Source: Streptomyces sp. NBC_01689
GTDB taxonomy: Bacteria > Actinomycetota > Actinomycetes > Streptomycetales > Streptomycetaceae
Reading direction: 5' to 3'
Assembly: GCF_036250675.1 (NCBI RefSeq)
Contig: NZ_CP109592.1
Coordinates: 6,200,001-6,264,000, forward strand
DNA length: 64,000 nt
A program made the translations under genes and the position numbers. The notes beneath the pieces were generated by a model that was given only the letters and a program-made list of their open reading frames with translations, was not told the DNA's origin and searched no databases. This document shows, in pieces, positions 1 through 64,000 of the stretch; the first letter of the stretch is position 1; each line of letters starts with the position of its first letter.

Positions 1-210
1 ACACCGCTCCGCCATCACCGCGAGGACGTCCTGCTCGTCGGTCCAGCGGTCGCCGAGCTCCAGGCCGAGCCAGAAGTTGCGGTCGCCGTTCGCGAGCTTG
101 CGGTAGTGGGAGAGGTTGTTCTCGCGGGGCGTGGCGACGTCGCCCGCGATACGCGTCCGTACGAGGTGGTCGACGAGCTCGCTGCGGTTGGGGGTCCCGG
201 ATATTGGCAT
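1..210 (-). CDS. Phosphatase-like conserved actinobacterial protein, N-terminal fragment (cut by window edge)
   Basis: Only the first 70 codons are in the window; the gene runs off the left edge. The peptide begins MPISGTPNRSELVDHL and contains ENNLSHYRKLANGDRNFW, which I recall from a conserved streptomycete protein usually annotated simply as phosphatase. The ATG at 210-208 is preceded by a G-rich stretch (GGGGGC), and no in-frame start lies close upstream. It lies downstream of the PucR regulator gene on the same strand, with a 134 bp gap, so it could be read from the same transcript or its own promoter. No catalytic motif is visible in this fragment, so the function is from memory only. 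Confidence 0.5.
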   Translation of the reverse strand, partial: MPISGTPNRSELVDHLVRTRIAGDVATPRENNLSHYRKLANGDRNFWLGLELGDRWTDEQDVLAVMAERC

Positions 211-344
211 GCCCCCATTGTGCCGGGGCGTCCCGTCCGGGGGACGGCTGTCCCGAGCCCTGGGACGTGCGTCACTCGGGAGGGCGGCGCGCGGGCGCGG
301 CGGTGACGGCGGTCCCGGCCGCCGCACCGCACCGCGGCGCCCGC

Positions 345-1961
345 TCACCCCTCGCGCAACGCGAACCACAACTCCATGCGCACGTCGGCGTCGTCGAGGT
401 CGGCCCCCAGCAACGTCGCACAGCGCGCCACGCGTTGCCGCACGGTGTTGCGGTGCACGGCGAGGGCCACCGCGGTGCGGTCCCAACTGCCGTGCAGGGA
501 GAGCCAGGTGCGCAGCGTCTCGGTGAGGGCCGGGGTCGCCGCGATCGGTGCCAGCAGGGCGCGGGCGTGGGCCCGGGCGTCGGCCGTGGGGACGAGATCG
601 GCGAGCGCGGGACGCTCCGCGTGGCGCACCAGCGCGGTACGGGTCGCCCGCGCGCGGGCCAGCGCCCGGGCGGCCTGGGTGTCGGCGAGCGCCCACTCGT
701 GCGGGCCGACGGGAGCGCTGACCCCGCAGGTCCAGCCGGGTTGGGCGGCGGGCTGGTGGCCGCCGGGGACGAGGACGCGTACGACGTCGCCGCCGGCGTC
801 GATGAGCGCGGAGCCCAGGGCGGTGCCCAGCGCGGAGGCGGCGACGGTGTCCGGAGCGGGACCGTCCGCCGTGGGCCGCGCGTGCACGACGGTCCACCGG
901 TCCCCGCCGAGGAGCGGGGCGACCGTCTCCGGCGCGGCCCCGAGCAGCAGCCGCACGAGCGCCGCCGACCGGGCCGCGCCGCTCCCGCTCTGCTGTTCCC
1001 CGGTCAGCAGGGAGAGCAGTACGGCCGCCACGGAGGCGATGGTGTGGTCCCCGGGGTCGCGGTGCGGCGCCGCCACACCGAGGACGAAGCCGCGGCCGCC
1101 GCCGAGGGCGTAGGCGGCGAGATGGCGGCCCCCGACGGTGTCGCTGGCGGAGGAGGGGGCCGGGTCCTGTGCCCCGCCGGGGCGCACCACGGCCGCGAGT
1201 CCCGCGAGGGCGCGCGCGACGGGCGGGTCCAGGGCGCGTCCGGCACCCGCCAGTTCCGCCCCCTCCGGCCCGTACAGCACCGCCCGCCCGGAGACCCGCT
1301 GGGCCAGCCGGCGCAGCACCGAGGGCACCGGGTCCGGGCGGGCCGCCGCCGCGGCCAGGCTCTGCTGCGCCTCGGTGACACGGCGCAGCTCCGCCAGGCG
1401 GGCCTGGGCCATCAGCTGCCAGACCGCGCGGGCCACCCCCGAGAAGGTCGTCTCGGGCGGGACCTCGATCAGGGGGAGGCCCTGGGCGTCGCAGGCCTCG
1501 ACCAGCGCGTCCGGAACCGTGTCGTGCACCGGAGCCACGCCGAAGCCGAGCGCCGCGCCGCCCGCCGCGACGATGCGGGAGACATAGCCGTCGAAGTACG
1601 CCCGGAGCGAGCGGGCCGGGTCCGCGTCGTCCCCGGCCGGACCCGCCGCCTCCGGGACGTGCACCCCCGCCGTCAGCAGCAGCTCGCCGCCCAGCAGGTA
1701 CGGGTACGGGTCCGCCATCTCCGAGGTGTGCGCCCAGTGGATGACCGTGTCCGGGTCGGCGGGGCCGGCGATCCGGCGCAGGGCCAGGTCCTCACGGGCC
1801 AGCAGCGCGCTCAGCGGGACGGGCGGGGTGGGCGGAACCGGCAGTGCGGACGGAGCGGACGGCGCCGACGGGGCGGACGCGGCGGCCGGTCCGGGGGAAG
1901 CCGGTGAGGCCGACGGCGTGGACGAGGTGGGTGGGACGGGCGAGGCGGATGCGTCCGGCAT
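345..1961 (-). CDS. PucR-family transcriptional regulator
   Basis: A 538-residue PucR-type regulator. Residues 1-48 are Ala/Pro/Ser-rich, an N-terminal PucR ligand-sensing region follows (about 50-180), and the C-terminus carries the HTH_30-type DNA-binding domain, recognisable in SWDRTAVALAVHRNTVRQRV. PucR proteins usually sense nitrogen compounds and activate catabolic genes. I chose the ATG at 1961 because GGAGGG lies about 10 bases upstream; the in-frame ATGs at 1970 and 1979 touch or precede that Shine-Dalgarno. The gene is divergent from the symporter at 2221, across a 259 bp shared control region, so it probably regulates the symporter, ureohydrolase and ThDP-enzyme genes. That target assignment is inferred from position. 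Confidence 0.85.
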   Translation of the reverse strand: MPDASASPVPPTSSTPSASPASPGPAAASAPSAPSAPSALPVPPTPPVPLSALLAREDLALRRIAGPADPDTVIHWAHTSEMADPYPYLLGGELLLTAGVHVPEAAGPAGDDADPARSLRAYFDGYVSRIVAAGGAALGFGVAPVHDTVPDALVEACDAQGLPLIEVPPETTFSGVARAVWQLMAQARLAELRRVTEAQQSLAAAAARPDPVPSVLRRLAQRVSGRAVLYGPEGAELAGAGRALDPPVARALAGLAAVVRPGGAQDPAPSSASDTVGGRHLAAYALGGGRGFVLGVAAPHRDPGDHTIASVAAVLLSLLTGEQQSGSGAARSAALVRLLLGAAPETVAPLLGGDRWTVVHARPTADGPAPDTVAASALGTALGSALIDAGGDVVRVLVPGGHQPAAQPGWTCGVSAPVGPHEWALADTQAARALARARATRTALVRHAERPALADLVPTADARAHARALLAPIAATPALTETLRTWLSLHGSWDRTAVALAVHRNTVRQRVARCATLLGADLDDADVRMELWFALREG

Positions 1962-2220
1962 GGTGGACATTCCCTCCATCCGGTTCAGCGGCAATGGATG
2001 AAAAGTACACTTCAGAGTCGCCTTCCGGCCACCTAGGGTCGTGCCGTCGGCAGCCGCGGGTACGGGCGTATGTCCCCGCGGTCCGCTGCCGCACCGACCG
2101 GGCGGGCATCCGCCGGCGGGTCCGCCGCGGGGTTTCCCGGCCGGGCCGCGCTCGCCCCGGCCGCGTCCCCGTCCGTATCTGCACGACACGCCACCGAGAG
2201 TGCGCGAAGGAGGGCCCCGC

Positions 2221-3696
2221 ATGGCCGTCGACTACACAGTGATCGTCGTCTATCTGGCCGGCATGCTGGCCATGGGCTGGTGGGGCATGCGCCGCGCCAA
2301 GTCGAAGAGCGACTTCCTCGTCGCCGGCCGCCGGCTCGGGCCCGCGATGTACTCCGGGACCATGGCCGCGATCGTGCTCGGAGGAGCCTCCACCATCGGC
2401 GGCGTCGGGCTCGGATACCAGTACGGGCTCTCCGGGGCCTGGATGGTGATCACCATCGGCCTCGGCCTCCTCGCCCTCTCCGTCTTCTTCTCCGCCCGCA
2501 TCGCCCGGCTGAAGGTCTACACCGTCTCCGAGATGCTCGACCTGCGCTACGGCGGCCGGGCGGGTGTCGTCTCCGGCGTCGTCATGTGGGCGTACACCCT
2601 GATGCTCGCGGTGACCTCGACCATCGCGTACGCCACGATCTTCGACGTCCTCTTCGACATGAACCGGACGCTCGCCATCGTCATCGGCGGCTCGATCGTC
2701 GTCGCGTACTCGACGCTCGGCGGCATGTGGTCGATCACCCTCACCGACATGGTGCAGTTCGTGGTCAAGACCGTCGGTGTGCTGCTCCTGCTCCTGCCCA
2801 TCGCGGTCGTCAAGGCCGGCGGGTTCAGCGAGATGAAGGCCAAGCTGCCCACCGAGTACTTCGACCCGCTGGGCATCGGCGGCGAGACGATCTTCACCTA
2901 CGTGCTGATCTACACGTTCGGCATGCTCATCGGCCAGGACATCTGGCAGCGCGTGTTCACCGCCCGCAGCGACACCACGGCGCGGTGGGGCGGCACGGTC
3001 GCCGGCACGTACTGCCTGGTGTACGCCGTCGCGGGCGCCGTCATCGGCACGGCGGCCAAGGTCATGTACCCCAAGCTGCCCAGCGCCGACGCCGCCTTCG
3101 CGACCATCGTCAAGGACGAGCTCCCGGTCGGGGTGCGCGGGCTGGTGCTCGCCGCGGCGCTCGCGGCCGTCATGTCGACGTCCTCCGGCGCGCTGATCGC
3201 CTGCGCCACCGTCGCCAACAACGACATCTGGTCCCGGCTGCGCGGGGCCGTACGGTCCTCGGGCCCGGACGGGGAGCACGGCGGCGACCACGACGAGGTC
3301 AAGGGCAACCGGGCGTTCATCCTCGTCATGGGTGTCGCGGTGATCTGCACCGCCATCGCCCTGAACAACGTCGTCGAGGCGCTGACCGTCGCGTACAACC
3401 TGCTCGTCGGCGGGCTGCTCGTGCCGATCCTCGGCGGCCTGCTGTGGAAGCGCGGGACCGCGCAGGGTGCGCTGGCCTCCGTGGTGGTCGGCGGGCTCTC
3501 GGTCGTCGGGCTGATGGCGTCGTTCGGCATCCTCGCGAACGAGCCGGTGTACCTCGGGCTGTCGGCCTCGCTGGTCGTGTACGTCGCCGTGTCCCTGGCC
3601 ACACCCGCGACCGACCCGGCGGTGCTGCGGGCCTGGCGCGAGCGGGTGGCGGGGCGCGGGGTGCCTCCGGCGGAGGCGGCGGAGGTGTCGGCGTGA
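2221..3696 (+). CDS. Sodium:solute symporter (SSS family)
   Basis: A 491-residue integral membrane protein with about a dozen hydrophobic helices from residue 5 onward. The SSS signature is visible as STLGGMWSITLTDMVQF near residue 165. Family members import small solutes (amino acids, sugars, urea, polyamines) with sodium. The ATG at 2221 has GGAGG seven bases upstream, and the open frame before it has no coding character. It is followed after 368 bp by the ureohydrolase gene and is divergent from a PucR regulator, so uptake of a guanidino or nitrogen-rich compound is the likeliest role. The substrate cannot be read from sequence. Confidence 0.88.
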   Translation: MAVDYTVIVVYLAGMLAMGWWGMRRAKSKSDFLVAGRRLGPAMYSGTMAAIVLGGASTIGGVGLGYQYGLSGAWMVITIGLGLLALSVFFSARIARLKVYTVSEMLDLRYGGRAGVVSGVVMWAYTLMLAVTSTIAYATIFDVLFDMNRTLAIVIGGSIVVAYSTLGGMWSITLTDMVQFVVKTVGVLLLLLPIAVVKAGGFSEMKAKLPTEYFDPLGIGGETIFTYVLIYTFGMLIGQDIWQRVFTARSDTTARWGGTVAGTYCLVYAVAGAVIGTAAKVMYPKLPSADAAFATIVKDELPVGVRGLVLAAALAAVMSTSSGALIACATVANNDIWSRLRGAVRSSGPDGEHGGDHDEVKGNRAFILVMGVAVICTAIALNNVVEALTVAYNLLVGGLLVPILGGLLWKRGTAQGALASVVVGGLSVVGLMASFGILANEPVYLGLSASLVVYVAVSLATPATDPAVLRAWRERVAGRGVPPAEAAEVSA

Positions 3697-4064
3697 CCGT
3701 GAATTCCTGAGGGCCGGGCTCCGGGCCCCGGACCGGCCCTGCGGGGCGGGGTGTGTGGTCGGCCGCGGGTCGTCCGTGGCTGGTCGCGCAGTTCCCCGCG
3801 CCCCTGAGGGGGTTGTCCTTGGCGCTTCTGATGGGGATGGCCCCGGCGCCCCTGAGGGGGTTGCCCCTGGCGCTTCCGAAGCGGTTGCCCTGGGTGGGGG
3901 TGTGACGCGGGGGCCGGGCCTACGGGCTCGGAGGGGGTGAAGAGACTTGGGCCGGTCGTCGGGGGGCGGCCGGGCCGGGCGGACTCCGGCAGTCGGGGTC
4001 CGCGACACTGGAAGACGTACCACCCGTACCACGCATCACGGGTATCACCTGGAGGAGTCCGACG
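3697..4064 (+). other. Intergenic region with dispersed repeat, no gene
   Basis: This 368 bp stretch between the symporter and ureohydrolase genes has no credible coding frame. It holds a Streptomyces-type dispersed element at its centre (GCGCAGTTCCCCGCGCCCC at 3786-3804) and a 34 bp direct repeat immediately after. The last 40 bases carry the GGAGG Shine-Dalgarno of the next gene. I could not point to a convincing -35/-10 pair. Confidence 0.6.
3786..3879 (+). repeat. Dispersed GCGCAGTTCCCCGCGCCCC element plus 34 bp direct repeat
   Basis: Two near-identical 34 bp copies lie at 3798-3831 and 3846-3879 (offset 48 bp), both beginning GCGCCCCTGAGGGGGTTG and continuing through TGGCGCTTC. The first copy is preceded by GCGCAGTTCCCCGCGCCCC, which from memory is one of the commonest intergenic repeats in Streptomyces chromosomes. 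CCCCTGAGGGG within each copy can fold into a short hairpin. The function is unknown; the duplication here looks local. Confidence 0.7.
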
Positions 4065-5054
4065 ATGAGCAGCACCGAGAACCCGGCAGCAGGCGGCGGT
4101 CAGCCCCGCGGCCCCGTCGACTCGTCCCGCGTCCCGCGGTACGCCGGCCCCGCGACCTTCGCCCGGCTGCCGCGCCTGGACGAGGTCGGCACCGCCGACG
4201 TCGCCGTCGTCGGCGTGCCGTTCGACTCCGGCGTCTCCTACCGGCCCGGCGCCCGCTTCGGCGGCAACGCGATCCGCGAGGCCTCCCGGCTGCTGCGCCC
4301 GTACAATCCCGCGCAGGACGCGTCCCCTTTCGCCCTCGCCCAGGTCGCCGACGCCGGTGACATCGCGGCGAACCCGTTCAACATCAACGAGGCCGTGGAG
4401 ACGGTCGAGGCGGCCGCCGACGAGCTGCTCGGCACCGGCGCCCGCCTGATGACGCTCGGCGGCGACCACACCATCGCGCTGCCCCTGCTGCGCTCCGTGG
4501 CGAAGAGGCACGGCCCGGTCGCCCTGCTCCACTTCGACGCCCACCTCGACACCTGGGACACCTACTTCGGCGCCGAGTACACCCACGGCACCCCGTTCCG
4601 CCGCGCCGTCGAGGAGGGCATCCTCGACACCTCGGCCCTCTCCCACGTCGGCACCCGCGGCCCGCTCTACGGCAAGCAGGACCTCACCGACGACGAGAAG
4701 ATGGGCTTCGGCATCGTCACCTCGGCGGACATCTACCGCCGCGGCGCCGACGAGGTCGCCGACCAGCTGCGCCAGCGCATCGGCGACCGCCCGCTCTACA
4801 TCTCCATCGACATCGACTGCCTCGACCCGGCGCACGCCCCCGGCACCGGCACCCCGGAGGCGGGCGGCATGACCTCCCGCGAGCTCCTGGAGATCCTGCG
4901 CGGACTGTCCTCCTGCAACCTGGTCTCCGCGGACGTCGTCGAGGTCGCGCCCGCCTACGACCACGCCGAGATCACCGCCGTCGCCGCGTCCCACACGGCG
5001 TACGAACTGACCACGATCATGTCCCGCCAGATCGCGGAGGCCCGGACCAAGTGA
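4065..5054 (+). CDS. speB: Ureohydrolase: agmatinase / guanidino-acid amidinohydrolase
   Basis: A 329-residue cytosolic ureohydrolase of the arginase/agmatinase family, which cleaves a guanidino group to an amine and urea using two Mn ions. The metal-binding motifs are all present: GGDHT (His135), DAHLDTWD (Asp158-Asp165) and [20 protein letters not shown] near residue 250. GGAGG lies about nine bases before the ATG. Its stop codon overlaps the GTG of the following ThDP-enzyme gene (GTGA), so the two are translationally coupled. Agmatine, 4-guanidinobutyrate and similar compounds are all possible substrates; homologues annotated as agmatinase often act on others, so the specificity is unresolved. 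Confidence 0.88.
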
Positions 5055-6739
5055 CCCACGACCACGACCTGGTACTCCGTCCGACCGCGGCGCAGACGGA
5101 GGCCGCGCTCGATCCGCCCCCCGGCCGCAACGGCGGAGACCTGGTCGTGGAGACCCTCTCCGGCCTCGGCGCGACGACCGTCTTCGGGCTGCCCGGCCAG
5201 CACGCGCTCGGCATGTTCGACGCGCTGCGCCGCTCCTCGCTCCAGTACGTGGGACTGCGCGTCGAGAACAACGCGGGGTTCGCGGCGGACGCCTACGGCC
5301 GGATCACCGGTGAGGCCGCGCCGCTGCTGCTCTCCACCGGCCCCGGCGCGCTGACCTCGCTCGCCGCCCTCCAGGAGGCACGGGCCGCCTCGGCACCGGT
5401 CCTCGCCATCAGCAGCCAGATCCCCACCGCCGGCCTGGGCGGCGGGCGCCACGGTTATCTGCACGAACTCCCGGACCAGCAGGCCTCGTTCAGGGGTGTC
5501 GTGAAGTCCGTGCACACAGTCCGCTCACAGTCCCAGATCCCCTCCGCGCTCGCCGCGGCCTGGGAGTCGGCGCTGACGGCCCCGCACGGGCCGGTGTGGG
5601 TGGAGATCCCGCAGGACGTCCTCCTCGCCGAGACCTCCCTGCCCGTGGTGACCGCGATGGACGCGGCCCCGGAAGAGGTGGTCCCGCGCCCCGAACTGAC
5701 CGCGGTCGCCGCCCACTTGCTGTCCACGGCCGCCCGCCCCGCGATCATCGCGGGCGGCGGTGTCGTACGGGCGGACGCCTCCGGGAAGCTGCGCCTGCTC
5801 GCCGAGCGGCTCGACGCCCCCGTCGTCACCACCTTCGGCGGCAAGGGCGCGTTCCCCTGGAACCACCCGCTGTCCCTCCAGTCCTGGCTGGAGGACCGGC
5901 ACACCACCGACCTCCTGGAGGACGCCGACGTCCTGCTGGTGGTCGGCTCCGGCCTGGGTGAACTCTCCTCGAACTACCACACGTTCAAACCCCGCGGCCG
6001 GGTGATCCAGATCGAGGCCGACCTCGGGAAGCTGGAGTCCAACCATCCGGCCCTGGGCATCCACGCCGACGCCAGGCTCGCGCTCTCCGCGCTGCTGGAG
6101 ACGGTCGACGAGCGACCCGACCCGACGGCGCCCGAGCGCGTGCGCACCCTGCTCGCCCGGGTCGGCGAGCGCATCGCCGGGCAGGAACTCACCCTGGAAC
6201 AGGACGTGCTGGCGTCCGTGCGGCGCGCCCTGCCGGACCGCTCCCCGTCCTTCTGGGACATGACGATCCTGGCGTACTGGGCCTGGTCGGCCTTCGACCC
6301 GCGCGGTGCCAACACCATGCACTCGGCGCAGGGCGCGGGCGGTCTCGGCTACGGCTTCCCGGCGGCGCTGGGCGCGGCGGCGGCCGACCCCTCCCGTCCG
6401 GTGCTCGCGGTGTCCGGCGACGGCGGCGCGCTGTACTCCATCGCCGAGCTGGCGACGGCGAAGCAGTACGGCCTCGACGTCACCTGGCTGATCATCGACG
6501 ACGGCGGCTACGGCATCCTGCGCGAGTACATGACCGACGCCTTCGGCGAGGCGACGGCGACGGAGCTGGCGCGCCCGGACTACGTGGCCCTCGCCGAGTC
6601 CTTCGGCGTCCCGGGGATCCGGACGAGCCCCGGGAGCCTCGCCGCGGACCTGTCGAAGGCGCTGGCGACCCCGGGTCCGTCGGTGGTGGTGCTCCCGGCG
6701 GTCCTGCGGATGTTCGCGCCCACGCACCTCGACGGCTGA
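5051..6739 (+). CDS. Thiamine diphosphate-dependent enzyme, acetolactate-synthase-like
   Basis: A 562-residue three-domain ThDP enzyme of the acetolactate synthase/pyruvate oxidase fold. The cofactor-activating Glu is Glu72 in LRVENNAGF, and the ThDP/Mg motif starts GDGG at 456 and ends with DD instead of the usual NN. The start is a GTG at 5051 overlapping the ureohydrolase stop by four bases. Coupling to a ureohydrolase and to a PucR-controlled importer suggests a carboligase or decarboxylase acting on the product of guanidine-compound breakdown. It is too isolated from ilvN or valine genes to be the housekeeping acetolactate synthase. The reaction is unknown. Confidence 0.82.
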
Positions 6740-6816
6740 GCGGCCGCCGGACACGACCGGCCCCCGCGCGCGGTACGGCCCCGCGCGGTAGGGCCATCGT
6801 GTGTCCCGGGTGACCT

Positions 6817-6855
6817 CTCGGCCCGGCCACCGCATCGAGCGGTGGCCGGGCCGAG
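6817..6855. terminator. Bidirectional hairpin terminator
   Basis: A perfect 17 bp inverted repeat (CTCGGCCCGGCCACCGC at 6817-6833, its complement at 6839-6855) with a five-base loop sits between the convergent ends of the ThDP-enzyme gene (6739) and the endonuclease gene (6876). There is no U-tract, as is usual in streptomycetes. Confidence 0.85.
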
Positions 6856-6875
6856 CCGTCGCGGGACCGGCCCGG

Positions 6876-7682
6876 CTACCAGATCGCCTCGACCCACTCC
6901 GGGTGGTCGATGAACGGGTTGCGGTTGTGCTGGTAGGTGTCGTAGATGACCTGGTTGCGCTTCTCCTCGAAGGCGCTCGGCGGGTCCTGCTCGTTCCACT
7001 GCTTCAGCACGGAGAGCTTGCCGATGTAGGGGGCGCTGCCGTTGTTGACCTTCTCGTCCGGCTCCAGGTCGGCGAACCCGTCGCCGCCGTCGTAGCGCAC
7101 GGCCATGTAGAGGATCATGCGGGCCACGTCGCCCTTGTCGGTGTCGCGCGGCTCGAACGAGTCGGAGTCCACCTTGCTGCCGCCGCCGTTGGTGACCGCG
7201 CTGCCGCCGTTGTCGAAGTCCAGGTTTCCGCGGACGCCGTTGACCTGGACGTCCGCGGGGCGCAGGTGGTGCAGGTCGGTGCCGGGGCCGGTCACCTCGC
7301 CGAAGTCGCCGTGCGACTTGGCCCAGGTGTGCTCACGGTTCCAGTCGCCGACGTCGCCGCCGTTGAGGGACTTGCTGCGGGAGACGCCGCTGTACAGCAG
7401 GATCACGTTGTTGCTGTTGTTCGGGTCCTGGTCGGTGACCTTCAGCGCGTTCCAGACCGCGGCGTACGAGATCTTGCTCTGGCTGCTGATGATCGTGTGC
7501 AGCGAGGACTTCAGGCTCGTGCCGGTCTTGCCGACCGCGTTCTTGTAGTACGTGCTGTCGTACGAGGTGTTCGTGGCGCTCGCGGGAGACGCGGTGACCG
7601 TCGGCAGGGTGAGGCCCACCAGGACGGCGGAGGTCGTCAGCGCCAGCGTCTTCCAGCGGTGCGTGTGCGTTGTCGCGGGCAT
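6876..7682 (-). CDS. Secreted endonuclease I family nuclease
   Basis: A 268-residue protein with a Sec-type signal (Lys/Arg start, hydrophobic core at about 12-30, cleavage near ASPASA). The mature part carries the endonuclease I hallmarks NREHTW (115-120) and DLHHLRPAD (136-144), which hold the catalytic His and Mg site, and ends in the typical NPFIDHPEWVEAIW. Family members are non-specific, metal-dependent nucleases that degrade extracellular DNA and RNA for nutrients. The ATG has only a weak Shine-Dalgarno. The gene converges on the ThDP-enzyme gene across a strong terminator and is divergent from the serine hydrolase gene. Confidence 0.9.
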   Translation of the reverse strand: MPATTHTHRWKTLALTTSAVLVGLTLPTVTASPASATNTSYDSTYYKNAVGKTGTSLKSSLHTIISSQSKISYAAVWNALKVTDQDPNNSNNVILLYSGVSRSKSLNGGDVGDWNREHTWAKSHGDFGEVTGPGTDLHHLRPADVQVNGVRGNLDFDNGGSAVTNGGGSKVDSDSFEPRDTDKGDVARMILYMAVRYDGGDGFADLEPDEKVNNGSAPYIGKLSVLKQWNEQDPPSAFEEKRNQVIYDTYQHNRNPFIDHPEWVEAIW

Positions 7683-8004
7683 CGTGGGGAGTCCGTTCTA
7701 CGCGTGTTGACGGAGCAGGCAACCGGAGCCTGACATGGACATGCGATGCGGGCAATGAACGGGCGGTGTCGGTTCCGTGTCGGTATCCGGCAGGCCGCGT
7801 TCCGGGGCGCGCGGCGGGCGGGCCGGGCGGCACCGGGGGTCCTGGAAGGGGTCGACGTCAGGCGGTGCGGGAGCGGTCGGCCGGGTGTGACGGCCGCTCG
7901 GCGCCCCGCGAACGCGCGTACAACTTTCGGTCACCTCTGCGAGTCATGACAGTCGGGTGCGCCGCAGGCGTGCCCGTACTGGTCGAAGGAGATGGGGAAC
8001 CTCC
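7683..8004. other. Divergent intergenic region, no gene
   Basis: These 322 bp separate the divergent endonuclease and serine hydrolase genes, so promoters for both must lie here. AAGGAG at 7986-7991 is the nearest ribosome-binding sequence to the hydrolase start at 8005, though spaced rather far. I see no repeat, RNA structure or coding frame that I would defend. Confidence 0.5.
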
Positions 8005-8940
8005 ATGACTCACCGGATATCCCGGCGCGCCCGAGTGCTCGCGGCGAGCCTCGGCGCCGGGGTGATCGTGCCGTTCGCGGCGGCCGCGACGCCGGCCTCC
8101 GCCGCCGCGGCGCCGCAGGTCAGCTGCACGTCCGCGAAGGCGGGCCTGGCGGCCAAGCTGCAGACGGACATCACCGCGGCCCTGCGGAACCGGGCCGGCA
8201 CCGTCGCCGTCGGGCTCTACGACCGGACGACGAAGACCACGTGCACGCTGCGCGCGACCTCCGCCTACGACTCCGCCAGCGTGGTCAAGGTCACCGTGCT
8301 GGCGACGCTGCTGTGGGACGCGAAGAAGCACAACCGGTACCTGACCACGCGTGAGACGACGCTCGCCACCGCCATGATCACCAAGTCGGACAACGCCGCG
8401 ACCACCTCGCTGTGGAACCAGCTCGGCGTGACCAAGGTGAAAGGTTTCCTCGCCGCGGCGGGGATGACCGAGACCAAGCCGGGTGCGAACGGCTACTGGG
8501 GTCTCACCCAGATCACCGTGCGCGACGAGCAGAAGCTCCTCGCGCTGCTCACCGCGAAGAACTCGGTGCTCAGCGACAACTCCCGCGCGTACGAGCTGAA
8601 GCTGATGGGCAAGGTCATCTCCTCGCAGCGCTGGGGCACCCCGGCCGGAGCGCCCTCCTCGGTCGCCGTGCACGTCAAGAACGGCTGGCTGTCGCGCTCC
8701 ACGCACGGCTGGCGCGTGCACAGTGTCGGCACCTTCGACGGCGCCGGTCACGACTACATGATCAGCGTGCTCACCCACGGGAACAGCACCATGAGCTACG
8801 GCGTCAGCACGATCCAGGGCGTGGCCAAGGCGATCCACAAGGACCTGGTGCCGGCCACCTCCAGGAGCGGCGCGAGCACGCTGCGGTACGTGCCCACCGC
8901 CACCCCGCAGGAAGCGGTCGTGCCCGCGCCCGCGAACTGA
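8005..8940 (+). CDS. Secreted serine hydrolase of the beta-lactamase/PBP fold
   Basis: A 311-residue exported protein: a signal peptide ends around residue 36 (ASAAAA), followed by one penicillin-binding/beta-lactamase-like domain. The three active-site motifs are in order: SVVK (Ser92-Lys95), SDN (128-130) and KNG (225-227). I see no clear class A ExxLN omega-loop Glu between SDN and KNG, so it is more likely a DD-peptidase-like or orphan hydrolase than a true beta-lactamase. The start ATG at 8005 was chosen because the upstream Arg-rich extension lacks a ribosome-binding site. The gene stands alone between a secreted nuclease and an ABC exporter. Confidence 0.85.
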   Translation: MTHRISRRARVLAASLGAGVIVPFAAAATPASAAAAPQVSCTSAKAGLAAKLQTDITAALRNRAGTVAVGLYDRTTKTTCTLRATSAYDSASVVKVTVLATLLWDAKKHNRYLTTRETTLATAMITKSDNAATTSLWNQLGVTKVKGFLAAAGMTETKPGANGYWGLTQITVRDEQKLLALLTAKNSVLSDNSRAYELKLMGKVISSQRWGTPAGAPSSVAVHVKNGWLSRSTHGWRVHSVGTFDGAGHDYMISVLTHGNSTMSYGVSTIQGVAKAIHKDLVPATSRSGASTLRYVPTATPQEAVVPAPAN

Positions 8941-9496
8941 CGGCGCCGAGGGCAGGCCTTCACCAGAGGCCCCCGGGCCGAACAGCCCCGGCCGATCAGC
9001 CCGTCGACCGCGAAGGCATCGGGGATTCACCACCACCCGCACCGGGCCGGCCGTTCTGGCCAGGACCGGGGGCGGCCGCCTCGGCTCGTACCAGGAGCGG
9101 CCGCCTCGGCGCGTGGCCGTGGCCGACCGCTTCGGCGCCGGGCCGCTTCGGTCCTGGCCGGGGACGGTCTCCAGGGTCCGCACCCGGGACGGTGACCGGC
9201 TCGGTGTCCGGGTCCGCACCCGGGACGGGACCCTGCTCCACGGCCGTCTCGGGCCGTGTGCGGGCCCGCCGTCCCGGGCCGTGGTCACCGTGAACCCGCC
9301 CCCGGGAACGGCCGCCCGGCCCGCGCCCCCATGACCCGGGGGTCACCCCGTCCCGGGTCCCGGGGATCACCCGTCCGTACTCGCCGCGCGTGCGACTGCC
9401 ACGGACGGTGAGGGGAGAATTGTTGCGGAGGGATGAAATCCGCTCCGCCCGGCGTTGGTCCCTTCCGGCGGAGTGAGATCTACGGAAGGCACCGGC
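8941..9496 (+). repeat. GC-rich intergenic region with 19 bp direct repeats, no gene
   Basis: This 556 bp gap holds degenerate repetition: GGGTCCGCACCCGGGACGG occurs at 9174-9192 and again at 9210-9228 (offset 36 bp), surrounded by partial copies rich in CGGCCGC and CCGGGAC. Open frames through it are low-complexity and lack ribosome-binding sites. GGAAGG near its end (9484-9489) serves the ABC exporter start at 9497. Confidence 0.55.
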
Positions 9497-12400
9497 GTGG
9501 CAGGTCAGCGGGGATGGGCACGGCGACTCGCCGGGTACGCGTGGCGGTACCCGAAGGACGTGCTGCTCGCGCTCGGGTCCGCGCTCGGCGGCATGGCGGT
9601 GCTCGCGGTGGTCCCGCTGATCACGAAGGTGATCATCGACGACGTGGTCGGGAACCACACCCGGTCCATGGGTCCCTGGGCGGGCGCGCTGGTAGCTGCG
9701 GCCGTCGTCGTGTACGTCCTCACCTACATCCGCCGCTACTACGGCGGCCGTCTCGCCCTCGACGTCCAGCACGACCTGCGGACCGAGATGTACGACACGA
9801 TCACCCGGCTCGACGGACGCCGGCAGGACGAGCTGTCCACCGGACAGGTGGTCGGCCGCGCCACCAGCGACCTCCAGCTGATCCAGGGCCTGCTCTTCAT
9901 GCTCCCGATGACCATCGGGAACGTGCTCCTCTTCCTGATCTCCCTCGGGATCATGGCCTGGCTCTCCCTGCCGCTCACCCTGGTCGCCCTGGCCGTGGCC
10001 CCCGCCCTGTGGGTCGTCGCCAAGCGCAGCCGCTCCCGGCTGCACCCCGCGACCTGGTACGCGCAGGCCCAGGCCGCCGCCGTGGCGGGCGTCGTCGACG
10101 GCGCCGTCAGCGGCGTCCGGGTGGTCAAGGGCTTCGGACAGGAGGAGCAGGAGACCGGGAAGCTCCGGGAGGTCGGCCGGCGGCTCTTCGCCGGACGGAT
10201 GCGCACCATCCGGTTCAACGCCCGGTACACCCCAGCCCTCCAGGCCGTGCCCGCCCTCGGCCAGGTCGCGATGCTCGCGCTGGGCGGCTGGCTCGCCGTA
10301 CGGGGACAGATCACGCTCGGTACGTTCGTCGCGTTCTCCTCGTACCTCTCCCAGCTCGTCGGACCCGTGCGGATGCTCGCGGTGGTCCTCACCGTCGGGC
10401 AGCAGGCCCGGGCCGGCGCCGAACGCGTGCTCGAACTGATCGACACCGAGCCGGTCATCCAGGACGGCACCAAGACCCTCCCGGCCGACGCGCCCGCGAC
10501 CGTCGAGTTCGACGACGTCTCCTTCGCGTACGAGGGCACCTCGAAGACGCATCCGGTGCTGAACGGACTGAGCTTCGAGATCCGGCCCGGCGAGACCCTC
10601 GCCGTCGTCGGCTCCTCGGGGTCGGGCAAGTCGACGGTGTCGCTGCTGATGCCCCGCTTCTACGACGTCACGCACGGCGCCGTCCTCGTCGGCGGCCACG
10701 ACGTCCGCGAGCTCACCCTGGAGTCGCTGCGCGCCGCGATCGGCCTGGTCCCCGAGGACTCGTTCCTCTTCTCCGACACCATCCGCGCCAACATCGCCTA
10801 CGGCCGCCCCGACGCCTCCCAGGAGGAGATCGAGCGGGCCGCCCTGGCGGCGCAGGCCGACCGCTTCATCTCCGAACTGCCCGAGGGCTACGACACCAAG
10901 GTCGGCGAACACGGCCTCACGCTCTCCGGCGGCCAGCGCCAGCGCGTCGCCCTCGCCCGCGCCATCCTCACCGACCCGCGCCTGCTCGTCCTCGACGACG
11001 CCACCTCCGCCGTGGACGCCCGTGTCGAGCACGAGATCCACGAGGCGCTGAAGCAGGTCATGGAGGGCCGCACGACCCTGCTGATCGCGCACCGCCGCTC
11101 CACCCTCAACCTCGCCGACCGCATCGCCGTGCTCGACGGCGGTCGGCTCGCCGACATCGGCACCCACGAGGAGCTCCAGGACCGCTCCCCGCTGTACCGC
11201 AGGCTCCTCACCGACCCGGACGAGCTGGGCGGGGTCTCCCCGGGACACGCCCAGCCCGTGACCGCCGCGGAGGACACCTCGGTACGGGAGGAACTGGACG
11301 CCGAGTTCGACGCCGAGCGCGGCGTCACCCCGCGGCTGTGGACCGGTGACCGCGAGCCCCGGGACAACGCGCTGGCGGGCATGCCGGCCACGCCCGAACT
11401 GCTCGCCCAGGTCGAGGCGCTGCCCCCGGCCACCGACACCCCGGCCGTCGACGAGGCCCGCGCGGTCACGCCCGAGGAGTCGTACGGGCTGCGCCGGCTG
11501 CTGCGCGGCTTCGGGCTCCCGCTCCTGGTGAGCCTCGGCCTGGTCGCCGTCGACGCCGGCATGAGCCTGCTGCTGCCCGTGCTGATCCGGCACGGCATCG
11601 ACCAGGGCGTCTCCCGGATGGCCCTCGGCGCGGTCTGGGCCGCGGCGGCCCTGGCGCTGGTCACCGTGCTCGTCCAGTGGTCGGCGCAGATCGGCGAGAC
11701 GCGGATGACGGGACGGACCGGCGAGCGGGTCCTGTACACGCTCCGTCTGAAGATCTTCGCGCAGCTCCAGCGCCTCGGACTCGACTACTACGAGCGGGAG
11801 CTGACCGGGCGGATCATGACCCGGATGACGACCGACGTCGACGCGCTGTCGACCTTCCTGCAGACCGGCCTGGTCACCGCGTTCGTCTCCGTCGTCACCT
11901 TCTTCGGGATCATGGGCGCGCTGCTGGTCATCGACGTCCAGCTGGCGCTGGTCGTGTTCGTGACCCTGCCGCCGCTGGTCGTCGGCACGTTCTTCTTCCG
12001 CCGGGCGAGCGTGAAGGCGTACGAACTGGCCCGCGAGCGCGTCTCGGCGGTCAACGCCGACCTCCAGGAGTCGGTGTCGGGGCTGCTGATCCTCCAGGCC
12101 TTCCGTCGTGAGCGCTCGGGCCGCCGGAGGTTCGCCGAGGGCAGTGCCGACTACCGCGCGGCACGCATCCGCGGACAGTGGCTGATCTCCGTCTACTTCC
12201 CCTTCGTGCAGCTGCTGTCGTCGGTCGCGGCGGCCGCGGTGCTGATGGTGGGCGCGCACCGGGTCGACGCCGGGACGCTGACGACCGGCGCGCTGGTCGC
12301 CTACCTCCTCTACATCGACCTGTTCTTCGCGCCCGTGCAGCAGCTCTCCCAGGTCTTCGACGGCTACCAGCAGGCGACGGTGTCGCTGGGCCGCATCCAG

Positions 12401-13225
12401 GAGCTGCTCCAGGAGCGGACGTCGACACAGGCCGCCGCCGAGCCGCAGGAGGTGCTCTCCCTGCGCGGCGACATCGCGTTCGAGGACGTCGGCTTCGCGT
12501 ACGGCGACGACGAGGAGGCGCTCAGCGAGGTCTCCCTGACCATCCCGGCCGGGCAGACCGTCGCCTTCGTCGGCGAGACCGGGGCGGGCAAGTCGACGCT
12601 GGTGAAGCTGGTCGCCCGCTTCTACGACCCGACGGGCGGGCGGGTCACCGTCGACGGCACCGACCTGCGCGACCTCGACATCACCTCGTACCGGCACCGG
12701 CTCGGGGTGGTCCCGCAGGAGGCGTATCTCTTCCAGGGGACGGTGCGCGACGCCATCGCCTACGGCCGGCCCGGCGCGACCGACGCGCAGGTGGAGGCCG
12801 CCGCCCGCGCGGTCGGCGCGCACGACATGATCGCCACGCTGGACGGCGGCTACCTCCACGAGGTCGCCGAGCGCGGCCGGAACCTCTCCGCGGGCCAGCG
12901 CCAGCTGATCGCGCTGGCCCGCGCCGAACTCGTCGACCCGGACGTGCTGCTTCTCGACGAGGCCACCGCCGCGCTCGACCTCGCCACCGAGAACCTGGTC
13001 AACCAGGCCACCGACCGGCTCGCCGGCCGCCGTACGACCCTGGTCGTCGCCCACCGGCTGACCACGGCCGCCCGGGCGGACCGGGTCGTGGTCATGGACC
13101 ACGGCCGGGTCGCGGAGGACGGCACGCACGATGAACTGCTGCTGCTCGACGGCCGGTACGCGGCGCTGTGGCGGACCTTCGTGGGGGCGCCGGGGCCGGA
13201 GGAGCCGGTCGGCTCCACCGCCTGA
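9497..13225 (+). CDS. Fused ABC exporter, two TMD-NBD halves in one chain
   Basis: A 1242-residue type IV ABC exporter with two complete half-transporters in one polypeptide. Half 1 has six membrane helices (about 20-310), Walker A GSSGSGKST (Lys378), signature LSGGQ (476-480) and Walker B ending in Asp500-Asp501. Half 2 starts near residue 660, with Walker A GETGAGKST (Lys1032), signature LSAGQ (1130-1134) and canonical Walker B Asp1154-Glu1155. The catalytic Glu is thus replaced by Asp in half 1. I chose the GTG at 9497 because GGAAGG lies seven bases upstream; a TTG at 9455 is also in frame. Substrate is unknown; lipid or drug export is typical of the family. Confidence 0.92.
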   Translation: MAGQRGWARRLAGYAWRYPKDVLLALGSALGGMAVLAVVPLITKVIIDDVVGNHTRSMGPWAGALVAAAVVVYVLTYIRRYYGGRLALDVQHDLRTEMYDTITRLDGRRQDELSTGQVVGRATSDLQLIQGLLFMLPMTIGNVLLFLISLGIMAWLSLPLTLVALAVAPALWVVAKRSRSRLHPATWYAQAQAAAVAGVVDGAVSGVRVVKGFGQEEQETGKLREVGRRLFAGRMRTIRFNARYTPALQAVPALGQVAMLALGGWLAVRGQITLGTFVAFSSYLSQLVGPVRMLAVVLTVGQQARAGAERVLELIDTEPVIQDGTKTLPADAPATVEFDDVSFAYEGTSKTHPVLNGLSFEIRPGETLAVVGSSGSGKSTVSLLMPRFYDVTHGAVLVGGHDVRELTLESLRAAIGLVPEDSFLFSDTIRANIAYGRPDASQEEIERAALAAQADRFISELPEGYDTKVGEHGLTLSGGQRQRVALARAILTDPRLLVLDDATSAVDARVEHEIHEALKQVMEGRTTLLIAHRRSTLNLADRIAVLDGGRLADIGTHEELQDRSPLYRRLLTDPDELGGVSPGHAQPVTAAEDTSVREELDAEFDAERGVTPRLWTGDREPRDNALAGMPATPELLAQVEALPPATDTPAVDEARAVTPEESYGLRRLLRGFGLPLLVSLGLVAVDAGMSLLLPVLIRHGIDQGVSRMALGAVWAAAALALVTVLVQWSAQIGETRMTGRTGERVLYTLRLKIFAQLQRLGLDYYERELTGRIMTRMTTDVDALSTFLQTGLVTAFVSVVTFFGIMGALLVIDVQLALVVFVTLPPLVVGTFFFRRASVKAYELARERVSAVNADLQESVSGLLILQAFRRERSGRRRFAEGSADYRAARIRGQWLISVYFPFVQLLSSVAAAAVLMVGAHRVDAGTLTTGALVAYLLYIDLFFAPVQQLSQVFDGYQQATVSLGRIQELLQERTSTQAAAEPQEVLSLRGDIAFEDVGFAYGDDEEALSEVSLTIPAGQTVAFVGETGAGKSTLVKLVARFYDPTGGRVTVDGTDLRDLDITSYRHRLGVVPQEAYLFQGTVRDAIAYGRPGATDAQVEAAARAVGAHDMIATLDGGYLHEVAERGRNLSAGQRQLIALARAELVDPDVLLLDEATAALDLATENLVNQATDRLAGRRTTLVVAHRLTTAARADRVVVMDHGRVAEDGTHDELLLLDGRYAALWRTFVGAPGPEEPVGSTA

Positions 13226-13236
13226 CGCCCGCCCGT

Positions 13237-13735
13237 TCAGCCCTTCGGCCCGATGCCGGAGATCTTCTTCGTGGCCAGGTCGGACCGGACGGTCAGATAG
13301 GTGTACGTCGGGTGCTGGCGGGAGCCCCAGGTCAGCCGGACGGTCGACCAGGTGTGGCCCGCACCGCTGTCGCCGGCCGTCACCTTCCAGGCACGCGGCA
13401 CGTCCTGGGCGCGCAGGACGCCGTCGGCGTGCTCACGGCTCTCCCACCCGGCGAGCCGGGTGCGCAGGTCCGGGGTCAGGTAGAACGCGCGCAGCTGGGA
13501 GCCGAGACGGCCGGAGCCCTGGTCGGTCACGGCGTCGATGTAGGCGCCGTAGAAGTCGGCGACCCGCTCGTACGCCGGACCGGCGGTACCGCTTCGCGCG
13601 GGCGGGGGAGCCGGCGAACGCGGGGACCGAGGCGCCGGCCGCGGCCAGGACGGCGGCGCAGGCGAACGCACCGACGGCGGCGCGGGAACGGGACATACGG
13701 GACCGGGGCGGGCGGGAACGGGACGTGCGGGACAT
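13237..13735 (-). pseudogene. Secreted hypothetical protein, apparently frameshifted
   Basis: The start is convincing: ATG at 13735 preceded by AAAGGTGGT, encoding an Arg-rich n-region and a hydrophobic signal peptide ending near VPAFA. That frame then turns into Arg-rich nonsense. A well-coded body, starting AYERVADFYGAYIDAV and running to GIGPKG at 13237, continues in a different frame. The two join around 13580-13610, at a run of five G on the plus strand (five C on the coding strand), which suggests a one-base insertion there. The repaired protein would be about 160 residues, exported and without a recognised domain. It may be a real pseudogene or a sequencing error in the homopolymer. 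Confidence 0.7.
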
Positions 13736-13936
13736 CGGGTACCACCTTTCGCTTTCCTGACCAGAGGACACCGGGTGAAGGGGCGCGGTTGCCCCGAAGG
13801 ACGAGAAGGCGCGGAAAAGGACCCGTCCGGCGCAAGGGACGAAGGCGCCGAGGGCGGGCTGCCGGAGGCGCGCAACCATCCGACACATGTTCTGCGTCCG
13901 TACACCAGTACGCTCAATGGTCGGGGAGGGGCGATT

Positions 13937-14326
13937 GTGGACAGTGGTGCGATCCGTCGGCGCCTGGCGCTGGGCCTGGCCGTGCTGACCGCCTCCGGGC
14001 TGCTCGCGTTGGTGTGCCCGGGGAGTGCGCAGGCCGCCTCGTACTGCTCGGGACGCAAGGTGCGCACGGTCTCCTTCACGACCGGCTCCGTGCAGCTCTA
14101 CCGGAACGGCGGCTACGTCTGCGCCGTGACCGTCCCCAAGAAGCAGCAGGCGCGGAAGCGGCAGATGTCGGTCAGTGTGCAGGCGCGCGGCAACCGGCCG
14201 GTGGTCGACGCGGGCCGCTTCGCGTACCACGCGGGCCCGGTCACCGTCCACGCCGGCCACCGCTGCGTCCGTATCCGGGGCTCGGTCGGCTCGGGCTCGG
14301 TCAGCTCGGGCTGGATCCTGTGCTGA
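13937..14326 (+). CDS. Small secreted hypothetical protein
   Basis: A 129-residue protein with a clear Sec signal (RRRLALGLAV core, cleavage around AQA-AS near residue 34) and a mature domain of about 95 residues. Four Cys remain in the mature protein, in SYCSG, GGYVCAV, HRCVR and the last residue, consistent with two disulfides. The GTG at 13937 has GGAGG seven bases upstream; upstream in-frame sequence is not coding-like. I do not recognise the family. It is divergent from the frameshifted secreted protein gene and precedes the S37 peptidase gene on the same strand. Confidence 0.75.
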   Translation: MDSGAIRRRLALGLAVLTASGLLALVCPGSAQAASYCSGRKVRTVSFTTGSVQLYRNGGYVCAVTVPKKQQARKRQMSVSVQARGNRPVVDAGRFAYHAGPVTVHAGHRCVRIRGSVGSGSVSSGWILC

Positions 14327-14467
14327 GGCGGTCGGTCCCGGCCGGAGTTCCGGCGATTCCCGGCTGAATCACAGCGAAGTCACAGGGATCACTCAAGTCC
14401 CCCTGGTGTCAACTCAGTTGCTCCGCTAGGTTCCGGCGGACATCTGTGTAACTCCAGGGGAGGGTGC

Positions 14468-15919
14468 ATGCGCAAGGCGCTCAGATGGCTGCTGGCGCTC
14501 ACGGTGCTCATAGGCACGCTGAGCACGGCCGGGGCGGCCACCGCCGCCCAGCCGGAGGCCACGGCCACCACCACCGGCACGACCTCGCAGGACATCAAGG
14601 ACCGTCTCCTCGCGATACCGGGCATGAGCCTGATCGAGGAGAAGCCGTACACCGGCTACCGCTTCTTCGTCCTCGGCTACACCCAGCCGATCGACCACCG
14701 GCACCCGTCCCGGGGCACGTTCCAGCAGCGCATCACGGTGCTGCACAAGGACACCGCGCGCCCGACGGTCTTCTACACCGGCGGCTACAACGTCTCCACG
14801 ACCCCGAGCCGCCGCGAACCGACCCAGATCGTGGACGGCAACCAGATCTCGATGGAGTACCGCTTCTTCACCCCGTCCCGGCCCGCTCCGGCCGACTGGT
14901 CCAAGCTCGACATCTGGCAGGCGGCCAGCGACCAGCACCGCATCTTCGAGGCCCTCAAGCCGATCTACGGCCGGAAGTGGATCTCGACGGGCGGCTCCAA
15001 GGGCGGCATGACCGCCACCTACTACGAGCGCTTCTACCCGCGCGACATGGACGGCGTGGTCGCCTACGTCGCCCCCAACGACGTGGTGAACGACGAGGAC
15101 TCGGCGTACGACCGCTTCTTCCGCAACGTCGGCACCAAGGAGTGCCGCGACCGGCTGAACGCGGTGCAGCGCGAGGCGCTGGTGCGCCGCGAGCCGCTGG
15201 AGAAGAAGTACGCGCAGTACGCCGCCGACAACGGCTACACCTTCACCACGATCGGCAGCCTGGACAAGGCGTACGAGGCCGTCGTCCTCGACTACGTGTG
15301 GGGCTTCTGGCAGTACAGCCTGCTGGCGGACTGCGCGACGATCCCGGCCGACGCGGCGCACGCCACCGACGACGCGATCTGGGACTCCGTCGACACCATC
15401 TCCGGCTTCTCCGCCTACACCGACCAGGGCCTGGAGACCTACACGCCGTACTACTACCAGGCGGGCACGCAGCTCGGCGCGCCCACGATCCGCTTCCCGT
15501 ACATCGAGAAGAAGCTGATCCGCTACGGCTACCAGCCGCCGCGGAACTTCGTGCCGCGCTCCATCCCGATGACGTTCCAGCGGTCGGCGATGCGGGACGT
15601 GGACACGTGGGTCGCGCACCACGCCCACCACATGCTCTACGTCTACGGCCAGAACGACCCGTGGGGGGCGGAGCGCTTCCGCCTCGGCAAGGGCGCCCGT
15701 GACGCGTACGTCTTCACGGCTCCCGGCCTCAACCACGGTGCCAACGTCGCCGGTCTCGTCCCCGACGAGAAGGCGCTGGCGACGGCCCGCATCCTGGACT
15801 GGGCCGGTGTCGCCCCCGCGGCCGTGCAGGCGGACCCCTCGGCGGCCCGCCCGCTGGCCCGGTTCGACGCCGGGCTCGACCGGCGCGACGTCGAACGCGA
15901 GCCGGCGCTGCGTCCGTAG
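14468..15919 (+). CDS. Secreted S37-family tripeptidyl aminopeptidase
   Basis: A 483-residue exported serine peptidase. Residues 1-27 are a signal peptide (hydrophobic core LLALTVLIG, cleavage near TAAQ). The alpha/beta-hydrolase nucleophile elbow is GGSKGG with Ser177, and a late His sits in GLNHGANVAG. The overall sequence matches the Streptomyces PS-10/S37 peptidase family, which removes tripeptides from the N-termini of secreted proteins. GGGGAGGG precedes the ATG by about four bases. A strong hairpin follows the stop. Annotation pipelines sometimes label this family S28 or simply aminopeptidase. Confidence 0.88.
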   Translation: MRKALRWLLALTVLIGTLSTAGAATAAQPEATATTTGTTSQDIKDRLLAIPGMSLIEEKPYTGYRFFVLGYTQPIDHRHPSRGTFQQRITVLHKDTARPTVFYTGGYNVSTTPSRREPTQIVDGNQISMEYRFFTPSRPAPADWSKLDIWQAASDQHRIFEALKPIYGRKWISTGGSKGGMTATYYERFYPRDMDGVVAYVAPNDVVNDEDSAYDRFFRNVGTKECRDRLNAVQREALVRREPLEKKYAQYAADNGYTFTTIGSLDKAYEAVVLDYVWGFWQYSLLADCATIPADAAHATDDAIWDSVDTISGFSAYTDQGLETYTPYYYQAGTQLGAPTIRFPYIEKKLIRYGYQPPRNFVPRSIPMTFQRSAMRDVDTWVAHHAHHMLYVYGQNDPWGAERFRLGKGARDAYVFTAPGLNHGANVAGLVPDEKALATARILDWAGVAPAAVQADPSAARPLARFDAGLDRRDVEREPALRP

Positions 15920-15927
15920 CCGCGGCC

Positions 15928-15959
15928 GCGCCCGCCCGCCGGTCACCGCGGGCGGGCGC
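15928..15959. terminator. Bidirectional hairpin terminator overlapping a stop codon
   Basis: A perfect 12 bp inverted repeat (GCGCCCGCCCGC at 15928-15939, complement at 15948-15959) with an eight-base loop lies between the convergent peptidase and lipoprotein genes. The lipoprotein stop codon (15943-15945) is in the loop, so the right arm is coding sequence. Confidence 0.8.
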
Positions 15960-16566
15960 AGCCGACCGGTCGGGCGCCGCCCAGCTGGACGTACAGGGCC
16001 GTGGCGGGCGGGCACACGGAGCGGTCGGTGACCGCCTCGGCCACCACGTACTCCGGGGGCTCGGCACCCCGGCCGTCGCAGGCGGTCTCGCGGACCTGGC
16101 CGCCGCCCGCGCGGTAGACGCAGTCGCCGACGACCGTGCGGGGACCTCCGCCGCCGCCCGGGTCGCCTGGGTGCGGGGGAGCCAGCCCGCGCATGCAGGC
16201 GTAACCCTGTGGGGCCGGGCTGCCGCCGCCGTCCGCGGCGGCCCGGGCCGCGTCGATGTGCAGGACGAAGTCCGTGGCCGGCGGGCACAGCGGCCCGTCG
16301 GCGACCCTGCCGTCGTGGCGGGCGAGGACGCGGGCGGCGGCCCGGTCACCGGCGCAGGGCACCTCGGCGACACGGCTCGTCCCGGCGGAACCGCACTCGC
16401 CGACCGCGAGGAACACCGCACCCCGGCCGGAGGGCCCGGCGGTCGTCGGTGCCGGGCGGGGCGCGGCATCCGCGGGCTCCGGCCCGTGGCCGCAGCCGGT
16501 GAGCACGGCCAGGGCCAGCGCGCAGACCGCCCCGGCGCACCGCCGTCCCACCGAGCCAGCTCGCAT
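15943..16566 (-). CDS. Lipoprotein with tandem CPPAT domains
   Basis: A 207-residue lipoprotein: the signal ends in the lipobox LTGC. The mature part is an internal duplication. Each half begins with VGxC, has a second Cys in VPCAG or TACDG, and ends with CPPAT followed by a hydrophobic strand (CPPATDFVLHID in half 1, CPPATALYVQLG in half 2). The six Cys after the lipobox and their spacing imply a repeated disulfide-linked fold. The ATG at 16566 has GGGGGAA six bases before it. I do not know the function. The gene converges on the S37 peptidase gene and overlaps its terminator. Confidence 0.78.
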   Translation of the reverse strand: MRAGSVGRRCAGAVCALALAVLTGCGHGPEPADAAPRPAPTTAGPSGRGAVFLAVGECGSAGTSRVAEVPCAGDRAAARVLARHDGRVADGPLCPPATDFVLHIDAARAAADGGGSPAPQGYACMRGLAPPHPGDPGGGGGPRTVVGDCVYRAGGGQVRETACDGRGAEPPEYVVAEAVTDRSVCPPATALYVQLGGARPVGCARPR

Positions 16567-16678
16567 GTCTTTCCCCCCGATGCCCCTGCCCAGCGTGACC
16601 CGCGGTGGCGGGCACACGCCGGACATTCGGGATGCTTTGCGTCTGCCGGGGGTGGTGCGTCCGGCCCGGTGCGCAGGG

Positions 16679-18511
16679 CTAGTACGTCATTCCGTACCCG
16701 ATCGGATACAGCACCTGGGCGGGGTCGTCCGCCCGCTGCACCGCGACCGGGAGCCTGCCGCGCGGCGCGGCCCGGCCGGCGATCACCCGTGCGGCGGCCC
16801 GCAGTTCGACGTCCGTCCAGGAGTACGCCGCCAAGTGGGCGTCGGCGGTGGGGAGATGGGCGACGTCGTACGGGTTGCGGACGGCGATCACGACGACCGG
16901 GACGCCGGTGGCGGCCAGCCGGTCGACGAGCGTCCGCTGGGAACTCGCCGCGGTGACGTTGTACGTCGCGACGACCACGGCGTCCGCTCCGGCGGCGGCC
17001 GCGACCGCCCCGTCGACGGCGGCCCCGGTCGGTGCCGTCCCCGTGGACAGTGCCGTCGCCGTGAATCCCAGCGCGGTCAGGGCCGCCGCGAGGACGGTGG
17101 TCGGCGGACCGTCGGTGCCGGTGGGCGAGGCCGGATCGGCGCCGACGACGAGCACGCGCCGGTGCGTACGGCGGGAGAGCGGCAGCAGGCCCCGCTTGTT
17201 GACCAGCAGGGTCGTGGTGCGTTCGGCGATCCGGTCGGCCGCCCTGAGGTGGGCGGCGGTGCCGACGGCCCGGTCGACACCGGTGTCGCCGACGTAGGGG
17301 TCGTCGAGCAGTCCGAGCTTCGCCTTGAGCCGCAGGACGCGCAGGATCGACTCGTCGAGACGGGCCTCGGTCAGCTCGCCGCCGCGCACCGCGTCGAGCA
17401 CGGCGTGCCAGGCGACGTCGATGGACGGCGGGTTGAGGAGCTGGTCGACGCCGGCCTTCAGGGCCAGTACGGGGACACGGTCGTCGCCGTACTTCGTCCG
17501 TACGCCCTCCATGCCGAGCGAGTCCGTCACCACCACGCCGTCGTAGCCGAGTTCCTCGCGCAGGATGCCGGTGAGGATCGGGCGGGAGAGCGTGGCCGGG
17601 TCACCGGCCGGGTCGAGCGCCGGGACCATGATGTGGGCGGTCATGATCGAGTCGATACCGGCCCGGATCGCGGCCCGGAACGGCACGGCGTCGAGGTCCG
17701 ACCACAGCTGACGGCTGTGCGTGATGACCGGGAAGCCGAAGTGGCTGTCCACGGCGGTGTCGCCGTGGCCAGGGAAGTGCTTGGACGTGGCGGCCACGCC
17801 CGCGCCGCGGTACCCCTCCACCTCGGCCGTCACCAGCCGGGCCACCGCCCGGGGGTCGGCACCGAAGGAGCGGACGCCGATGACCGGGTTGGCCGGGTTG
17901 ACGTTCACGTCGGCGACCGGGGAGTAGTCCTGCCGGATGCCGAGCGCGCGCAGTTCGGTGCCGCTGAGCCGCCCGACCGTGCGGGCGTCCTCCCGCGAGC
18001 CGCCCGCACCCAGCGCCATCGCGCCCGGGAACAGCGTGGCGGGCTTGCCGACCCTGGCCACTATGCCGTGCTCCTGGTCGGTGGAGATCAGCACGGGCAG
18101 CCCGCGTGGCTGGGCCAGCGAGACCCGCTGGATGCCGTTGGACAGAGCCGCGATCTGGTGCGGGTCACGGGTGTTGTGGGCCCAGGTGAAGTAGATGATG
18201 CCGCCGACGCGGTAACGGGCGATCAGTTCGGCGGCCGTCCTGACGCCGAGTTCCGTGAGGTTGGCGTCGATGTCGGCCTGGTCGGGGGCGGTGGCCGAGT
18301 GGCCGTACACCCGCATCACGAAGAGCTGGCCGACCTTCTCCTCCAGCGTCATGCGGGAGATCAGGGCGCGGAGTGACGTGTCGTCATGGTGGCCCCCGGC
18401 GGCCCCGGCGGGGGCCGTGTTCAGGGCGAGAGCGGCGGTGGTCGCGGCGGTGGCGGCGAGAACCGTACGTCTGGACGGTGATGCGGTGCTTCCCGTGCTG
18501 GAGTCGCGCAC
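16679..18511 (-). CDS. Tat-exported GH3 beta-N-acetylhexosaminidase
   Basis: A 610-residue glycoside hydrolase family 3 enzyme. The N-terminus has a Tat signal (SRRTVLAA) ending near GAAGG. The NagZ-type His/Asp loop is KHFPGHGDT (about 244-252), and the nucleophile is the Asp in VVTDSLGMEG (about 330). This loop identifies N-acetylglucosaminidases, acting here outside the cell on chitin or peptidoglycan fragments. A C-terminal GH3_C-like region follows (about 420-610), longer than in E. coli NagZ. The start is a GTG with GGAAGGAG six bases upstream; that sequence lies inside a palindrome (see the leader feature). It stands alone between two minus-strand genes. Confidence 0.9.
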   Translation of the reverse strand: MRDSSTGSTASPSRRTVLAATAATTAALALNTAPAGAAGGHHDDTSLRALISRMTLEEKVGQLFVMRVYGHSATAPDQADIDANLTELGVRTAAELIARYRVGGIIYFTWAHNTRDPHQIAALSNGIQRVSLAQPRGLPVLISTDQEHGIVARVGKPATLFPGAMALGAGGSREDARTVGRLSGTELRALGIRQDYSPVADVNVNPANPVIGVRSFGADPRAVARLVTAEVEGYRGAGVAATSKHFPGHGDTAVDSHFGFPVITHSRQLWSDLDAVPFRAAIRAGIDSIMTAHIMVPALDPAGDPATLSRPILTGILREELGYDGVVVTDSLGMEGVRTKYGDDRVPVLALKAGVDQLLNPPSIDVAWHAVLDAVRGGELTEARLDESILRVLRLKAKLGLLDDPYVGDTGVDRAVGTAAHLRAADRIAERTTTLLVNKRGLLPLSRRTHRRVLVVGADPASPTGTDGPPTTVLAAALTALGFTATALSTGTAPTGAAVDGAVAAAAGADAVVVATYNVTAASSQRTLVDRLAATGVPVVVIAVRNPYDVAHLPTADAHLAAYSWTDVELRAAARVIAGRAAPRGRLPVAVQRADDPAQVLYPIGYGMTY

Positions 18512-18517
18512 GAGCGC

Positions 18518-18569
18518 TCCTTCCTTCGTGAAGGAAACTTCCGAGAGTCACGAATATCCGGGAAGTTTC
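18518..18569 (-). promoter_or_regulatory. Palindromic leader of the GH3 gene covering its RBS
   Basis: TTCCTTC-GT-GAAGGAA (18521-18536) is a perfect palindrome that contains most of the Shine-Dalgarno of the GH3 gene. It overlaps GGAAACTTCC (18533-18542), which forms an inverted repeat with GGAAGTTTC (18561-18569) across 18 bases. The arrangement fits either two repressor half-sites or an RNA hairpin that hides the ribosome-binding site. Which one cannot be decided from sequence. Confidence 0.55.
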
Positions 18570-18871
18570 TTCCAGTCAAGGGTGTGCACAGGAGCCGCAC
18601 AGGGCCGTCACCGGCGCGGTCGGAAGCGGGGAGACCGTCGGACGCCGTCACCGGTGCGCCCCTTCACGTCGTGGGACGAGGAAGGCGGGCGAGGGCCGGG
18701 AGGGCGCCGCCGGGTCCGGCGGGTCGGGGCCGGGTCGCCGGAATCCGGCCGACGGGCCCCCGGCGCACAGGGGTCTCCGTACGGGACCGCCGGTCCGGGA
18801 TCAGCGACTCGGGAGGGCGGGGCGGGGCACCCGGCGCGATTCACGGCGCGGCTCGGTGCGCCCGGCACCGC
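18570..18871. other. Intergenic region upstream of the GH3 gene, no gene
   Basis: About 300 bp lie between the GH3 leader and the end of the LysR gene. The reading frames here are shadows of no known domain and lack ribosome-binding sites. I see no repeat or hairpin beyond ordinary GC-rich self-complementarity. Confidence 0.5.
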
Positions 18872-19789
18872 TCACGGCGTGTCGTGCCGGGACGCCGAGG
18901 GCCAGTGCGACCGCAGGGCGGCGACCGTCTCCGCGATGGCCGGCCGCCGTGCCGCGCCGGTGCGCCACAGCGCGTACAACCGCCGTACGGGCATCGGGTC
19001 GAGCGGCACCTCCACCACCCCTTCGGGAAGCGCGCCACGCCCGAGCCGGGGGATCAGCGCGACGCCGAGCCCGGCCGCGACCAGGGCGACGAGGGTCGGG
19101 TTCTCGTCCGCCTGATGGACGATGTCCGGCTCGCAGCCCGCCGCGCGCAGCGTGCGCACCAGCCAGTCGTGGCACACCCGGCCGGGCGGCTGGCAGATCC
19201 ACCGCTCACCGGCCAACTCCTCCCGCCGCACGGACGTCCGCCCGGCGAGCGGATGCCCGGCGGGCACCAGGAGGTCGCAGAGGTCGTCCCCGATCACCGC
19301 CTGCTCCACGCCCGGCGGAGCGGGGAGCGGCGCGATGTCCCAGTCGTGCGCCACGGCCACGTCGACGGCGCCCTTGGCGACCAGGTCCACGGAGAGATGC
19401 GGGTCGACCTCGGTGAGCCGGGTGTCGAGGGCGGGATGCCGGACGGCCAGGTCGGCCAGGACGGCGGGCAGCAGCCCGCGGGCCGCGCTGGCGAACGCGG
19501 CGAGGTCCAGCCGCCCCGCGGGAACCCCGCGCCGCTCCTCCAGTTCGGTCTCGGCACGCTCCACGATGGCCATCAACTGCTGCGCGGTGGAGGCCAGTCG
19601 AAGGGCCTGCTCGGTGAGCCGCACACCGCGGCCACGCCGTTCGAGCAACACGGTCCTGGTCTCCCGCTCCAGTTTGGCGATCTGCTGGGACACCGCGGAG
19701 GGCGTGTACCCGAGCGCCGCCGCGGCGGCGCCGACCGTGCCGTGGACGGAGACGGCGTGCAGGGCGCGCAGCCGCTGGAGGTCGAGCAC
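18872..19789 (-). CDS. LysR-family transcriptional regulator
   Basis: A 305-residue LysR regulator. The winged-HTH at residues 1-62 is clear (GTVGAAAAALGYTPSAVSQQ, then LERETRTVLLERRGRG), followed by a LysR substrate-binding domain (about 85-295). The GTG at 19789 has AGGGG six bases upstream. It is divergent from the EamA exporter gene across only 88 bp, the standard arrangement for a LysR protein controlling its neighbour, so the EamA and EPSP-synthase genes are the likely targets. The co-inducer is unknown. Confidence 0.9.
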   Translation of the reverse strand: MLDLQRLRALHAVSVHGTVGAAAAALGYTPSAVSQQIAKLERETRTVLLERRGRGVRLTEQALRLASTAQQLMAIVERAETELEERRGVPAGRLDLAAFASAARGLLPAVLADLAVRHPALDTRLTEVDPHLSVDLVAKGAVDVAVAHDWDIAPLPAPPGVEQAVIGDDLCDLLVPAGHPLAGRTSVRREELAGERWICQPPGRVCHDWLVRTLRAAGCEPDIVHQADENPTLVALVAAGLGVALIPRLGRGALPEGVVEVPLDPMPVRRLYALWRTGAARRPAIAETVAALRSHWPSASRHDTP

Positions 19790-19877
19790 GACCCACCCCT
19801 TTCATCAGAAACGCTTCATCCAACCATGCAGCAGGATTCGCTGGTGCTTAACGGTTCCCGGGCGTGATCCTCGACCC

Positions 19878-20798
19878 ATGCGACCCGCCCACATCTGTCT
19901 CGCCGTGTTCGTCGCCGCCGTCTGGGGCGTGAACTTCACCGTCGTCGAGGTCGGTCTCGGCCACTTCCCGCCGCTGCTCTTCTCCGCCCTGCGCTTCCTG
20001 GTGGCGGCTCTGCCCGCGGTGTTCTTCGTCGGGCGGCCCAAGGTCGCGTGGAAGTGGATCGTGGCGGTGGGGCTGGTCCTGGGCGTCGCCAAGTTCGGAC
20101 TGCTCTTCATCGGCATGGGCGCCGGGATGCCGGCCGGCCTGTCCTCCCTCGTCCTCCAGGTCCAGGCGGTCTTCACGGCGCTCATCGCCTACGCCGTCCT
20201 GGGCGAACGGCCCACCGGCGTCCGGCTCGCGGGCATGGCGGTCGCGTTGTGCGGCGTCGTCGTGGCCGCCGTGGACGAGGGCACCGGCGGCCCGCTCGGC
20301 GCCTTCGCGCTGGTGATCGCGGCGGCGGCCTGCTGGGGCGCGTCCAACGTCCTGACCCGCAGGGCTTCTCCGCCCGACTCCCTCAATTTCATGGTGTGGG
20401 TGAGCACCGTCCCCGTACTCCCGCTGCTGGGGCTCTCGTTGCTGACGGAGGGCCCCGCCCGGGACCTCGACGCGCTGCGTGCCCTCGACTGGCGGGGCGC
20501 CGGGATCGTGGTCTACGTCGCCTGGATCACGACCGTCCTCGGCTTCGGGGCGTGGGGCAGGCTGCTGCGCCACCATCCCGCGTCCACCGTCGCGCCGTTC
20601 TCCCTCCTGGTCCCGGTCTTCGGCATGTCGTCCGCCGCCCTGTTCCTCGGCGAGTCGGTGGGCCCCCTGCGCTGGGCGGCGGCGGCGCTGCTGGTCGGAG
20701 GGGTGGCCCTGACCTCCCTGGCACCCTCGCGGACGGCCCGCGGGGTGGTCCGACCGGCGGACGGTCCGACACCGGACCGGATCGGGGCGCCAGTATGA
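19878..20798 (+). CDS. EamA/DMT-superfamily exporter
   Basis: A 306-residue protein with ten predicted membrane helices in two five-helix EamA repeats; the second repeat begins near GAFALVIAAAACWGASN. Family members export amino acids, sugars and other metabolites. The ATG at 19878 has no good Shine-Dalgarno and the mRNA could be leaderless. The stop codon is four bases before the start of the EPSP-synthase gene, so they are almost certainly co-transcribed. The divergent LysR gene suggests an inducible exporter. Substrate unknown; context allows an aromatic-pathway compound or an inhibitor. Confidence 0.88.
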   Translation: MRPAHICLAVFVAAVWGVNFTVVEVGLGHFPPLLFSALRFLVAALPAVFFVGRPKVAWKWIVAVGLVLGVAKFGLLFIGMGAGMPAGLSSLVLQVQAVFTALIAYAVLGERPTGVRLAGMAVALCGVVVAAVDEGTGGPLGAFALVIAAAACWGASNVLTRRASPPDSLNFMVWVSTVPVLPLLGLSLLTEGPARDLDALRALDWRGAGIVVYVAWITTVLGFGAWGRLLRHHPASTVAPFSLLVPVFGMSSAALFLGESVGPLRWAAAALLVGGVALTSLAPSRTARGVVRPADGPTPDRIGAPV

Positions 20799-20802
20799 GC
20801 CC

Positions 20803-22047
20803 ATGGCCGTAGTCGACATCCCCGGGTCCAAGTCCATCACCGCGCGTGCGCTGTTCCTGGCGGCGGCGGCCGACGGGGTCACGACCCTGCGGCGCCCGCT
20901 CCGCTCCGACGACACGGAGGGCTTCGCGGAGGGCCTCGTCCGGCTGGGCTACCGGGTCGGCCGCGCACCGCACGTCTGGCAGGTCGACGGGCGTCCGGGG
21001 GGCCCGGCCGTCACGGACGCCGACGTGCACTGCCGGGACGGCGCGACCACCGCCCGCTTCCTGCCCACCCTCGCCGCCGCGGGCCACGGCACCTACCGCT
21101 TCGACGCCTCCGCGCAGATGCGCCGCCGCCCGCTGCTGCCGCTCACCCGCGCCCTGCGCGACCTGGGGGTGGACCTCCGGCACGACCGGGAGGAGGGCCA
21201 TCACCCGCTGCGGATCGCGGCGTCCGGTGTGGCGGGCGGCGAGGTGACGCTCGACGCGGGCCAGTCCTCCCAGTACCTGACGGCACTTCTGCTGCTCGGC
21301 CCGCTGACCCGCGAGGGCCTGCGGATCACCGTGACCGACCTGGTGTCCGCGCCGTACGTCGGGATCACCCTCGCGATGATGCGGGCGTTCGGGGCGTCCG
21401 TCCGCAGGGAGGGCGACGTCTTCGAGGTGGACCCCGGCGGCTACCGCGCCACGACCTGGGCGATCGAACCCGACGCGTCCACCGCGAGCTACTTCTTCGC
21501 CGCGGCGGCGGTGACGGGCCGTACGGTGACGGTCCCCGGTCTCGGCACCGGCGCGCTCCAGGGGGACCTGGGCTTCGTGGAGGTGCTGCGGCGGATGGGG
21601 GCGCGGGTGGAGGTCCGCGAGGACCGTACGACGGTCACCGGTACCGGCGAACTGCGCGGCGTCACGGTCGGCATGCGGGACATCTCCGACACCATGCCGA
21701 CGCTGGCCGCGATCGCGCCGTTCGCCTCGGGCCCGGTCCGCATCGAGGACGTCGCCAACACACGCGTCAAGGAGTGCGACCGCCTCGACGCCTGCGCGGA
21801 GAACCTCCGGCGGCTGGGCGTACGGGTGCGGACCGGCCCCGACTGGATCGAGATCCACCCCGGTGCGGCTCCGCGGTCCGGCACGGAGATCAGGACGTAC
21901 GGCGACCACCGCGTCGTCATGTCCTTCGCGGTGACCGGACTGCGGACCCCGGGTGTCTCGTTCGACGACCCCGGCTGCGTACGGAAGACGTTCCCGGCCT
22001 TCCACGAGGAGTTCGCCGGGCTGCGGGCCCGGCTGCTGGGTCCGTGA
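20803..22047 (+). CDS. aroA: EPSP synthase (3-phosphoshikimate 1-carboxyvinyltransferase), divergent type
   Basis: A 414-residue enolpyruvyl transferase with both EPSP-synthase repeats: PGSKS at 7-11, DISDTMPTLA, RVKECDR, TYGDHRVVMSF and DPGCVRKTFP. The enzyme joins PEP to shikimate 3-phosphate in the aromatic pathway. The PEP-site loop, usually NAGT, reads DGAT (79-82), putting Ala81 where E. coli has Gly96, a position tied to glyphosate tolerance. From memory this is unlike the housekeeping actinobacterial AroA, which reads LAGTVMRF, so it is probably a second copy. It starts four bases after the EamA exporter stop. A role on another substrate is possible. Confidence 0.85.
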   Translation: MAVVDIPGSKSITARALFLAAAADGVTTLRRPLRSDDTEGFAEGLVRLGYRVGRAPHVWQVDGRPGGPAVTDADVHCRDGATTARFLPTLAAAGHGTYRFDASAQMRRRPLLPLTRALRDLGVDLRHDREEGHHPLRIAASGVAGGEVTLDAGQSSQYLTALLLLGPLTREGLRITVTDLVSAPYVGITLAMMRAFGASVRREGDVFEVDPGGYRATTWAIEPDASTASYFFAAAAVTGRTVTVPGLGTGALQGDLGFVEVLRRMGARVEVREDRTTVTGTGELRGVTVGMRDISDTMPTLAAIAPFASGPVRIEDVANTRVKECDRLDACAENLRRLGVRVRTGPDWIEIHPGAAPRSGTEIRTYGDHRVVMSFAVTGLRTPGVSFDDPGCVRKTFPAFHEEFAGLRARLLGP

Positions 22048-22051
22048 CCCC

Positions 22052-22079
22052 CCGGGCCGGGACGGGAGAACCGGCCCGG
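22052..22079. terminator. Bidirectional hairpin terminator
   Basis: An inverted repeat of 9 bp (CCGGGCCGG at 22052-22060, CCGGCCCGG at 22071-22079) with a ten-base loop lies between the convergent EPSP-synthase and hemC genes. Confidence 0.7.
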
Positions 22080-22114
22080 CCGCGGGGAGACCGTCCCCGG
22101 GGCCGGGCTCCCGG

Positions 22115-23050
22115 TCAGTGCGGGATGCCGTCGATCAGCTCGCGGGCACCCTGGCGCAGCAGTGCCACGGCGACCGACGTGCCGAGGGTCGCGGGATCGA
22201 GCCGGCCCGCCCACTCGTGCGCGTTCAGGACCGTCTTGCCGTCCGGGGTGAACACGCAGGCGCGCAGCGACAGTTCGCCACCGCGGTGCGCCTTCGCGTA
22301 ACCCGCGATCGGCGAGTTGCAGTGGCCCTGCAGGACGTGCAGGAACATGCGCTCCGCGGTGGCCTCGCGGTGCGTGTCCGGGTCGCCGAGGTCGCTGACG
22401 GTCCCGATCACGTCCGTGTCGCCCTCGCGGCACTGGAGGGCCAGGATGCCCGCGCCGATCGGCGGCATCATCGTCTCGGTCGACAGGACCTCGCTGATCA
22501 CGTCGGTGCGGCCGATGCGTTCGAGCCCGGACGCCGCGAGCAGCAGCGCGTCCGCCTCGCCCGCCGCGAGCTTCTCCAGGCGGCGGTTGGCGTTGCCCCG
22601 GAACGGCACGCACTCCAGATGCGGGTGCGAGGCGGCGAGCTGTGCCACGCGCCGCACGGAGGAGGTGCCGATCCGGGTGCCCTGCGGCAGCTCGTCGAGG
22701 GTGAGCCCGGCGGGGTGGATCAGCGCGTCGCGGATGTCGTCCCGGGCGAGGAAGGCGGCGAACATCGTCCCAGCGGGCAGCGGGCGGTCCGCGGGGATGT
22801 CCTTCACGCAGTGCACCGCGAGGTCGGCCTCACCCGCCAGCAGCGCCGCGTCGACCTCCTTGGTGAACGCGCCCTTGCCCTCGACCTTGGACAGGTCGCC
22901 CATCCACTTGTCGCCGGTCGTCCGCACCGGGACGACCTCGGTGCGGATCTCGGGGTGGAGCGCGCCCAACTCGGCGCGTACGCGCTCCACTTGGGCCAAG
23001 GCCATGGGGGAGTCGCGGGAGACGATACGGATCAGTTCCGGGGCCGACAT
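22115..23050 (-). CDS. hemC: Porphobilinogen deaminase (hydroxymethylbilane synthase)
   Basis: A 311-residue HemC, which polymerises four porphobilinogens to hydroxymethylbilane for haem, corrin and sirohaem synthesis. The catalytic Asp is Asp84 in HCVKDIP, and the dipyrromethane cofactor Cys is Cys244 in [10 protein letters not shown]. That loop differs from the usual EGGCQVP. Other family landmarks ([15 protein letters not shown]) are intact. I used the ATG at 23050; a GTG at 23059 is in frame, and neither has a strong Shine-Dalgarno. No other haem genes are adjacent, so this may be a second copy, as the loop also suggests. It is convergent with the EPSP-synthase gene. Confidence 0.88.
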
Positions 23051-23180
23051 GCCGACCACGATAGCCGGTTTGCTTGGGGCGGGTGGGGGGTAAGGCGATC
23101 GCCCCAGGTGGTGGCGGCGCGAGCGGCCGCGGGCCGTCGGCGGGCGGGGGTGGGGGCGCGGTGCGCGGTGCGCGGTGTGT

Positions 23181-23347
23181 GGTGCGGGTACGGGGGTGCG
23201 GTGCGGGTCCGGGGATGTGATGAACGGTGCGGGTACGGGGGTGCGGTGCGGGGCCGGGGGTGTGATGAACGGTGCGGGTACGGGGGTGCGGTGCGGGGCC
23301 GGGGGTGTGATGAACGGCGCGGGTACGCGGGCGCGGTGCGGTGTCGG
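23181..23347 (+). repeat. 45 bp tandem repeat (3.7 copies)
   Basis: Three full 45 bp units (23181-23225, 23226-23270, 23271-23315) and a partial fourth form a minisatellite inside the 382 bp gap upstream of hemC. Each unit starts GGTGCGGGTACGGGGGTGCG and ends GTGATGAAC. Copies 2 and 3 are identical; copy 1 differs at a few bases and copy 4 is more diverged. 45 is a multiple of three, so frames stay open ([15 protein letters not shown] repeated), but there is no ribosome-binding site and I do not call a gene. There are no spacers, so it is not a CRISPR. Confidence 0.85.
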
Positions 23348-23432
23348 CGTGCGGCGGAGGGCGGTGCGACGCCACGGGGCGGCTCGGACGCGTGCGGGGC
23401 GACGGGGGAGAGCGGCCGGGGAGGCCGGCGCG

Positions 23433-24233
23433 CTACGCCGACTCGTTCAGCAGACGTCCGAGGTGCTCCCGGCCCGGACCCAGCAGTCCCGGGAGCGGCG
23501 CGGCTGCCTCGTACCACCGCTTCTCGTACTCCCAGCACAACCAGCCGTCCCAGCCCTCGCGGGAGAGCAGTTCCACGCACTCCGCGAGCGGCAGGACGCC
23601 CGCGCCCAGCGGGAGCGGGGTGGTGTCCTCGGCGGACGCGATGTCCTTGACCTGCACATAACCGAGGTACGTGGACAGGGCCGCGTACGTCGAAGGCGGC
23701 TCCTCGCCGCCGAGCCAGGTGTGCATGACGTCCCACAGCGAGCCCACGTGGTGATGGCCGACCAGGCCCAGGATCCGCGTCGCGTCCGCGCCGGTGCGGT
23801 GCGAGTCGTGGGTCTCCAGCAGGATGCGTACGCCCAGGTCGGCGGCGTACTCCGCGGCCGTCCCGAGCCGTCGCGCCGCCGTCGCGTCGGCCTCCTCGGC
23901 GCTCTGTCCGGCAGGTGCGCCCGGGAAGACGCGGACGAAGGGCGCCGAGAGGTCCCGCGCCAGGTCCAGGAGTCCGCGCAGCTCGGCGACGACGGGGGCG
24001 TCGTCGCCCGGTGCGGCCACCCGGGTGTACCCGGCCAGGCCCATGATCTCGACACCGCCCGCCTCGAACGCGGCGGTCACGCCGGCCCGCTCGGCCGGTC
24101 CGAGCCCGGGGTGCACCGGCTCCTCGGGATGCGCGCGCAGCTCCACGCCGTGATAGCCGTGCGCGGCGGCGAGCCGTACGACGTCGGGGACGGGGAGCGC
24201 GGGCACGCCGAGCGTGGAGAAGGCCAGCTTCAT
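23433..24233 (-). CDS. Sugar phosphate isomerase/epimerase-like TIM-barrel protein
   Basis: A 266-residue xylose-isomerase-like TIM barrel (AP endonuclease 2 family). It starts MKLAFSTLG, with metal-ligand candidates in [18 protein letters not shown] and VQVKDI and a Glu/Tyr-rich end (LCWEYEKRW). Such proteins isomerise, epimerise or dehydrate sugars and polyols. The start has only a weak AGGG upstream. It lies 28 bp after the MarR-GNAT gene on the same strand, so the two may share a transcript. The substrate is unknown. Confidence 0.8.
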
Positions 24234-24261
24234 GGACCGGGACCCTACCCGGCACCCCGGA

Positions 24262-25209
24262 TCATCCCGGGGAGACGTGCAGGTCCAGTCGCCAGTCCTG
24301 GCCCACGAGATCCGCGCCGAACGAACGGTGCGGCTTCTCGGCGACGAGGGAGAAGCCGTGGCGGCGGTAGACGCGGGCGGCCGCGGTCAGGACGTCGTTG
24401 GTCCACAGGACGAGGTCCCGGTAGCCGCCGTCGCGCGCGAACCCGACGACCGCCTCGACCAGCCGGTCGCCGACGCCGAGCCCGCGGGCGTCCGGCTCGA
24501 CGAGGAGCAGTCGCAGCCGGGCCGTTCCCGGGGCGTCGTCCCGCACGCACATCACGCACCCCACCGGCCGGCCGGCCAGCTCGGCGATCCAGACCCGCTC
24601 CAGATGCGGATCGTGGTCCTCGGCGAAGTCCGCGACGATCCTGGCGACCAGCCCCTCGTAGTCGGTGTTCCAGCCGAACTCGGACGCGTACAGCGCGGCG
24701 TTGCGCTGCACGATCCAGCCGAGGTCGCCGGGGACGGGCTCGCGCAGCACGACGTCCTCGTGTCCGCGGCCGGCGGGTGGGGCCGGGCGGCGGGACGACA
24801 GGAGCGCGCGCACGGTGTGCATCGCCTCGGCGAGGCGGGGGCGGTCGTCGGCGGGCACGGTCGCCAGCAGGGCCCCGACGGATTCCCGTGAACGTTCGTC
24901 CAGTACGGCCGCGGTCTCCCGGCCGCGCGGTGTGAGCGTGATCCGGCGGCGGCGCGGGTCGCTCTGCGAAGGCGCGCGCTCGATCAGGCCGTCCTGCTCG
25001 AACTTGTTGAGGATCCGGCTCAAGTACCCCGAGTCCAGAGACAGTTCGCTACGGAGACCGGTGGCGTCGGTGTGCGGTGAGTGGGCGAGCTCGTACAGCA
25101 CGCGCGACTCCGTGAGGGTGTACGGGGCGTAGAGGTGGCGGCCGTAGTCGAGTGCGCCGATGACGTTCGTGTAGAAGCGGTTGAAGGAGCGGATGTCCTG
25201 GACGGTCAT
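24262..25209 (-). CDS. MarR-GNAT fusion: HTH regulator with acetyltransferase domain
   Basis: A 315-residue two-domain protein. Residues 1-150 are a MarR winged helix (TESRVLYELAH, LDSGYLSRILNKFEQDGLIER, then a basic wing SDPRRRR). Residues 160-315 are a GNAT N-acetyltransferase, with the acetyl-CoA loop as EPDARGLGVGDRLV. This fusion is frequent in actinomycetes; the target of the acetyltransferase is usually unknown. The ATG at 25209 was preferred to an in-frame TTG at 25215; both have a poor Shine-Dalgarno. The upstream region holds short tandem repeats. Confidence 0.88.
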   Translation of the reverse strand: MTVQDIRSFNRFYTNVIGALDYGRHLYAPYTLTESRVLYELAHSPHTDATGLRSELSLDSGYLSRILNKFEQDGLIERAPSQSDPRRRRITLTPRGRETAAVLDERSRESVGALLATVPADDRPRLAEAMHTVRALLSSRRPAPPAGRGHEDVVLREPVPGDLGWIVQRNAALYASEFGWNTDYEGLVARIVADFAEDHDPHLERVWIAELAGRPVGCVMCVRDDAPGTARLRLLLVEPDARGLGVGDRLVEAVVGFARDGGYRDLVLWTNDVLTAAARVYRRHGFSLVAEKPHRSFGADLVGQDWRLDLHVSPG

Positions 25210-25245
25210 GGTCAACCCCGGAGGTCGGCTCTGGGTTTCGGCTGT

Positions 25246-25307
25246 GCGTTGCGTTGCGTTGCGTTGCGCTGTGCTTGGCGGGTGCGGGTGCGGGTGCGGG
25301 TGCGGGA
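25246..25307 (+). repeat. Two adjacent microsatellites
   Basis: Four perfect GCGTT pentamers and a variant (25246-25270) are followed by GGTGCG hexamers (four copies, about 25279-25307). They sit 40-100 bp upstream of the MarR-GNAT start, where its promoter should be. The rest of the 421 bp gap to the phospholipase gene (25210-25630) holds no gene that I can support. Confidence 0.75.
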
Positions 25308-25499
25308 GGTGCGGGGGGATGGCGCGACGGTTGACTCAGTCAGCGATACGCGTCGAGCGTACGGGTGTGGGGGAGGCGGCGTCCACGGGCCGGACGGGTC
25401 CGGCGGGCGTGGAGTCCGGGTGAAGGCGGCCACGCTCCGGTAACGGGCGGACGGCGTCCCGGCGAACCGGGTCATGGCTTGGCCAACCCCTTCCCGCGC

Positions 25500-25521
25500 G
25501 TTGTCCTCGAGTTCATCGCGC
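25500..25521 (+). promoter_or_regulatory. Possible PHO-box-like direct repeat
   Basis: GTTGTCCTCGA followed directly by GTTCATCGCGC gives two 11 bp units that both begin GTT, reminiscent of streptomycete PhoP direct-repeat units (consensus beginning GTTCA). It lies 110 bp before a phospholipase gene, a class often induced by phosphate limitation. The match is weak. Confidence 0.2.
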
Positions 25522-25630
25522 GCCTCTGCCAACCCCCGCGAACCCCCTGGAGAGTGAGACGGCGGGCTCGTCCCGGCGGGTCCCGCAGTTCGACTCCGGA
25601 GAGCTGGCGAAGTCTCAAGAAGGAGCATTT

Positions 25631-27058
25631 ATGACCGAGTTGACACGTCGTAGACTCCTGGGTTCGGCCGCCGGCGCGCTGGGCGGCGCCGCGGCACTCT
25701 CCCTTCTCCCGCCGAGCGTCCAGAAGGCCGTCGCGGCCGGACCGCCCCGGCACGGTTCGCTCCGCGACATCGAGCACGTCGTCATGCTGATGCAGGAGAA
25801 CCGGTCGTTCGACCACTACTTCGGCACGCTGTCGGGTGTCCGGGGGTTCGCCGACCCCCACGCGCTGAAGCTCGACACCGGACGGTCGGTCTTCTACCAG
25901 CCCGACGCGGTCAACCCGAAGGGGTACCTGCTCCCCTTCCACCTCGACACCCACACGTCCAGTGCCCAGGCCATTCCCTCCACGAGCCACGCGTGGGCCG
26001 TGCAGCACGAGGCGTGGAACGGCGGCAGGATGGACCAGTGGCTGCCGGCGCACCGCAAGGCGGACGGGGCGAACGGCCCGTACGTGATGGGCTACTACAC
26101 GCGCGAGGACATCCCGTTCCAGTTCGCGCTCGCCGAGACGTTCACCGTCTGCGACAACTACTTCTGCTCGGTGTTCGGGCCGACCTGGCCCAACCGGCTG
26201 TACTGGATGACGGGGACGATCGACCCGGGCGGGACCCAGGGCGGTCCGGTCCTCGTCAACAAGGCCCCGACGCCGTACCGGTGGACGACGTACGCGGAGC
26301 GGCTGCAGGCGGCCGGCGTCAGCTGGAAGGTGTACCAGCAGGACGACGACTACGGCTGCAACATGCTGGAGCAGTTCGCCGGCTTCCGTGCCGCGCAGCC
26401 CGGTTCCGATCTGTACGAGCGCGGGGTGCGGCCGCAGCCGGAGGGGACGTTCGAGGACGACGCCCGCAACGACCGGCTGCCGGCGGTGTCGTGGATCATG
26501 CCGACCAGTTACCAGTCGGAGCATCCGGACTATCTGCCCGCGGCGGGCGCGGATTTCGTCGCCTCGAAGATCGAGGCGATCGCGTCGAACCCGAAGGTGT
26601 GGCGGAAGACCGCGTTCATCCTCAACTACGACGAGAACGACGGCCTGTTCGACCACGTGCCACCGCCCACGCCGGCGGCCGGGACGGCCGACGAGTTCGT
26701 GCAGGGGCTGCCGATCGGGGGCGGCTTCCGGGTGCCCGCGATCATCGTCTCGCCGTGGACGGTGGGGGGCTGGGTGGCGACGGAGGCGTTCGACCACACC
26801 TCCGCGCTGCAGTTCCTGGAGCGGTTCACGGGGGTCGAGGAGCCGAACGTCAGCGACTGGCGCCGGTCGACGTTCGGTGACCTCACGTCCGCGTTCCGGT
26901 TCTCCCACTCCAGCCCGCGTGCGCCGCGTCTGCCGGACGACACGGCGGAGCAGCTGGAGAAGGCGAAGGAGGAAGTGGCGACCCTCCCGAAGCCCACGCT
27001 TCCCGGTGCCGACCAGTCCTTCCCCCACCAGGAGAGGGGCCGCCGCCCGCACGTGTGA
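25631..27058 (+). CDS. Tat-exported phosphoesterase, non-haemolytic phospholipase C type
   Basis: A 475-residue member of the phosphoesterase family that includes bacterial phospholipase C and AcpA. The N-terminus is a Tat signal (RRRLLG, hydrophobic to about residue 35). The family hallmark ENRSFDHYFGTL (about 55-66) carries the metal/nucleophile site, and Asp/His ligands recur in NYDENDGLFDHVPPP (about 336-350). It hydrolyses phosphate esters or phospholipids outside the cell. AAGGAG precedes the ATG by six bases. At 475 residues it lacks the long C-terminal repeats of the larger PlcH-type enzymes. Confidence 0.9.
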   Translation: MTELTRRRLLGSAAGALGGAAALSLLPPSVQKAVAAGPPRHGSLRDIEHVVMLMQENRSFDHYFGTLSGVRGFADPHALKLDTGRSVFYQPDAVNPKGYLLPFHLDTHTSSAQAIPSTSHAWAVQHEAWNGGRMDQWLPAHRKADGANGPYVMGYYTREDIPFQFALAETFTVCDNYFCSVFGPTWPNRLYWMTGTIDPGGTQGGPVLVNKAPTPYRWTTYAERLQAAGVSWKVYQQDDDYGCNMLEQFAGFRAAQPGSDLYERGVRPQPEGTFEDDARNDRLPAVSWIMPTSYQSEHPDYLPAAGADFVASKIEAIASNPKVWRKTAFILNYDENDGLFDHVPPPTPAAGTADEFVQGLPIGGGFRVPAIIVSPWTVGGWVATEAFDHTSALQFLERFTGVEEPNVSDWRRSTFGDLTSAFRFSHSSPRAPRLPDDTAEQLEKAKEEVATLPKPTLPGADQSFPHQERGRRPHV

Positions 27059-27171
27059 GCGATCGCGTGGGCGGCGGTGGTGGGTCGGGGCCGCGCCGGT
27101 GTACCGAGGCCGTCGCCGCTGGATCAGACGTGGACCGGGCATGCGAGCCGCTGCTCGACCCGGACGTAAGC

Positions 27172-27403
27172 GACGGCCTCGGCACACCGGCACGGCCCCT
27201 TCCGCGCGTCGTCGGGTGCGGGTGCGGGTGCGGGTGCGGGTGCGGTTCGGTGGCGGGTGGGGTGGTGCATCGATTGGGGATGTGTCTCCGTTCGGGCGGG
27301 GCTTCTCGGCGCGGGCTGGCGACGGCCTCGGCACACCGGCACGGTTCGGTGGCGGGTGGGGTGGTGCATCGATTGGGGTTGCGTCTCCGTTCGGGCGGGG
27401 CTT
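27172..27403 (+). repeat. Duplicated 62 bp block with hexamer array
   Basis: A block starting CGGTTCGGTGGCGGGTGG and ending TTCGGGCGGGGCTT occurs at 27243-27304 and again at 27342-27403 (offset 99 bp, about 95 percent identical). GACGGCCTCGGCACACCGG occurs at 27172-27190 and 27321-27339. Between them about five GGGTGC hexamers run through 27215-27245. The frames over this region are repetitive and I call no gene; with the next element it accounts for the 458 bp gap between the phospholipase and LacI genes. Confidence 0.75.
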
Positions 27404-27418
27404 GGGTGCGGGGGCGCG

Positions 27419-27500
27419 TCTTCAGCCCGTCCGGCGTTTGAGGACGAGCCCTTCGGGCGATGCGGGGGTCCAGGGGGCGGCAGCCCCTTGGCCGGGTCGT
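27419..27500. repeat. Streptomyces dispersed intergenic element (TTCAGCCCGTCCGGCGTTTG)
   Basis: TTCAGCCCGTCCGGCGTTTG is followed by GAGGACGAG, a GGG(T)CCAGGGGGCGG stretch and GGCAGCCCC. From memory this is a very common Streptomyces intergenic repeat, usually found after convergent genes, as here between the phospholipase and LacI genes. Its CCC/GGG arms can fold and may act as a terminator. Confidence 0.65.
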
Positions 27501-27516
27501 ACGGAGGGACGGGGGC

Positions 27517-28566
27517 CTACCCCTTGGGGACCCCGGTGGACCCCCGCACCATCAATTCGCCCCGCACTCCGGCGATCCCCCCGGGCGGAGCCTCCTCGCG
27601 GCCCATGGCGACCCGTCCCGCCCGCGCCCCCGCCTCCGACAACGGCAACCGCACCGTCGTCAGCGCCGGCACCGCGTCGACACTGAACGGCAGATCGTCG
27701 AACCCGGCCACCGACACGTCGTCCGGGATGCGCAACCCCGCGTCGCGCAACGCCGCACACGCGCCGAGCGCGACCGTGTCGTTGGCGGCGACGACAGCCG
27801 TCAGGCCCGGCTCCCGGCGCAGAAGCTCGACCGTCGCCTCGTACCCGGAGCGCCGGTCGTAGCGCCCGTGCACGGTCCACCGGGGATCGTCCCCGATCCC
27901 GTGCGCGGCGAGCGCGGCCCGGTGGCCCTCCAGCCGGTGCCGGGTCGTGGTCCTCTCCTCGGGTCCCGCGATGTACCCCATCCGCCGGTGCCCGAGCCCG
28001 ATCAGATGCTCGGTGAGCTGCTGCCCGCCGCCCCGGTTGTCGAAGGTGAGCGCGATCGCCTCGGGCGCGTCCGGCGCGGGCGGCCGACCGCACAGCACGA
28101 CCCGCGTCCCCGCCTCGCCGAGCTTGCGCAGCTTCGCCGCGACCGCCGCCGCGTGCGGCGCGTCCTCGACCGCGCCCCCGGTCAGTACGACCGCCGCCGC
28201 GCGCTGCCGCTGGAGCAGCGTGAGGTACGTCAGCTCGCGCTCCGCGACACCGCCGGTGTTGCACACCACCCCGAGCCGCTCCCCGCCCGCACGCCCCCCG
28301 GGCCCCCCGATCTCCGACTGGATCGCGGCCGCCATGATCCCGAAGAACGGGTCGGCGATGTCGTTGACCAGGATGCCGACCAGATCGGAGGTGGCGGCGG
28401 CCAGCGAACTGGCGGGCCCGTTCAGTACGTAGTCGAGTTCGTCCACCGCGCGCAGCACCCGTTCGCGCGTGGACGCGGCGACGGGGTAGTTCCCGTTCAG
28501 CACCCGGGACACGGTCGCGGGCGAGACCTGCGCCCGTGCCGCCACGTCCGCCAGGGTCACGGTCAT
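27517..28566 (-). CDS. LacI-family transcriptional repressor
   Basis: A 349-residue LacI protein: N-terminal HTH and hinge (VTLADVAARAQVSPATVSRVLNG) and a periplasmic-binding-protein-like sensor domain (about 60-340) with GFDDLPFSVDAVPALTTV near the end. GGAGG lies about seven bases before the ATG at 28566; longer in-frame starts lack this. It is divergent from the dehydrogenase/DUF993/isomerase operon and most likely represses it, with an operator candidate at 28814-28825. The effector should be the sugar or polyol degraded by that operon. Confidence 0.9.
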   Translation of the reverse strand: MTVTLADVAARAQVSPATVSRVLNGNYPVAASTRERVLRAVDELDYVLNGPASSLAAATSDLVGILVNDIADPFFGIMAAAIQSEIGGPGGRAGGERLGVVCNTGGVAERELTYLTLLQRQRAAAVVLTGGAVEDAPHAAAVAAKLRKLGEAGTRVVLCGRPPAPDAPEAIALTFDNRGGGQQLTEHLIGLGHRRMGYIAGPEERTTTRHRLEGHRAALAAHGIGDDPRWTVHGRYDRRSGYEATVELLRREPGLTAVVAANDTVALGACAALRDAGLRIPDDVSVAGFDDLPFSVDAVPALTTVRLPLSEAGARAGRVAMGREEAPPGGIAGVRGELMVRGSTGVPKG

Positions 28567-28882
28567 CTCGTCGTCCTCCGGTCGCGCGTCTCGTTGTCGT
28601 TGCCGTACACGGGCGGGTGCGAGGAGTCGGAGCGCCGGGGCGCGCGGCCGTGCGTCGCGCACACCCCCCCCCGCACCCGTGTACGCCCGCCACGTGCGGG
28701 TCCATCCGATCGTGCCCGCGCCCTCAAGTCCAGATGTCCGGCCGGTCGAACATCTCGCCCTCCACGTGGTCTTGTCCGATCGGCTGGGCAGAGGCTAGCT
28801 TTTCCTCCGGATAGAAAGCGCTTGCTGTCGCGCTCACCGAGGGGGCGCGTGCGGCGCGGAACCCGCGCACGAAGGGGATGAC
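28567..28882. other. Divergent control region of the LacI/Gfo-Idh operon
   Basis: These 316 bp hold the promoters of the LacI gene and the dehydrogenase operon. The most striking element is the palindrome GAAAGCGCTTGC about 60 bp before the dehydrogenase start. No coding frame is credible, and the Arg-rich frames across it are shadows. Confidence 0.6.
28814..28825 (+). promoter_or_regulatory. Probable LacI-family operator
   Basis: GAAAGCGCTTGC contains the perfect palindrome AAGCGCTT (28816-28823) with the central CG typical of LacI-family sites. It lies 58 bp upstream of the dehydrogenase GTG and in the shared control region of the divergent LacI gene. Confidence 0.6.
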
Positions 28883-30034
28883 GTGACACGCAAGACGGTG
28901 CGTATCGCCATGAACGGCGTGACGGGGCGCATGGGCTACCGCCAGCACCTCGTCCGTTCGATTCTCGCCCTGCGGGACCAGGGCGGTCTGGACCTGGGCG
29001 ACGGCACGACGCTGTGGCCCGAGCCGGTCCTCGTCGGCCGCCGCGAGCACGCCCTGAGGGAGATCGCCGAGCGGCACGGGCTGGAGCACTGGTCGACGGA
29101 CGTCGACGCGGTCCTCGCCGACCCGGACGTCGACCTCTACTTCGACGCACAGGTCACCTCCGCCCGCGAGGAGGCGATCAGGAAGGCCGTCGCGGCGGGC
29201 AAGCACGTGTACACCGAGAAGCCGACCGCCACCGGGCTGGACGGCGCCCTGGAACTGGCCCGGCTCGCGGACGCGAAGGGCGTCCGGCACGGGGTCGTGC
29301 AGGACAAGCTCTTCCTCCCGGGGCTGCTGAAGCTCAAGCGCCTCGTCGACGGCGGCTTCTTCGGGCGGATCCTGTCCGTGCGCGGGGAGTTCGGCTACTG
29401 GGTCTTCGAGGGGGACTGGCAGTCCGCCCAGCGACCCTCCTGGAACTACCGCGCGGAGGACGGCGGCGGCATCGTCGTCGACATGTTCCCGCACTGGGAG
29501 TACGTCCTGCACGAGCTGTTCGGCCGGGTCACCTCCGTCCAGGCCCTCACCGCCACCCACGTCCCGCAGCGCTGGGACGAGCGGGGGAAGCCCTACGACG
29601 CCACGGCCGACGACGCCGCGTACGGCGTCTTCGAGCTGGAGGGCGGGGCCGTCGCCCAGATCAACTCGTCCTGGGCCGTGCGCGTCAACCGTGACGAACT
29701 GGTCGAGTTCCAGGTCGACGGGACGGAGGGCTCGGCCGTCGCCGGACTGCGCAACTGCCGTGTCCAGCACCGGTCCGCCACCCCCAGACCGGTCTGGAAC
29801 CCGGACCTCCCGGCCGGCCACTCCTTCCGCGACCAGTGGCAGGAGGTCCCCGACAACACCGAGTTCGACAACGGTTTCAAGGCCCAGTGGGAGCTGTTCC
29901 TGCGGCATGTCCACGCCGACGCGCCCTACCACTGGGACCTTCTGGCCGGTGCCCGCGGCGTCCAGCTCGCCGAACTGGGCCTGAGGTCGGCGGCCGAGGG
30001 CCGCCGTCTCGACGTACCGGAGATCACGCTGTGA
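28883..30034 (+). CDS. Gfo/Idh/MocA-family NAD(P)-dependent dehydrogenase
   Basis: A 383-residue dehydrogenase. The N-terminal Rossmann region starts VRIAMNGVTGRMGYRQHLV, and the family EKP motif (YTEKPTATG, about residues 112-120) with its catalytic Lys is clear. A C-terminal alpha/beta dimer domain follows. Such enzymes oxidise a sugar or polyol hydroxyl. The start is GTG at 28883 with GAAGGGG upstream. The stop overlaps the GTG of the DUF993 gene by four bases, so it is the first gene of a tightly coupled three-gene operon. I do not recognise the specific substrate; the N-terminus is GVTGRMG rather than the common GxGxxG. Confidence 0.85.
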   Translation: MTRKTVRIAMNGVTGRMGYRQHLVRSILALRDQGGLDLGDGTTLWPEPVLVGRREHALREIAERHGLEHWSTDVDAVLADPDVDLYFDAQVTSAREEAIRKAVAAGKHVYTEKPTATGLDGALELARLADAKGVRHGVVQDKLFLPGLLKLKRLVDGGFFGRILSVRGEFGYWVFEGDWQSAQRPSWNYRAEDGGGIVVDMFPHWEYVLHELFGRVTSVQALTATHVPQRWDERGKPYDATADDAAYGVFELEGGAVAQINSSWAVRVNRDELVEFQVDGTEGSAVAGLRNCRVQHRSATPRPVWNPDLPAGHSFRDQWQEVPDNTEFDNGFKAQWELFLRHVHADAPYHWDLLAGARGVQLAELGLRSAAEGRRLDVPEITL

Positions 30035-31182
30035 GCGTCCGGCTGCCCGACCGGTCCGGTGGACTGAAGCGGTACGAGCCGCGCGCCGAGCCCCTCGCCC
30101 CGACCGCCGGGGCGCCCCTCACCTCCCGTACGGTCTTCGCGGCGGCACATGTCGTCGCCGACCCGTACGCCGACGTGTCCCCCGACTCGCCCGCCGCCGT
30201 CGACTGGGACGCCACCCTCGCCTTCCGCCGCCATCTGTGGTCCCACGGCCTCGGGGTCGCCGAGGCGATGGACACCGCGCAGCGCGGGATGGGTCTGGAC
30301 TGGGCGGGCGCGGCCGAACTCGTCCGCAGGTCGGCCGCGGAGGCGAGGGCGGCCGGGGGGCGGATCGCCTGCGGGGTGGGGACCGACCAGATCACCACGG
30401 GCTCCCTCGCGGAGGTCCGCGCCGCCTACGAGGAGCAGCTCGCGCTCGTCGAGGAGACCGGTGCGCAGGCCGTCCTGATGGCCTCGCGGGCCCTGGCCGC
30501 CGCAGCCCGGGGCCCCGAGGACTACCTCGACGTCTACGGGCATCTCCTGCGCCAGGCCTCCCGCCCGGTGGTCCTGCACTGGCTCGGTCCGATGTTCGAC
30601 CCGGCGCTGCGGGGCTACTGGGGGTCCGGCGACCTGGACGCGGCGACGGATGTCCTCCTGGAGGTGATCGCGGCCCGTCCCGACAAGGTCGACGGCGTCA
30701 AGGTCTCCCTCCTCGACGCCGGACGCGAGATCGCCCTGCGCCGCGGGCTCCCGCCCGGCGTCCGCTGCTACACGGGCGACGACTTCCACTACCCCGAGCT
30801 GATCGCGGGCGACGAACGGGGTTTCAGTCACGCCCTGTTGGGTGTCTTCGACCCACTGGGACCGCTCGCGGCCCACGCGGTGCGGGTGCTCGACACCGGT
30901 GACGTGAAGGGGTTCCGCGCGCTGCTCGATCCGACCGTGGAGCTGTCCCGCCATCTCTTCCAGGAGCCGACCCGCTTCTACAAGACGGGAGTTGTCCTCC
31001 TGGCCTGGCTCGCCGGACATCAGACGCACTTCACGATGGTGGGCGGCCTGCAGTCGGCCCGTTCCCTCCCGCACCTCGCGCGGGCCTACGAACTGGCCGA
31101 CGGGCTCGGCCTGTTCCCGGACCCGGCCGTGGCGGAGCGGCGGATGAGGGACCTGCTCGCCCTGTACGGAGTGGACCAGTGA
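30031..31182 (+). CDS. DUF993 family protein, DHDPS/aldolase-like TIM barrel
   Basis: A 383-residue protein that I place in DUF993, a family related in fold to dihydrodipicolinate synthase-type aldolases. Landmarks are TRTVFAAAHVVADPYAD-like start, HWLGPMFDPALRGYWG, VDGVKVSLLDAGRE (with a Lys that could be the Schiff-base residue) and GDDFHYPELIAGD. A carbon-carbon cleavage step would suit its position between a dehydrogenase and an isomerase. Its GTG overlaps the previous stop, and its own stop overlaps the next GTG, both as GTGA. No member's reaction is known to me. Confidence 0.78.
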   Translation: MSVRLPDRSGGLKRYEPRAEPLAPTAGAPLTSRTVFAAAHVVADPYADVSPDSPAAVDWDATLAFRRHLWSHGLGVAEAMDTAQRGMGLDWAGAAELVRRSAAEARAAGGRIACGVGTDQITTGSLAEVRAAYEEQLALVEETGAQAVLMASRALAAAARGPEDYLDVYGHLLRQASRPVVLHWLGPMFDPALRGYWGSGDLDAATDVLLEVIAARPDKVDGVKVSLLDAGREIALRRGLPPGVRCYTGDDFHYPELIAGDERGFSHALLGVFDPLGPLAAHAVRVLDTGDVKGFRALLDPTVELSRHLFQEPTRFYKTGVVLLAWLAGHQTHFTMVGGLQSARSLPHLARAYELADGLGLFPDPAVAERRMRDLLALYGVDQ

Positions 31183-32039
31183 GCCCGGCGAGCCCGACGC
31201 GTCCGGCCGACGGCGTCCTGGAGCGGCTCAGCATCAACCAGATGACCGTCAAGCAGCTCACGATCCCCGAACTGGTCGCCGGATGCGTCGAGTTGGGTGT
31301 CCCAGGCGTAGGGCTCTGGCGGGAGCCGGTGCGGGCGTACGGCATCCGGGCCACCGCCGGGCTCGTACGCGACGCGGGGCTGTCGGTGACGACCCTGTGC
31401 CGTGGGGGATTCCTCACGGCGATCGAACCCGCCGAACGGGCCCGTGCCCTGGACGACAACCGCGCGGCGGTCGACGAGGCGGCGGCCCTCGGCACCGACA
31501 CGCTGGTCCTGGTCTCCGGCGGACTGCCGGCCGGGTCGAAGGACCTGCGGGGCGCCCGTGAACGCGTCGCCGACGCGCTGGCGGAACTGGGGCCGTACGC
31601 CGCCGGGTGCGGTGTACGGCTGGCCGTCGAACCGCTCCACCCGATGTACGCCGCCGACCGCTGTGTCGTCTCCACCCTCGCCCAGGCCCTGGATCTCGTG
31701 GAACGCCTCCCCGCCGACCAGGTGGGCGTCACCGTCGACACCTACCACGTCTGGTGGGATGACACCGCCCCCGCGCAGATCGCCCGCGCCGGGGCGTCCG
31801 GACGCATCCACGGCTTCCAGCTCGCCGACTGGACGACCCCGTTGCCCGAGGGCGTCCTCCACGGCCGCGGCCAGATCGGCGACGGGTCCGTCGACATGCG
31901 GGAGTGGTGGGGGTACGTCGAGGCCGCGGGCTACGCCGGTCCCGTCGAGGTCGAGCTGTTCAACGACGTGCTGTGGGGCCGCGACGGGAGGGAGGTGCTC
32001 GCGGAGACGGTGGCGCGGTTCGTGACGCACACCGGATAG
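31179..32039 (+). CDS. Sugar phosphate isomerase/epimerase-like TIM-barrel protein
   Basis: A 286-residue xylose-isomerase-like barrel. Metal-ligand candidates are the Glu in LAVEPLHPMY, the Asp in VTVDTYHVWWD, the His/Gln in IHGFQLADW and the late Glu in VEVELFN. It is the last gene of the dehydrogenase-DUF993 operon, coupled by a GTGA overlap. It differs clearly from the isomerase at 23433 and the IolE-like protein at 55102, so the window holds three members of this superfamily in three different pathways. Isomerisation or dehydration of the keto-sugar made by the dehydrogenase is the likely step. Confidence 0.82.
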   Translation: MSPASPTRPADGVLERLSINQMTVKQLTIPELVAGCVELGVPGVGLWREPVRAYGIRATAGLVRDAGLSVTTLCRGGFLTAIEPAERARALDDNRAAVDEAAALGTDTLVLVSGGLPAGSKDLRGARERVADALAELGPYAAGCGVRLAVEPLHPMYAADRCVVSTLAQALDLVERLPADQVGVTVDTYHVWWDDTAPAQIARAGASGRIHGFQLADWTTPLPEGVLHGRGQIGDGSVDMREWWGYVEAAGYAGPVEVELFNDVLWGRDGREVLAETVARFVTHTG

Positions 32040-32295
32040 CCGTCCGTGACCCACACCGGACCGGCGGTCCGCGGTGGGTCCGGATGCCCGTCCGTGATGG
32101 GTCCGGACAGTCGTCCGCGGTGGGTCCGGCGGTCCGGCGGCCCTGGATCGGGCTGGAGTGGATCCGCGGCCGTGGATCGGGCTTGGGTGGATCCGGCCGT
32201 GGTGGATGCCGGGGCGGTCGGTGTGCGGTTCGGCGGTGGGTTCCGGCGGTGGTCGGTGGTGCGGGGCGGCCGTGGCGCCGGAGCGCGCGGGGAGG

Positions 32296-32715
32296 CTATT
32301 TCCGCGTGCCGCGGGTGGCCCGCTTCGACAGCACCGACAGCAGCACCGGGATCACCAGGTCGATCACCCGGGCCACCGTCGCCGGTGGCAGCCCCGTCTT
32401 CCTGGCGACCGCGTTCGCGACCGGTCTGCTGATGCGGGCGAGCAGGCCGCCCATCAGACCGCCGCCCAGGCCGCCCATGCCACCCAGGGTGGCCACACCG
32501 GTCAGCGGGGCCTCCTGCGCCTCCGCGAAGGCCTGCTGGACCTCACCGGGATCCGTGACGGCGCGGTCCTGCAGACCGCCCGAGAACTCCGACACCGTCG
32601 TGCCGACGACCTCGCGCGCCCCGGCCGTGTCCGTGCCGAGCAGACCCGCGATCTCCTGCAGCCCGGCGTCGTCGAGCGCGTCGAGCACATCCTGCTGGAG
32701 TGGCTCCTCGTTCAT
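32296..32715 (-). CDS. DUF937 family protein
   Basis: A 139-residue protein. The first half is an acidic helical domain (LQQDVLDALDDAGLQEIAGLLG), then a Gly-rich stretch (GGMGGLGGGLMGGL) and a hydrophobic helical end with a basic tail. These are the features of DUF937 proteins, whose role is unknown. No Shine-Dalgarno is visible before the ATG at 32715. The gene faces the isomerase gene across 256 bp, which holds repetitive GC-rich sequence and no further gene. Confidence 0.7.
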   Translation of the reverse strand: MNEEPLQQDVLDALDDAGLQEIAGLLGTDTAGAREVVGTTVSEFSGGLQDRAVTDPGEVQQAFAEAQEAPLTGVATLGGMGGLGGGLMGGLLARISRPVANAVARKTGLPPATVARVIDLVIPVLLSVLSKRATRGTRK

Positions 32716-33115
32716 GCCGCAAACGCTACGGGCACCCCGGTCGGTCGGCACGCCGAAAAAATCCCGGAAGGCCGTACAACCCTCCCCGCACCTGGTGAGT
32801 CGTACTTGCCATCAGGACCCTTGGAGGGGGATCTGGGGGGATCGCGGGGGTTCTGGTACGGAGGGGAAACCGAGAGGGCCCGGTCGACGGACCGGGCCCC
32901 CTCGAAGTTTCTCGGATCCCGGATCCCGGCCTCAGGCCTCCGCCTCCGGGCGTCCCGGACTCCGTCCCGAAGTGGCCCGCTTCCGTTCATGGCCGGGACC
33001 GGTGTACGGACCGTGATCCGCGGGGAGCGTCCGAATCCGCCCGTTGCCTCTGTGACGGCTGACGCCCACGCTGCTCCCTGAGCCGGACGACAGCCGAATC
33101 GGGGGGACGGGTCCC
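32716..33115. other. Divergent intergenic region with an internal hairpin
   Basis: These 400 bp lie between the divergent DUF937 and ArsR-type genes. A terminator-like hairpin at 32872-32903 sits in the middle, which is unexpected for two divergent promoters and suggests a short transcript between them. No protein-coding frame of quality is present. Confidence 0.5.
32872..32903. terminator. Strong hairpin between divergent genes
   Basis: GGGCCCGGTC (32876-32885) pairs perfectly with GACCGGGCCC (32890-32899) across a four-base loop, extended by GAG/CTC after one mismatch. It is the most stable hairpin in the region. It does not follow any called gene closely, so it may end an unannotated small RNA or act as an attenuator. 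Confidence 0.6.
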
Positions 33116-34120
33116 GTGCTGCGCATCCACTTCACGCCCGAGGACTTCACCCGTATCCGGGTGGCGGGCACCCCCGACCCGCTCTGGGAGATCGCGTGCA
33201 GCCTGCACCGGCTCCAGACCACGCGTGGACGCTGGGCGTACGCCGACTGGTACCGCACCACCCGGGACACCCTCGCGGGCACCGGACTCGGCGCGGCGGT
33301 CCGCCGGCTCCTCGTCCCGGTCCTGCCCCGCGCGCTGTACCTGCCCGACTTCCTCACCCCCTACGAGGCCGTCGACGGGCTGGAACCGGGTCTCGCGGCG
33401 ATCGTGGACACCCCGCCCGCCAGGGTCGCCCACGAGGTGGACCTGCTCGACCGGCTCAGCGGAGCCCCGCCCTGGGCTCCCCGGCTGGTGGAGCGCGCCA
33501 CCCGTGAGGAGCTGGTCAAGGCCCTGCGCGCCTACCACGAAGCGGTCATCGCCCCCCACCACGACCGCATCTGCGCGGGGATCGCCGGGGAGCGCGCCGT
33601 GCGGGCCCGCCAGACCCTCGACACCGGCATCGACGGGCTGCTCGCCGGACTGTCGCCGGTCATGCACTGGCGTCCGCCCGTCCTGCACGTCGAGTACGTG
33701 GAGGACCGCGACCTGCACCTCGGGGGCCGCGGGCTGCGCCTGGTCCCGTCGTACTTCTGCTGGCAGTCGCCGATCTCGATGGCCGACGACACCCTGCGTC
33801 CGGTGCTGATCTACCCCCTGCACACCTCCCGGCCGCCGGCCGCGACCGCGAGCCCCGACGCCCCCCTCGCCGCACTGATGGGCGGAACCCGCGCCGCCGC
33901 CCTGCGGTCCCTGGCGCTCGGCGCCACCACCTCGGAGCTGGCCCGGTCCCTGGGAGTCTCGCCCTCCACCGCCACGCACCACACCACCGTCCTGCGTGAC
34001 GCGGGCCTGATCGCCAGCCGGCGATGGCACAACACCGTGCTGCACACGCTCACCCCGCTCGGGGCGGCGATGCTCCGCCGGACCCCGAGGGCCCCGGACG
34101 GCACACCGGCCCGGCCCTAA
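33116..34120 (+). CDS. ArsR-like HTH transcriptional regulator (DUF5937-type)
   Basis: A 334-residue regulator. The N-terminal 230 residues begin MLRIHFTPEDFTRIRVA, a form I associate with DUF5937, and the C-terminus is a winged helix (ALRSLALGATTSELARSLGV, then STATHHTTVLRDAGLI, then RRWHNTVLHTLTPLG). The order sensor-then-HTH is the reverse of most ArsR proteins. The start is GTG, preceded by GGGGGGACGGG. It is divergent from the DUF937 gene and followed by a repeat-rich gap. The signal and targets are unknown. Confidence 0.78.
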   Translation: MLRIHFTPEDFTRIRVAGTPDPLWEIACSLHRLQTTRGRWAYADWYRTTRDTLAGTGLGAAVRRLLVPVLPRALYLPDFLTPYEAVDGLEPGLAAIVDTPPARVAHEVDLLDRLSGAPPWAPRLVERATREELVKALRAYHEAVIAPHHDRICAGIAGERAVRARQTLDTGIDGLLAGLSPVMHWRPPVLHVEYVEDRDLHLGGRGLRLVPSYFCWQSPISMADDTLRPVLIYPLHTSRPPAATASPDAPLAALMGGTRAAALRSLALGATTSELARSLGVSPSTATHHTTVLRDAGLIASRRWHNTVLHTLTPLGAAMLRRTPRAPDGTPARP

Positions 34121-34578
34121 GCCGCCGCCGCACCCGCCCGGCCGCCGCCGCACCGGTTCCGGTCATGACCCACTGTCCGCGGCGGGCGAAGCGTGTCCCG
34201 GTCCGCCCCACCGGCCCCATGTGCCGCACGAACTCCGCCGGAGCAAGCGGCTCCGGTGCCGGGCCGGGGACTTTCGAGCCGGGTCGAAGGTCGTGGTCCC
34301 CGCGGGCCCGCTCTGCGAGCGTCTGCGGCGTGCACCCCGGACGCGACAGCAACGGCCCGTCCGGAGGCGTGGTCGTGCGCACGGGCGTGGGCGCGACCGG
34401 GTGCCGGAAGGCCGGAAGACCAGCGGGCCGGAAGGCCGGAAAGTCCGACGGCCGGAAAGTCCGACGGCCGGAAAGTCCGACGGCCGGAAGGCAGGAAAGC
34501 CCGAAGACCCGGGGACCCGACAACCGGGGCACGAGAAGACCGGACCACGAGAAGACCGGAACACCGAAAAGGGGAAGC
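34121..34578. other. Intergenic region before a secreted protein, with repeat array
   Basis: These 458 bp contain a 16 bp-period repeat array (34418-34560) but no credible gene; the long frames across them are Arg/Pro-rich shadows. GGGGAA directly before the ATG at 34579 serves the secreted protein. A promoter should lie between 34120 and the array, but I cannot place it. Confidence 0.5.
34418..34560 (+). repeat. 16 bp-period tandem repeat array
   Basis: Three perfect 16 bp copies of AAGTCCGACGGCCGGA lie at 34441-34488. They are flanked by partial units (CCGGAAGGCCGGAAG before, CAGGAAAGCCCGAAG after). Two CACGAGAAGACCGGA copies follow at 34530-34544 and 34546-34560, keeping the 16 bp period. 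The array ends 18 bp before the start of the secreted protein gene, so it probably lies in its 5' untranslated region. Confidence 0.8.
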
Positions 34579-34992
34579 ATGAACAGAGCTCTCGCCGCCG
34601 GCGCGCTCGCGCTTGTCTCCGCCGCGACCAGTCTGACGCTCGCTCCCGCGGCCTCCGCCGCCCCCCAGGCCTGTGTGACCTCGACGCTCACCACCGGGGG
34701 CGACGAAGGCGTGGGAACCATCCGCAACAAGTCCGCGACCAGCAGCTGCGGAGACCTCAACCTCACCTACTCCGACGACTCGACCTCCCCCTACGGGGAC
34801 TACTACGCCGGGCGGCTGCGCAACTCCAGCGGCGTCTGGCACACCTGCAGCAAGGGCTATGTCTGGGCCTCCGACGGCAGCCACAGCGTCAACGACTCCA
34901 CCTACTGGCTGTGCACCGACGTGAACGACAACACCCCGTTCACGGTGGCGAGCCAGCTCGACGGCGGCGACTCCGTCAAGATCACGCACTGA
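34579..34992 (+). CDS. Small secreted hypothetical protein
   Basis: A 137-residue protein with a standard Sec signal (MNRALAAGALALVSAATSL, cleavage near ASAAPQ). The mature part of about 110 residues is rich in Ser, Asp, Thr and Tyr and has four Cys (QACVT, SSCGD, HTCSK, WLCTD), likely two disulfides. No enzymatic motif is visible. GGGGAA lies a few bases before the ATG. I do not recognise the family. It is preceded by the 16 bp repeat array and followed after 194 bp by a lipoprotein gene. Confidence 0.75.
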   Translation: MNRALAAGALALVSAATSLTLAPAASAAPQACVTSTLTTGGDEGVGTIRNKSATSSCGDLNLTYSDDSTSPYGDYYAGRLRNSSGVWHTCSKGYVWASDGSHSVNDSTYWLCTDVNDNTPFTVASQLDGGDSVKITH

Positions 34993-35186
34993 CCGGGGCG
35001 GAGCGTCCGCCGGCCCGGTTCCGATCTCGTACGGGGGTGCCATCGGCGCGGGCCGGCGGCACCCCCGCCAGGGACCGGACGGGGCCGGCGGGGCGGAGGA
35101 GCCGCGGCGGGCAGGGCGGCCACGGCAGGCGGGGCGGAGCGGACAGGCGGCGGGCCGGGCGGCCGGGGGATGAAGGGGGCAGGGTA

Positions 35187-36089
35187 ATGGGCGAGAGGAT
35201 CCCGGTCGGGTACCGGGTCGTGGTCGTGGCCGTCGCCGCGGTGTTCGCCGCCGCCTGCTCGGCGGGTCCCGCCCCGCTCGCGGCCCCGTCCCGGGCGGCC
35301 CGGGTCGCCCCGGCGCGTCTCAGCGACGCGCTGCCGGACGATCCGGTCCGGATGGTCCTGCCCGCCACCGGCGCCGAGACCCGCTGGACCCAGGGACTGG
35401 ACGTCCTCGTACGGCAGGAGGCCCGTGCCGTCGCCGCGTCCTGCGCGCGGGACCACAGGACCGTGCTTCCCGCGCAGGCCCCGCTCGCCTTCATCCGCTA
35501 CTACGAGCTCCCCGACCTGGACTTCGTCGCCCGGCACGGGATGAGCGAGAGCGCCCCGGTACCCGCCGCGACGCCCGTCCCGGCGACGACCGGCACCAAT
35601 ACGGGCGGGGGGAACGGGAGCGGGGGTTCCGGCGGGCCGGCCGCGGCGCGGCGCTGCCTCGCCGCGGGGACGGCCGCCGCCACGGCGCTGCGCGACGGTT
35701 ATGCCGCCCTCCAGGGCCGGTGGTTCGACGCCCTCGTCCCGCTGCGCCGCGATCCCGCCGTGCTGCGGGCGCTGCGGACACTGCCGGGCTGTCTGGCCGG
35801 ACACGGGATCCGGGTGCGCGACGAGAACGGTTTCTTCGCCCTCGCCGACAGCCGGGCCCAGACCACCGCCCCCGACCGGCTGCCCGCCGTCGAGCACGCG
35901 CTCGGGGATGCGTACGCGGACTGCATGCGCCCCGTCGAGGCCGTCCGCGAGCCGGCCCGTCTGCGGCTGCGCGCCCGTTTCGTCGCCGAGCACGCCGCGG
36001 CGATCCGTAGCCTGCGCGCGACCCTCGTCCCCTCGCTCCGCCGGGCCGAGCGGGAGCACGGTCTGCGGCTGGTCTTCCCGGCCCCGTGA
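35187..36089 (+). CDS. Hypothetical lipoprotein or secreted protein
   Basis: A 300-residue exported protein: a hydrophobic segment (YRVVVVAVAAVFAAAC) ends in AAAC, an acceptable but weak lipobox at about residue 24. The mature domain contains a flexible Gly/Thr-rich insert (TGTNTGGGNGSGGSGG) near residue 140 and Cys residues in SCARDH, RRCLAAG, PGCLAGH and DCMRPV. No catalytic motif is obvious. The ATG at 35187 is preceded by a G-rich purine stretch. It converges on rbsD with a 38 bp gap. Function unknown. Confidence 0.7.
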   Translation: MGERIPVGYRVVVVAVAAVFAAACSAGPAPLAAPSRAARVAPARLSDALPDDPVRMVLPATGAETRWTQGLDVLVRQEARAVAASCARDHRTVLPAQAPLAFIRYYELPDLDFVARHGMSESAPVPAATPVPATTGTNTGGGNGSGGSGGPAAARRCLAAGTAAATALRDGYAALQGRWFDALVPLRRDPAVLRALRTLPGCLAGHGIRVRDENGFFALADSRAQTTAPDRLPAVEHALGDAYADCMRPVEAVREPARLRLRARFVAEHAAAIRSLRATLVPSLRRAEREHGLRLVFPAP

Positions 36090-36127
36090 CGGAGGCGCAC
36101 GGACAGGGCATCGGCGTCGGACAGCCC

Positions 36128-36517
36128 TTAGAAGAACACCCCGCACCGCAGCAGCACGTTCGCGTACGGCCGCGCCTCTCCGGTACGGACGATCAGCCGA
36201 GCGCCCGCCGACAGCGACTTGAGTTCCTCGTGCGGGACCAGGTCCAGGGCGGGGAAGCGGGCGGTCAGCAGCGCGGCGGCCTCCGGGTTCGCCCCGTGGA
36301 TCTCCTCCGCGGCGGTGGCGCCCTCCACCACCAGTTCCGTCAGCAGCCCGTCGAGGACCTCGGCGAACGACGGCACCCCGGCGCGGAAGGCCAGGTCGAC
36401 GACGCGCGGCCCCTCCGGTATCGGCATGCCGGCGTCGCACACCAGCACCCCGTGCCCGTGGCCCAGTTCGGCCAGGGCGCCCGCCAGATGGCGGTTCAGA
36501 ATTCCGGCCCTCTTCAC
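36128..36517 (-). CDS. rbsD: D-ribose pyranase
   Basis: A 129-residue RbsD, which interconverts the pyranose and furanose forms of ribose so that ribokinase can use it. The family start MKRAGILNRHLAGALAELGHGH and the catalytic His and Asp in LVCDAGMPIP are present, and the C-terminus RPYANVLLRCGVFF is typical. The GTG at 36517 overlaps the rbsK stop by four bases. It is the last gene of the ribose operon. Confidence 0.93.
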   Translation of the reverse strand: MKRAGILNRHLAGALAELGHGHGVLVCDAGMPIPEGPRVVDLAFRAGVPSFAEVLDGLLTELVVEGATAAEEIHGANPEAAALLTARFPALDLVPHEELKSLSAGARLIVRTGEARPYANVLLRCGVFF

Positions 36518-37413
36518 GACGACTCGACCTCCTCGGCGGTCGGGAAGGACTCCTGGGCACCGGGCCGGGTGACGGCGACCGCACCCACCCGGGCCGCGTA
36601 GGCGGCGGCGACGGCCGGCGGATCGCCGAGCCCCAGCCGCCAGGCGAGCGCCGCGGTGAACGAGTCGCCCGCGCCCGTCGTGTCCACGGCCGCCACCGGC
36701 ACGGCCGGCACCCGCGCGGTTCCGTGGGCGTCCGCCACCAGCGCGCCCCGCGCGCCCAGCGTGACGACCACCGAACGCGGGCCCAGCGCGAGCAGCGCCG
36801 TCGCCCAGTCCTCGGGCTCCTCGCCCGCGCCGTCGCCCAGCACCACCCGGGCCTCGTGCTCGTTCACGATCAGCGGGTCGCAGGCCGCCAGGACCTCGGC
36901 GGGCAGCGGCCGGGGCGGCGACGGGTTCAGCACGAGACGACTGCCGGGCGCGAGGGTCCGTACGGTCTCCACGACCGTCTCCAGCGGGATCTCCAGCTGC
37001 GCCGAGACCACCCGGGCGGCGCGTACGAGACCCGCGGCGGCCCGGACGTCCTCCGGTGTCAGCCGGCCGTTCGCGCCCGGTGAGACCACGATGCTGTTGT
37101 CCCCGGACGGGTCCACCGTGATCAGCGCCACGCCGGTGGGCGCCCCGCCGACGAGCACGCCCGCGGTGTCGACGCCGGCCGCCCGCTGCGCGTCGAGCAG
37201 CAGCCGGCCGTGCGCGTCGTCGCCGACCCGGGCCAGCAGGGCCGTGCGGGCCCCGAGACGAGCGGCCGCGACCGCCTGGTTGGCGCCCTTGCCGCCCGGG
37301 TGGACGACGAGGTCGGAGCCGAGCACCGTCTCACCGGCCGCGGGTCGCCGTTCGACCCCGATCACCAGGTCCGCGTTGGCCGATCCCACGACCAGCAGGT
37401 CGTAGTCGTACAT
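36514..37413 (-). CDS. rbsK: Ribokinase
   Basis: A 299-residue PfkB-family ribokinase, phosphorylating ribose at O5 with ATP. The sugar-binding GGKGANQAVAAARLG (about 40-54) and the anion-hole/catalytic DTTGAGDSF near residue 243 are both intact. GGGAG lies seven bases before the ATG. It is the fourth gene of the rbs operon and is translationally coupled to rbsD. An 83 bp gap with a strong hairpin separates it from the transporter gene upstream. Confidence 0.94.
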   Translation of the reverse strand: MYDYDLLVVGSANADLVIGVERRPAAGETVLGSDLVVHPGGKGANQAVAAARLGARTALLARVGDDAHGRLLLDAQRAAGVDTAGVLVGGAPTGVALITVDPSGDNSIVVSPGANGRLTPEDVRAAAGLVRAARVVSAQLEIPLETVVETVRTLAPGSRLVLNPSPPRPLPAEVLAACDPLIVNEHEARVVLGDGAGEEPEDWATALLALGPRSVVVTLGARGALVADAHGTARVPAVPVAAVDTTGAGDSFTAALAWRLGLGDPPAVAAAYAARVGAVAVTRPGAQESFPTAEEVESS

Positions 37414-37443
37414 GAACTGTCTCCCTGTGTAGGTGAGGTGAGC

Positions 37444-37483
37444 GGGGGCGGCCGGGCGGTCACGTGGACCCCCGGCCGCCCCC
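37444..37483 (-). terminator. Intra-operon hairpin between rbsCB and rbsK
   Basis: A perfect 13 bp inverted repeat (GGGGGCGGCCGGG at 37444-37456, complement at 37471-37483) with a 14-base loop lies just after the transporter gene. In a single rbs transcript it would act as a partial terminator or as a block to 3' decay. Confidence 0.75.
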
Positions 37484-37496
37484 TGCGCCGATCGGC

Positions 37497-39449
37497 TCAG
37501 CCGGTGAACCCGGCCACGTTCTGTGCCGTGACCACCTTCACCGGAACCATCACGGTCTTCTCGACCTTCTTGCCCTCGGCGGACTTGAGCGCGTTCTCCA
37601 CCGCGATCCGGCCGAGCTCGGTCGGCTGCTGGGCCACGGAGGCGTACAGCGACCCGTTCTTGACGGCCGTCAGCCCGTCGGGCGTGCCGTCGAAGCCGAT
37701 GACCGAGACCGACTTGCCGGCCTTGGAGCCGAGTGCCTTGATCGCGCCGAGCGCCATCTCGTCGTTCTCGGCGAAGACGCCCTGGACGTCGGGGTGCGCC
37801 TGGAGCAGGTTCGTCATCACGTCGAGGCCCTTGGTGCGGTCGAAGTCCGCGGGCTGCCGGGCGACGACCTTGATGCCGGGGTAGGCCTTCAGGCCCTCGG
37901 CGAAGCCCGCGCCGCGCTCACGGCTCGCGGAGGTGCCCGCCAGACCCTGCAGGATCACGATCTTGCCCTTGCCGCCGAGCTTCTCGGCGAGCGCCTTGGC
38001 GCCCAGCTTGCCGCCCTCGATGTTGTCGGAGGCGACGAGCGCGGCCGTCTCCGCCTTGTTCACGCCGCGGTCGACACCGATGACGGGGATGTCGGCCTTG
38101 TTCGCGGAGCGGACCGCCGGGCCCGCGGCGTCCGAGTCCACGGGGTTGACGATGATCGAGCCGAGCCCCGAACTGGTGAAGTTCTGCAGCTGGTTGGCCT
38201 GCTGGGAGGCGTCGTTCTGCGCGTCGGTGACGGTCAGGCTCACGCCGAGCTTCTTGGCCTCCTGCTGCGCGCCCTTCTTGATCTGGACGAAGAAGGGGTT
38301 GTTCAGGGTGGAGAGCGAGAGACCCACCTTCTTCGACGCCGTCGAGGAGGAGCCGCCGTGCACGAAGGACATCGCGCCGACGATCGCCGCCGCGACCACG
38401 GCCGCGATGATGTACGTCGCCGCCTGCTTGCCCCGGTTGCCCGGTGAACCGGCGCCGGCGGCCACCGGGGTCGCCCCGGCCTTGCGCCGCACCGTGTCGA
38501 GCAGCACCGCCAGCGCGATGACGACACCGATGACGACCTGCTGCCAGAAGGCGGAGACGGAGAGCAGGTTGAGGCCGTTGCGCAGCACCGCGAGGATCAG
38601 CGCGCCGATCAGCGTGCCGGACGCCTTGCCGGTGCCGCCCGCGAGCGAGGCGCCGCCGATGACGACCGCGGCGATCGCGTCGAGTTCGTAGCCCTGCGCG
38701 GCCTGCGGCTGCGCGGAGGAGAGCCGGGAGGCGAGCACGATGCCCGCGGCGGCCGCGAAGAGACCCGACAGGGCGTAGATCGCGAGCTTCTGCTTCTTGA
38801 CCCGCAGGCCGGAGAGGCGGGCCGCCTCCTCGTTGCCGCCGATGGCGTACATGGAGCGGCCGATGTAGGTACGGCCGAGGATCACGGCCGTGATCAGGCC
38901 CATGACGACCATGACGAGGACCGGGACGGGCAGCCAGCCGCCGAGGGTGTCACCGAGGTGCGAGACCGAGGAGGGGAAGGCGATCGGGCTGCCCTGCGAG
39001 ATCACCAGGGAGAGACCGCGGCCCACCGAGAGCATGGCGAGCGTCGCGATGAACGGCGGCAGTTTCCCGTACGCGATCATCACGCCGTTGACCAGGCCGA
39101 CGGCGATGCCGGCGGCGATCGAGACGATCACCGCGACCCACACCGGGACGCCCTGCGAGGTCGCCAGCCAGGCGAGGACGGTGGCGGAGAGCGCCGCGAC
39201 CGAGCCGACCGACAGGTCGATGCCGGCGGCGACGATGACGAAGGTCGAACCGAAGGCGAGAATGGCGGTCACGGCCGCCTGGACGCCGATGTTGAGCAGG
39301 TTGTCCGTCGTCAGGAAGTCGCCGGACAGCGCCGCCATCGCGATGACGAGCGCGATGAGCGCGGTGAGCGCTCCGTTGTCGAGCAGAAGGCGGCGGACCG
39401 CCGAGGCGCCACTCGCGCCCGATGTGCTCTTGAGCGTGTCAGTGGCCAC
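37497..39449 (-). CDS. rbsCB: Fused ribose ABC permease and substrate-binding protein
   Basis: A 650-residue fusion. Residues 1-325 are an RbsC-type permease with about nine helices and the BPD-type signatures [14 protein letters not shown] and [13 protein letters not shown]. After a short linker (to about 342), a further membrane helix ([17 protein letters not shown]) leads to an RbsB-like sugar-binding domain (about 372-650) starting [13 protein letters not shown]. The binding protein is therefore tethered to the membrane by its own permease. The start is GTG with GGAGGG five bases upstream, and it overlaps the rbsA end by 11 bp. Normally these are two genes. Confidence 0.92.
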
Positions 39450-40995
39450 GGGAGCCCTCCACAGCGGTTTCAGAGTTGGTGGTCGGTGTGCTGACGGCGA
39501 GTGCCATCACGGAGTCCTGCGTCGCTTCGGCCGCGGACAGTTCGCCCGCGATCCGGCCCTGGGCCATCACCAGCACCCGGTCGCTCATGCCGAGCACCTC
39601 GGGCAGATCGCTGGAGATCATCAGAACGGCCGCGCCCGCGGCCGTCAGTTCGTTGACGAGCTGGTAGATCTCGACCTTGGCGCCGACGTCGATGCCGCGG
39701 GTCGGCTCGTCGAGGATCAGCACCTTGGTGTCGGCCAGCAGCCACTTGCCGATGACGACCTTCTGCTGGTTGCCGCCGGACAGAGTGCGGACGTGCTGGC
39801 CGAGACCGGCCATGCGGACGCCGAGCTGTTCGGCGATCCGCGCGGCGGCCTGCCGCTGGCCCCTGAGGTCGACGAGTCCGCCATGGGTCGCGGACCGCAT
39901 GGTGACCAGGCCGAGATTCTCCTCGACGGAGGCGTCGAGCAGAAGTCCCTGGCCCTTGCGGTCCTCGGGGACGAGCCCGATGCCGGCCCGCATCGCCGCG
40001 TTCACGTCGTGCCGGCGCAGCTCGGCGCCGGCGACCTTCACGGCGCCCTTGTCGTAGGGGTCCGCGCCGAAGACCGCGCGGACGACCTCCGTCCGTCCGG
40101 CGCCCACGAGCCCCGCGATGCCGACGACCTCACCGGCCCGCACCTCGAAGCTCACGTCGTGGAAGACACCGTCCCGGGTCAGCCCCTCGACGGTCAGCAG
40201 CGCGGTCGCGGCGCCGCTCCCCGTGGCGGTCCCGGTCTCGGGGCGCTCGCGCGGGTACTGCTGCTCGATCGAGCGGCCCACCATCAGACGGACCAGTTCG
40301 TCCTCGGGGGTGGTCGCGGGCACCTGCCCGACGCTCCTGCCGTCGCGGATGACCGTGACCCGGTCTCCCAGGGCGGCGATCTCCTCCAGGTGGTGCGTGA
40401 TGAAGACGATGCCGACGCCGTCCTCGCGCAGCTGGCGCACGATGGCGAAGAGCTTCTCGACCTCCTCGGAGGTGAGCACCGCGGTCGGCTCGTCCATGAT
40501 CAGGACCCGCGCGTCGAGGCTCAGCGCCTTCGCGATCTCGACCATCTGGAGGCGCGCGATGCCGAGTTCACGCACCCGCGCGCGCGGCGACACGTTCACG
40601 CCGACCCGTTCGAGGAGCGCGGCGGCCTCGGCCTCCATCGTCCTGCGGTCGATCAGCCCGTAGCGGCGCGGCTGCCGTCCCAGGAAGATGTTCTCGGCGA
40701 CCGTCAGATCGGGTACGAGGTTGAACTCCTGGTAGATGGTGGCGATGCCGAGGCGTTCGGAGTCCTGCGCCCCGTGGATGCGCACCTCCTCGCGGTCCAC
40801 GAGGACGCGTCCGGAGTCGGGCTGGTAGGCGCCGGAGAGCATCTTGATCAGCGTGCTCTTGCCGGCGCCGTTCTCGCCGAGCAGCACGTGCACCTCGCCG
40901 CGGCGCAGGTCGAAGTCGACGCTGTCCAGCGCGACCACGCCGGGGAAGGTCTTGCGAATGCCCTCGATGCGCAGCAACTCGTCCTGGTTGCTCAC
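39439..40995 (-). CDS. rbsA: Ribose ABC transporter ATP-binding protein
   Basis: A 518-residue duplicated ATPase of the sugar-importer class. The first domain has a perfect Walker A (GENGAGKST) and Walker B ([10 protein letters not shown]); the second has the degenerate Walker [10 protein letters not shown], signature LSGGNQQKV and Walker [12 protein letters not shown], as usual in RbsA/MglA proteins. The GTG at 40995 has AAAGGAG seven bases before it and overlaps the rbsR stop (GTGA). It powers the fused permease encoded by the next gene. Confidence 0.94.
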
Positions 40996-42083
40996 GACTG
41001 GCTCCTTTGTACGGGGGACTGCTGTGCGGGGTTGGTCTCTCGGGGGGTCGGCCGGTTGGGGGGCGGTGGTGCGGGGGCCGTGCGGGCCGGGTCCGGTTCG
41101 CCGCACGACCGGCGTACGACGAGCCGGGCGGGGAGGGTGACGGACTGCGGGGGGCGGCCCTCGATCCGGTCGACGAGCGCGTGCACGGCGGCCCGTCCGA
41201 GTTCTCCGGTCGGCTGTGCGATCGCGGTGACCGGGGGATCGGTGTGCACGAACCAGGGGATGTCGTCGAAGGCGGCGAGCGCGATGTCCTCGGGCACCCG
41301 CAGCCCCCGTGCCCGGACGGCGTCCAGCGCGCCGAGCGCCATCAGGTTGTCGGCGGCGAAGACGACCTCGGGCGGCTCGGCCAGGTCCAGGAACCGTTCG
41401 GTGGCCCGGCGCCCGCTCTCGGCCTGGAAGTCGCCCTGCCCGATGTAGGCGTCCGGCAGGTCGATGCCGTGGGCGGCGAGCGCCTCCCGGAACGCCTCCA
41501 CGCGCTCACTGCCGGTGGTGGTCGCCGCCGGGCCCGCGATGATGGCGAGCCGTCGGTGTCCGAGACCGTGCAGATGGGCGACGAGGTCGCGTACGGCGGT
41601 GCGTCCGTCGGCCCGTACGACGGGGACGTCCACGCCGGCGATCCATCGGTCCACGAAGACCATCGGGGTACCGGCGCGCGCGGCGTCCAGCATGGCGGGG
41701 GAGCCGCCGTCGGTGGGGGAGACCAGCAGACCGTCGATGCGCCGGTCCAGCAGGGTCCGTACGTGGTGGTCCTCGACCTCGGGGCGCTCGTCGGCGTTGC
41801 CGATGATCACGCTGTAACCGAGGGCGCGGGCCTCCTCCTCGACGGAGCGGGCCAGTTCGGTGAAGTACGGGTTGAGCACGTCGCTGATGACCAGGCCGAG
41901 GGTGCGCGTCTGGTCGGTGCGCAGCGAACGGGCGACGGCGTTCGGGCGGTAGCCCAGGTGCGCCACGGCCGCCAGCACGCGGGTGCGTGCATCCGGGCTG
42001 ACCGACGGGTGGTCGTTCAGCACACGGGAGACCGTGGCGACGGACACACCCGCCTCCGCGGCGACATCCTTGATGCTCGCCAT
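40992..42083 (-). CDS. rbsR: LacI-family repressor of the ribose operon
   Basis: A 363-residue LacI protein. The HTH and hinge are textbook (SIKDVAAEAGVSVATVSRVLND), followed by a ribose-binding-like sensor (about 60-330) and a Pro-rich C-terminal tail. The ATG has GAGGAGG upstream. It is the first gene of the operon and overlaps rbsA by four bases, so it controls its own synthesis together with transport. Two identical operator-like sequences lie 19-57 bp upstream of its start. Ribose or ribose 5-phosphate is the likely inducer. Confidence 0.92.
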   Translation of the reverse strand: MASIKDVAAEAGVSVATVSRVLNDHPSVSPDARTRVLAAVAHLGYRPNAVARSLRTDQTRTLGLVISDVLNPYFTELARSVEEEARALGYSVIIGNADERPEVEDHHVRTLLDRRIDGLLVSPTDGGSPAMLDAARAGTPMVFVDRWIAGVDVPVVRADGRTAVRDLVAHLHGLGHRRLAIIAGPAATTTGSERVEAFREALAAHGIDLPDAYIGQGDFQAESGRRATERFLDLAEPPEVVFAADNLMALGALDAVRARGLRVPEDIALAAFDDIPWFVHTDPPVTAIAQPTGELGRAAVHALVDRIEGRPPQSVTLPARLVVRRSCGEPDPARTAPAPPPPNRPTPRETNPAQQSPVQRSQS

Positions 42084-42101
42084 GACCGCCCCACCTCCTC
42101 G

Positions 42102-42140
42102 TGGAATCGATTACACGGAGGATTGGAATCGATTACACGG
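42102..42140 (-). promoter_or_regulatory. Twin LacI-type operators of the rbs operon
   Basis: TGGAATCGATTACACGG occurs twice without change, at 42102-42118 and 42124-42140, 22 bp apart (about two helical turns). Each contains the palindrome AATCGATT with central CG, as LacI-family sites do. They lie immediately upstream of rbsR, where its promoter must be. Confidence 0.85.
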
Positions 42141-42271
42141 GCATCGGGCAAGGGTCCAAAGACCCTCTGAGACCGGATCGTGATGAAGGCCCTCCGGGAG
42201 GGCGGGCCCCGTCCGGGCCCGCCCGGGCGGACGGGGCCCGCGTTGTCGGTCCCCGCGGGTACCTTCGGATC

Positions 42272-44560
42272 ATGTCCAAGCAGGAGGGGAGCGGGGCGCG
42301 GCAGCAGGCCGTCCTCGAAGGCGTGCTGGAGCGGATCACCTACGCGAACGAGGAGAGCGGCTACACGGTGGCGCGTGTCGACACCGGCCGCGGCGCGGGG
42401 GACCTGCTGACCGTCGTCGGCGCGCTGCTCGGCGCCCAGGTGGGGGAGTCGCTCCGGATGGAGGGCCGCTGGGGCTCACACCCGCAGTACGGCAAGCAGT
42501 TCACGGTGGAGAACTACACGACGGTCCTCCCGGCCACCGTCCAGGGCATCCGGCGCTATCTCGGGTCCGGCCTGGTGAAGGGCATCGGCCCGGTCTTCGC
42601 CGACCGCATCACCCAGCACTTCGGGCTGGACACGCTCCGGATCATCGAGGAGGAGCCGCAGCGTCTCGTCGAGGTCCCCGGCCTCGGTCCCAAGCGCACC
42701 GGGCGGATCGCCGACGCCTGGGAGGAGCAGAAGGCCATCAAGGAGGTGATGCTCTTCCTCCAGAGTGTCGAGGTGTCGACGTCGATCGCGGTCCGCATCT
42801 ACAAGAAGTACGGCGACGCGTCGATCTCGGTCGTGCGGAACCAGCCCTACCGGCTGGCCGCCGACGTCTGGGGCATCGGCTTCCTCACCGCCGACCGGAT
42901 CGCCCGGTCCGTCGGCATCCCGCACGACAGCCCCGAGCGGGTCAAGGCGGGCCTCCAGTACGCCCTTTCGCAATCCACCGACCAGGGGCACTGCTATCTG
43001 CCCGAGGAGCGGCTGATCGCGGACGCGGTGAAGCTCCTCCAGGTGGACACGGGCCTGGTCATCGAGTGCCTGGCCGAACTCGCGGCCCCTGTCGAGGACG
43101 ACGCGGACCCCGGTGTCGTACGGGAGAAGGTGCCCGGCCCCGATGGCGGCGAGCCGGTGACGGCGGTCTATCTGGTCCCCTTCCACCGCGCCGAACTCTC
43201 CCTCTCCGCCCAGCTGTTGCGCCTGCTGCACACCGACCAGGACCGGATGCCCGGTTTCCGGGAGGTGGCCTGGGACAAGGCGCTGACCTGGCTGGAGGGG
43301 CGTACGGGCGCGGAGTTGGCGCCCGAGCAGGAGGAGGCCGTGCGGCTCGCGCTGACCAGGAAGGTCGCCGTGCTCACCGGAGGCCCCGGCTGCGGCAAGT
43401 CGTTCACGGTCCGCTCGATCGTCGAACTGGCGCGCGCCCGGCGGGCGAAGGTGGTCCTCGCCGCGCCCACGGGCCGGGCGGCCAAGCGGCTCGCCGAACT
43501 GACGGGGGCCGAGGCGTCGACGGTGCACCGGCTGCTCGAACTCAAGCCGGGCGGGGACGCCGCGTACGACAAGGACCGCCCGCTGGACGCCGATCTGGTG
43601 GTCGTGGACGAGGCCTCCATGCTCGATCTGCTGCTCGCCAACAAGCTGGTCAAGGCGGTGCCGCCGGGTGCCCACCTCCTGTTCGTGGGTGACGTCGACC
43701 AACTCCCCAGCGTGGGCGCGGGCGAGGTGCTGCGGGACCTGCTCGCCGAGGACGGACCCGTGCCGTCGGTCCGCCTGACCCGGATCTTCCGGCAGGCCCA
43801 GCAGTCCGGGGTGGTGACGAACGCACACCGGATCAACTCCGGGCAGCACCCGGTCACGGACGGCCTGAAGGACTTCTTCCTCTTCGTCGAGGACGACACC
43901 GAGGAGACCGGGCGGCTCACGGTGGACGTGGTGGCGCGGCGGATTCCGGCCAAGTTCGGGCTCGACCCGCGCCGGGACGTGCAGGTGCTGGCGCCGATGC
44001 ACCGGGGGCCGGCGGGCGCGGGCACCCTCAACGGCCTGCTCCAGCAGGCGCTCACGCCCGGGCGGCCCGAGCTCGCCGAGAAGCGCTTCGGCGGCCGGGT
44101 CTTCCGCGTCGGCGACAAGGTCACCCAGATCCGCAACAACTACGAGAAGGGCGAGAACGGTGTCTTCAACGGCACCGTGGGCGTCGTGACCTCGCTCGAT
44201 CCGGTCGAACAGCGGCTGACGGTGCTGACGGACGAGAACGAGGAGGTTCCGTACGACTTCGACGAACTGGACGAGCTGGTGCACGCGTACGCGGTGACGA
44301 TCCACCGTTCCCAGGGCAGCGAATACCCCGCGGTGGTGATCCCGGTCACCACGGGCGCCTGGATGATGCTCCAGCGCAACCTGCTCTACACGGCGGTCAC
44401 GCGGGCGAAGAGACTGGTCGTCCTCGTCGGCTCCCGCAAGGCGATCGGCCAGGCCGTCCGCACGGTGTCGGCGGGCCGGCGGTGTACGGCCCTGGCCTTC
44501 CGTCTGGCGGGCGGTCCCCCCGCCCGGCGGCCCGCTCCGGAGCCCGTCCACCGGCCCTGA
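42272..44560 (+). CDS. recD2: RecD2-like ATP-dependent DNA helicase
   Basis: A 762-residue SF1B helicase. The N-terminal 100 residues resemble the RecD2 OB-like domain (LEGVLERITYANEESGYTV), and helix-hairpin-helix motifs follow (GIGPVFADRI, VPGLGPKRTGRI). The motor has Walker A GGPGCGKSFT (motif I, near 372), Walker B LVVVDEASMLD and GDVDQLPSVG. A UvrD_C_2-like end carries VTIHRSQGSEYP. RecD2 proteins unwind DNA 5' to 3' and act without RecBC. The ATG at 42272 has a weak Shine-Dalgarno. It lies divergent from rbsR and upstream of citrate synthase. Confidence 0.92.
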   Translation: MSKQEGSGARQQAVLEGVLERITYANEESGYTVARVDTGRGAGDLLTVVGALLGAQVGESLRMEGRWGSHPQYGKQFTVENYTTVLPATVQGIRRYLGSGLVKGIGPVFADRITQHFGLDTLRIIEEEPQRLVEVPGLGPKRTGRIADAWEEQKAIKEVMLFLQSVEVSTSIAVRIYKKYGDASISVVRNQPYRLAADVWGIGFLTADRIARSVGIPHDSPERVKAGLQYALSQSTDQGHCYLPEERLIADAVKLLQVDTGLVIECLAELAAPVEDDADPGVVREKVPGPDGGEPVTAVYLVPFHRAELSLSAQLLRLLHTDQDRMPGFREVAWDKALTWLEGRTGAELAPEQEEAVRLALTRKVAVLTGGPGCGKSFTVRSIVELARARRAKVVLAAPTGRAAKRLAELTGAEASTVHRLLELKPGGDAAYDKDRPLDADLVVVDEASMLDLLLANKLVKAVPPGAHLLFVGDVDQLPSVGAGEVLRDLLAEDGPVPSVRLTRIFRQAQQSGVVTNAHRINSGQHPVTDGLKDFFLFVEDDTEETGRLTVDVVARRIPAKFGLDPRRDVQVLAPMHRGPAGAGTLNGLLQQALTPGRPELAEKRFGGRVFRVGDKVTQIRNNYEKGENGVFNGTVGVVTSLDPVEQRLTVLTDENEEVPYDFDELDELVHAYAVTIHRSQGSEYPAVVIPVTTGAWMMLQRNLLYTAVTRAKRLVVLVGSRKAIGQAVRTVSAGRRCTALAFRLAGGPPARRPAPEPVHRP

Positions 44561-44624
44561 CCGGTTCCCGCCGGTGCCGCGCTGCGCGTCCTTCCGGCCC
44601 GCCCGGCCGCCGCTCCCCAAAAAA

Positions 44625-44750
44625 TGATCGATCAAAGGAGTCGCAAAGGTCACACAGCACTTCCGGAACCAGGGCGAAGAGGGGCAGGATGTGCAGGCTG
44701 GCGGCACTCAGTGCCGCCAACCGGCCCAATGGTCGACCCCGAGTGCACTC
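44625..44750 (+). promoter_or_regulatory. Citrate synthase leader with three palindromes
   Basis: The 265 bp before the citrate synthase start contain the palindrome TGATCGATCA (44625-44634) in an A-rich patch, a perfect hairpin GGCGGCACT-C-AGTGCCGCC (44700-44718) and the palindrome GAGTGCACTC (44741-44750). These are candidate operators or leader-RNA structures. A 66-codon frame (44624-44824) ends one base before the start but has no Streptomyces-like codon bias or Shine-Dalgarno. Confidence 0.5.
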
Positions 44751-44825
44751 TCCAGGGCCAAATGGGGGATGGTAGAGACAGTCAGGGCACCTCGAAGAAG
44801 AGGCACAACGTCGGTGAGGGATGAC

Positions 44826-46118
44826 GTGAGCGACAACAACGCTGTAGTACTGCGGTTCGGCGATGGCGAGTACACCTACCCGGTGATCGACAGCACCGTC
44901 GGCGACAAGGGCTTCGACATCGGCAAGCTCCGCGCCCAGACCGGTCTGGTGACGCTGGACAGCGGGTACGGCAACACCGCCGCCTACAAATCCGCGATCA
45001 CCTATCTCGACGGCGAGGAGGGCATCCTCCGGTACCGCGGCTACCCGATCGAGCAGCTGGCCGAGCGCTCCACCTTCCTCGAGGTGGCCTCGCTGCTGAT
45101 CAACGGCGAACTGCCGAACGTGGACGAGCTCTCCACCTTCAAGAACGAGATCACGCAGCACACCCTGCTGCACGAGGACGTCAAGCGCTTCTTCCAGGGC
45201 TTCCCCCGTGACGCCCACCCGATGGCGATGCTGTCGTCCGTGGTCAGCGCCCTGTCGACGTTCTACCAGGACAGCCACAACCCGTTCGACGAGAAGCAGC
45301 GCCACCTCTCGACGATCCGGCTGCTCGCCAAGCTTCCGACGATCGCGGCGTACGCCTACAAGAAGTCGATCGGCCACCCCTTCGTCTACCCGCGCAACGA
45401 CCTCGGGTACGTCGAGAACTTCCTGCGCATGACCTTCTCGGTCCCCGCCCAGGAGTACGAGCTCGACCCGGTCGTCGTCTCCGCGCTCGACAAGCTGCTC
45501 ATCCTGCACGCGGACCACGAGCAGAACTGTTCGACCTCCACCGTGCGTCTGGTGGGCTCCTCGCAGGCGAACATGTTCGCCTCGATCTCCGCCGGCATCT
45601 CCGCTCTCTGGGGTCCGCTGCACGGTGGCGCCAACCAGTCCGTGCTGGAGATGCTGGAGGGCATCCAGGCCTCCGGCGGCGACGTCGACTCCTTCATCCG
45701 CAAGGTGAAGAACAAGGAGGACGGCGTCCGTCTGATGGGCTTCGGCCACCGCGTCTACAAGAACTTCGACCCCCGGGCGAAGATCATCAAGGCGGCCGCG
45801 CACGACGTCCTCTCGGCGCTCGGCAAGTCCGACGAGCTGCTGGACATCGCGCTCAAGCTGGAGGAGCACGCGCTCTCCGACGACTACTTCGTCTCGCGCA
45901 GCCTCTACCCGAACGTGGACTTCTACACGGGTCTGATCTATCGCGCCATGGGCTTCCCGACCGAGATGTTCACGGTCCTGTTCGCCCTCGGCCGCCTCCC
46001 GGGCTGGATCGCCCAGTGGCACGAGATGATCAAGGAGCCCGGCTCCCGCATCGGCCGCCCGCGCCAGATCTACACGGGTGTCGTCGAGCGCGACTTCGTG
46101 CCGGTCGAGGCCCGCTGA
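44826..46118 (+). CDS. gltA: Citrate synthase
   Basis: A 430-residue type II (hexameric-class) citrate synthase, condensing oxaloacetate and acetyl-CoA. The catalytic set is visible: His in LILHADHEQNCSTST, His in GPLHGGANQ and MGFGHRVYKNFDPRA, and Asp in NVDFYTGLIY. It is close in sequence to what I recall of S. coelicolor CitA. The GTG at 44826 has GGTGAGGG just upstream; a GTG four codons earlier is possible. It is monocistronic, ending in a clear terminator. Confidence 0.95.
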   Translation: MSDNNAVVLRFGDGEYTYPVIDSTVGDKGFDIGKLRAQTGLVTLDSGYGNTAAYKSAITYLDGEEGILRYRGYPIEQLAERSTFLEVASLLINGELPNVDELSTFKNEITQHTLLHEDVKRFFQGFPRDAHPMAMLSSVVSALSTFYQDSHNPFDEKQRHLSTIRLLAKLPTIAAYAYKKSIGHPFVYPRNDLGYVENFLRMTFSVPAQEYELDPVVVSALDKLLILHADHEQNCSTSTVRLVGSSQANMFASISAGISALWGPLHGGANQSVLEMLEGIQASGGDVDSFIRKVKNKEDGVRLMGFGHRVYKNFDPRAKIIKAAAHDVLSALGKSDELLDIALKLEEHALSDDYFVSRSLYPNVDFYTGLIYRAMGFPTEMFTVLFALGRLPGWIAQWHEMIKEPGSRIGRPRQIYTGVVERDFVPVEAR

Positions 46119-46177
46119 TCCTCCCCGTGCGGGCATAGCCCCACGAAGGGTCCGAAGCCGAAGGAACCCGGCAAAAC

Positions 46178-46230
46178 GGAAAGCGCCCTGCTACCGGTCC
46201 CCCCACGGGCCGGCAGTCAGGGCGCTTTCC
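46178..46230 (+). terminator. Terminator of the citrate synthase gene
   Basis: GGAAAGCGCCCTG (46178-46190) pairs perfectly over 13 bp with CAGGGCGCTTTCC (46218-46230). The loop contains a second small inverted repeat (CCGG...CCGG). It lies 60 bp after the stop codon and is followed by TTGT. Confidence 0.88.
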
Positions 46231-46682
46231 TTGTCCCGGTGCGGATTCCCCCCACGGGATCCGGCCGGGCGTCTGTGGACAGCGCCTGAATCGCTGCGAG
46301 CAAAACGAGCAGAACTCTTCGTGCTACCGCGTGCTCCCGCACGCGCTCCGGTGCGATCTGCCGGGACCCGTACCGACGGGAGGGCCGCTCAAAGCTCCCC
46401 GCTGTACGTGCCCCGGCAACGCAGTTCCGGGAACGTCCCCCAAGACATCCCCAGATGTCAGAAACGCCCCCCAAGACGTCTCTGGCATCGCCAACTTAGA
46501 CTCACGAACCCCTTCGCTGGTTACGTTCACATCACTGTGATCTGTGTCTCTTGCGTATGTCCTGAAGATACGCAAGAGCCCCGATTCGGGAATCGAGAGC
46601 CAAGCGTAAGGAAGATGCGCGAGCCTTGTGAAGAGCTTATGTGAGGCTCCCGTTGGACTCTAGGGGGACTCTTACTCCGTCG
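46231..46682. other. Low-GC structured intergenic region
   Basis: This 452 bp gap between the convergent citrate synthase and copA genes is lower in GC than its neighbours and has no codon-biased frame. It contains several RNA-like inverted repeats, the best at 46548-46578 (separate feature), plus GAGCCT/AGGCTC arms at 46621-46649. Confidence 0.6.
46527..46649 (+). ncRNA. Candidate structured small RNA downstream of citrate synthase
   Basis: The segment begins with TCACA-TCAC-TGTGA (46527-46540). A perfect 11 bp hairpin follows, CTCTTGCGTAT (46548-46558) with ATACGCAAGAG (46568-46578), then CGATTC-GG-GAATCG (about 46582-46595), and finally GAGCCT (46621) pairing with AGGCTC (46644-46649). 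The density of hairpins and the drop in GC suggest RNA rather than protein. I recall a small RNA named scr2736 beside the citrate synthase gene of S. coelicolor, which would fit, but I cannot confirm homology, boundaries or strand. Confidence 0.45.
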
Positions 46683-48971
<2,289 letters not shown>

Positions 48972-49145
48972 GGTCCGGCTCCAGGGAATGAGCCGGGCCG
49001 TACGGAGCCAGTATCAGCTGGTCGGTACGGCCCGGTGGGAGAGCTAGGCGGAACGGTGCGCGGTGCGGGGGCGTGACGTGGTGGGCGTGACGCCGGGGCG
49101 CGGCGCCCACCGGCGGGAGGCCCGGGCCTCGGCGTAGACCTCGGC

Positions 49146-49385
49146 TCAGGCCTTGGTGACGAGCTCGAAGCCCGCCTCGTCGACCGCGGCGCGCACGGCC
49201 TCCTCGTCCAGCGGCGCGGCGGAGACCACGGTGACCTCGCCCGTCGCGGCCACGGCCTGCACCGAGCTGACACCGGCGATCCCGGCGATCTCACCGGAGA
49301 CGGAACCCTCGCAGTGCCCGCAGCTCATGCCGCTCACCTGGTAGACGGCCGTGATGGAACCCTGGGTGTCGGTCTGCGTGGTCAT
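49146..49385 (-). CDS. copZ: Copper chaperone (HMA domain protein)
   Basis: A 79-residue single HMA domain with the Cu(I)-binding motif GMSCGHC at about 19-25 and the usual beta-alpha-beta-beta-alpha-beta pattern. It hands copper to CopA in the cytosol. GGAG lies seven bases upstream of the ATG. The gene directly follows a CsoR-like operator and promoter and precedes copA, so the two should be induced together by copper. Confidence 0.94.
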   Translation of the reverse strand: MTTQTDTQGSITAVYQVSGMSCGHCEGSVSGEIAGIAGVSSVQAVAATGEVTVVSAAPLDEEAVRAAVDEAGFELVTKA

Positions 49386-49501
49386 GGCGTGCTCCTCGTC
49401 GAGGCGTGTGCGGGTCGCGGCGTGCGGTGGCGTGTCGCGGTGTGGTGCCGGTGGGCCTGACGGGACCCTGAGGTTCCAGGGTTCCCTTCGATGTTCACAA
49501 G

Positions 49502-49528
49502 ATTATACCCCTAGGGGGTATTTTCCAA
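49502..49528 (-). promoter_or_regulatory. copZ promoter with embedded CsoR-type operator
   Basis: On the minus strand, CTTGGA (-35) and a perfect TATAAT (-10, plus-strand 49502-49507) are separated by 16 bases. The palindrome TACCCC-TAG-GGGGTA (49506-49520) fills that spacer. TACCCC/GGGGTA arms are characteristic of CsoR repressor sites. No csoR gene is in the window. Confidence 0.85.
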
Positions 49529-49529
49529 G

Positions 49530-49890
49530 CAGGGTCCGAGGTGGGCGCGAGCCGCCACGGGGGTGGGGTGTGTCTCGGCGGGTGCGGGGGTATCGCGGGG
49601 ATTTGTCCGAACCTTATGGCAGCGGGCCGCCGTGTCGGGGGTCGGAGGTCGTCAGGGTTCCCCGGTGCGGGCGGCTGGCGGGTGACCGGTGACCGGTGGT
49701 GGGACGGAGTGGTGGCCGGTCGGCCGGGTGCTCCGAGAGTGTGCCCGGTCGCGCGGGGGTGCGCGGGATCGCGCCGGGGTCCTGGAGTGGACGGGCGTGC
49801 GCCCCCGGTCCCGGGGCGCGCGGGCTCCGGGGGGTCCGGAACCCGGAGCGCGGGCGTGCCGGGTCGCGTCCGGGCCTGCCTGGGCCCAGG
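49530..49890. other. GC-rich intergenic region, no gene
   Basis: The 360 bp between the copZ promoter and the end of the TetR gene contain no frame with a ribosome-binding site or Streptomyces codon bias. I see no clear terminator or repeat in it. Confidence 0.5.
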
Positions 49891-50628
49891 TCAGCGCCGG
49901 GCGGTGTGGGCGCCGGAGGCGAGCGCGCTGCCGTCGGTCAGTGGTTCGACGTAGCGGAACAGGACGTTCTTCAGCTCCCGGATGTACGCGGCGCGTTCGG
50001 CCCCCTCGTGGGCGAGGATCAGTTCGAGCCCCGCCTTGTAGATGCCCAGGCACACCTGTGCCGTGCGGGTGATGTCGTCGGCGGGCGTGTCGGGCAGGAA
50101 CGCGGAGAGCAGCCCTTCGACCCGGGAGACCAGGGTCAGGTGCAGCGCGTCGTGCTCCTCGGCGATCCGGCCCGGGATGTCGGGGCCGTGCATCAGCGCG
50201 AAGAAGACGGGGTGCTCGCAGTTGAAGGCGACGAAGCGGTCGACGGCGGCGCCGACGGCCTCCTCCAGCGTGGTCGCGGGGGTGACCGGGCCGAGCGCCT
50301 CGCCGTAGGTCGCCCGCATCTCGTGCATGAGCCGGTCGCCCAGCTCGATCGCGATCGCTTCCTTGTTCGGGAAGAACTGGTACAGCGTGCCCGGCGAGAC
50401 GCCCGCCTCCCGGGCGATCGCGTTGGTGCTGGCGGCGGTGTAGCCGGTGGTGCAGAAGACCGCGGCCGCGGCCTCCAGCAGCTGGGCGATCCGGCGTTCG
50501 CCGCGGGCCTGTCGTCGGCGGGGCCGCTCCTCGTCGGCGGTCCGGTCGCCGGACCTCCGCTCGACGGCGGTCCGCTCCGCGCCGGGCCGCTCGTCGCCGG
50601 CGGGCCGCTTCTCGGGCTTGTCGGGCAC
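49891..50628 (-). CDS. TetR-family transcriptional repressor
   Basis: A 245-residue TetR protein with a charged N-terminal extension of about 40 residues. The HTH is AAAAVFCTTGYTAASTNAIAREAGVSPGTLYQFFPNKEAI, in which the family pattern GVSPGTLYQFFPNKE is unmistakable. The ligand domain is the remaining 140 residues. The GTG start has GGGGA upstream. It is divergent from the MmpL transporter across 179 bp containing two palindromes, one inside the transporter promoter, so it most likely represses the transporter and itself. Confidence 0.92.
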   Translation of the reverse strand: MPDKPEKRPAGDERPGAERTAVERRSGDRTADEERPRRRQARGERRIAQLLEAAAAVFCTTGYTAASTNAIAREAGVSPGTLYQFFPNKEAIAIELGDRLMHEMRATYGEALGPVTPATTLEEAVGAAVDRFVAFNCEHPVFFALMHGPDIPGRIAEEHDALHLTLVSRVEGLLSAFLPDTPADDITRTAQVCLGIYKAGLELILAHEGAERAAYIRELKNVLFRYVEPLTDGSALASGAHTARR

Positions 50629-50655
50629 GAGTTATCCCCAACTCTCCGGACGTGT

Positions 50656-50713
50656 TTGACAAACGCGAGCGGTCGCTCGCATTCTGGGGAAACGCGAGCG
50701 ATCTCTCGTGTTT
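50656..50713. promoter_or_regulatory. mmpL promoter and two TetR operators
   Basis: TTGACA (50656-50661) and CATTCT (50680-50685) are separated by 18 bases, and that spacer contains the perfect palindrome GCGAGCGGTCGCTCGC (50665-50680). A second, imperfect copy, AACGCGAGCGATCTCTCG, lies at 50691-50708 with AAAC/GTTT-like outer arms. The two centres are about 29 bp apart. This is the expected layout for direct blocking by the neighbouring TetR protein. Confidence 0.8.
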
Positions 50714-50807
50714 GCCGATTCTATGGCAATGACCGACCCATGCTGCCTGAGCGCACGGACGGACGCGACGCACGGACACGGGGTCACGGTGAAGGGGACA
50801 CCGCGCG

Positions 50808-53240
50808 ATGACCGAAGTCAACAGCGCAGATCAGGACCGGGGCAGGGGTGCGGGACGGGGGAGGGACGCACGGAGCGGGGACGGCGCGGACGGCGGCCGG
50901 CCGACGGGTGAGGCCGTGTCCACGGGCGGCCCCCGGCCAGGTGGCGGCGCGCTGCCGGCGGCCGGTCCGCGGGTGGGGGGCTGGACCCGGTTCGTGACCG
51001 CGCGGCCCCGGCTGTCCCTGCTCGTCGCGCTCCTGCTCACCGCCCTCGCGGTGGTCGCCGGCAGCGGTGTCGCCGACCGCCTGGGCAGCGGCGGCTGGCA
51101 GGACCCGACCGCCGAGTCGACGTACGCGACGAAGGCGCTGGAGCGGGAGTTCCCCGCCTCCCAGCCCAACCTGCTGCTCCTGGTCCACTCCGGGCGGGCC
51201 ACGGTCGACGATCCCTCGGTGGCGGCCGAGGCGAAGCGGCTGGCGGCACGGCTCGCCGCCGAGCGGGGCGTCACGGGTGTCGGTTCGTACTGGGCGTCGG
51301 GCGCCCCGGCGCTGCGTGCCGAGGACGGTCACGAGGCGCTGATCGCGGCACGGATCACGGGCGACGAGAAGACGGCGAGCGAGACCCTGGACCGTCTGGA
51401 GCCCGCCTACCGGGGCACGCACGGCCTGGTGGACATCAAGGTCGGCGGTCCCGTCGCCGTGCAGCACGAGATGCAGACCACCATCCGCGAGGACCTGACC
51501 CGGGCCGAGCTCATCGCCCTGCCGGTGACCCTGGTGCTGCTGGTGATGGTCTTCGGCAGCGCGGTCGCGGCACTGCTCCCGCTGGGGGTCGGCATCATCG
51601 CGATCCTGGGTACGAACGCCGTGCTGCGCGGCCTCACGGAGTTCACCGACGTCTCGGTCTTCGCGATGAACCTCACCACGGCTCTCGGGCTGGGTCTCGC
51701 GATCGACTACGCCCTGTTCATCGTCCGCCGGTTCCGGGAGGAGCTGGCGACGGGGGCCGACCCGGTGACCGCCGTCGGGACCACGCTGCGCACGGCGGGG
51801 CGCACGGTTCTCTTCTCCTCGCTCACGGTCGCCGTGTCGCTCGCCGCGATGCTGCTCTTCCCGCAGTACTTCCTGCGCTCGTTCGCCTACGCGGGCATCG
51901 CGGTGGTGCTGCTGGCCGCGGCGGCCGCCCTGATCCTGCTCCCGGCGGCCCTGGTGCTGCTCGGCCACCGGGTCAACTCCCTGGATCTGCGGCGCCTGTT
52001 CCGGCGCGGCGAGCCGCGTACGTCCGGTGACGGCGCGGCCTGGGGGCGCATGGCCTCCCTCGTCATGCGCCGGGCGCCGCTCTTCGCGGTGGCCACCACG
52101 GTCGGGCTGGTCGTCCTCGGACTGCCCTTCCTGGGGGTGAAGTTCGGCACCGCGGACGACCGGCAGCTGCCTTCGGACGCGACCTCCCATGTCGTCCAGC
52201 AGCACATCCGGGACGGGTTCCCGGGCAGCCCCGGCGGCGGCCTGGAGGTCCTCGCGGAGGGCCGGGCCACGGCGGCGCAGTACGCGGCCTACAAGAGCCG
52301 TGTCACCGCCCTCCCCGAGGCGCTGCGGGTCGACGGACCCCTGGTGAAGGGGGACTCCGCGTACTTCACGGTGCAGCCGAAGGGCGAGGCCGTGGGTGAC
52401 GGGGCGCAGCGCCTGGTGCGGGAACTGCGCGCGACGGACGCCCCGTTCGGTACGGCGGTGACCGGTACGGCCGCGGTCCTGGTCGACTCCAAGCACGCGA
52501 TAGCCGACCGGCTCCCCTGGGCGGCGGCGTTCATCGCGGTCGTCACCCTGCTGCTGGTCTTCCTCCTCACGGGCAGCGTCCTGATCCCCGTCCAGGCGGT
52601 GCTGCTCAACGCGCTGAGTCTGACGGCGATGTTCGGCGCGGTGGTCTGGGTCTTCCAGGACGGCCACCTCTCCGGCCTGCTCGGCTTCACCAGCCCGGGA
52701 TCGATCGAGACGACGCTCCCGGTGCTGATGTTCTGCGTCGCCTTCGGACTGTCCATGGATTACGGCGTCTTCCTCCTCTCCCGCGTCAAGGAGGAGTACG
52801 ACCGCACGGGCGACCACCGGGAGTCGGTCCGTTTCGGCCTCCAGCGCACCGGCGGACTGATCACGGCGGCCGCGGTCATCCTGGCCGTGGTGATGGTCGC
52901 CATCGGCACCTCGCGCGTGACCAACACCAAGATGCTCGGGCTCGGCATCGCGCTCGCGGTCCTGATGGACGCCATGGTGGTGCGCAGTCTGCTGGTCCCG
53001 GCGGTCATGCGGCTCACCGGGCGCGCGACCTGGTGGGCGCCCGCGCCACTGCGCCGCTTCCACGACCGGTTCGGACTCGACGAGGGCGAGGCACCCGCGT
53101 CGGCGGACGTGAGGACGGGAGAACCCGGACTGGGCGGCTCGGGCGGTCCGGGCGGTCCGGGCGGACCGGGCGGACCGGGCGGACCGGGTGAGGAGGAGGC
53201 GGACGGCCGGGACCGGGACAAGGCCGGGGTACGCGGCTAG
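50808..53240 (+). CDS. MmpL-family RND transporter
   Basis: An 810-residue membrane protein of the MMPL family, typically exporting lipids or hydrophobic drugs by proton motive force. After a 60-residue Gly/Arg-rich cytosolic tail come two repeats, each one helix, an extracytoplasmic domain and five helices. The proton-relay signatures are ALGLGLAIDYALF and VAFGLSMDYGVFLLSR. The C-terminal tail carries five GGP repeats. It is driven from a TetR-controlled promoter, so induction by a toxic substrate is plausible. Confidence 0.92.
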   Translation: MTEVNSADQDRGRGAGRGRDARSGDGADGGRPTGEAVSTGGPRPGGGALPAAGPRVGGWTRFVTARPRLSLLVALLLTALAVVAGSGVADRLGSGGWQDPTAESTYATKALEREFPASQPNLLLLVHSGRATVDDPSVAAEAKRLAARLAAERGVTGVGSYWASGAPALRAEDGHEALIAARITGDEKTASETLDRLEPAYRGTHGLVDIKVGGPVAVQHEMQTTIREDLTRAELIALPVTLVLLVMVFGSAVAALLPLGVGIIAILGTNAVLRGLTEFTDVSVFAMNLTTALGLGLAIDYALFIVRRFREELATGADPVTAVGTTLRTAGRTVLFSSLTVAVSLAAMLLFPQYFLRSFAYAGIAVVLLAAAAALILLPAALVLLGHRVNSLDLRRLFRRGEPRTSGDGAAWGRMASLVMRRAPLFAVATTVGLVVLGLPFLGVKFGTADDRQLPSDATSHVVQQHIRDGFPGSPGGGLEVLAEGRATAAQYAAYKSRVTALPEALRVDGPLVKGDSAYFTVQPKGEAVGDGAQRLVRELRATDAPFGTAVTGTAAVLVDSKHAIADRLPWAAAFIAVVTLLLVFLLTGSVLIPVQAVLLNALSLTAMFGAVVWVFQDGHLSGLLGFTSPGSIETTLPVLMFCVAFGLSMDYGVFLLSRVKEEYDRTGDHRESVRFGLQRTGGLITAAAVILAVVMVAIGTSRVTNTKMLGLGIALAVLMDAMVVRSLLVPAVMRLTGRATWWAPAPLRRFHDRFGLDEGEAPASADVRTGEPGLGGSGGPGGPGGPGGPGGPGEEEADGRDRDKAGVRG
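53142..53186 (+). repeat. Five 9 bp units coding GGP repeats in MmpL
   Basis: Two GGCGGTCCG and three GGCGGACCG units lie in perfect tandem and encode (GGP)5 in the cytosolic tail of the MmpL protein. Copy number may vary between strains. Confidence 0.85.
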
Positions 53241-53282
53241 CGTTCACCCCGCAAGGTGATCTTCGGGCGGAGGGCGGGACAC

Positions 53283-54317
53283 ATGCGGGCAGTGGTGTTC
53301 GAGCGGTACGGGGAGCCGGCCGAGGTCCGTGAGGTGGCGGATCCGGCGCCCGCCGACCACGGAGTGGTGGTGCGGGTCGAGGCCACCGGGCTGTGCCGCA
53401 GCGACTGGCACGGCTGGTTGGGGCACGACCCGGACATCACCCTGCCGCATGTGCCGGGCCACGAACTCGCGGGAACCGTCGAGGCGGTGGGCGCGCGCGT
53501 CACGGGGTGGCGCGCCGGTGACCGGGTCACCGTCCCGTTCGTCTGCGCCTGCGGGAGCTGCCCCTCCTGTGCGGCGGGCGACCAGCAGGTGTGCGAGCGG
53601 CAGACCCAGCCGGGGTTCACGCACTGGGGATCGTTCGCGCAGTACGTGGCGCTGGATCACGCCGAGGTGAACCTGGTGGCGGTGCCGGAGGAGATGTCCT
53701 TCTCGACGGCGGCGTCGCTGGGCTGCCGGTTCGCCACGGCGTTCCGCGCGGTGGTCGCGCAGGGCAGGGTGGCCGCGGGGGAGTGGGTCGCGGTGCACGG
53801 ATGCGGGGGAGTGGGCCTCTCCGCGGTGATGATCGCGGCGGCGGCCGGGGCGCGGGTCGTGGCGGTCGATCTCTCGCCCCGGGCCCTGGAACTGGCCCGT
53901 ACGTTCGGCGCGGTGGAGACGGTGGACGCCGCGAGAGCCGGGGACACGGCGGAGGCGGTGCGCGAGGTGACCGGTGGCGGCGCCCATCTCTCCCTCGACG
54001 CGCTGGGCTCCGCGGTCACCTGCTCGGCCTCGGTGAACGGGCTGCGCCGGCGGGGGCGTCACGTCCAGGTCGGTCTGCTGCCGGAGGCCCCGGCCGTTCC
54101 GATGGCCCGCGTCATCGGACTCGAACTGGAGCTGCTGGGCAGCCACGGGATGCAGGCCCACGCCTACCCCCGGATGCTGGAGCTGGTGCGCGCGGGCGTC
54201 CTCAGGCCCGACCTCCTGGTCACCTCCACCCTGACGCTGGACCGGGCGCCGGCCGCGCTGGCCGCGATGGGGGAGGCGCCCGGGACCGGTGTCACGGTCA
54301 TCGAGCCGTGGAGCTGA
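53283..54317 (+). CDS. Zinc-dependent alcohol dehydrogenase (MDR family)
   Basis: A 344-residue medium-chain dehydrogenase. The catalytic zinc ligands are in GLCRSDWHG and PGHELAGTV, the structural zinc site is [17 protein letters not shown], and the Rossmann motif is [16 protein letters not shown] lies nine bases before the ATG at 53283. It follows the MmpL gene by 42 bp on the same strand and may be co-transcribed. Substrates of this subgroup are alcohols or aldehydes; the specific one is unknown. Confidence 0.9.
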
Positions 54318-54373
54318 CCGGATCCCCGGCGGGGTGCCCGCGGAGGAGGCGTTCGCCGGGGCGCGGGGCGGCC

Positions 54374-54536
54374 CGGAGCCGGGACCCCATGGAGAGGTCC
54401 GGAGCCGAGACCCCGTGGATGAAGTCCGGGACGCTTCTGTCCCGCCCCTCCGGCGGACACCGGGCGGGACGGGACAGGGCGGGGGCGGAGGGTGAGAACG
54501 GGACGGGACGGGACGAGGCGGGACGGGACGGGACGG
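54374..54536 (+). repeat. Short direct repeats after the dehydrogenase gene
   Basis: CGGAGCCGGGACCCCATGGA (54374-54393) is repeated with three changes at 54400-54419, and GGGAC pentamers run through 54498-54536. Together they fill most of the 260 bp gap between the convergent dehydrogenase and HTH genes; no gene is seen. Confidence 0.65.
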
Positions 54537-54577
54537 GGGAGGGGTACGGGGTCCGCGGGGCCCGTGGGCGGGCGGGG

Positions 54578-54778
54578 TCAGTCGGATCTGCGGCCGCGGT
54601 TTCCGGGACGGGAGGCGACCCAGGCGCGGACGGTGTCCGCGTACCAGTAGGGCTTGCCGCTCTCCACATGGTCGGGCGGGGGCAGCAGCCCGTGCTTGCG
54701 ATACGACCGCACGGTGTCCGGCTGCACCTTGATGTGCGCCGCGATCTCCTTGTACGACCAGAGCTTTCGGTCGGTCAT
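54578..54778 (-). CDS. Small HTH DNA-binding protein (AlpA/excisionase-like)
   Basis: A 66-residue protein that is one winged HTH of the MerR/AlpA superfamily: LWSYKEIAAHIKVQPDTVRSYRKHGLLPPPD, then a wing ending in YWYADTVRAWVASRPG. The ATG at 54778 has GGAGG eight bases upstream. No phage or integrase genes are nearby, so it is more likely a chromosomal regulator than a real excisionase. Its targets are unknown; the iol genes are close but not adjacent in an obvious operon. Confidence 0.82.
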   Translation of the reverse strand: MTDRKLWSYKEIAAHIKVQPDTVRSYRKHGLLPPPDHVESGKPYWYADTVRAWVASRPGNRGRRSD

Positions 54779-55101
54779 GAAGGGCACCTCCCTGCGCGCG
54801 CCGCGGCGGCGGCCGGGGGCGGCCGTCGGGGGAGCCGGGCACTGCGCTGGTGATCACAAAGCCTGTGCCCGGTGAACGACGCAGCGTGAGCGCAGGGCAG
54901 TGCTTGTCGACCGGGTGTGACGCAAGACCCGCGTACACGGGACATGTGTGACAGGAAGGTGGCATTCGTGACACAGGTGACGCAATGGGAGGGAGCGTCG
55001 GGACGTCCGAGGGCGACGGAAGGTGACGTCCTCGCGCTCCCGCGCCCCGGTGCGGGCGCGGGCGGCGCTCTCCGGGGACCGCGTGTGCGGGCCGGGTCCG
55101 G
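54779..55101. other. Intergenic region with GTGACGCAA repeats, no gene
   Basis: The 323 bp upstream of the small HTH gene hold two GTGACGCAA copies (about 54917 and 54977) and several further GTGACA-type elements between them. These could be half-sites for the HTH protein. The end of the IolE-like gene follows. No coding frame is credible. Confidence 0.5.
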
Positions 55102-56031
55102 TCAGGCTCCGCAGGACCGCAGGAACGCGCGGGTCCGCTCGGCGATCGGCAGCGGCTTGTCGGGCGGGCACGGGTACATGTCCTGCTCGACGATCGCGAA
55201 GAGGTCGACGTCGAGCTTCTGCGCGGCGGCGAGCACCGGTTCCAGTGCCGGCACGCCGGACGGCGGCTCGCACATCACCCCCCGGGCGACGGCGGGCCCG
55301 AACGGCACCTCGTTCGCCCGTACCTCGGCCAGGATCGCCGGGTCCACCTGCTTGAGGTGCAGGTAGCCGATCCGCTCCCCGTACGTCTCGATGAGCTTGA
55401 CGCTGTCGCCGCCGCAGTAGGCGTAGTGGCCGGTGTCGAGACACAGGGACACCAGCGACGAATCGGTCGAGTCGAGGAAACGGGTGACGTTCTCCTCGCT
55501 GTCGATGTGCGTGTCGGCGTGCGGGTGGACGACGACCCGCAGTCCGTAGCGTTCGCGCACCTCGTGGGCGAGCCGCTCGGTCTGGGTGGTCAGATCGCGC
55601 CACTGCGCGGGGGTGAGGGTGCTGTCCTCCAGCACCTCGCCCGTCTTGTCGTCCCGCCAGAAGGCCGGGATCACGACCAGGTGCTCGGCGCCCATGGCCT
55701 GGGTGAGCGCCGCGATGTCCGAGACATGCGCCCAGGTGGCGTCCCACACCTCCGGCCCGCGGTGCAGCCCGGTGAAGACGGTGCCGGCCGACACGGTGAG
55801 CCCGCGCCGCGTGGTCTCCTCGCGGAGGACGGCCGGATCGGTCGGAAGATAGCCGTACGGACCCAGTTCGATCCACTCGTACCCGGACCGCGAGACCTCG
55901 TCGAGGAAGCGCTGCCAGGGGACCTGCTGCGGGTCGTCGGGGAACCACACGCCCCAGGAGTCCGGAGCCGAACCGATCCGGATGCGGGACAGTGAGGACT
56001 GGGGTGATGTCTGCGGTGACAACGACGTCAT
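55102..56031 (-). CDS. iolE: IolE-like inosose dehydratase (TIM barrel)
   Basis: A 309-residue member of the IolE branch of the xylose-isomerase-like barrels. The start of the conserved domain, IGSAPDSWGVWFPDDPQQ, and ELGPYGYLPTDP are strongly IolE-like. Metal-ligand candidates lie in VVVHPHADTH and LCLDTGHYAYCGGD. IolE dehydrates scyllo-inosose, the second step of inositol catabolism. It is divergent from iolC across a 122 bp region with facing TTGACA boxes. No Shine-Dalgarno is strong, so a leaderless transcript is possible. Confidence 0.82.
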   Translation of the reverse strand: MTSLSPQTSPQSSLSRIRIGSAPDSWGVWFPDDPQQVPWQRFLDEVSRSGYEWIELGPYGYLPTDPAVLREETTRRGLTVSAGTVFTGLHRGPEVWDATWAHVSDIAALTQAMGAEHLVVIPAFWRDDKTGEVLEDSTLTPAQWRDLTTQTERLAHEVRERYGLRVVVHPHADTHIDSEENVTRFLDSTDSSLVSLCLDTGHYAYCGGDSVKLIETYGERIGYLHLKQVDPAILAEVRANEVPFGPAVARGVMCEPPSGVPALEPVLAAAQKLDVDLFAIVEQDMYPCPPDKPLPIAERTRAFLRSCGA

Positions 56032-56061
56032 GGGCGTCAGCTTCCGTCGGCCCCGGGGAGG

Positions 56062-56125
56062 TGTCAAGGGCTGGTCCGAATGTCTGGACAAACCGTTGAC
56101 AGGGCGTCCCGCACGGGGCTAGACC
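56062..56125. promoter_or_regulatory. Divergent iol promoters with facing TTGACA boxes
   Basis: On the plus strand TTGACA (56096-56101) and TAGACC (56120-56125) are 18 bases apart and would drive iolC. On the minus strand a second TTGACA (plus-strand 56062-56067) faces the iolE-like gene. Between them lies GTCCGAATGTCTGGAC, a GTCC/GGAC inverted repeat that is a candidate operator for an iol regulator. Confidence 0.65.
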
Positions 56126-56153
56126 TGGGGGAAGCCGAAGCGAAGGGAACTCG

Positions 56154-57104
56154 ATGGCGTACGACCTGATCACGATGGGACGGATCGGTGTGGACCTGTA
56201 TCCGTTGCAGACGGGGGTCCCGCTGGCGAGGGTGTCGTCCTTCGGGAAGTTCCTGGGCGGCTCGGCGACGAACGTCGCGGTGGCGGCCGCCCGGCTGGGG
56301 CGGCACACGGCGGTGATCACCCGGACGGGTGACGATCCCTTCGGCGCGTACCTCCACGAGGCGCTGCGCGACTTCGGCGTCGACGACCGCTGGGTCACCC
56401 CGGTCCCCGGACTGCCGACCCCGGTCACGTTCTGCGAGGTCTTCCCGCCGGACGACTTCCCGCTCTACTTCTACCGGCAGCCCAAGGCCCCGGACCTGGA
56501 GCTCGACGCGCACGACCTCGACCTCGGAGCCGTCCGCGAGGCGCGCATCTTCTGGATGACGGGCACCGGCCTCAGCGAGGAACCCAGCCGCACGGCGACG
56601 CTCGCCGCGCTCGCCCACCGTGACAAGGCCGGCACGACGGTCTTCGACCTCGACTGGCGTCCGATGTTCTGGAAGGACCCGGACTCCGCCCGGCCCTTCT
56701 ACGCCGAGGCCCTGCGCCACGCCACCGTGGCCGTCGGCAACCTCGACGAGGTGGAGATCGCCACCGGCGAGCGCGAACCGCACGCGGCCGCCCGCGCCCT
56801 GCTCGACGCCGGTGTCGAACTCGCCGTGGTCAAGCAGGGCCCCAAGGGTGTCCTGGCCGTCCACCGCGACGGCACGTCCGCCGAGGTCCCGCCCCTCCCG
56901 GTGACGGTTCTCAACGGCCTGGGTGCCGGCGACGCCTTCGGCGGTTCCCTCTGCCACGGACTGCTCTCCGGCTGGGACCTGGAGCGGATCATGCGGCACG
57001 CGAACGCGGCGGGCGCCATCGTCGCCTCCCGGCTGGAGTGCTCCTCCGCGATGCCGACCCCCGAAGAGGTCGAGGACGCGCTGGCGGCGGGAGCGGTCCG
57101 ATGA
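56154..57104 (+). CDS. iolC: 5-dehydro-2-deoxygluconokinase
   Basis: A 316-residue PfkB kinase that phosphorylates 5-dehydro-2-deoxy-D-gluconate (DKG) in inositol catabolism. IolC features include the start YDLITMGRIGVDLYPLQ, GGSATNVAVAAARLG (about 35-49) and the catalytic NGLGAGDAFGGSLCHGL (about 262-278). AAGGGA lies five bases before the ATG. The stop overlaps the next start (ATGA). The ribokinase at 36514 shares the fold but not the N-terminal sequence. Confidence 0.94.
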   Translation: MAYDLITMGRIGVDLYPLQTGVPLARVSSFGKFLGGSATNVAVAAARLGRHTAVITRTGDDPFGAYLHEALRDFGVDDRWVTPVPGLPTPVTFCEVFPPDDFPLYFYRQPKAPDLELDAHDLDLGAVREARIFWMTGTGLSEEPSRTATLAALAHRDKAGTTVFDLDWRPMFWKDPDSARPFYAEALRHATVAVGNLDEVEIATGEREPHAAARALLDAGVELAVVKQGPKGVLAVHRDGTSAEVPPLPVTVLNGLGAGDAFGGSLCHGLLSGWDLERIMRHANAAGAIVASRLECSSAMPTPEEVEDALAAGAVR

Positions 57105-58069
57105 GGGCGGGACGCGTCGGACACGAGGGCGGCGATCCCTCGGCACACGGCCGACCGGGCGGCCACGACGGCCGCCGCCCCGGTTCCCCCGGCATCGACG
57201 TGAGCGCGCTGGTCCGGTTGCGGGCCCGTCACCCGGAGGCCGTCGCCGAGGCCGCCGCGCGCCGCCCGCGCCGGCCCCTCCTCGACGACACCGGCCGGCT
57301 GATGATCGTCGCCGCGGACCACCCGGCCCGCGGGGCGCTCGCCGTCGGCGACCGCAAGCTCGCCATGGCGAACCGCGCCGACCTGCTGGAACGGCTCTGC
57401 CTCGCCCTCTCCCGCCCCGGCGTCGACGGCGTGCTCGCCACCGCGGACATCCTCGACGACCTGCTGCTGCTCGGCGCCCTCGACCACAAGGTGGTCCTCG
57501 GTTCGATGAACCGCGGCGGCCTGGCGGGTGCCTCGTTCGAGCTGGACGACCGCTTCACCGGCCACCGTCCGCGGGACATCGAACGGCTCGGCTTCGACGC
57601 GGGCAAGCTGCTGCTGCGCATCGACTACGACGACCCGGGCTCGCTGCGCACCCTGGAGTCCACCGCCCGCGCGATAGACGAGATGGCGGAACGCCGGCTC
57701 CCGGTCTTCGTCGAACCGTTCCTCTCCCGTCGCCGTGCGGACGGCGGACTCGTCAACGATCTGAGCTCCGACGCCGTGATCAAGTCCATCGCCATCGCCA
57801 GTGGCCTGGGCGGCAGCTCGGCGTACACCTGGCTGAAGGTCCCCGTCACCGAGAACCCGGACGACATGGCCCGGGTCATGGAGACCTCCACCCTGCCCGC
57901 CGTGCTGCTCGGCGGCGACGTCGGCGAGGACCAGGAGGGCGCGTACGAGAAGTGGCGCGGCGCCCTCCAGCTCCCCACCGTGCAGGGCCTGGTCGTCGGG
58001 CGCTCGCTGCTCTACCCGGCCGACGGCGATGTGACCGCCGCGGTGGACACCGCCGTAGGACTGTTGTGA
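57101..58069 (+). CDS. Cgl0158-family aldolase-like TIM barrel of the iol operon
   Basis: A 322-residue protein, coupled to iolC by ATGA. After an unstructured 50-residue N-terminus comes a class I aldolase-like barrel: RLMIVAADHPARGAL, GVLATADILDDLLLLG, VVLGSMNRGGLAGASFELDD, and a Lys in YTWLKVPV as Schiff-base candidate. I relate it to the Cgl0158 family of actinobacterial inositol clusters. By position it should cleave DKG 6-phosphate to DHAP and malonate semialdehyde, replacing a classical IolJ, but that is an inference. Confidence 0.8.
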   Translation: MRAGRVGHEGGDPSAHGRPGGHDGRRPGSPGIDVSALVRLRARHPEAVAEAAARRPRRPLLDDTGRLMIVAADHPARGALAVGDRKLAMANRADLLERLCLALSRPGVDGVLATADILDDLLLLGALDHKVVLGSMNRGGLAGASFELDDRFTGHRPRDIERLGFDAGKLLLRIDYDDPGSLRTLESTARAIDEMAERRLPVFVEPFLSRRRADGGLVNDLSSDAVIKSIAIASGLGGSSAYTWLKVPVTENPDDMARVMETSTLPAVLLGGDVGEDQEGAYEKWRGALQLPTVQGLVVGRSLLYPADGDVTAAVDTAVGLL

Positions 58070-58076
58070 GGACCCG

Positions 58077-58901
58077 ATGACGAGCAACGACCAGTACGTC
58101 CCCAGGGGCGCCGCCGCCACCGGACCGTACGCCGTCGACATCGGCCCCGAGCGGGCCGGCTGGACGCACAGCAGCCTGCGCGTGGTGGAGCTGGAGCCGG
58201 GCGGCACGCACAGCTTCACCACAGGTGACAGCGAGTGGATCGTGCTTCCGCTCAGCGGCGCCTGTACGGTGCGCACAGAGGACGCAGAGTTCCAAATCCT
58301 GGGCCGGGAAAGCGTGTTCGCAGGGGTAACCGACTTCGCGTACGTACCCCGGGACGCCCGGGCACAGATCGCCTCCGGCGCGGGAGGCCGCTTCGCCCTG
58401 GCAGGAGCGAAGTGCGAGCGCCGACTCCCCGCCCGCTACGGCCCCGCGCCGGAGGTTCCCGTCGAAGACCGCGGCAGCGGCGGTTGCGCCCGTCAGGTGC
58501 GCAACTTCGCCTCTGCCGACGCCTTCGACTGCGACAAGCTCATCGCCGTCGAGGTCGTCACCCCCGGCGGCCACTGGTCCTCGTACCCGCCGCACAAGCA
58601 CGACGAGCACCGGCCGGGCGTGGAGAGCGAGCTCGAGGAGATCTACTACTTCGAGATCGACGGCCCGAACGGATTCGGCTATCAGCGCGTATTCCCTTCG
58701 CGTGAGGGCGGAACGGACGTCCTCGCCGAGGTCCGCACCGGCGATGCCGTGCTCGTCCCCGACGGGTGGCACGGTCCGTCCATCGCCCAGCCCGGCCACA
58801 CGATGTACTACCTGAACGTGATGGCCGGACCGGGCGAGGAGCGGGAGTGGCGGATCTGCTTCCACCCGGGACACGCAGAAAGCACAGAGGGCTACCGATG
58901 A
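58077..58901 (+). CDS. iolB: 5-deoxy-glucuronate isomerase
   Basis: A 274-residue bicupin isomerase converting 5-deoxy-D-glucuronate to 5-dehydro-2-deoxy-D-gluconate. The metal site HKHDEH with the following Glu of EEIYYF (about 177-195) is intact, and the late His in GWHGPSIA completes it. GAGG precedes the ATG, and the gap from the previous gene is seven bases. The stop overlaps the iolD start (ATGA). Several codons near 58290-58340 and at the 3' end are A-rich and less biased than the neighbours, without disrupting the frame. Confidence 0.94.
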   Translation: MTSNDQYVPRGAAATGPYAVDIGPERAGWTHSSLRVVELEPGGTHSFTTGDSEWIVLPLSGACTVRTEDAEFQILGRESVFAGVTDFAYVPRDARAQIASGAGGRFALAGAKCERRLPARYGPAPEVPVEDRGSGGCARQVRNFASADAFDCDKLIAVEVVTPGGHWSSYPPHKHDEHRPGVESELEEIYYFEIDGPNGFGYQRVFPSREGGTDVLAEVRTGDAVLVPDGWHGPSIAQPGHTMYYLNVMAGPGEEREWRICFHPGHAESTEGYR

Positions 58902-60811
58902 CCGATCCGATGACGAGGGAGTCAGAGGCGCCGACGACGACCAGGCTGACGGTCGCGCAGGCGCTGGTGCGGTTCCTGGCCGCGCAGTACACGGAGCGGG
59001 ACGGCGAGCGGCAGCGGCTGATCGGCGCCACCTGGGGCATCTTCGGCCACGGCAACGTCGCCGGGATCGGCCAGGCGCTCGTCGAGTACCCGGACGAGAT
59101 GCCGTACCTCCAGGGCCGCAACGAGCAGTCCATGGTCCACGCGGCGGTCGGCTACGCACGGCAGAGCAACCGGCTGTCGGCGCACGCCGTGACCACGTCC
59201 ATCGGTCCCGGCGCGACCAATCTCGTCACGGGCGCCGCGCTCGCGACGATCAACCACCTTCCGGTGCTCCTCCTGCCGGGTGACACCTTCGCGACCCGCC
59301 CCGCGGACCCGGTGCTCCAGCAGCTCGAACTCCCGTACGCGGGCGATGTGTCGGTCAACGACTGTCTGCGTCCGGTGTCGCGGTACTTCGACCGGGTGAC
59401 CCGTCCCGAGGCGCTCATCCCGGCCGCGCTGCAGGCCATGCGGGTGCTCAGCGACCCGGTCGAGACCGGTGCCGTCACCCTCGCGCTGCCGCAGGACGTG
59501 CAGGCGGAGGCGTACGACTGGCCGGTGGAGTTCTTCGCGGAACGGACCTGGACCGTGCGCCGCCCCGCCGCCGACACGGCCGAGCTGGCCGCCGCCGTCA
59601 CGGCGGTCCGCGCGGCCCGCCGCCCGCTCATCGTCGCGGGCGGCGGGGTGCACCACAGCCGCGCCGAGGAGGCGCTCGCGGAACTCGCCGCGGCCACCGG
59701 CATCCCGGTCGCCTCCACCCAGGCGGGCAAGGGGTCGCTGCGCTGGGACCACCCGCAGGACGTGGGCGGCATCGGCCACACCGGCACCGCGACCGCCGAC
59801 GAACTCGCCCGCACCGCCGACCTGGTGATCGGCGTCGGCACCCGCTACACCGACTTCACCACCGCCTCCGGCACCCTCTTCACCGGCCCGGGCGTCCGCT
59901 TCCTGAACCTCAACATCGCGCCCTACGACGGCCACAAGCTCTCCGGGATACCGCTGGTCGCCGACGCGCGGGCCGGGATCGAGGCCCTCACCGAGGCGCT
60001 GCTGCTGCATGAGCACCGCGCCGAACCCGGGTACGTCACCGAGTACACGGACGACAAGGAGCGCTGGGAGTACCGCGTCGACGCCGCGTTCGAGGCGGAG
60101 GACATCGACCTGCGGCCGACCCAGCCGCAGGTCCTCGGCCTCCTCGACGAGCTGGTCACCGACGACGACATCCTGATCAACGCGGCCGGCTCGCTCCCCG
60201 GTGACCTGCACAAACTGTGGCGGGCACGGTCGCGGGACCAGTACCACGTCGAGTACGGCTACTCGTGCATGGGCTACGAGATCCCCGCCGCGATCGGCGT
60301 CCGGCTGGCCGCGCCCGAGCGCCCCGTGTGGGCACTGGTCGGCGACGGCACGTACCTGATGATGCCGACCGAGATCGTCACCGCCGTGCAGGAGGGCGTC
60401 GCGATCAAGGTCCTCGTCCTGCAGAACCACGGCTACGCCTCGATCGGCGGCCTCTCGGAGTCCGTGGGCGCCGAGCGGTACGGCACCGCCTACCGCTACC
60501 GCTCCGAGGACGGTACGTACACGGGGGCCCCGCTGCCCGTCGATCTCGCCGCCAACGCGGCCAGTCTCGGCATGCGGGTGCTGCGCGCGAAGACCGTCCG
60601 TGACCTGCGCTCGGCGCTGGCCGAGGCGCGCGCCGCGGACACTCCCACTTGTGTCTACGTCGAGACCAGAACGGCAGACACAGTGTCGGGCGCGCCCCCG
60701 GCCCAGGCCTGGTGGGATGTACCTGTGGCCGAGACCGCGACCCGAGCGTCGGCGGTCAAGGCGCGTGAGGAGTACGACCGGCACGTCGCCGCCCGACGCC
60801 GCCATCTGTGA
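58898..60811 (+). CDS. iolD: Trihydroxycyclohexane-1,2-dione hydrolase
   Basis: A 637-residue ThDP-dependent ring-opening enzyme, hydrolysing 3D-(3,5/4)-trihydroxycyclohexane-1,2-dione to 5-deoxyglucuronate. The cofactor Glu is in LQGRNEQSMVHAA, the ThDP motif is VGDGTYLM followed by VLQNHGYASIG, and the length matches IolD rather than acetolactate synthases. It is coupled to iolB by ATGA. The window thus contains two ThDP enzymes, this one and the unrelated-pathway protein at 5051. Confidence 0.94.
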   Translation: MTDPMTRESEAPTTTRLTVAQALVRFLAAQYTERDGERQRLIGATWGIFGHGNVAGIGQALVEYPDEMPYLQGRNEQSMVHAAVGYARQSNRLSAHAVTTSIGPGATNLVTGAALATINHLPVLLLPGDTFATRPADPVLQQLELPYAGDVSVNDCLRPVSRYFDRVTRPEALIPAALQAMRVLSDPVETGAVTLALPQDVQAEAYDWPVEFFAERTWTVRRPAADTAELAAAVTAVRAARRPLIVAGGGVHHSRAEEALAELAAATGIPVASTQAGKGSLRWDHPQDVGGIGHTGTATADELARTADLVIGVGTRYTDFTTASGTLFTGPGVRFLNLNIAPYDGHKLSGIPLVADARAGIEALTEALLLHEHRAEPGYVTEYTDDKERWEYRVDAAFEAEDIDLRPTQPQVLGLLDELVTDDDILINAAGSLPGDLHKLWRARSRDQYHVEYGYSCMGYEIPAAIGVRLAAPERPVWALVGDGTYLMMPTEIVTAVQEGVAIKVLVLQNHGYASIGGLSESVGAERYGTAYRYRSEDGTYTGAPLPVDLAANAASLGMRVLRAKTVRDLRSALAEARAADTPTCVYVETRTADTVSGAPPAQAWWDVPVAETATRASAVKAREEYDRHVAARRRHL

Positions 60812-60825
60812 AGGAGTTCTTGGCC

Positions 60826-62337
<1,512 letters not shown>

Positions 62338-62352
62338 CCCCGCACGGCCACC

Positions 62353-62387
62353 GGTGCCCCGCTCCTCCCCCGGGAGAGCGGGGCACC
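62353..62387. terminator. Bidirectional terminator after iolA
   Basis: GGTGCCCCGCTC (62353-62364) pairs perfectly with GAGCGGGGCACC (62376-62387); the loop contains a further CTCCC/GGGAG stem. It lies between the convergent iolA and lipoprotein genes. Confidence 0.88.
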
Positions 62388-62414
62388 GTGCCGCCCGGCC
62401 CACCGTCGCCCCGG

Positions 62415-63254
62415 CTAGCGCCGCGCGGCGGCCTTCTTCATCAGCTCGGTGACGTCACCGGTCTGCGCGGCAGGCGGGGCCTTCACATCGGCCGTGGCGC
62501 CGAACTTCTCGAAGTCCATGGTGACCGTCATGGTGCCGATCACCTCCTTGAGGCGGACCGGCAGATCCCCGGCGCCGACCCAGACGTCCATGGTGATCGA
62601 GTCGGTGCCGCCGGTCACCGAGCCGAAGAGGGTGTCGTCCCCGGACGCCAGGGCCTCCTTGGCCCTGCCCAGGTGGTCCTTGTCGATCACGGCGCGATAG
62701 TGGGTCGCGCGCTTCCCGTCGACCGTCTGCCGGCCGAGATCCCGGACGTCGCTCGCGTACTTGAGTCCCCGCATGGTGGCCGCGGGGCTGCCGGCGTTCG
62801 AGGTCCCGGTCAGCGCCTGGGCGCCCTTGTCACCGAACACGGCCGATGCGTCGACCTTCATCCACTCCTTGCCCTTGAGCGGGCCCGAGGGCTGCGGGTC
62901 GGTGTCGTAGTAGTAGGCGCCGTCGACCAGGAGCGTGCGGATCGACGGGGAGCGCGTCAACGTCTCCATCTTCGCGGCCTTGGTGTCCATCTCGACGTCG
63001 TACGCGTAGCCGTCGCCCCAGGAGTAGGTGCCCTCCATGGCGATCGGGGCGCCGCCCTTCAGCTCGGTGCTCATTCTGACCTCGGCCGAGCCCAGGGAGT
63101 CCGTCCGGTCCGTCGCCCGGCCCAGCGCCGCCATGATCGCGCCGGCGCGGCCGACCGCCTCGCCCGCCCTCGTCGTCTGCGCGCCGCATCCGGCCGTCCC
63201 GGCCAGCGCCACCGCGGCCACCCCGGCCCAGACCGCGCCTCGCGTGTACCTCAT
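62415..63254 (-). CDS. Lipoprotein, LppX/LprG-like fold
   Basis: A 279-residue lipoprotein with lipobox AGC at about residue 25 (VALAGTAGC). The mature domain shows alternating beta strands such as MEGTYSWGDGYAYDVEMD and SITMDVWVGAGDLPVRLKEVIG, as in actinobacterial LolA/LppX-like lipoproteins that carry lipids or sense the envelope. GGTGGGG lies just before the ATG at 63254. It converges on iolA and is divergent from an APC permease. The exact function is unknown. Confidence 0.82.
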   Translation of the reverse strand: MRYTRGAVWAGVAAVALAGTAGCGAQTTRAGEAVGRAGAIMAALGRATDRTDSLGSAEVRMSTELKGGAPIAMEGTYSWGDGYAYDVEMDTKAAKMETLTRSPSIRTLLVDGAYYYDTDPQPSGPLKGKEWMKVDASAVFGDKGAQALTGTSNAGSPAATMRGLKYASDVRDLGRQTVDGKRATHYRAVIDKDHLGRAKEALASGDDTLFGSVTGGTDSITMDVWVGAGDLPVRLKEVIGTMTVTMDFEKFGATADVKAPPAAQTGDVTELMKKAAARR

Positions 63255-63680
63255 GGTCCCCACCCCTGTTCGTGCTTCGGCTGTGATCAAGGACTTTAGG
63301 GGCGGGGTCCGACAGAGCCGCGCCGCGGAGGTCCCGGAGTCCGGACCAATCCTGGTCAATTTCGGAGGCTCGACTGCGGTTCTCGCCATGCGGTGATGAA
63401 ACGGGTACCGCAGGCCACTTGCTGATGTTGCCTTTGAAAACAAGGTCACACTCTGCTGAGTGTTGATGATTGGCATGCAAAGGCTTCGAAACCTGGGAAA
63501 GCGATGTGGTGGGATACGCTCCGCTACTGCGGATTCCGCAGGTAAACGGCCATTGACGCAACGGTTTCCGTCAAGGTTCCATCAACGCGGGAGCGGACGA
63601 CGAGATGTACGACGCGAGCCACCGGAGGCGATAGCGCTCCCACCCGAACAACTGACGCACGAGTCGATCGGAACCGCTCC
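63255..63680. other. Divergent intergenic region with palindromes
   Basis: These 426 bp between the lipoprotein and permease genes are lower in GC than the surroundings from about 63350. They hold GACCA-ATCC-TGGTC (near 63344-63357), the perfect CTGCGGA-T-TCCGCAG (63527-63541) and TTGACG-N10-CGTCAA (63553-63574), all possible operators. No gene is supported. Confidence 0.6.
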
Positions 63681-64000
63681 ATGACCGACACGCTCCGCCC
63701 TGTCGAGACCGCTGCCCCGGACACCGCCTCCACGGCCTCCGACAGCCCCCAGAAGCTCAAGCGCTCCATCGGCATCGTCGGAGGCACCCTGCTCACACTC
63801 TCGTGCGTGACACCCGCCTCCACGCTCTTCGTGGTCGTGCCCGACCTGTTCTCCTCCCTCGGCACCGCGACCGCGCTCACCATCGCGATCGGCTCGCTGC
63901 TCTGTATCGCCGTGGCGTTCTGCTACTCGGAGCTGGGCACCCTCATCCCCAGCGCGGGCGGCGAGTACGCCATGGTCTCCACGCTGGCCGGCCGCCTCGC
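63681..64000 (+). CDS. APC-family amino acid permease, N-terminal part (cut by window edge)
   Basis: The first 106 codons of a transporter, continuing beyond the window. After a 27-residue cytosolic start, two to three membrane helices follow with the APC pattern (KRSIGIVGGTLLTLSCVTPAST, then SLLCIAVAFCYSELG and LIPSAGGEYAMVSTLAG). Family members import amino acids or polyamines by proton symport or exchange. The ATG at 63681 has no strong Shine-Dalgarno. The structured upstream region suggests regulation. Confidence 0.85.
   Translation, partial: MTDTLRPVETAAPDTASTASDSPQKLKRSIGIVGGTLLTLSCVTPASTLFVVVPDLFSSLGTATALTIAIGSLLCIAVAFCYSELGTLIPSAGGEYAMVSTLAGRL

Follow-up and report, generated by a model that had tools for sequence, protein, structure and literature searches.

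The window analysed here is a stretch of 64,000 nucleotides of Streptomyces sp. NBC_01689 (positions 6,200,001 to 6,264,000 of the 9.9 Mb contig NZ_CP109592.1), and it contains the second aroA gene of the genome. The aroA start codon lies four bases after the stop codon of a gene for an EamA-type transporter, and a LysR-type regulator is encoded divergently upstream (Table 1). This is the arrangement given in the original prediction, which had been made from the sequence alone, and profile searches verified the families. The closest NCBIfam model for the transporter was PRK11453, the O-acetylserine/cysteine exporter EamA, yet the score of 212.1 bits is below its cut-off of 472. The annotated neighbours in the family search were a peptidase S37, GH3, LysR, EamA, hemC, a MarR-GNAT protein and a phosphoesterase; three mechanically called reading frames near aroA had no family match in that search. 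No inhibitor biosynthetic cluster was found among these annotated neighbours.

Table 1. Features of the aroA region, in window coordinates.
Feature	Position	Strand	Basis
Glycoside hydrolase family 3 (GH3), flank marking the syntenic site (locus A)	16679-18511	-	PF00933/PF01915
Divergent LysR-type regulator	18872-19789	-	HTH_1 and LysR_substrate
EamA-type drug/metabolite transporter	19878-20798	+	PF00892, 110.6 bits
Class IV (DGT-28-type) EPSP synthase (very probable assignment), 414 aa, second aroA of the genome	20803-22047	+	TIGR01356, identity to 7m0o
PEP/glyphosate-site loop D79-G80-A81-T82-T83-A84-R85-F86	21037-21060	+	Counted from start codon 20803
hemC (hydroxymethylbilane synthase), convergent neighbour outside the unit	22115-23059	-	TIGR00212, 331 bits

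The hemC gene in the window is one of two in the genome. It adjoins the class IV aroA in 5 of 81 loci of this site, and this state changes at least twice on the aroA tree. The one known RNA element in the window is the Streptomyces small RNA Scr2736 (RF02831, 78.9 bits; 46209-46271, minus strand), distant from aroA. Upstream of the class IV aroA genes of seven loci no known RNA element was found; the single match, in L228, was a tRNA.

Identity of the second EPSP synthase

The window AroA matched EPSP_synthase PF00275 with 343 bits and passed the curated equivalog model TIGR01356 with 393.3 bits against a cut-off of 287.25. In an alignment with the E. coli enzyme, 26 sites were compared. The residues K10, S11, R15, R109, S155, S156, Q157 and S182 are kept, as are D296, N319, K323, E324, R327, H369, R370 and K395, and the enzymes differ at E. 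coli positions 90, 94, 95, 96, 98, 99 and 101. The Phe at the position of E. coli Pro101 also occurs in the housekeeping streptomycete enzyme and is therefore not peculiar to the paralogue. Comparison with five relatives gave a dN/dS of 0.20-0.25, indicating purifying selection. Judged by its sequence, the gene encodes an intact EPSP synthase.

The original prediction had called for a search for a second aroA, and a separate housekeeping copy is indeed present. The genome encodes four PF00275 members: the housekeeping AroA with an N-A-G-T loop (L001), the window gene (L002), and two proteins (L003 and L004) that were not matched with the window protein as query and that we take for putative MurA-type enzymes. 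The housekeeping and window enzymes belong to the same family and presumably catalyze the same reaction, but an identity of 36% (36-38% if E. coli AroA is included) and the N-A-G-T loop set the housekeeping enzyme apart.

Among solved structures, the best match to the window enzyme was PDB entry 7m0o, with 344 of 403 residues identical (85%) and the same loop, and another S. sviceus record (P0034) is identical to the window enzyme at all 26 sites compared. According to an excerpt of PMC8983318, 7m0o is the EPSP synthase of Streptomyces sviceus, and the work cited there (Griffin 2021) is titled as describing a glyphosate-tolerant enzyme of a distinct class. In an excerpt of PMC12554703, DGT-28 EPSPS is described as a class IV enzyme that confers glyphosate tolerance in maize and acts on the shikimate pathway, and the same Griffin 2021 paper is cited for its class. 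The class IV reference of the EPSPSClass server is the Streptomyces davawensis EPSPS, as given in an excerpt of PMC9145961. Our assignment of the window enzyme to class IV was made by identity, which is far higher to 7m0o than the 36-38% found to the own housekeeping AroA and the E. coli AroA. We take DGT-28 to be the S. sviceus enzyme of 7m0o, from the citation that the two descriptions have in common. The window gene very probably encodes an EPSP synthase of class IV, the orthologue of DGT-28 from another species (S. sviceus), and is accessory to the housekeeping aroA. The enzyme class itself is already known: it was described by 2021 and is in commercial use in maize.

The unusual loop on which the original prediction was built is real. 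Asp79, Gly80, Ala81 and Thr82 lie opposite Asn94, Ala95, Gly96 and Thr97 of E. coli K-12 AroA. The offset is constant at 15 from V75/L90 through the whole loop to R109/R124, so no gap shifts Ala81 away from Gly96. In an alignment with PDB chain 1mi4, Ala81 stands opposite the second Ala of N-A-A-T; we take 1mi4 to be the G96A mutant of E. coli EPSPS, which is consistent with the Gly of the K-12 enzyme at that site. The predicted position of Ala81 is thus borne out by both alignments. The orthologues carry D-G-A-T-T-[A/S]-R-F in all 111 loci, some of which are the same gene fetched twice, whereas the loop of the housekeeping AroA is N-A-G-T-V-M-R-F in 31 of 31 streptomycetes, all of them class IV carriers. 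The D-G-A-T loop is therefore not a chance variant, and the statement in the original prediction that the housekeeping enzyme keeps Gly was correct for these carriers.

In G96A enzymes the methyl group of the Ala sits where glyphosate would extend past the PEP pocket. By analogy, the window enzyme would convert shikimate 3-phosphate and PEP to EPSP by the ordinary EPSPS mechanism, as expected from its orthologue, and the methyl group of Ala81 would crowd glyphosate beyond the PEP pocket and lead to poor binding of the inhibitor. Gly80, which corresponds to Ala95 in E. coli, probably eases the strain on PEP binding, as the loop pattern suggests. The E. coli G96A form likewise has Ala at this position, but it is a mutant; the Ala of the window enzyme is accompanied by Gly95 and Asp94 (E. 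coli numbering). The Agrobacterium CP4 EPSPS, presumably of class II, also appears to have Ala at the Gly96 position; the companion residues Gly95 and Asp94 mark the window enzyme. The window enzyme is probably insensitive to glyphosate because the 85% identical S. sviceus enzyme is described as glyphosate-tolerant. Of the proposal that the gene encodes an insensitive target, the altered PEP-site residue, the paralogy and the separate normal aroA stood as observations, and the insensitivity itself is probable by analogy with the 7m0o orthologue.

The original prediction also offered a specialised enolpyruvyl transferase, which would act on another acceptor. Recruitment of this kind does occur in the AroA family: a group of homologs with 39-42% identity to the window enzyme (L125-L134) keeps Gly in 10 of 10 sequences, and the aroA of one of these loci (L127) lies with genes that the family search assigned to an ArsP permease, an iPGM-like enzyme and phosphate ABC components. 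This gene set resembles the arseno-organic cluster of S. lividans, which includes an AroA according to excerpts of its description. For the window enzyme, the alternative is highly improbable. Except for the loop changes, the checked residues for shikimate 3-phosphate and PEP are kept, the TIGR01356 cut-off is passed, and the orthologue DGT-28 is reported on the shikimate pathway in the excerpt of PMC12554703.

Class IV genes are accessory within the genus. A hand count of the matches listed gave at least 57 carriers among 150 genus genomes: the own genome, 25 with 83-86% identity, 27 with 76-80%, and 4 with partial or split genes. Two other matches in the genus (G049 and G011) have one stop each. 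One of the four is in two pieces (G063) and the other three are partial, some perhaps at contig ends; such broken or partial copies indicate that the gene is dispensable. A housekeeping aroA was also present in 30 of 30 and 32 of 32 carriers tested; a few carriers of the second set have the class IV gene in its D-A-G-T form. Class IV is thus an accessory second EPSPS, and in none of these 62 genomes does it replace the housekeeping copy. In a draw of 150 genomes from the family, matches with E<=1e-100 occurred in 94 genomes and 7 of 17 genera, and some of these hold only a group with 54-58% identity. In a draw of 394 genomes from the class, a match with E<=1e-90 was found in 20, and the sole one outside the genus (G474) had 62% identity.

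Two equal-scoring class IV copies were observed in one genome (G214:C1:414603-415823 and 7959096-7960316). The two copies face opposite ways, each close to one end of an 8.0 Mb contig, and may belong to terminal inverted repeats.

Chromosomal settings and the EamA-LysR neighbours

The original prediction saw in the exporter and the insensitive enzyme a pattern of self-protection against an EPSPS inhibitor. In such a unit the EPSPS would resist an inhibitor made or met by the strain, EamA would export it and the LysR protein would sense it. The strain does have an altered, resistant-type second copy of the target, and the four-base junction in the window has counterparts elsewhere. The upstream region was surveyed in the best 80 of 376 related loci and the window, a sample that favours near relatives, and 76 of these were readable upstream. 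EamA was directly 5′ of aroA in 22 of the 76 and was not found there in 54. The junction measured 4-5 bases in 20 of the 22 EamA-bearing loci and 43 and 551 bases in the remaining two, which makes co-transcription of the two genes probable in most of the 22. The short junction looks like a true translational coupling and permits a functional link in that lineage. In the window lineage, aroA is probably co-transcribed with EamA and may be under LysR control, possibly as a lineage-specific tie.

A conserved exporter partner was not found. The presence of EamA requires at least 12 changes of state on the aroA tree. Orthologues of the transporter (E<=1e-90) were found in 70 of 150 genus genomes, and hand comparison with the class IV matches listed placed them next to the class IV gene in 7, in genomes that carry both genes on other contigs or far apart in 18 (draft contig ends may split some pairs), and in genomes without the class IV gene in 45. 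In nine EamA loci that have no class IV gene beside the transporter, the GH3 gene lay upstream in 9 of 9, a LysR gene was called in 8 of 9, and a sugar-isomerase-like gene came within a few genes after EamA in 8 of 9. The GH3 flank was present in 73 of 81 locus A sequences including the window (a gene cluster of 72 loci together with tblastn). The block that holds LysR and EamA thus occurs without aroA as well, and one sub-group has aroA inside it. In the 31 loci of other settings neither EamA nor LysR was found at the thresholds used. The LysR-EamA pair thus occupies the site independently of the gene, and no conserved export function is tied to the enzyme.

Synteny, the distribution of EamA and the changes on the tree lead us to reject exporter coupling as a general feature, and the proposed unit did not survive as a conserved one. 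As an explanation of the window genes we consider it very unlikely: EamA-LysR is present at this site also where the genome has no class IV aroA, EamA is missing upstream in most loci, the 18 genomes carry the two genes apart, and no biosynthetic cluster is annotated nearby. The own genome also lacks a strong PEP mutase match, the best score being 63.8 bits against a cut-off of 319.55, and the statistical association of PEP mutase with class IV genes described below is not significant.

A GNAT-like gene directly follows the class IV aroA in 37 of 81 loci, sometimes with a 4-base overlap. A relative of it adjoins EamA in a locus without a class IV aroA (L201). The names sugar isomerase, GNAT and LacI in locus A were given by eye from the sequence.

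Outside the sub-group with 83-86% identity, the class IV gene is closely followed by dxr-rseP-ispG-proS in 15 of 17 genus loci, and in most of these an acyl-CoA dehydrogenase gene precedes it. One of the two others (L244) shares two of the same upstream genes and its sequence ends after aroA; the other (L215) differs. Further settings occur in loci of other genera and in one of another family. For a comparison across settings, which were named by hand, 35 loci of other settings or genera were combined with 14 loci picked from the 81 of locus A. Apart from aroA itself, no gene cluster was common to three settings, and four were common to two. Among these four is the locus A gene that resembles a sugar isomerase, which is also near aroA in L241. 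A neighbour common to all settings was accordingly rejected. The EamA-aroA-hemC neighbourhood is a local feature of the window lineage, in which it differs from DGT-28.

Loop variants and the natural role

Among the papers listed in the literature search, none dealt with what the second EPSPS of streptomycetes does in nature. A second, differently regulated isozyme could raise the flux to chorismate, for example for aromatic secondary metabolites, with insensitivity as a by-product. A sister group with 53-57% identity to the window enzyme (L115-L124) keeps Gly, with D-A-G-T in 10 of 10 sequences. In one of its loci (L116), the family search found the sister aroA in a run with a class II DAHP synthase, a short-chain dehydrogenase, an isochorismatase, a chorismate-binding enzyme with an amidotransferase, a transketolase and a chorismate synthase. 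Families named from this locus recur in the group: those of chorismate synthase, transketolase and DAHP synthase were near aroA in 7, 6 and 6 of the ten sister loci. Together with the housekeeping copy that accompanies class IV in each of the 62 tested genomes, this argues for an isozyme that supplies chorismate. Against it, the family search found no other shikimate gene adjoining the class IV gene in the window, in a locus of the dxr type (L211) or in the one gene annotated in L212. Co-located pathway genes were seen in L116 and L127, one annotated locus for each related group, and not in the window or L211, which resemble neither setting. On balance we hold a supply function to be a serious candidate, with somewhat less than an even chance of being correct.

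The loop varies within the wider class IV family. Among 79 loci, at least 5 of which repeat a gene, D-A-G-T occurred in 10, D-A-A-T in 21 and D-G-A-T in 48; the orthologues with D-A-G-T have no Ala at position 96. D-G-G-T was absent from these 79 loci and from the 111 orthologue loci, and in the 79 loci Gly95 was seen solely together with Ala96. All three loops occur within a single genus (g7; L229, L230, L239 and L248-L276). When the loop was left out of the tree building, the minimum was two changes at position 96 and four at position 95. We infer from the sequences that Gly95 may compensate for Ala96. In a quick tree, eight sequences of a single genus appear to have gone from Ala back to Gly, but a tree grouping all Ala sequences was not rejected by the AU test (p = 0.243), and we do not claim this reversion.

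A reading that would join these loops is that the Streptomycetaceae have long carried class IV as a natural resistance gene, an inhibitor-proof spare against natural PEP-site inhibitors of EPSPS in soil. The loop would have stepped from D-A-G-T to D-A-A-T, which brought resistance, and on to D-G-A-T, which restored the fit of PEP, and one lineage may have reverted to Gly. We consider this scenario unlikely, though clearly less so than the self-protection unit. If it were true, glyphosate insensitivity would be a pre-existing trait and not an accident. The benefit to the bacterium may lie in a supply isozyme or in an inhibitor-proof spare.

For the accessory class IV EPSPS, the comparison contributes its natural setting, with the additional copy at several chromosomal sites and three kinds of loop in one genus. 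With the natural loop series, assays can directly address why an insensitive EPSPS was retained by bacteria before there was glyphosate.

A link between class IV genes and phosphonate producers was examined by means of PEP mutase. The cut-off of the PEP mutase model was passed in 3 of 150 genomes, one of which carries a class IV gene. Lowering the limit to about 190 bits, a value set once the scores were known, gave a match in 17 of the 150 genomes; 10 of these were carriers (10/57 against 7/93; Fisher p = 0.069, kinship ignored), and the link was rejected. One locus (L288, apparently on the contig of L046) has, within 11400-16962, a gene that matches the PEP mutase model with 297 bits, below the cut-off of 319.55. 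It is followed by genes that by eye resemble those of phosphonate clusters, about 7 kb upstream of a class IV aroA.
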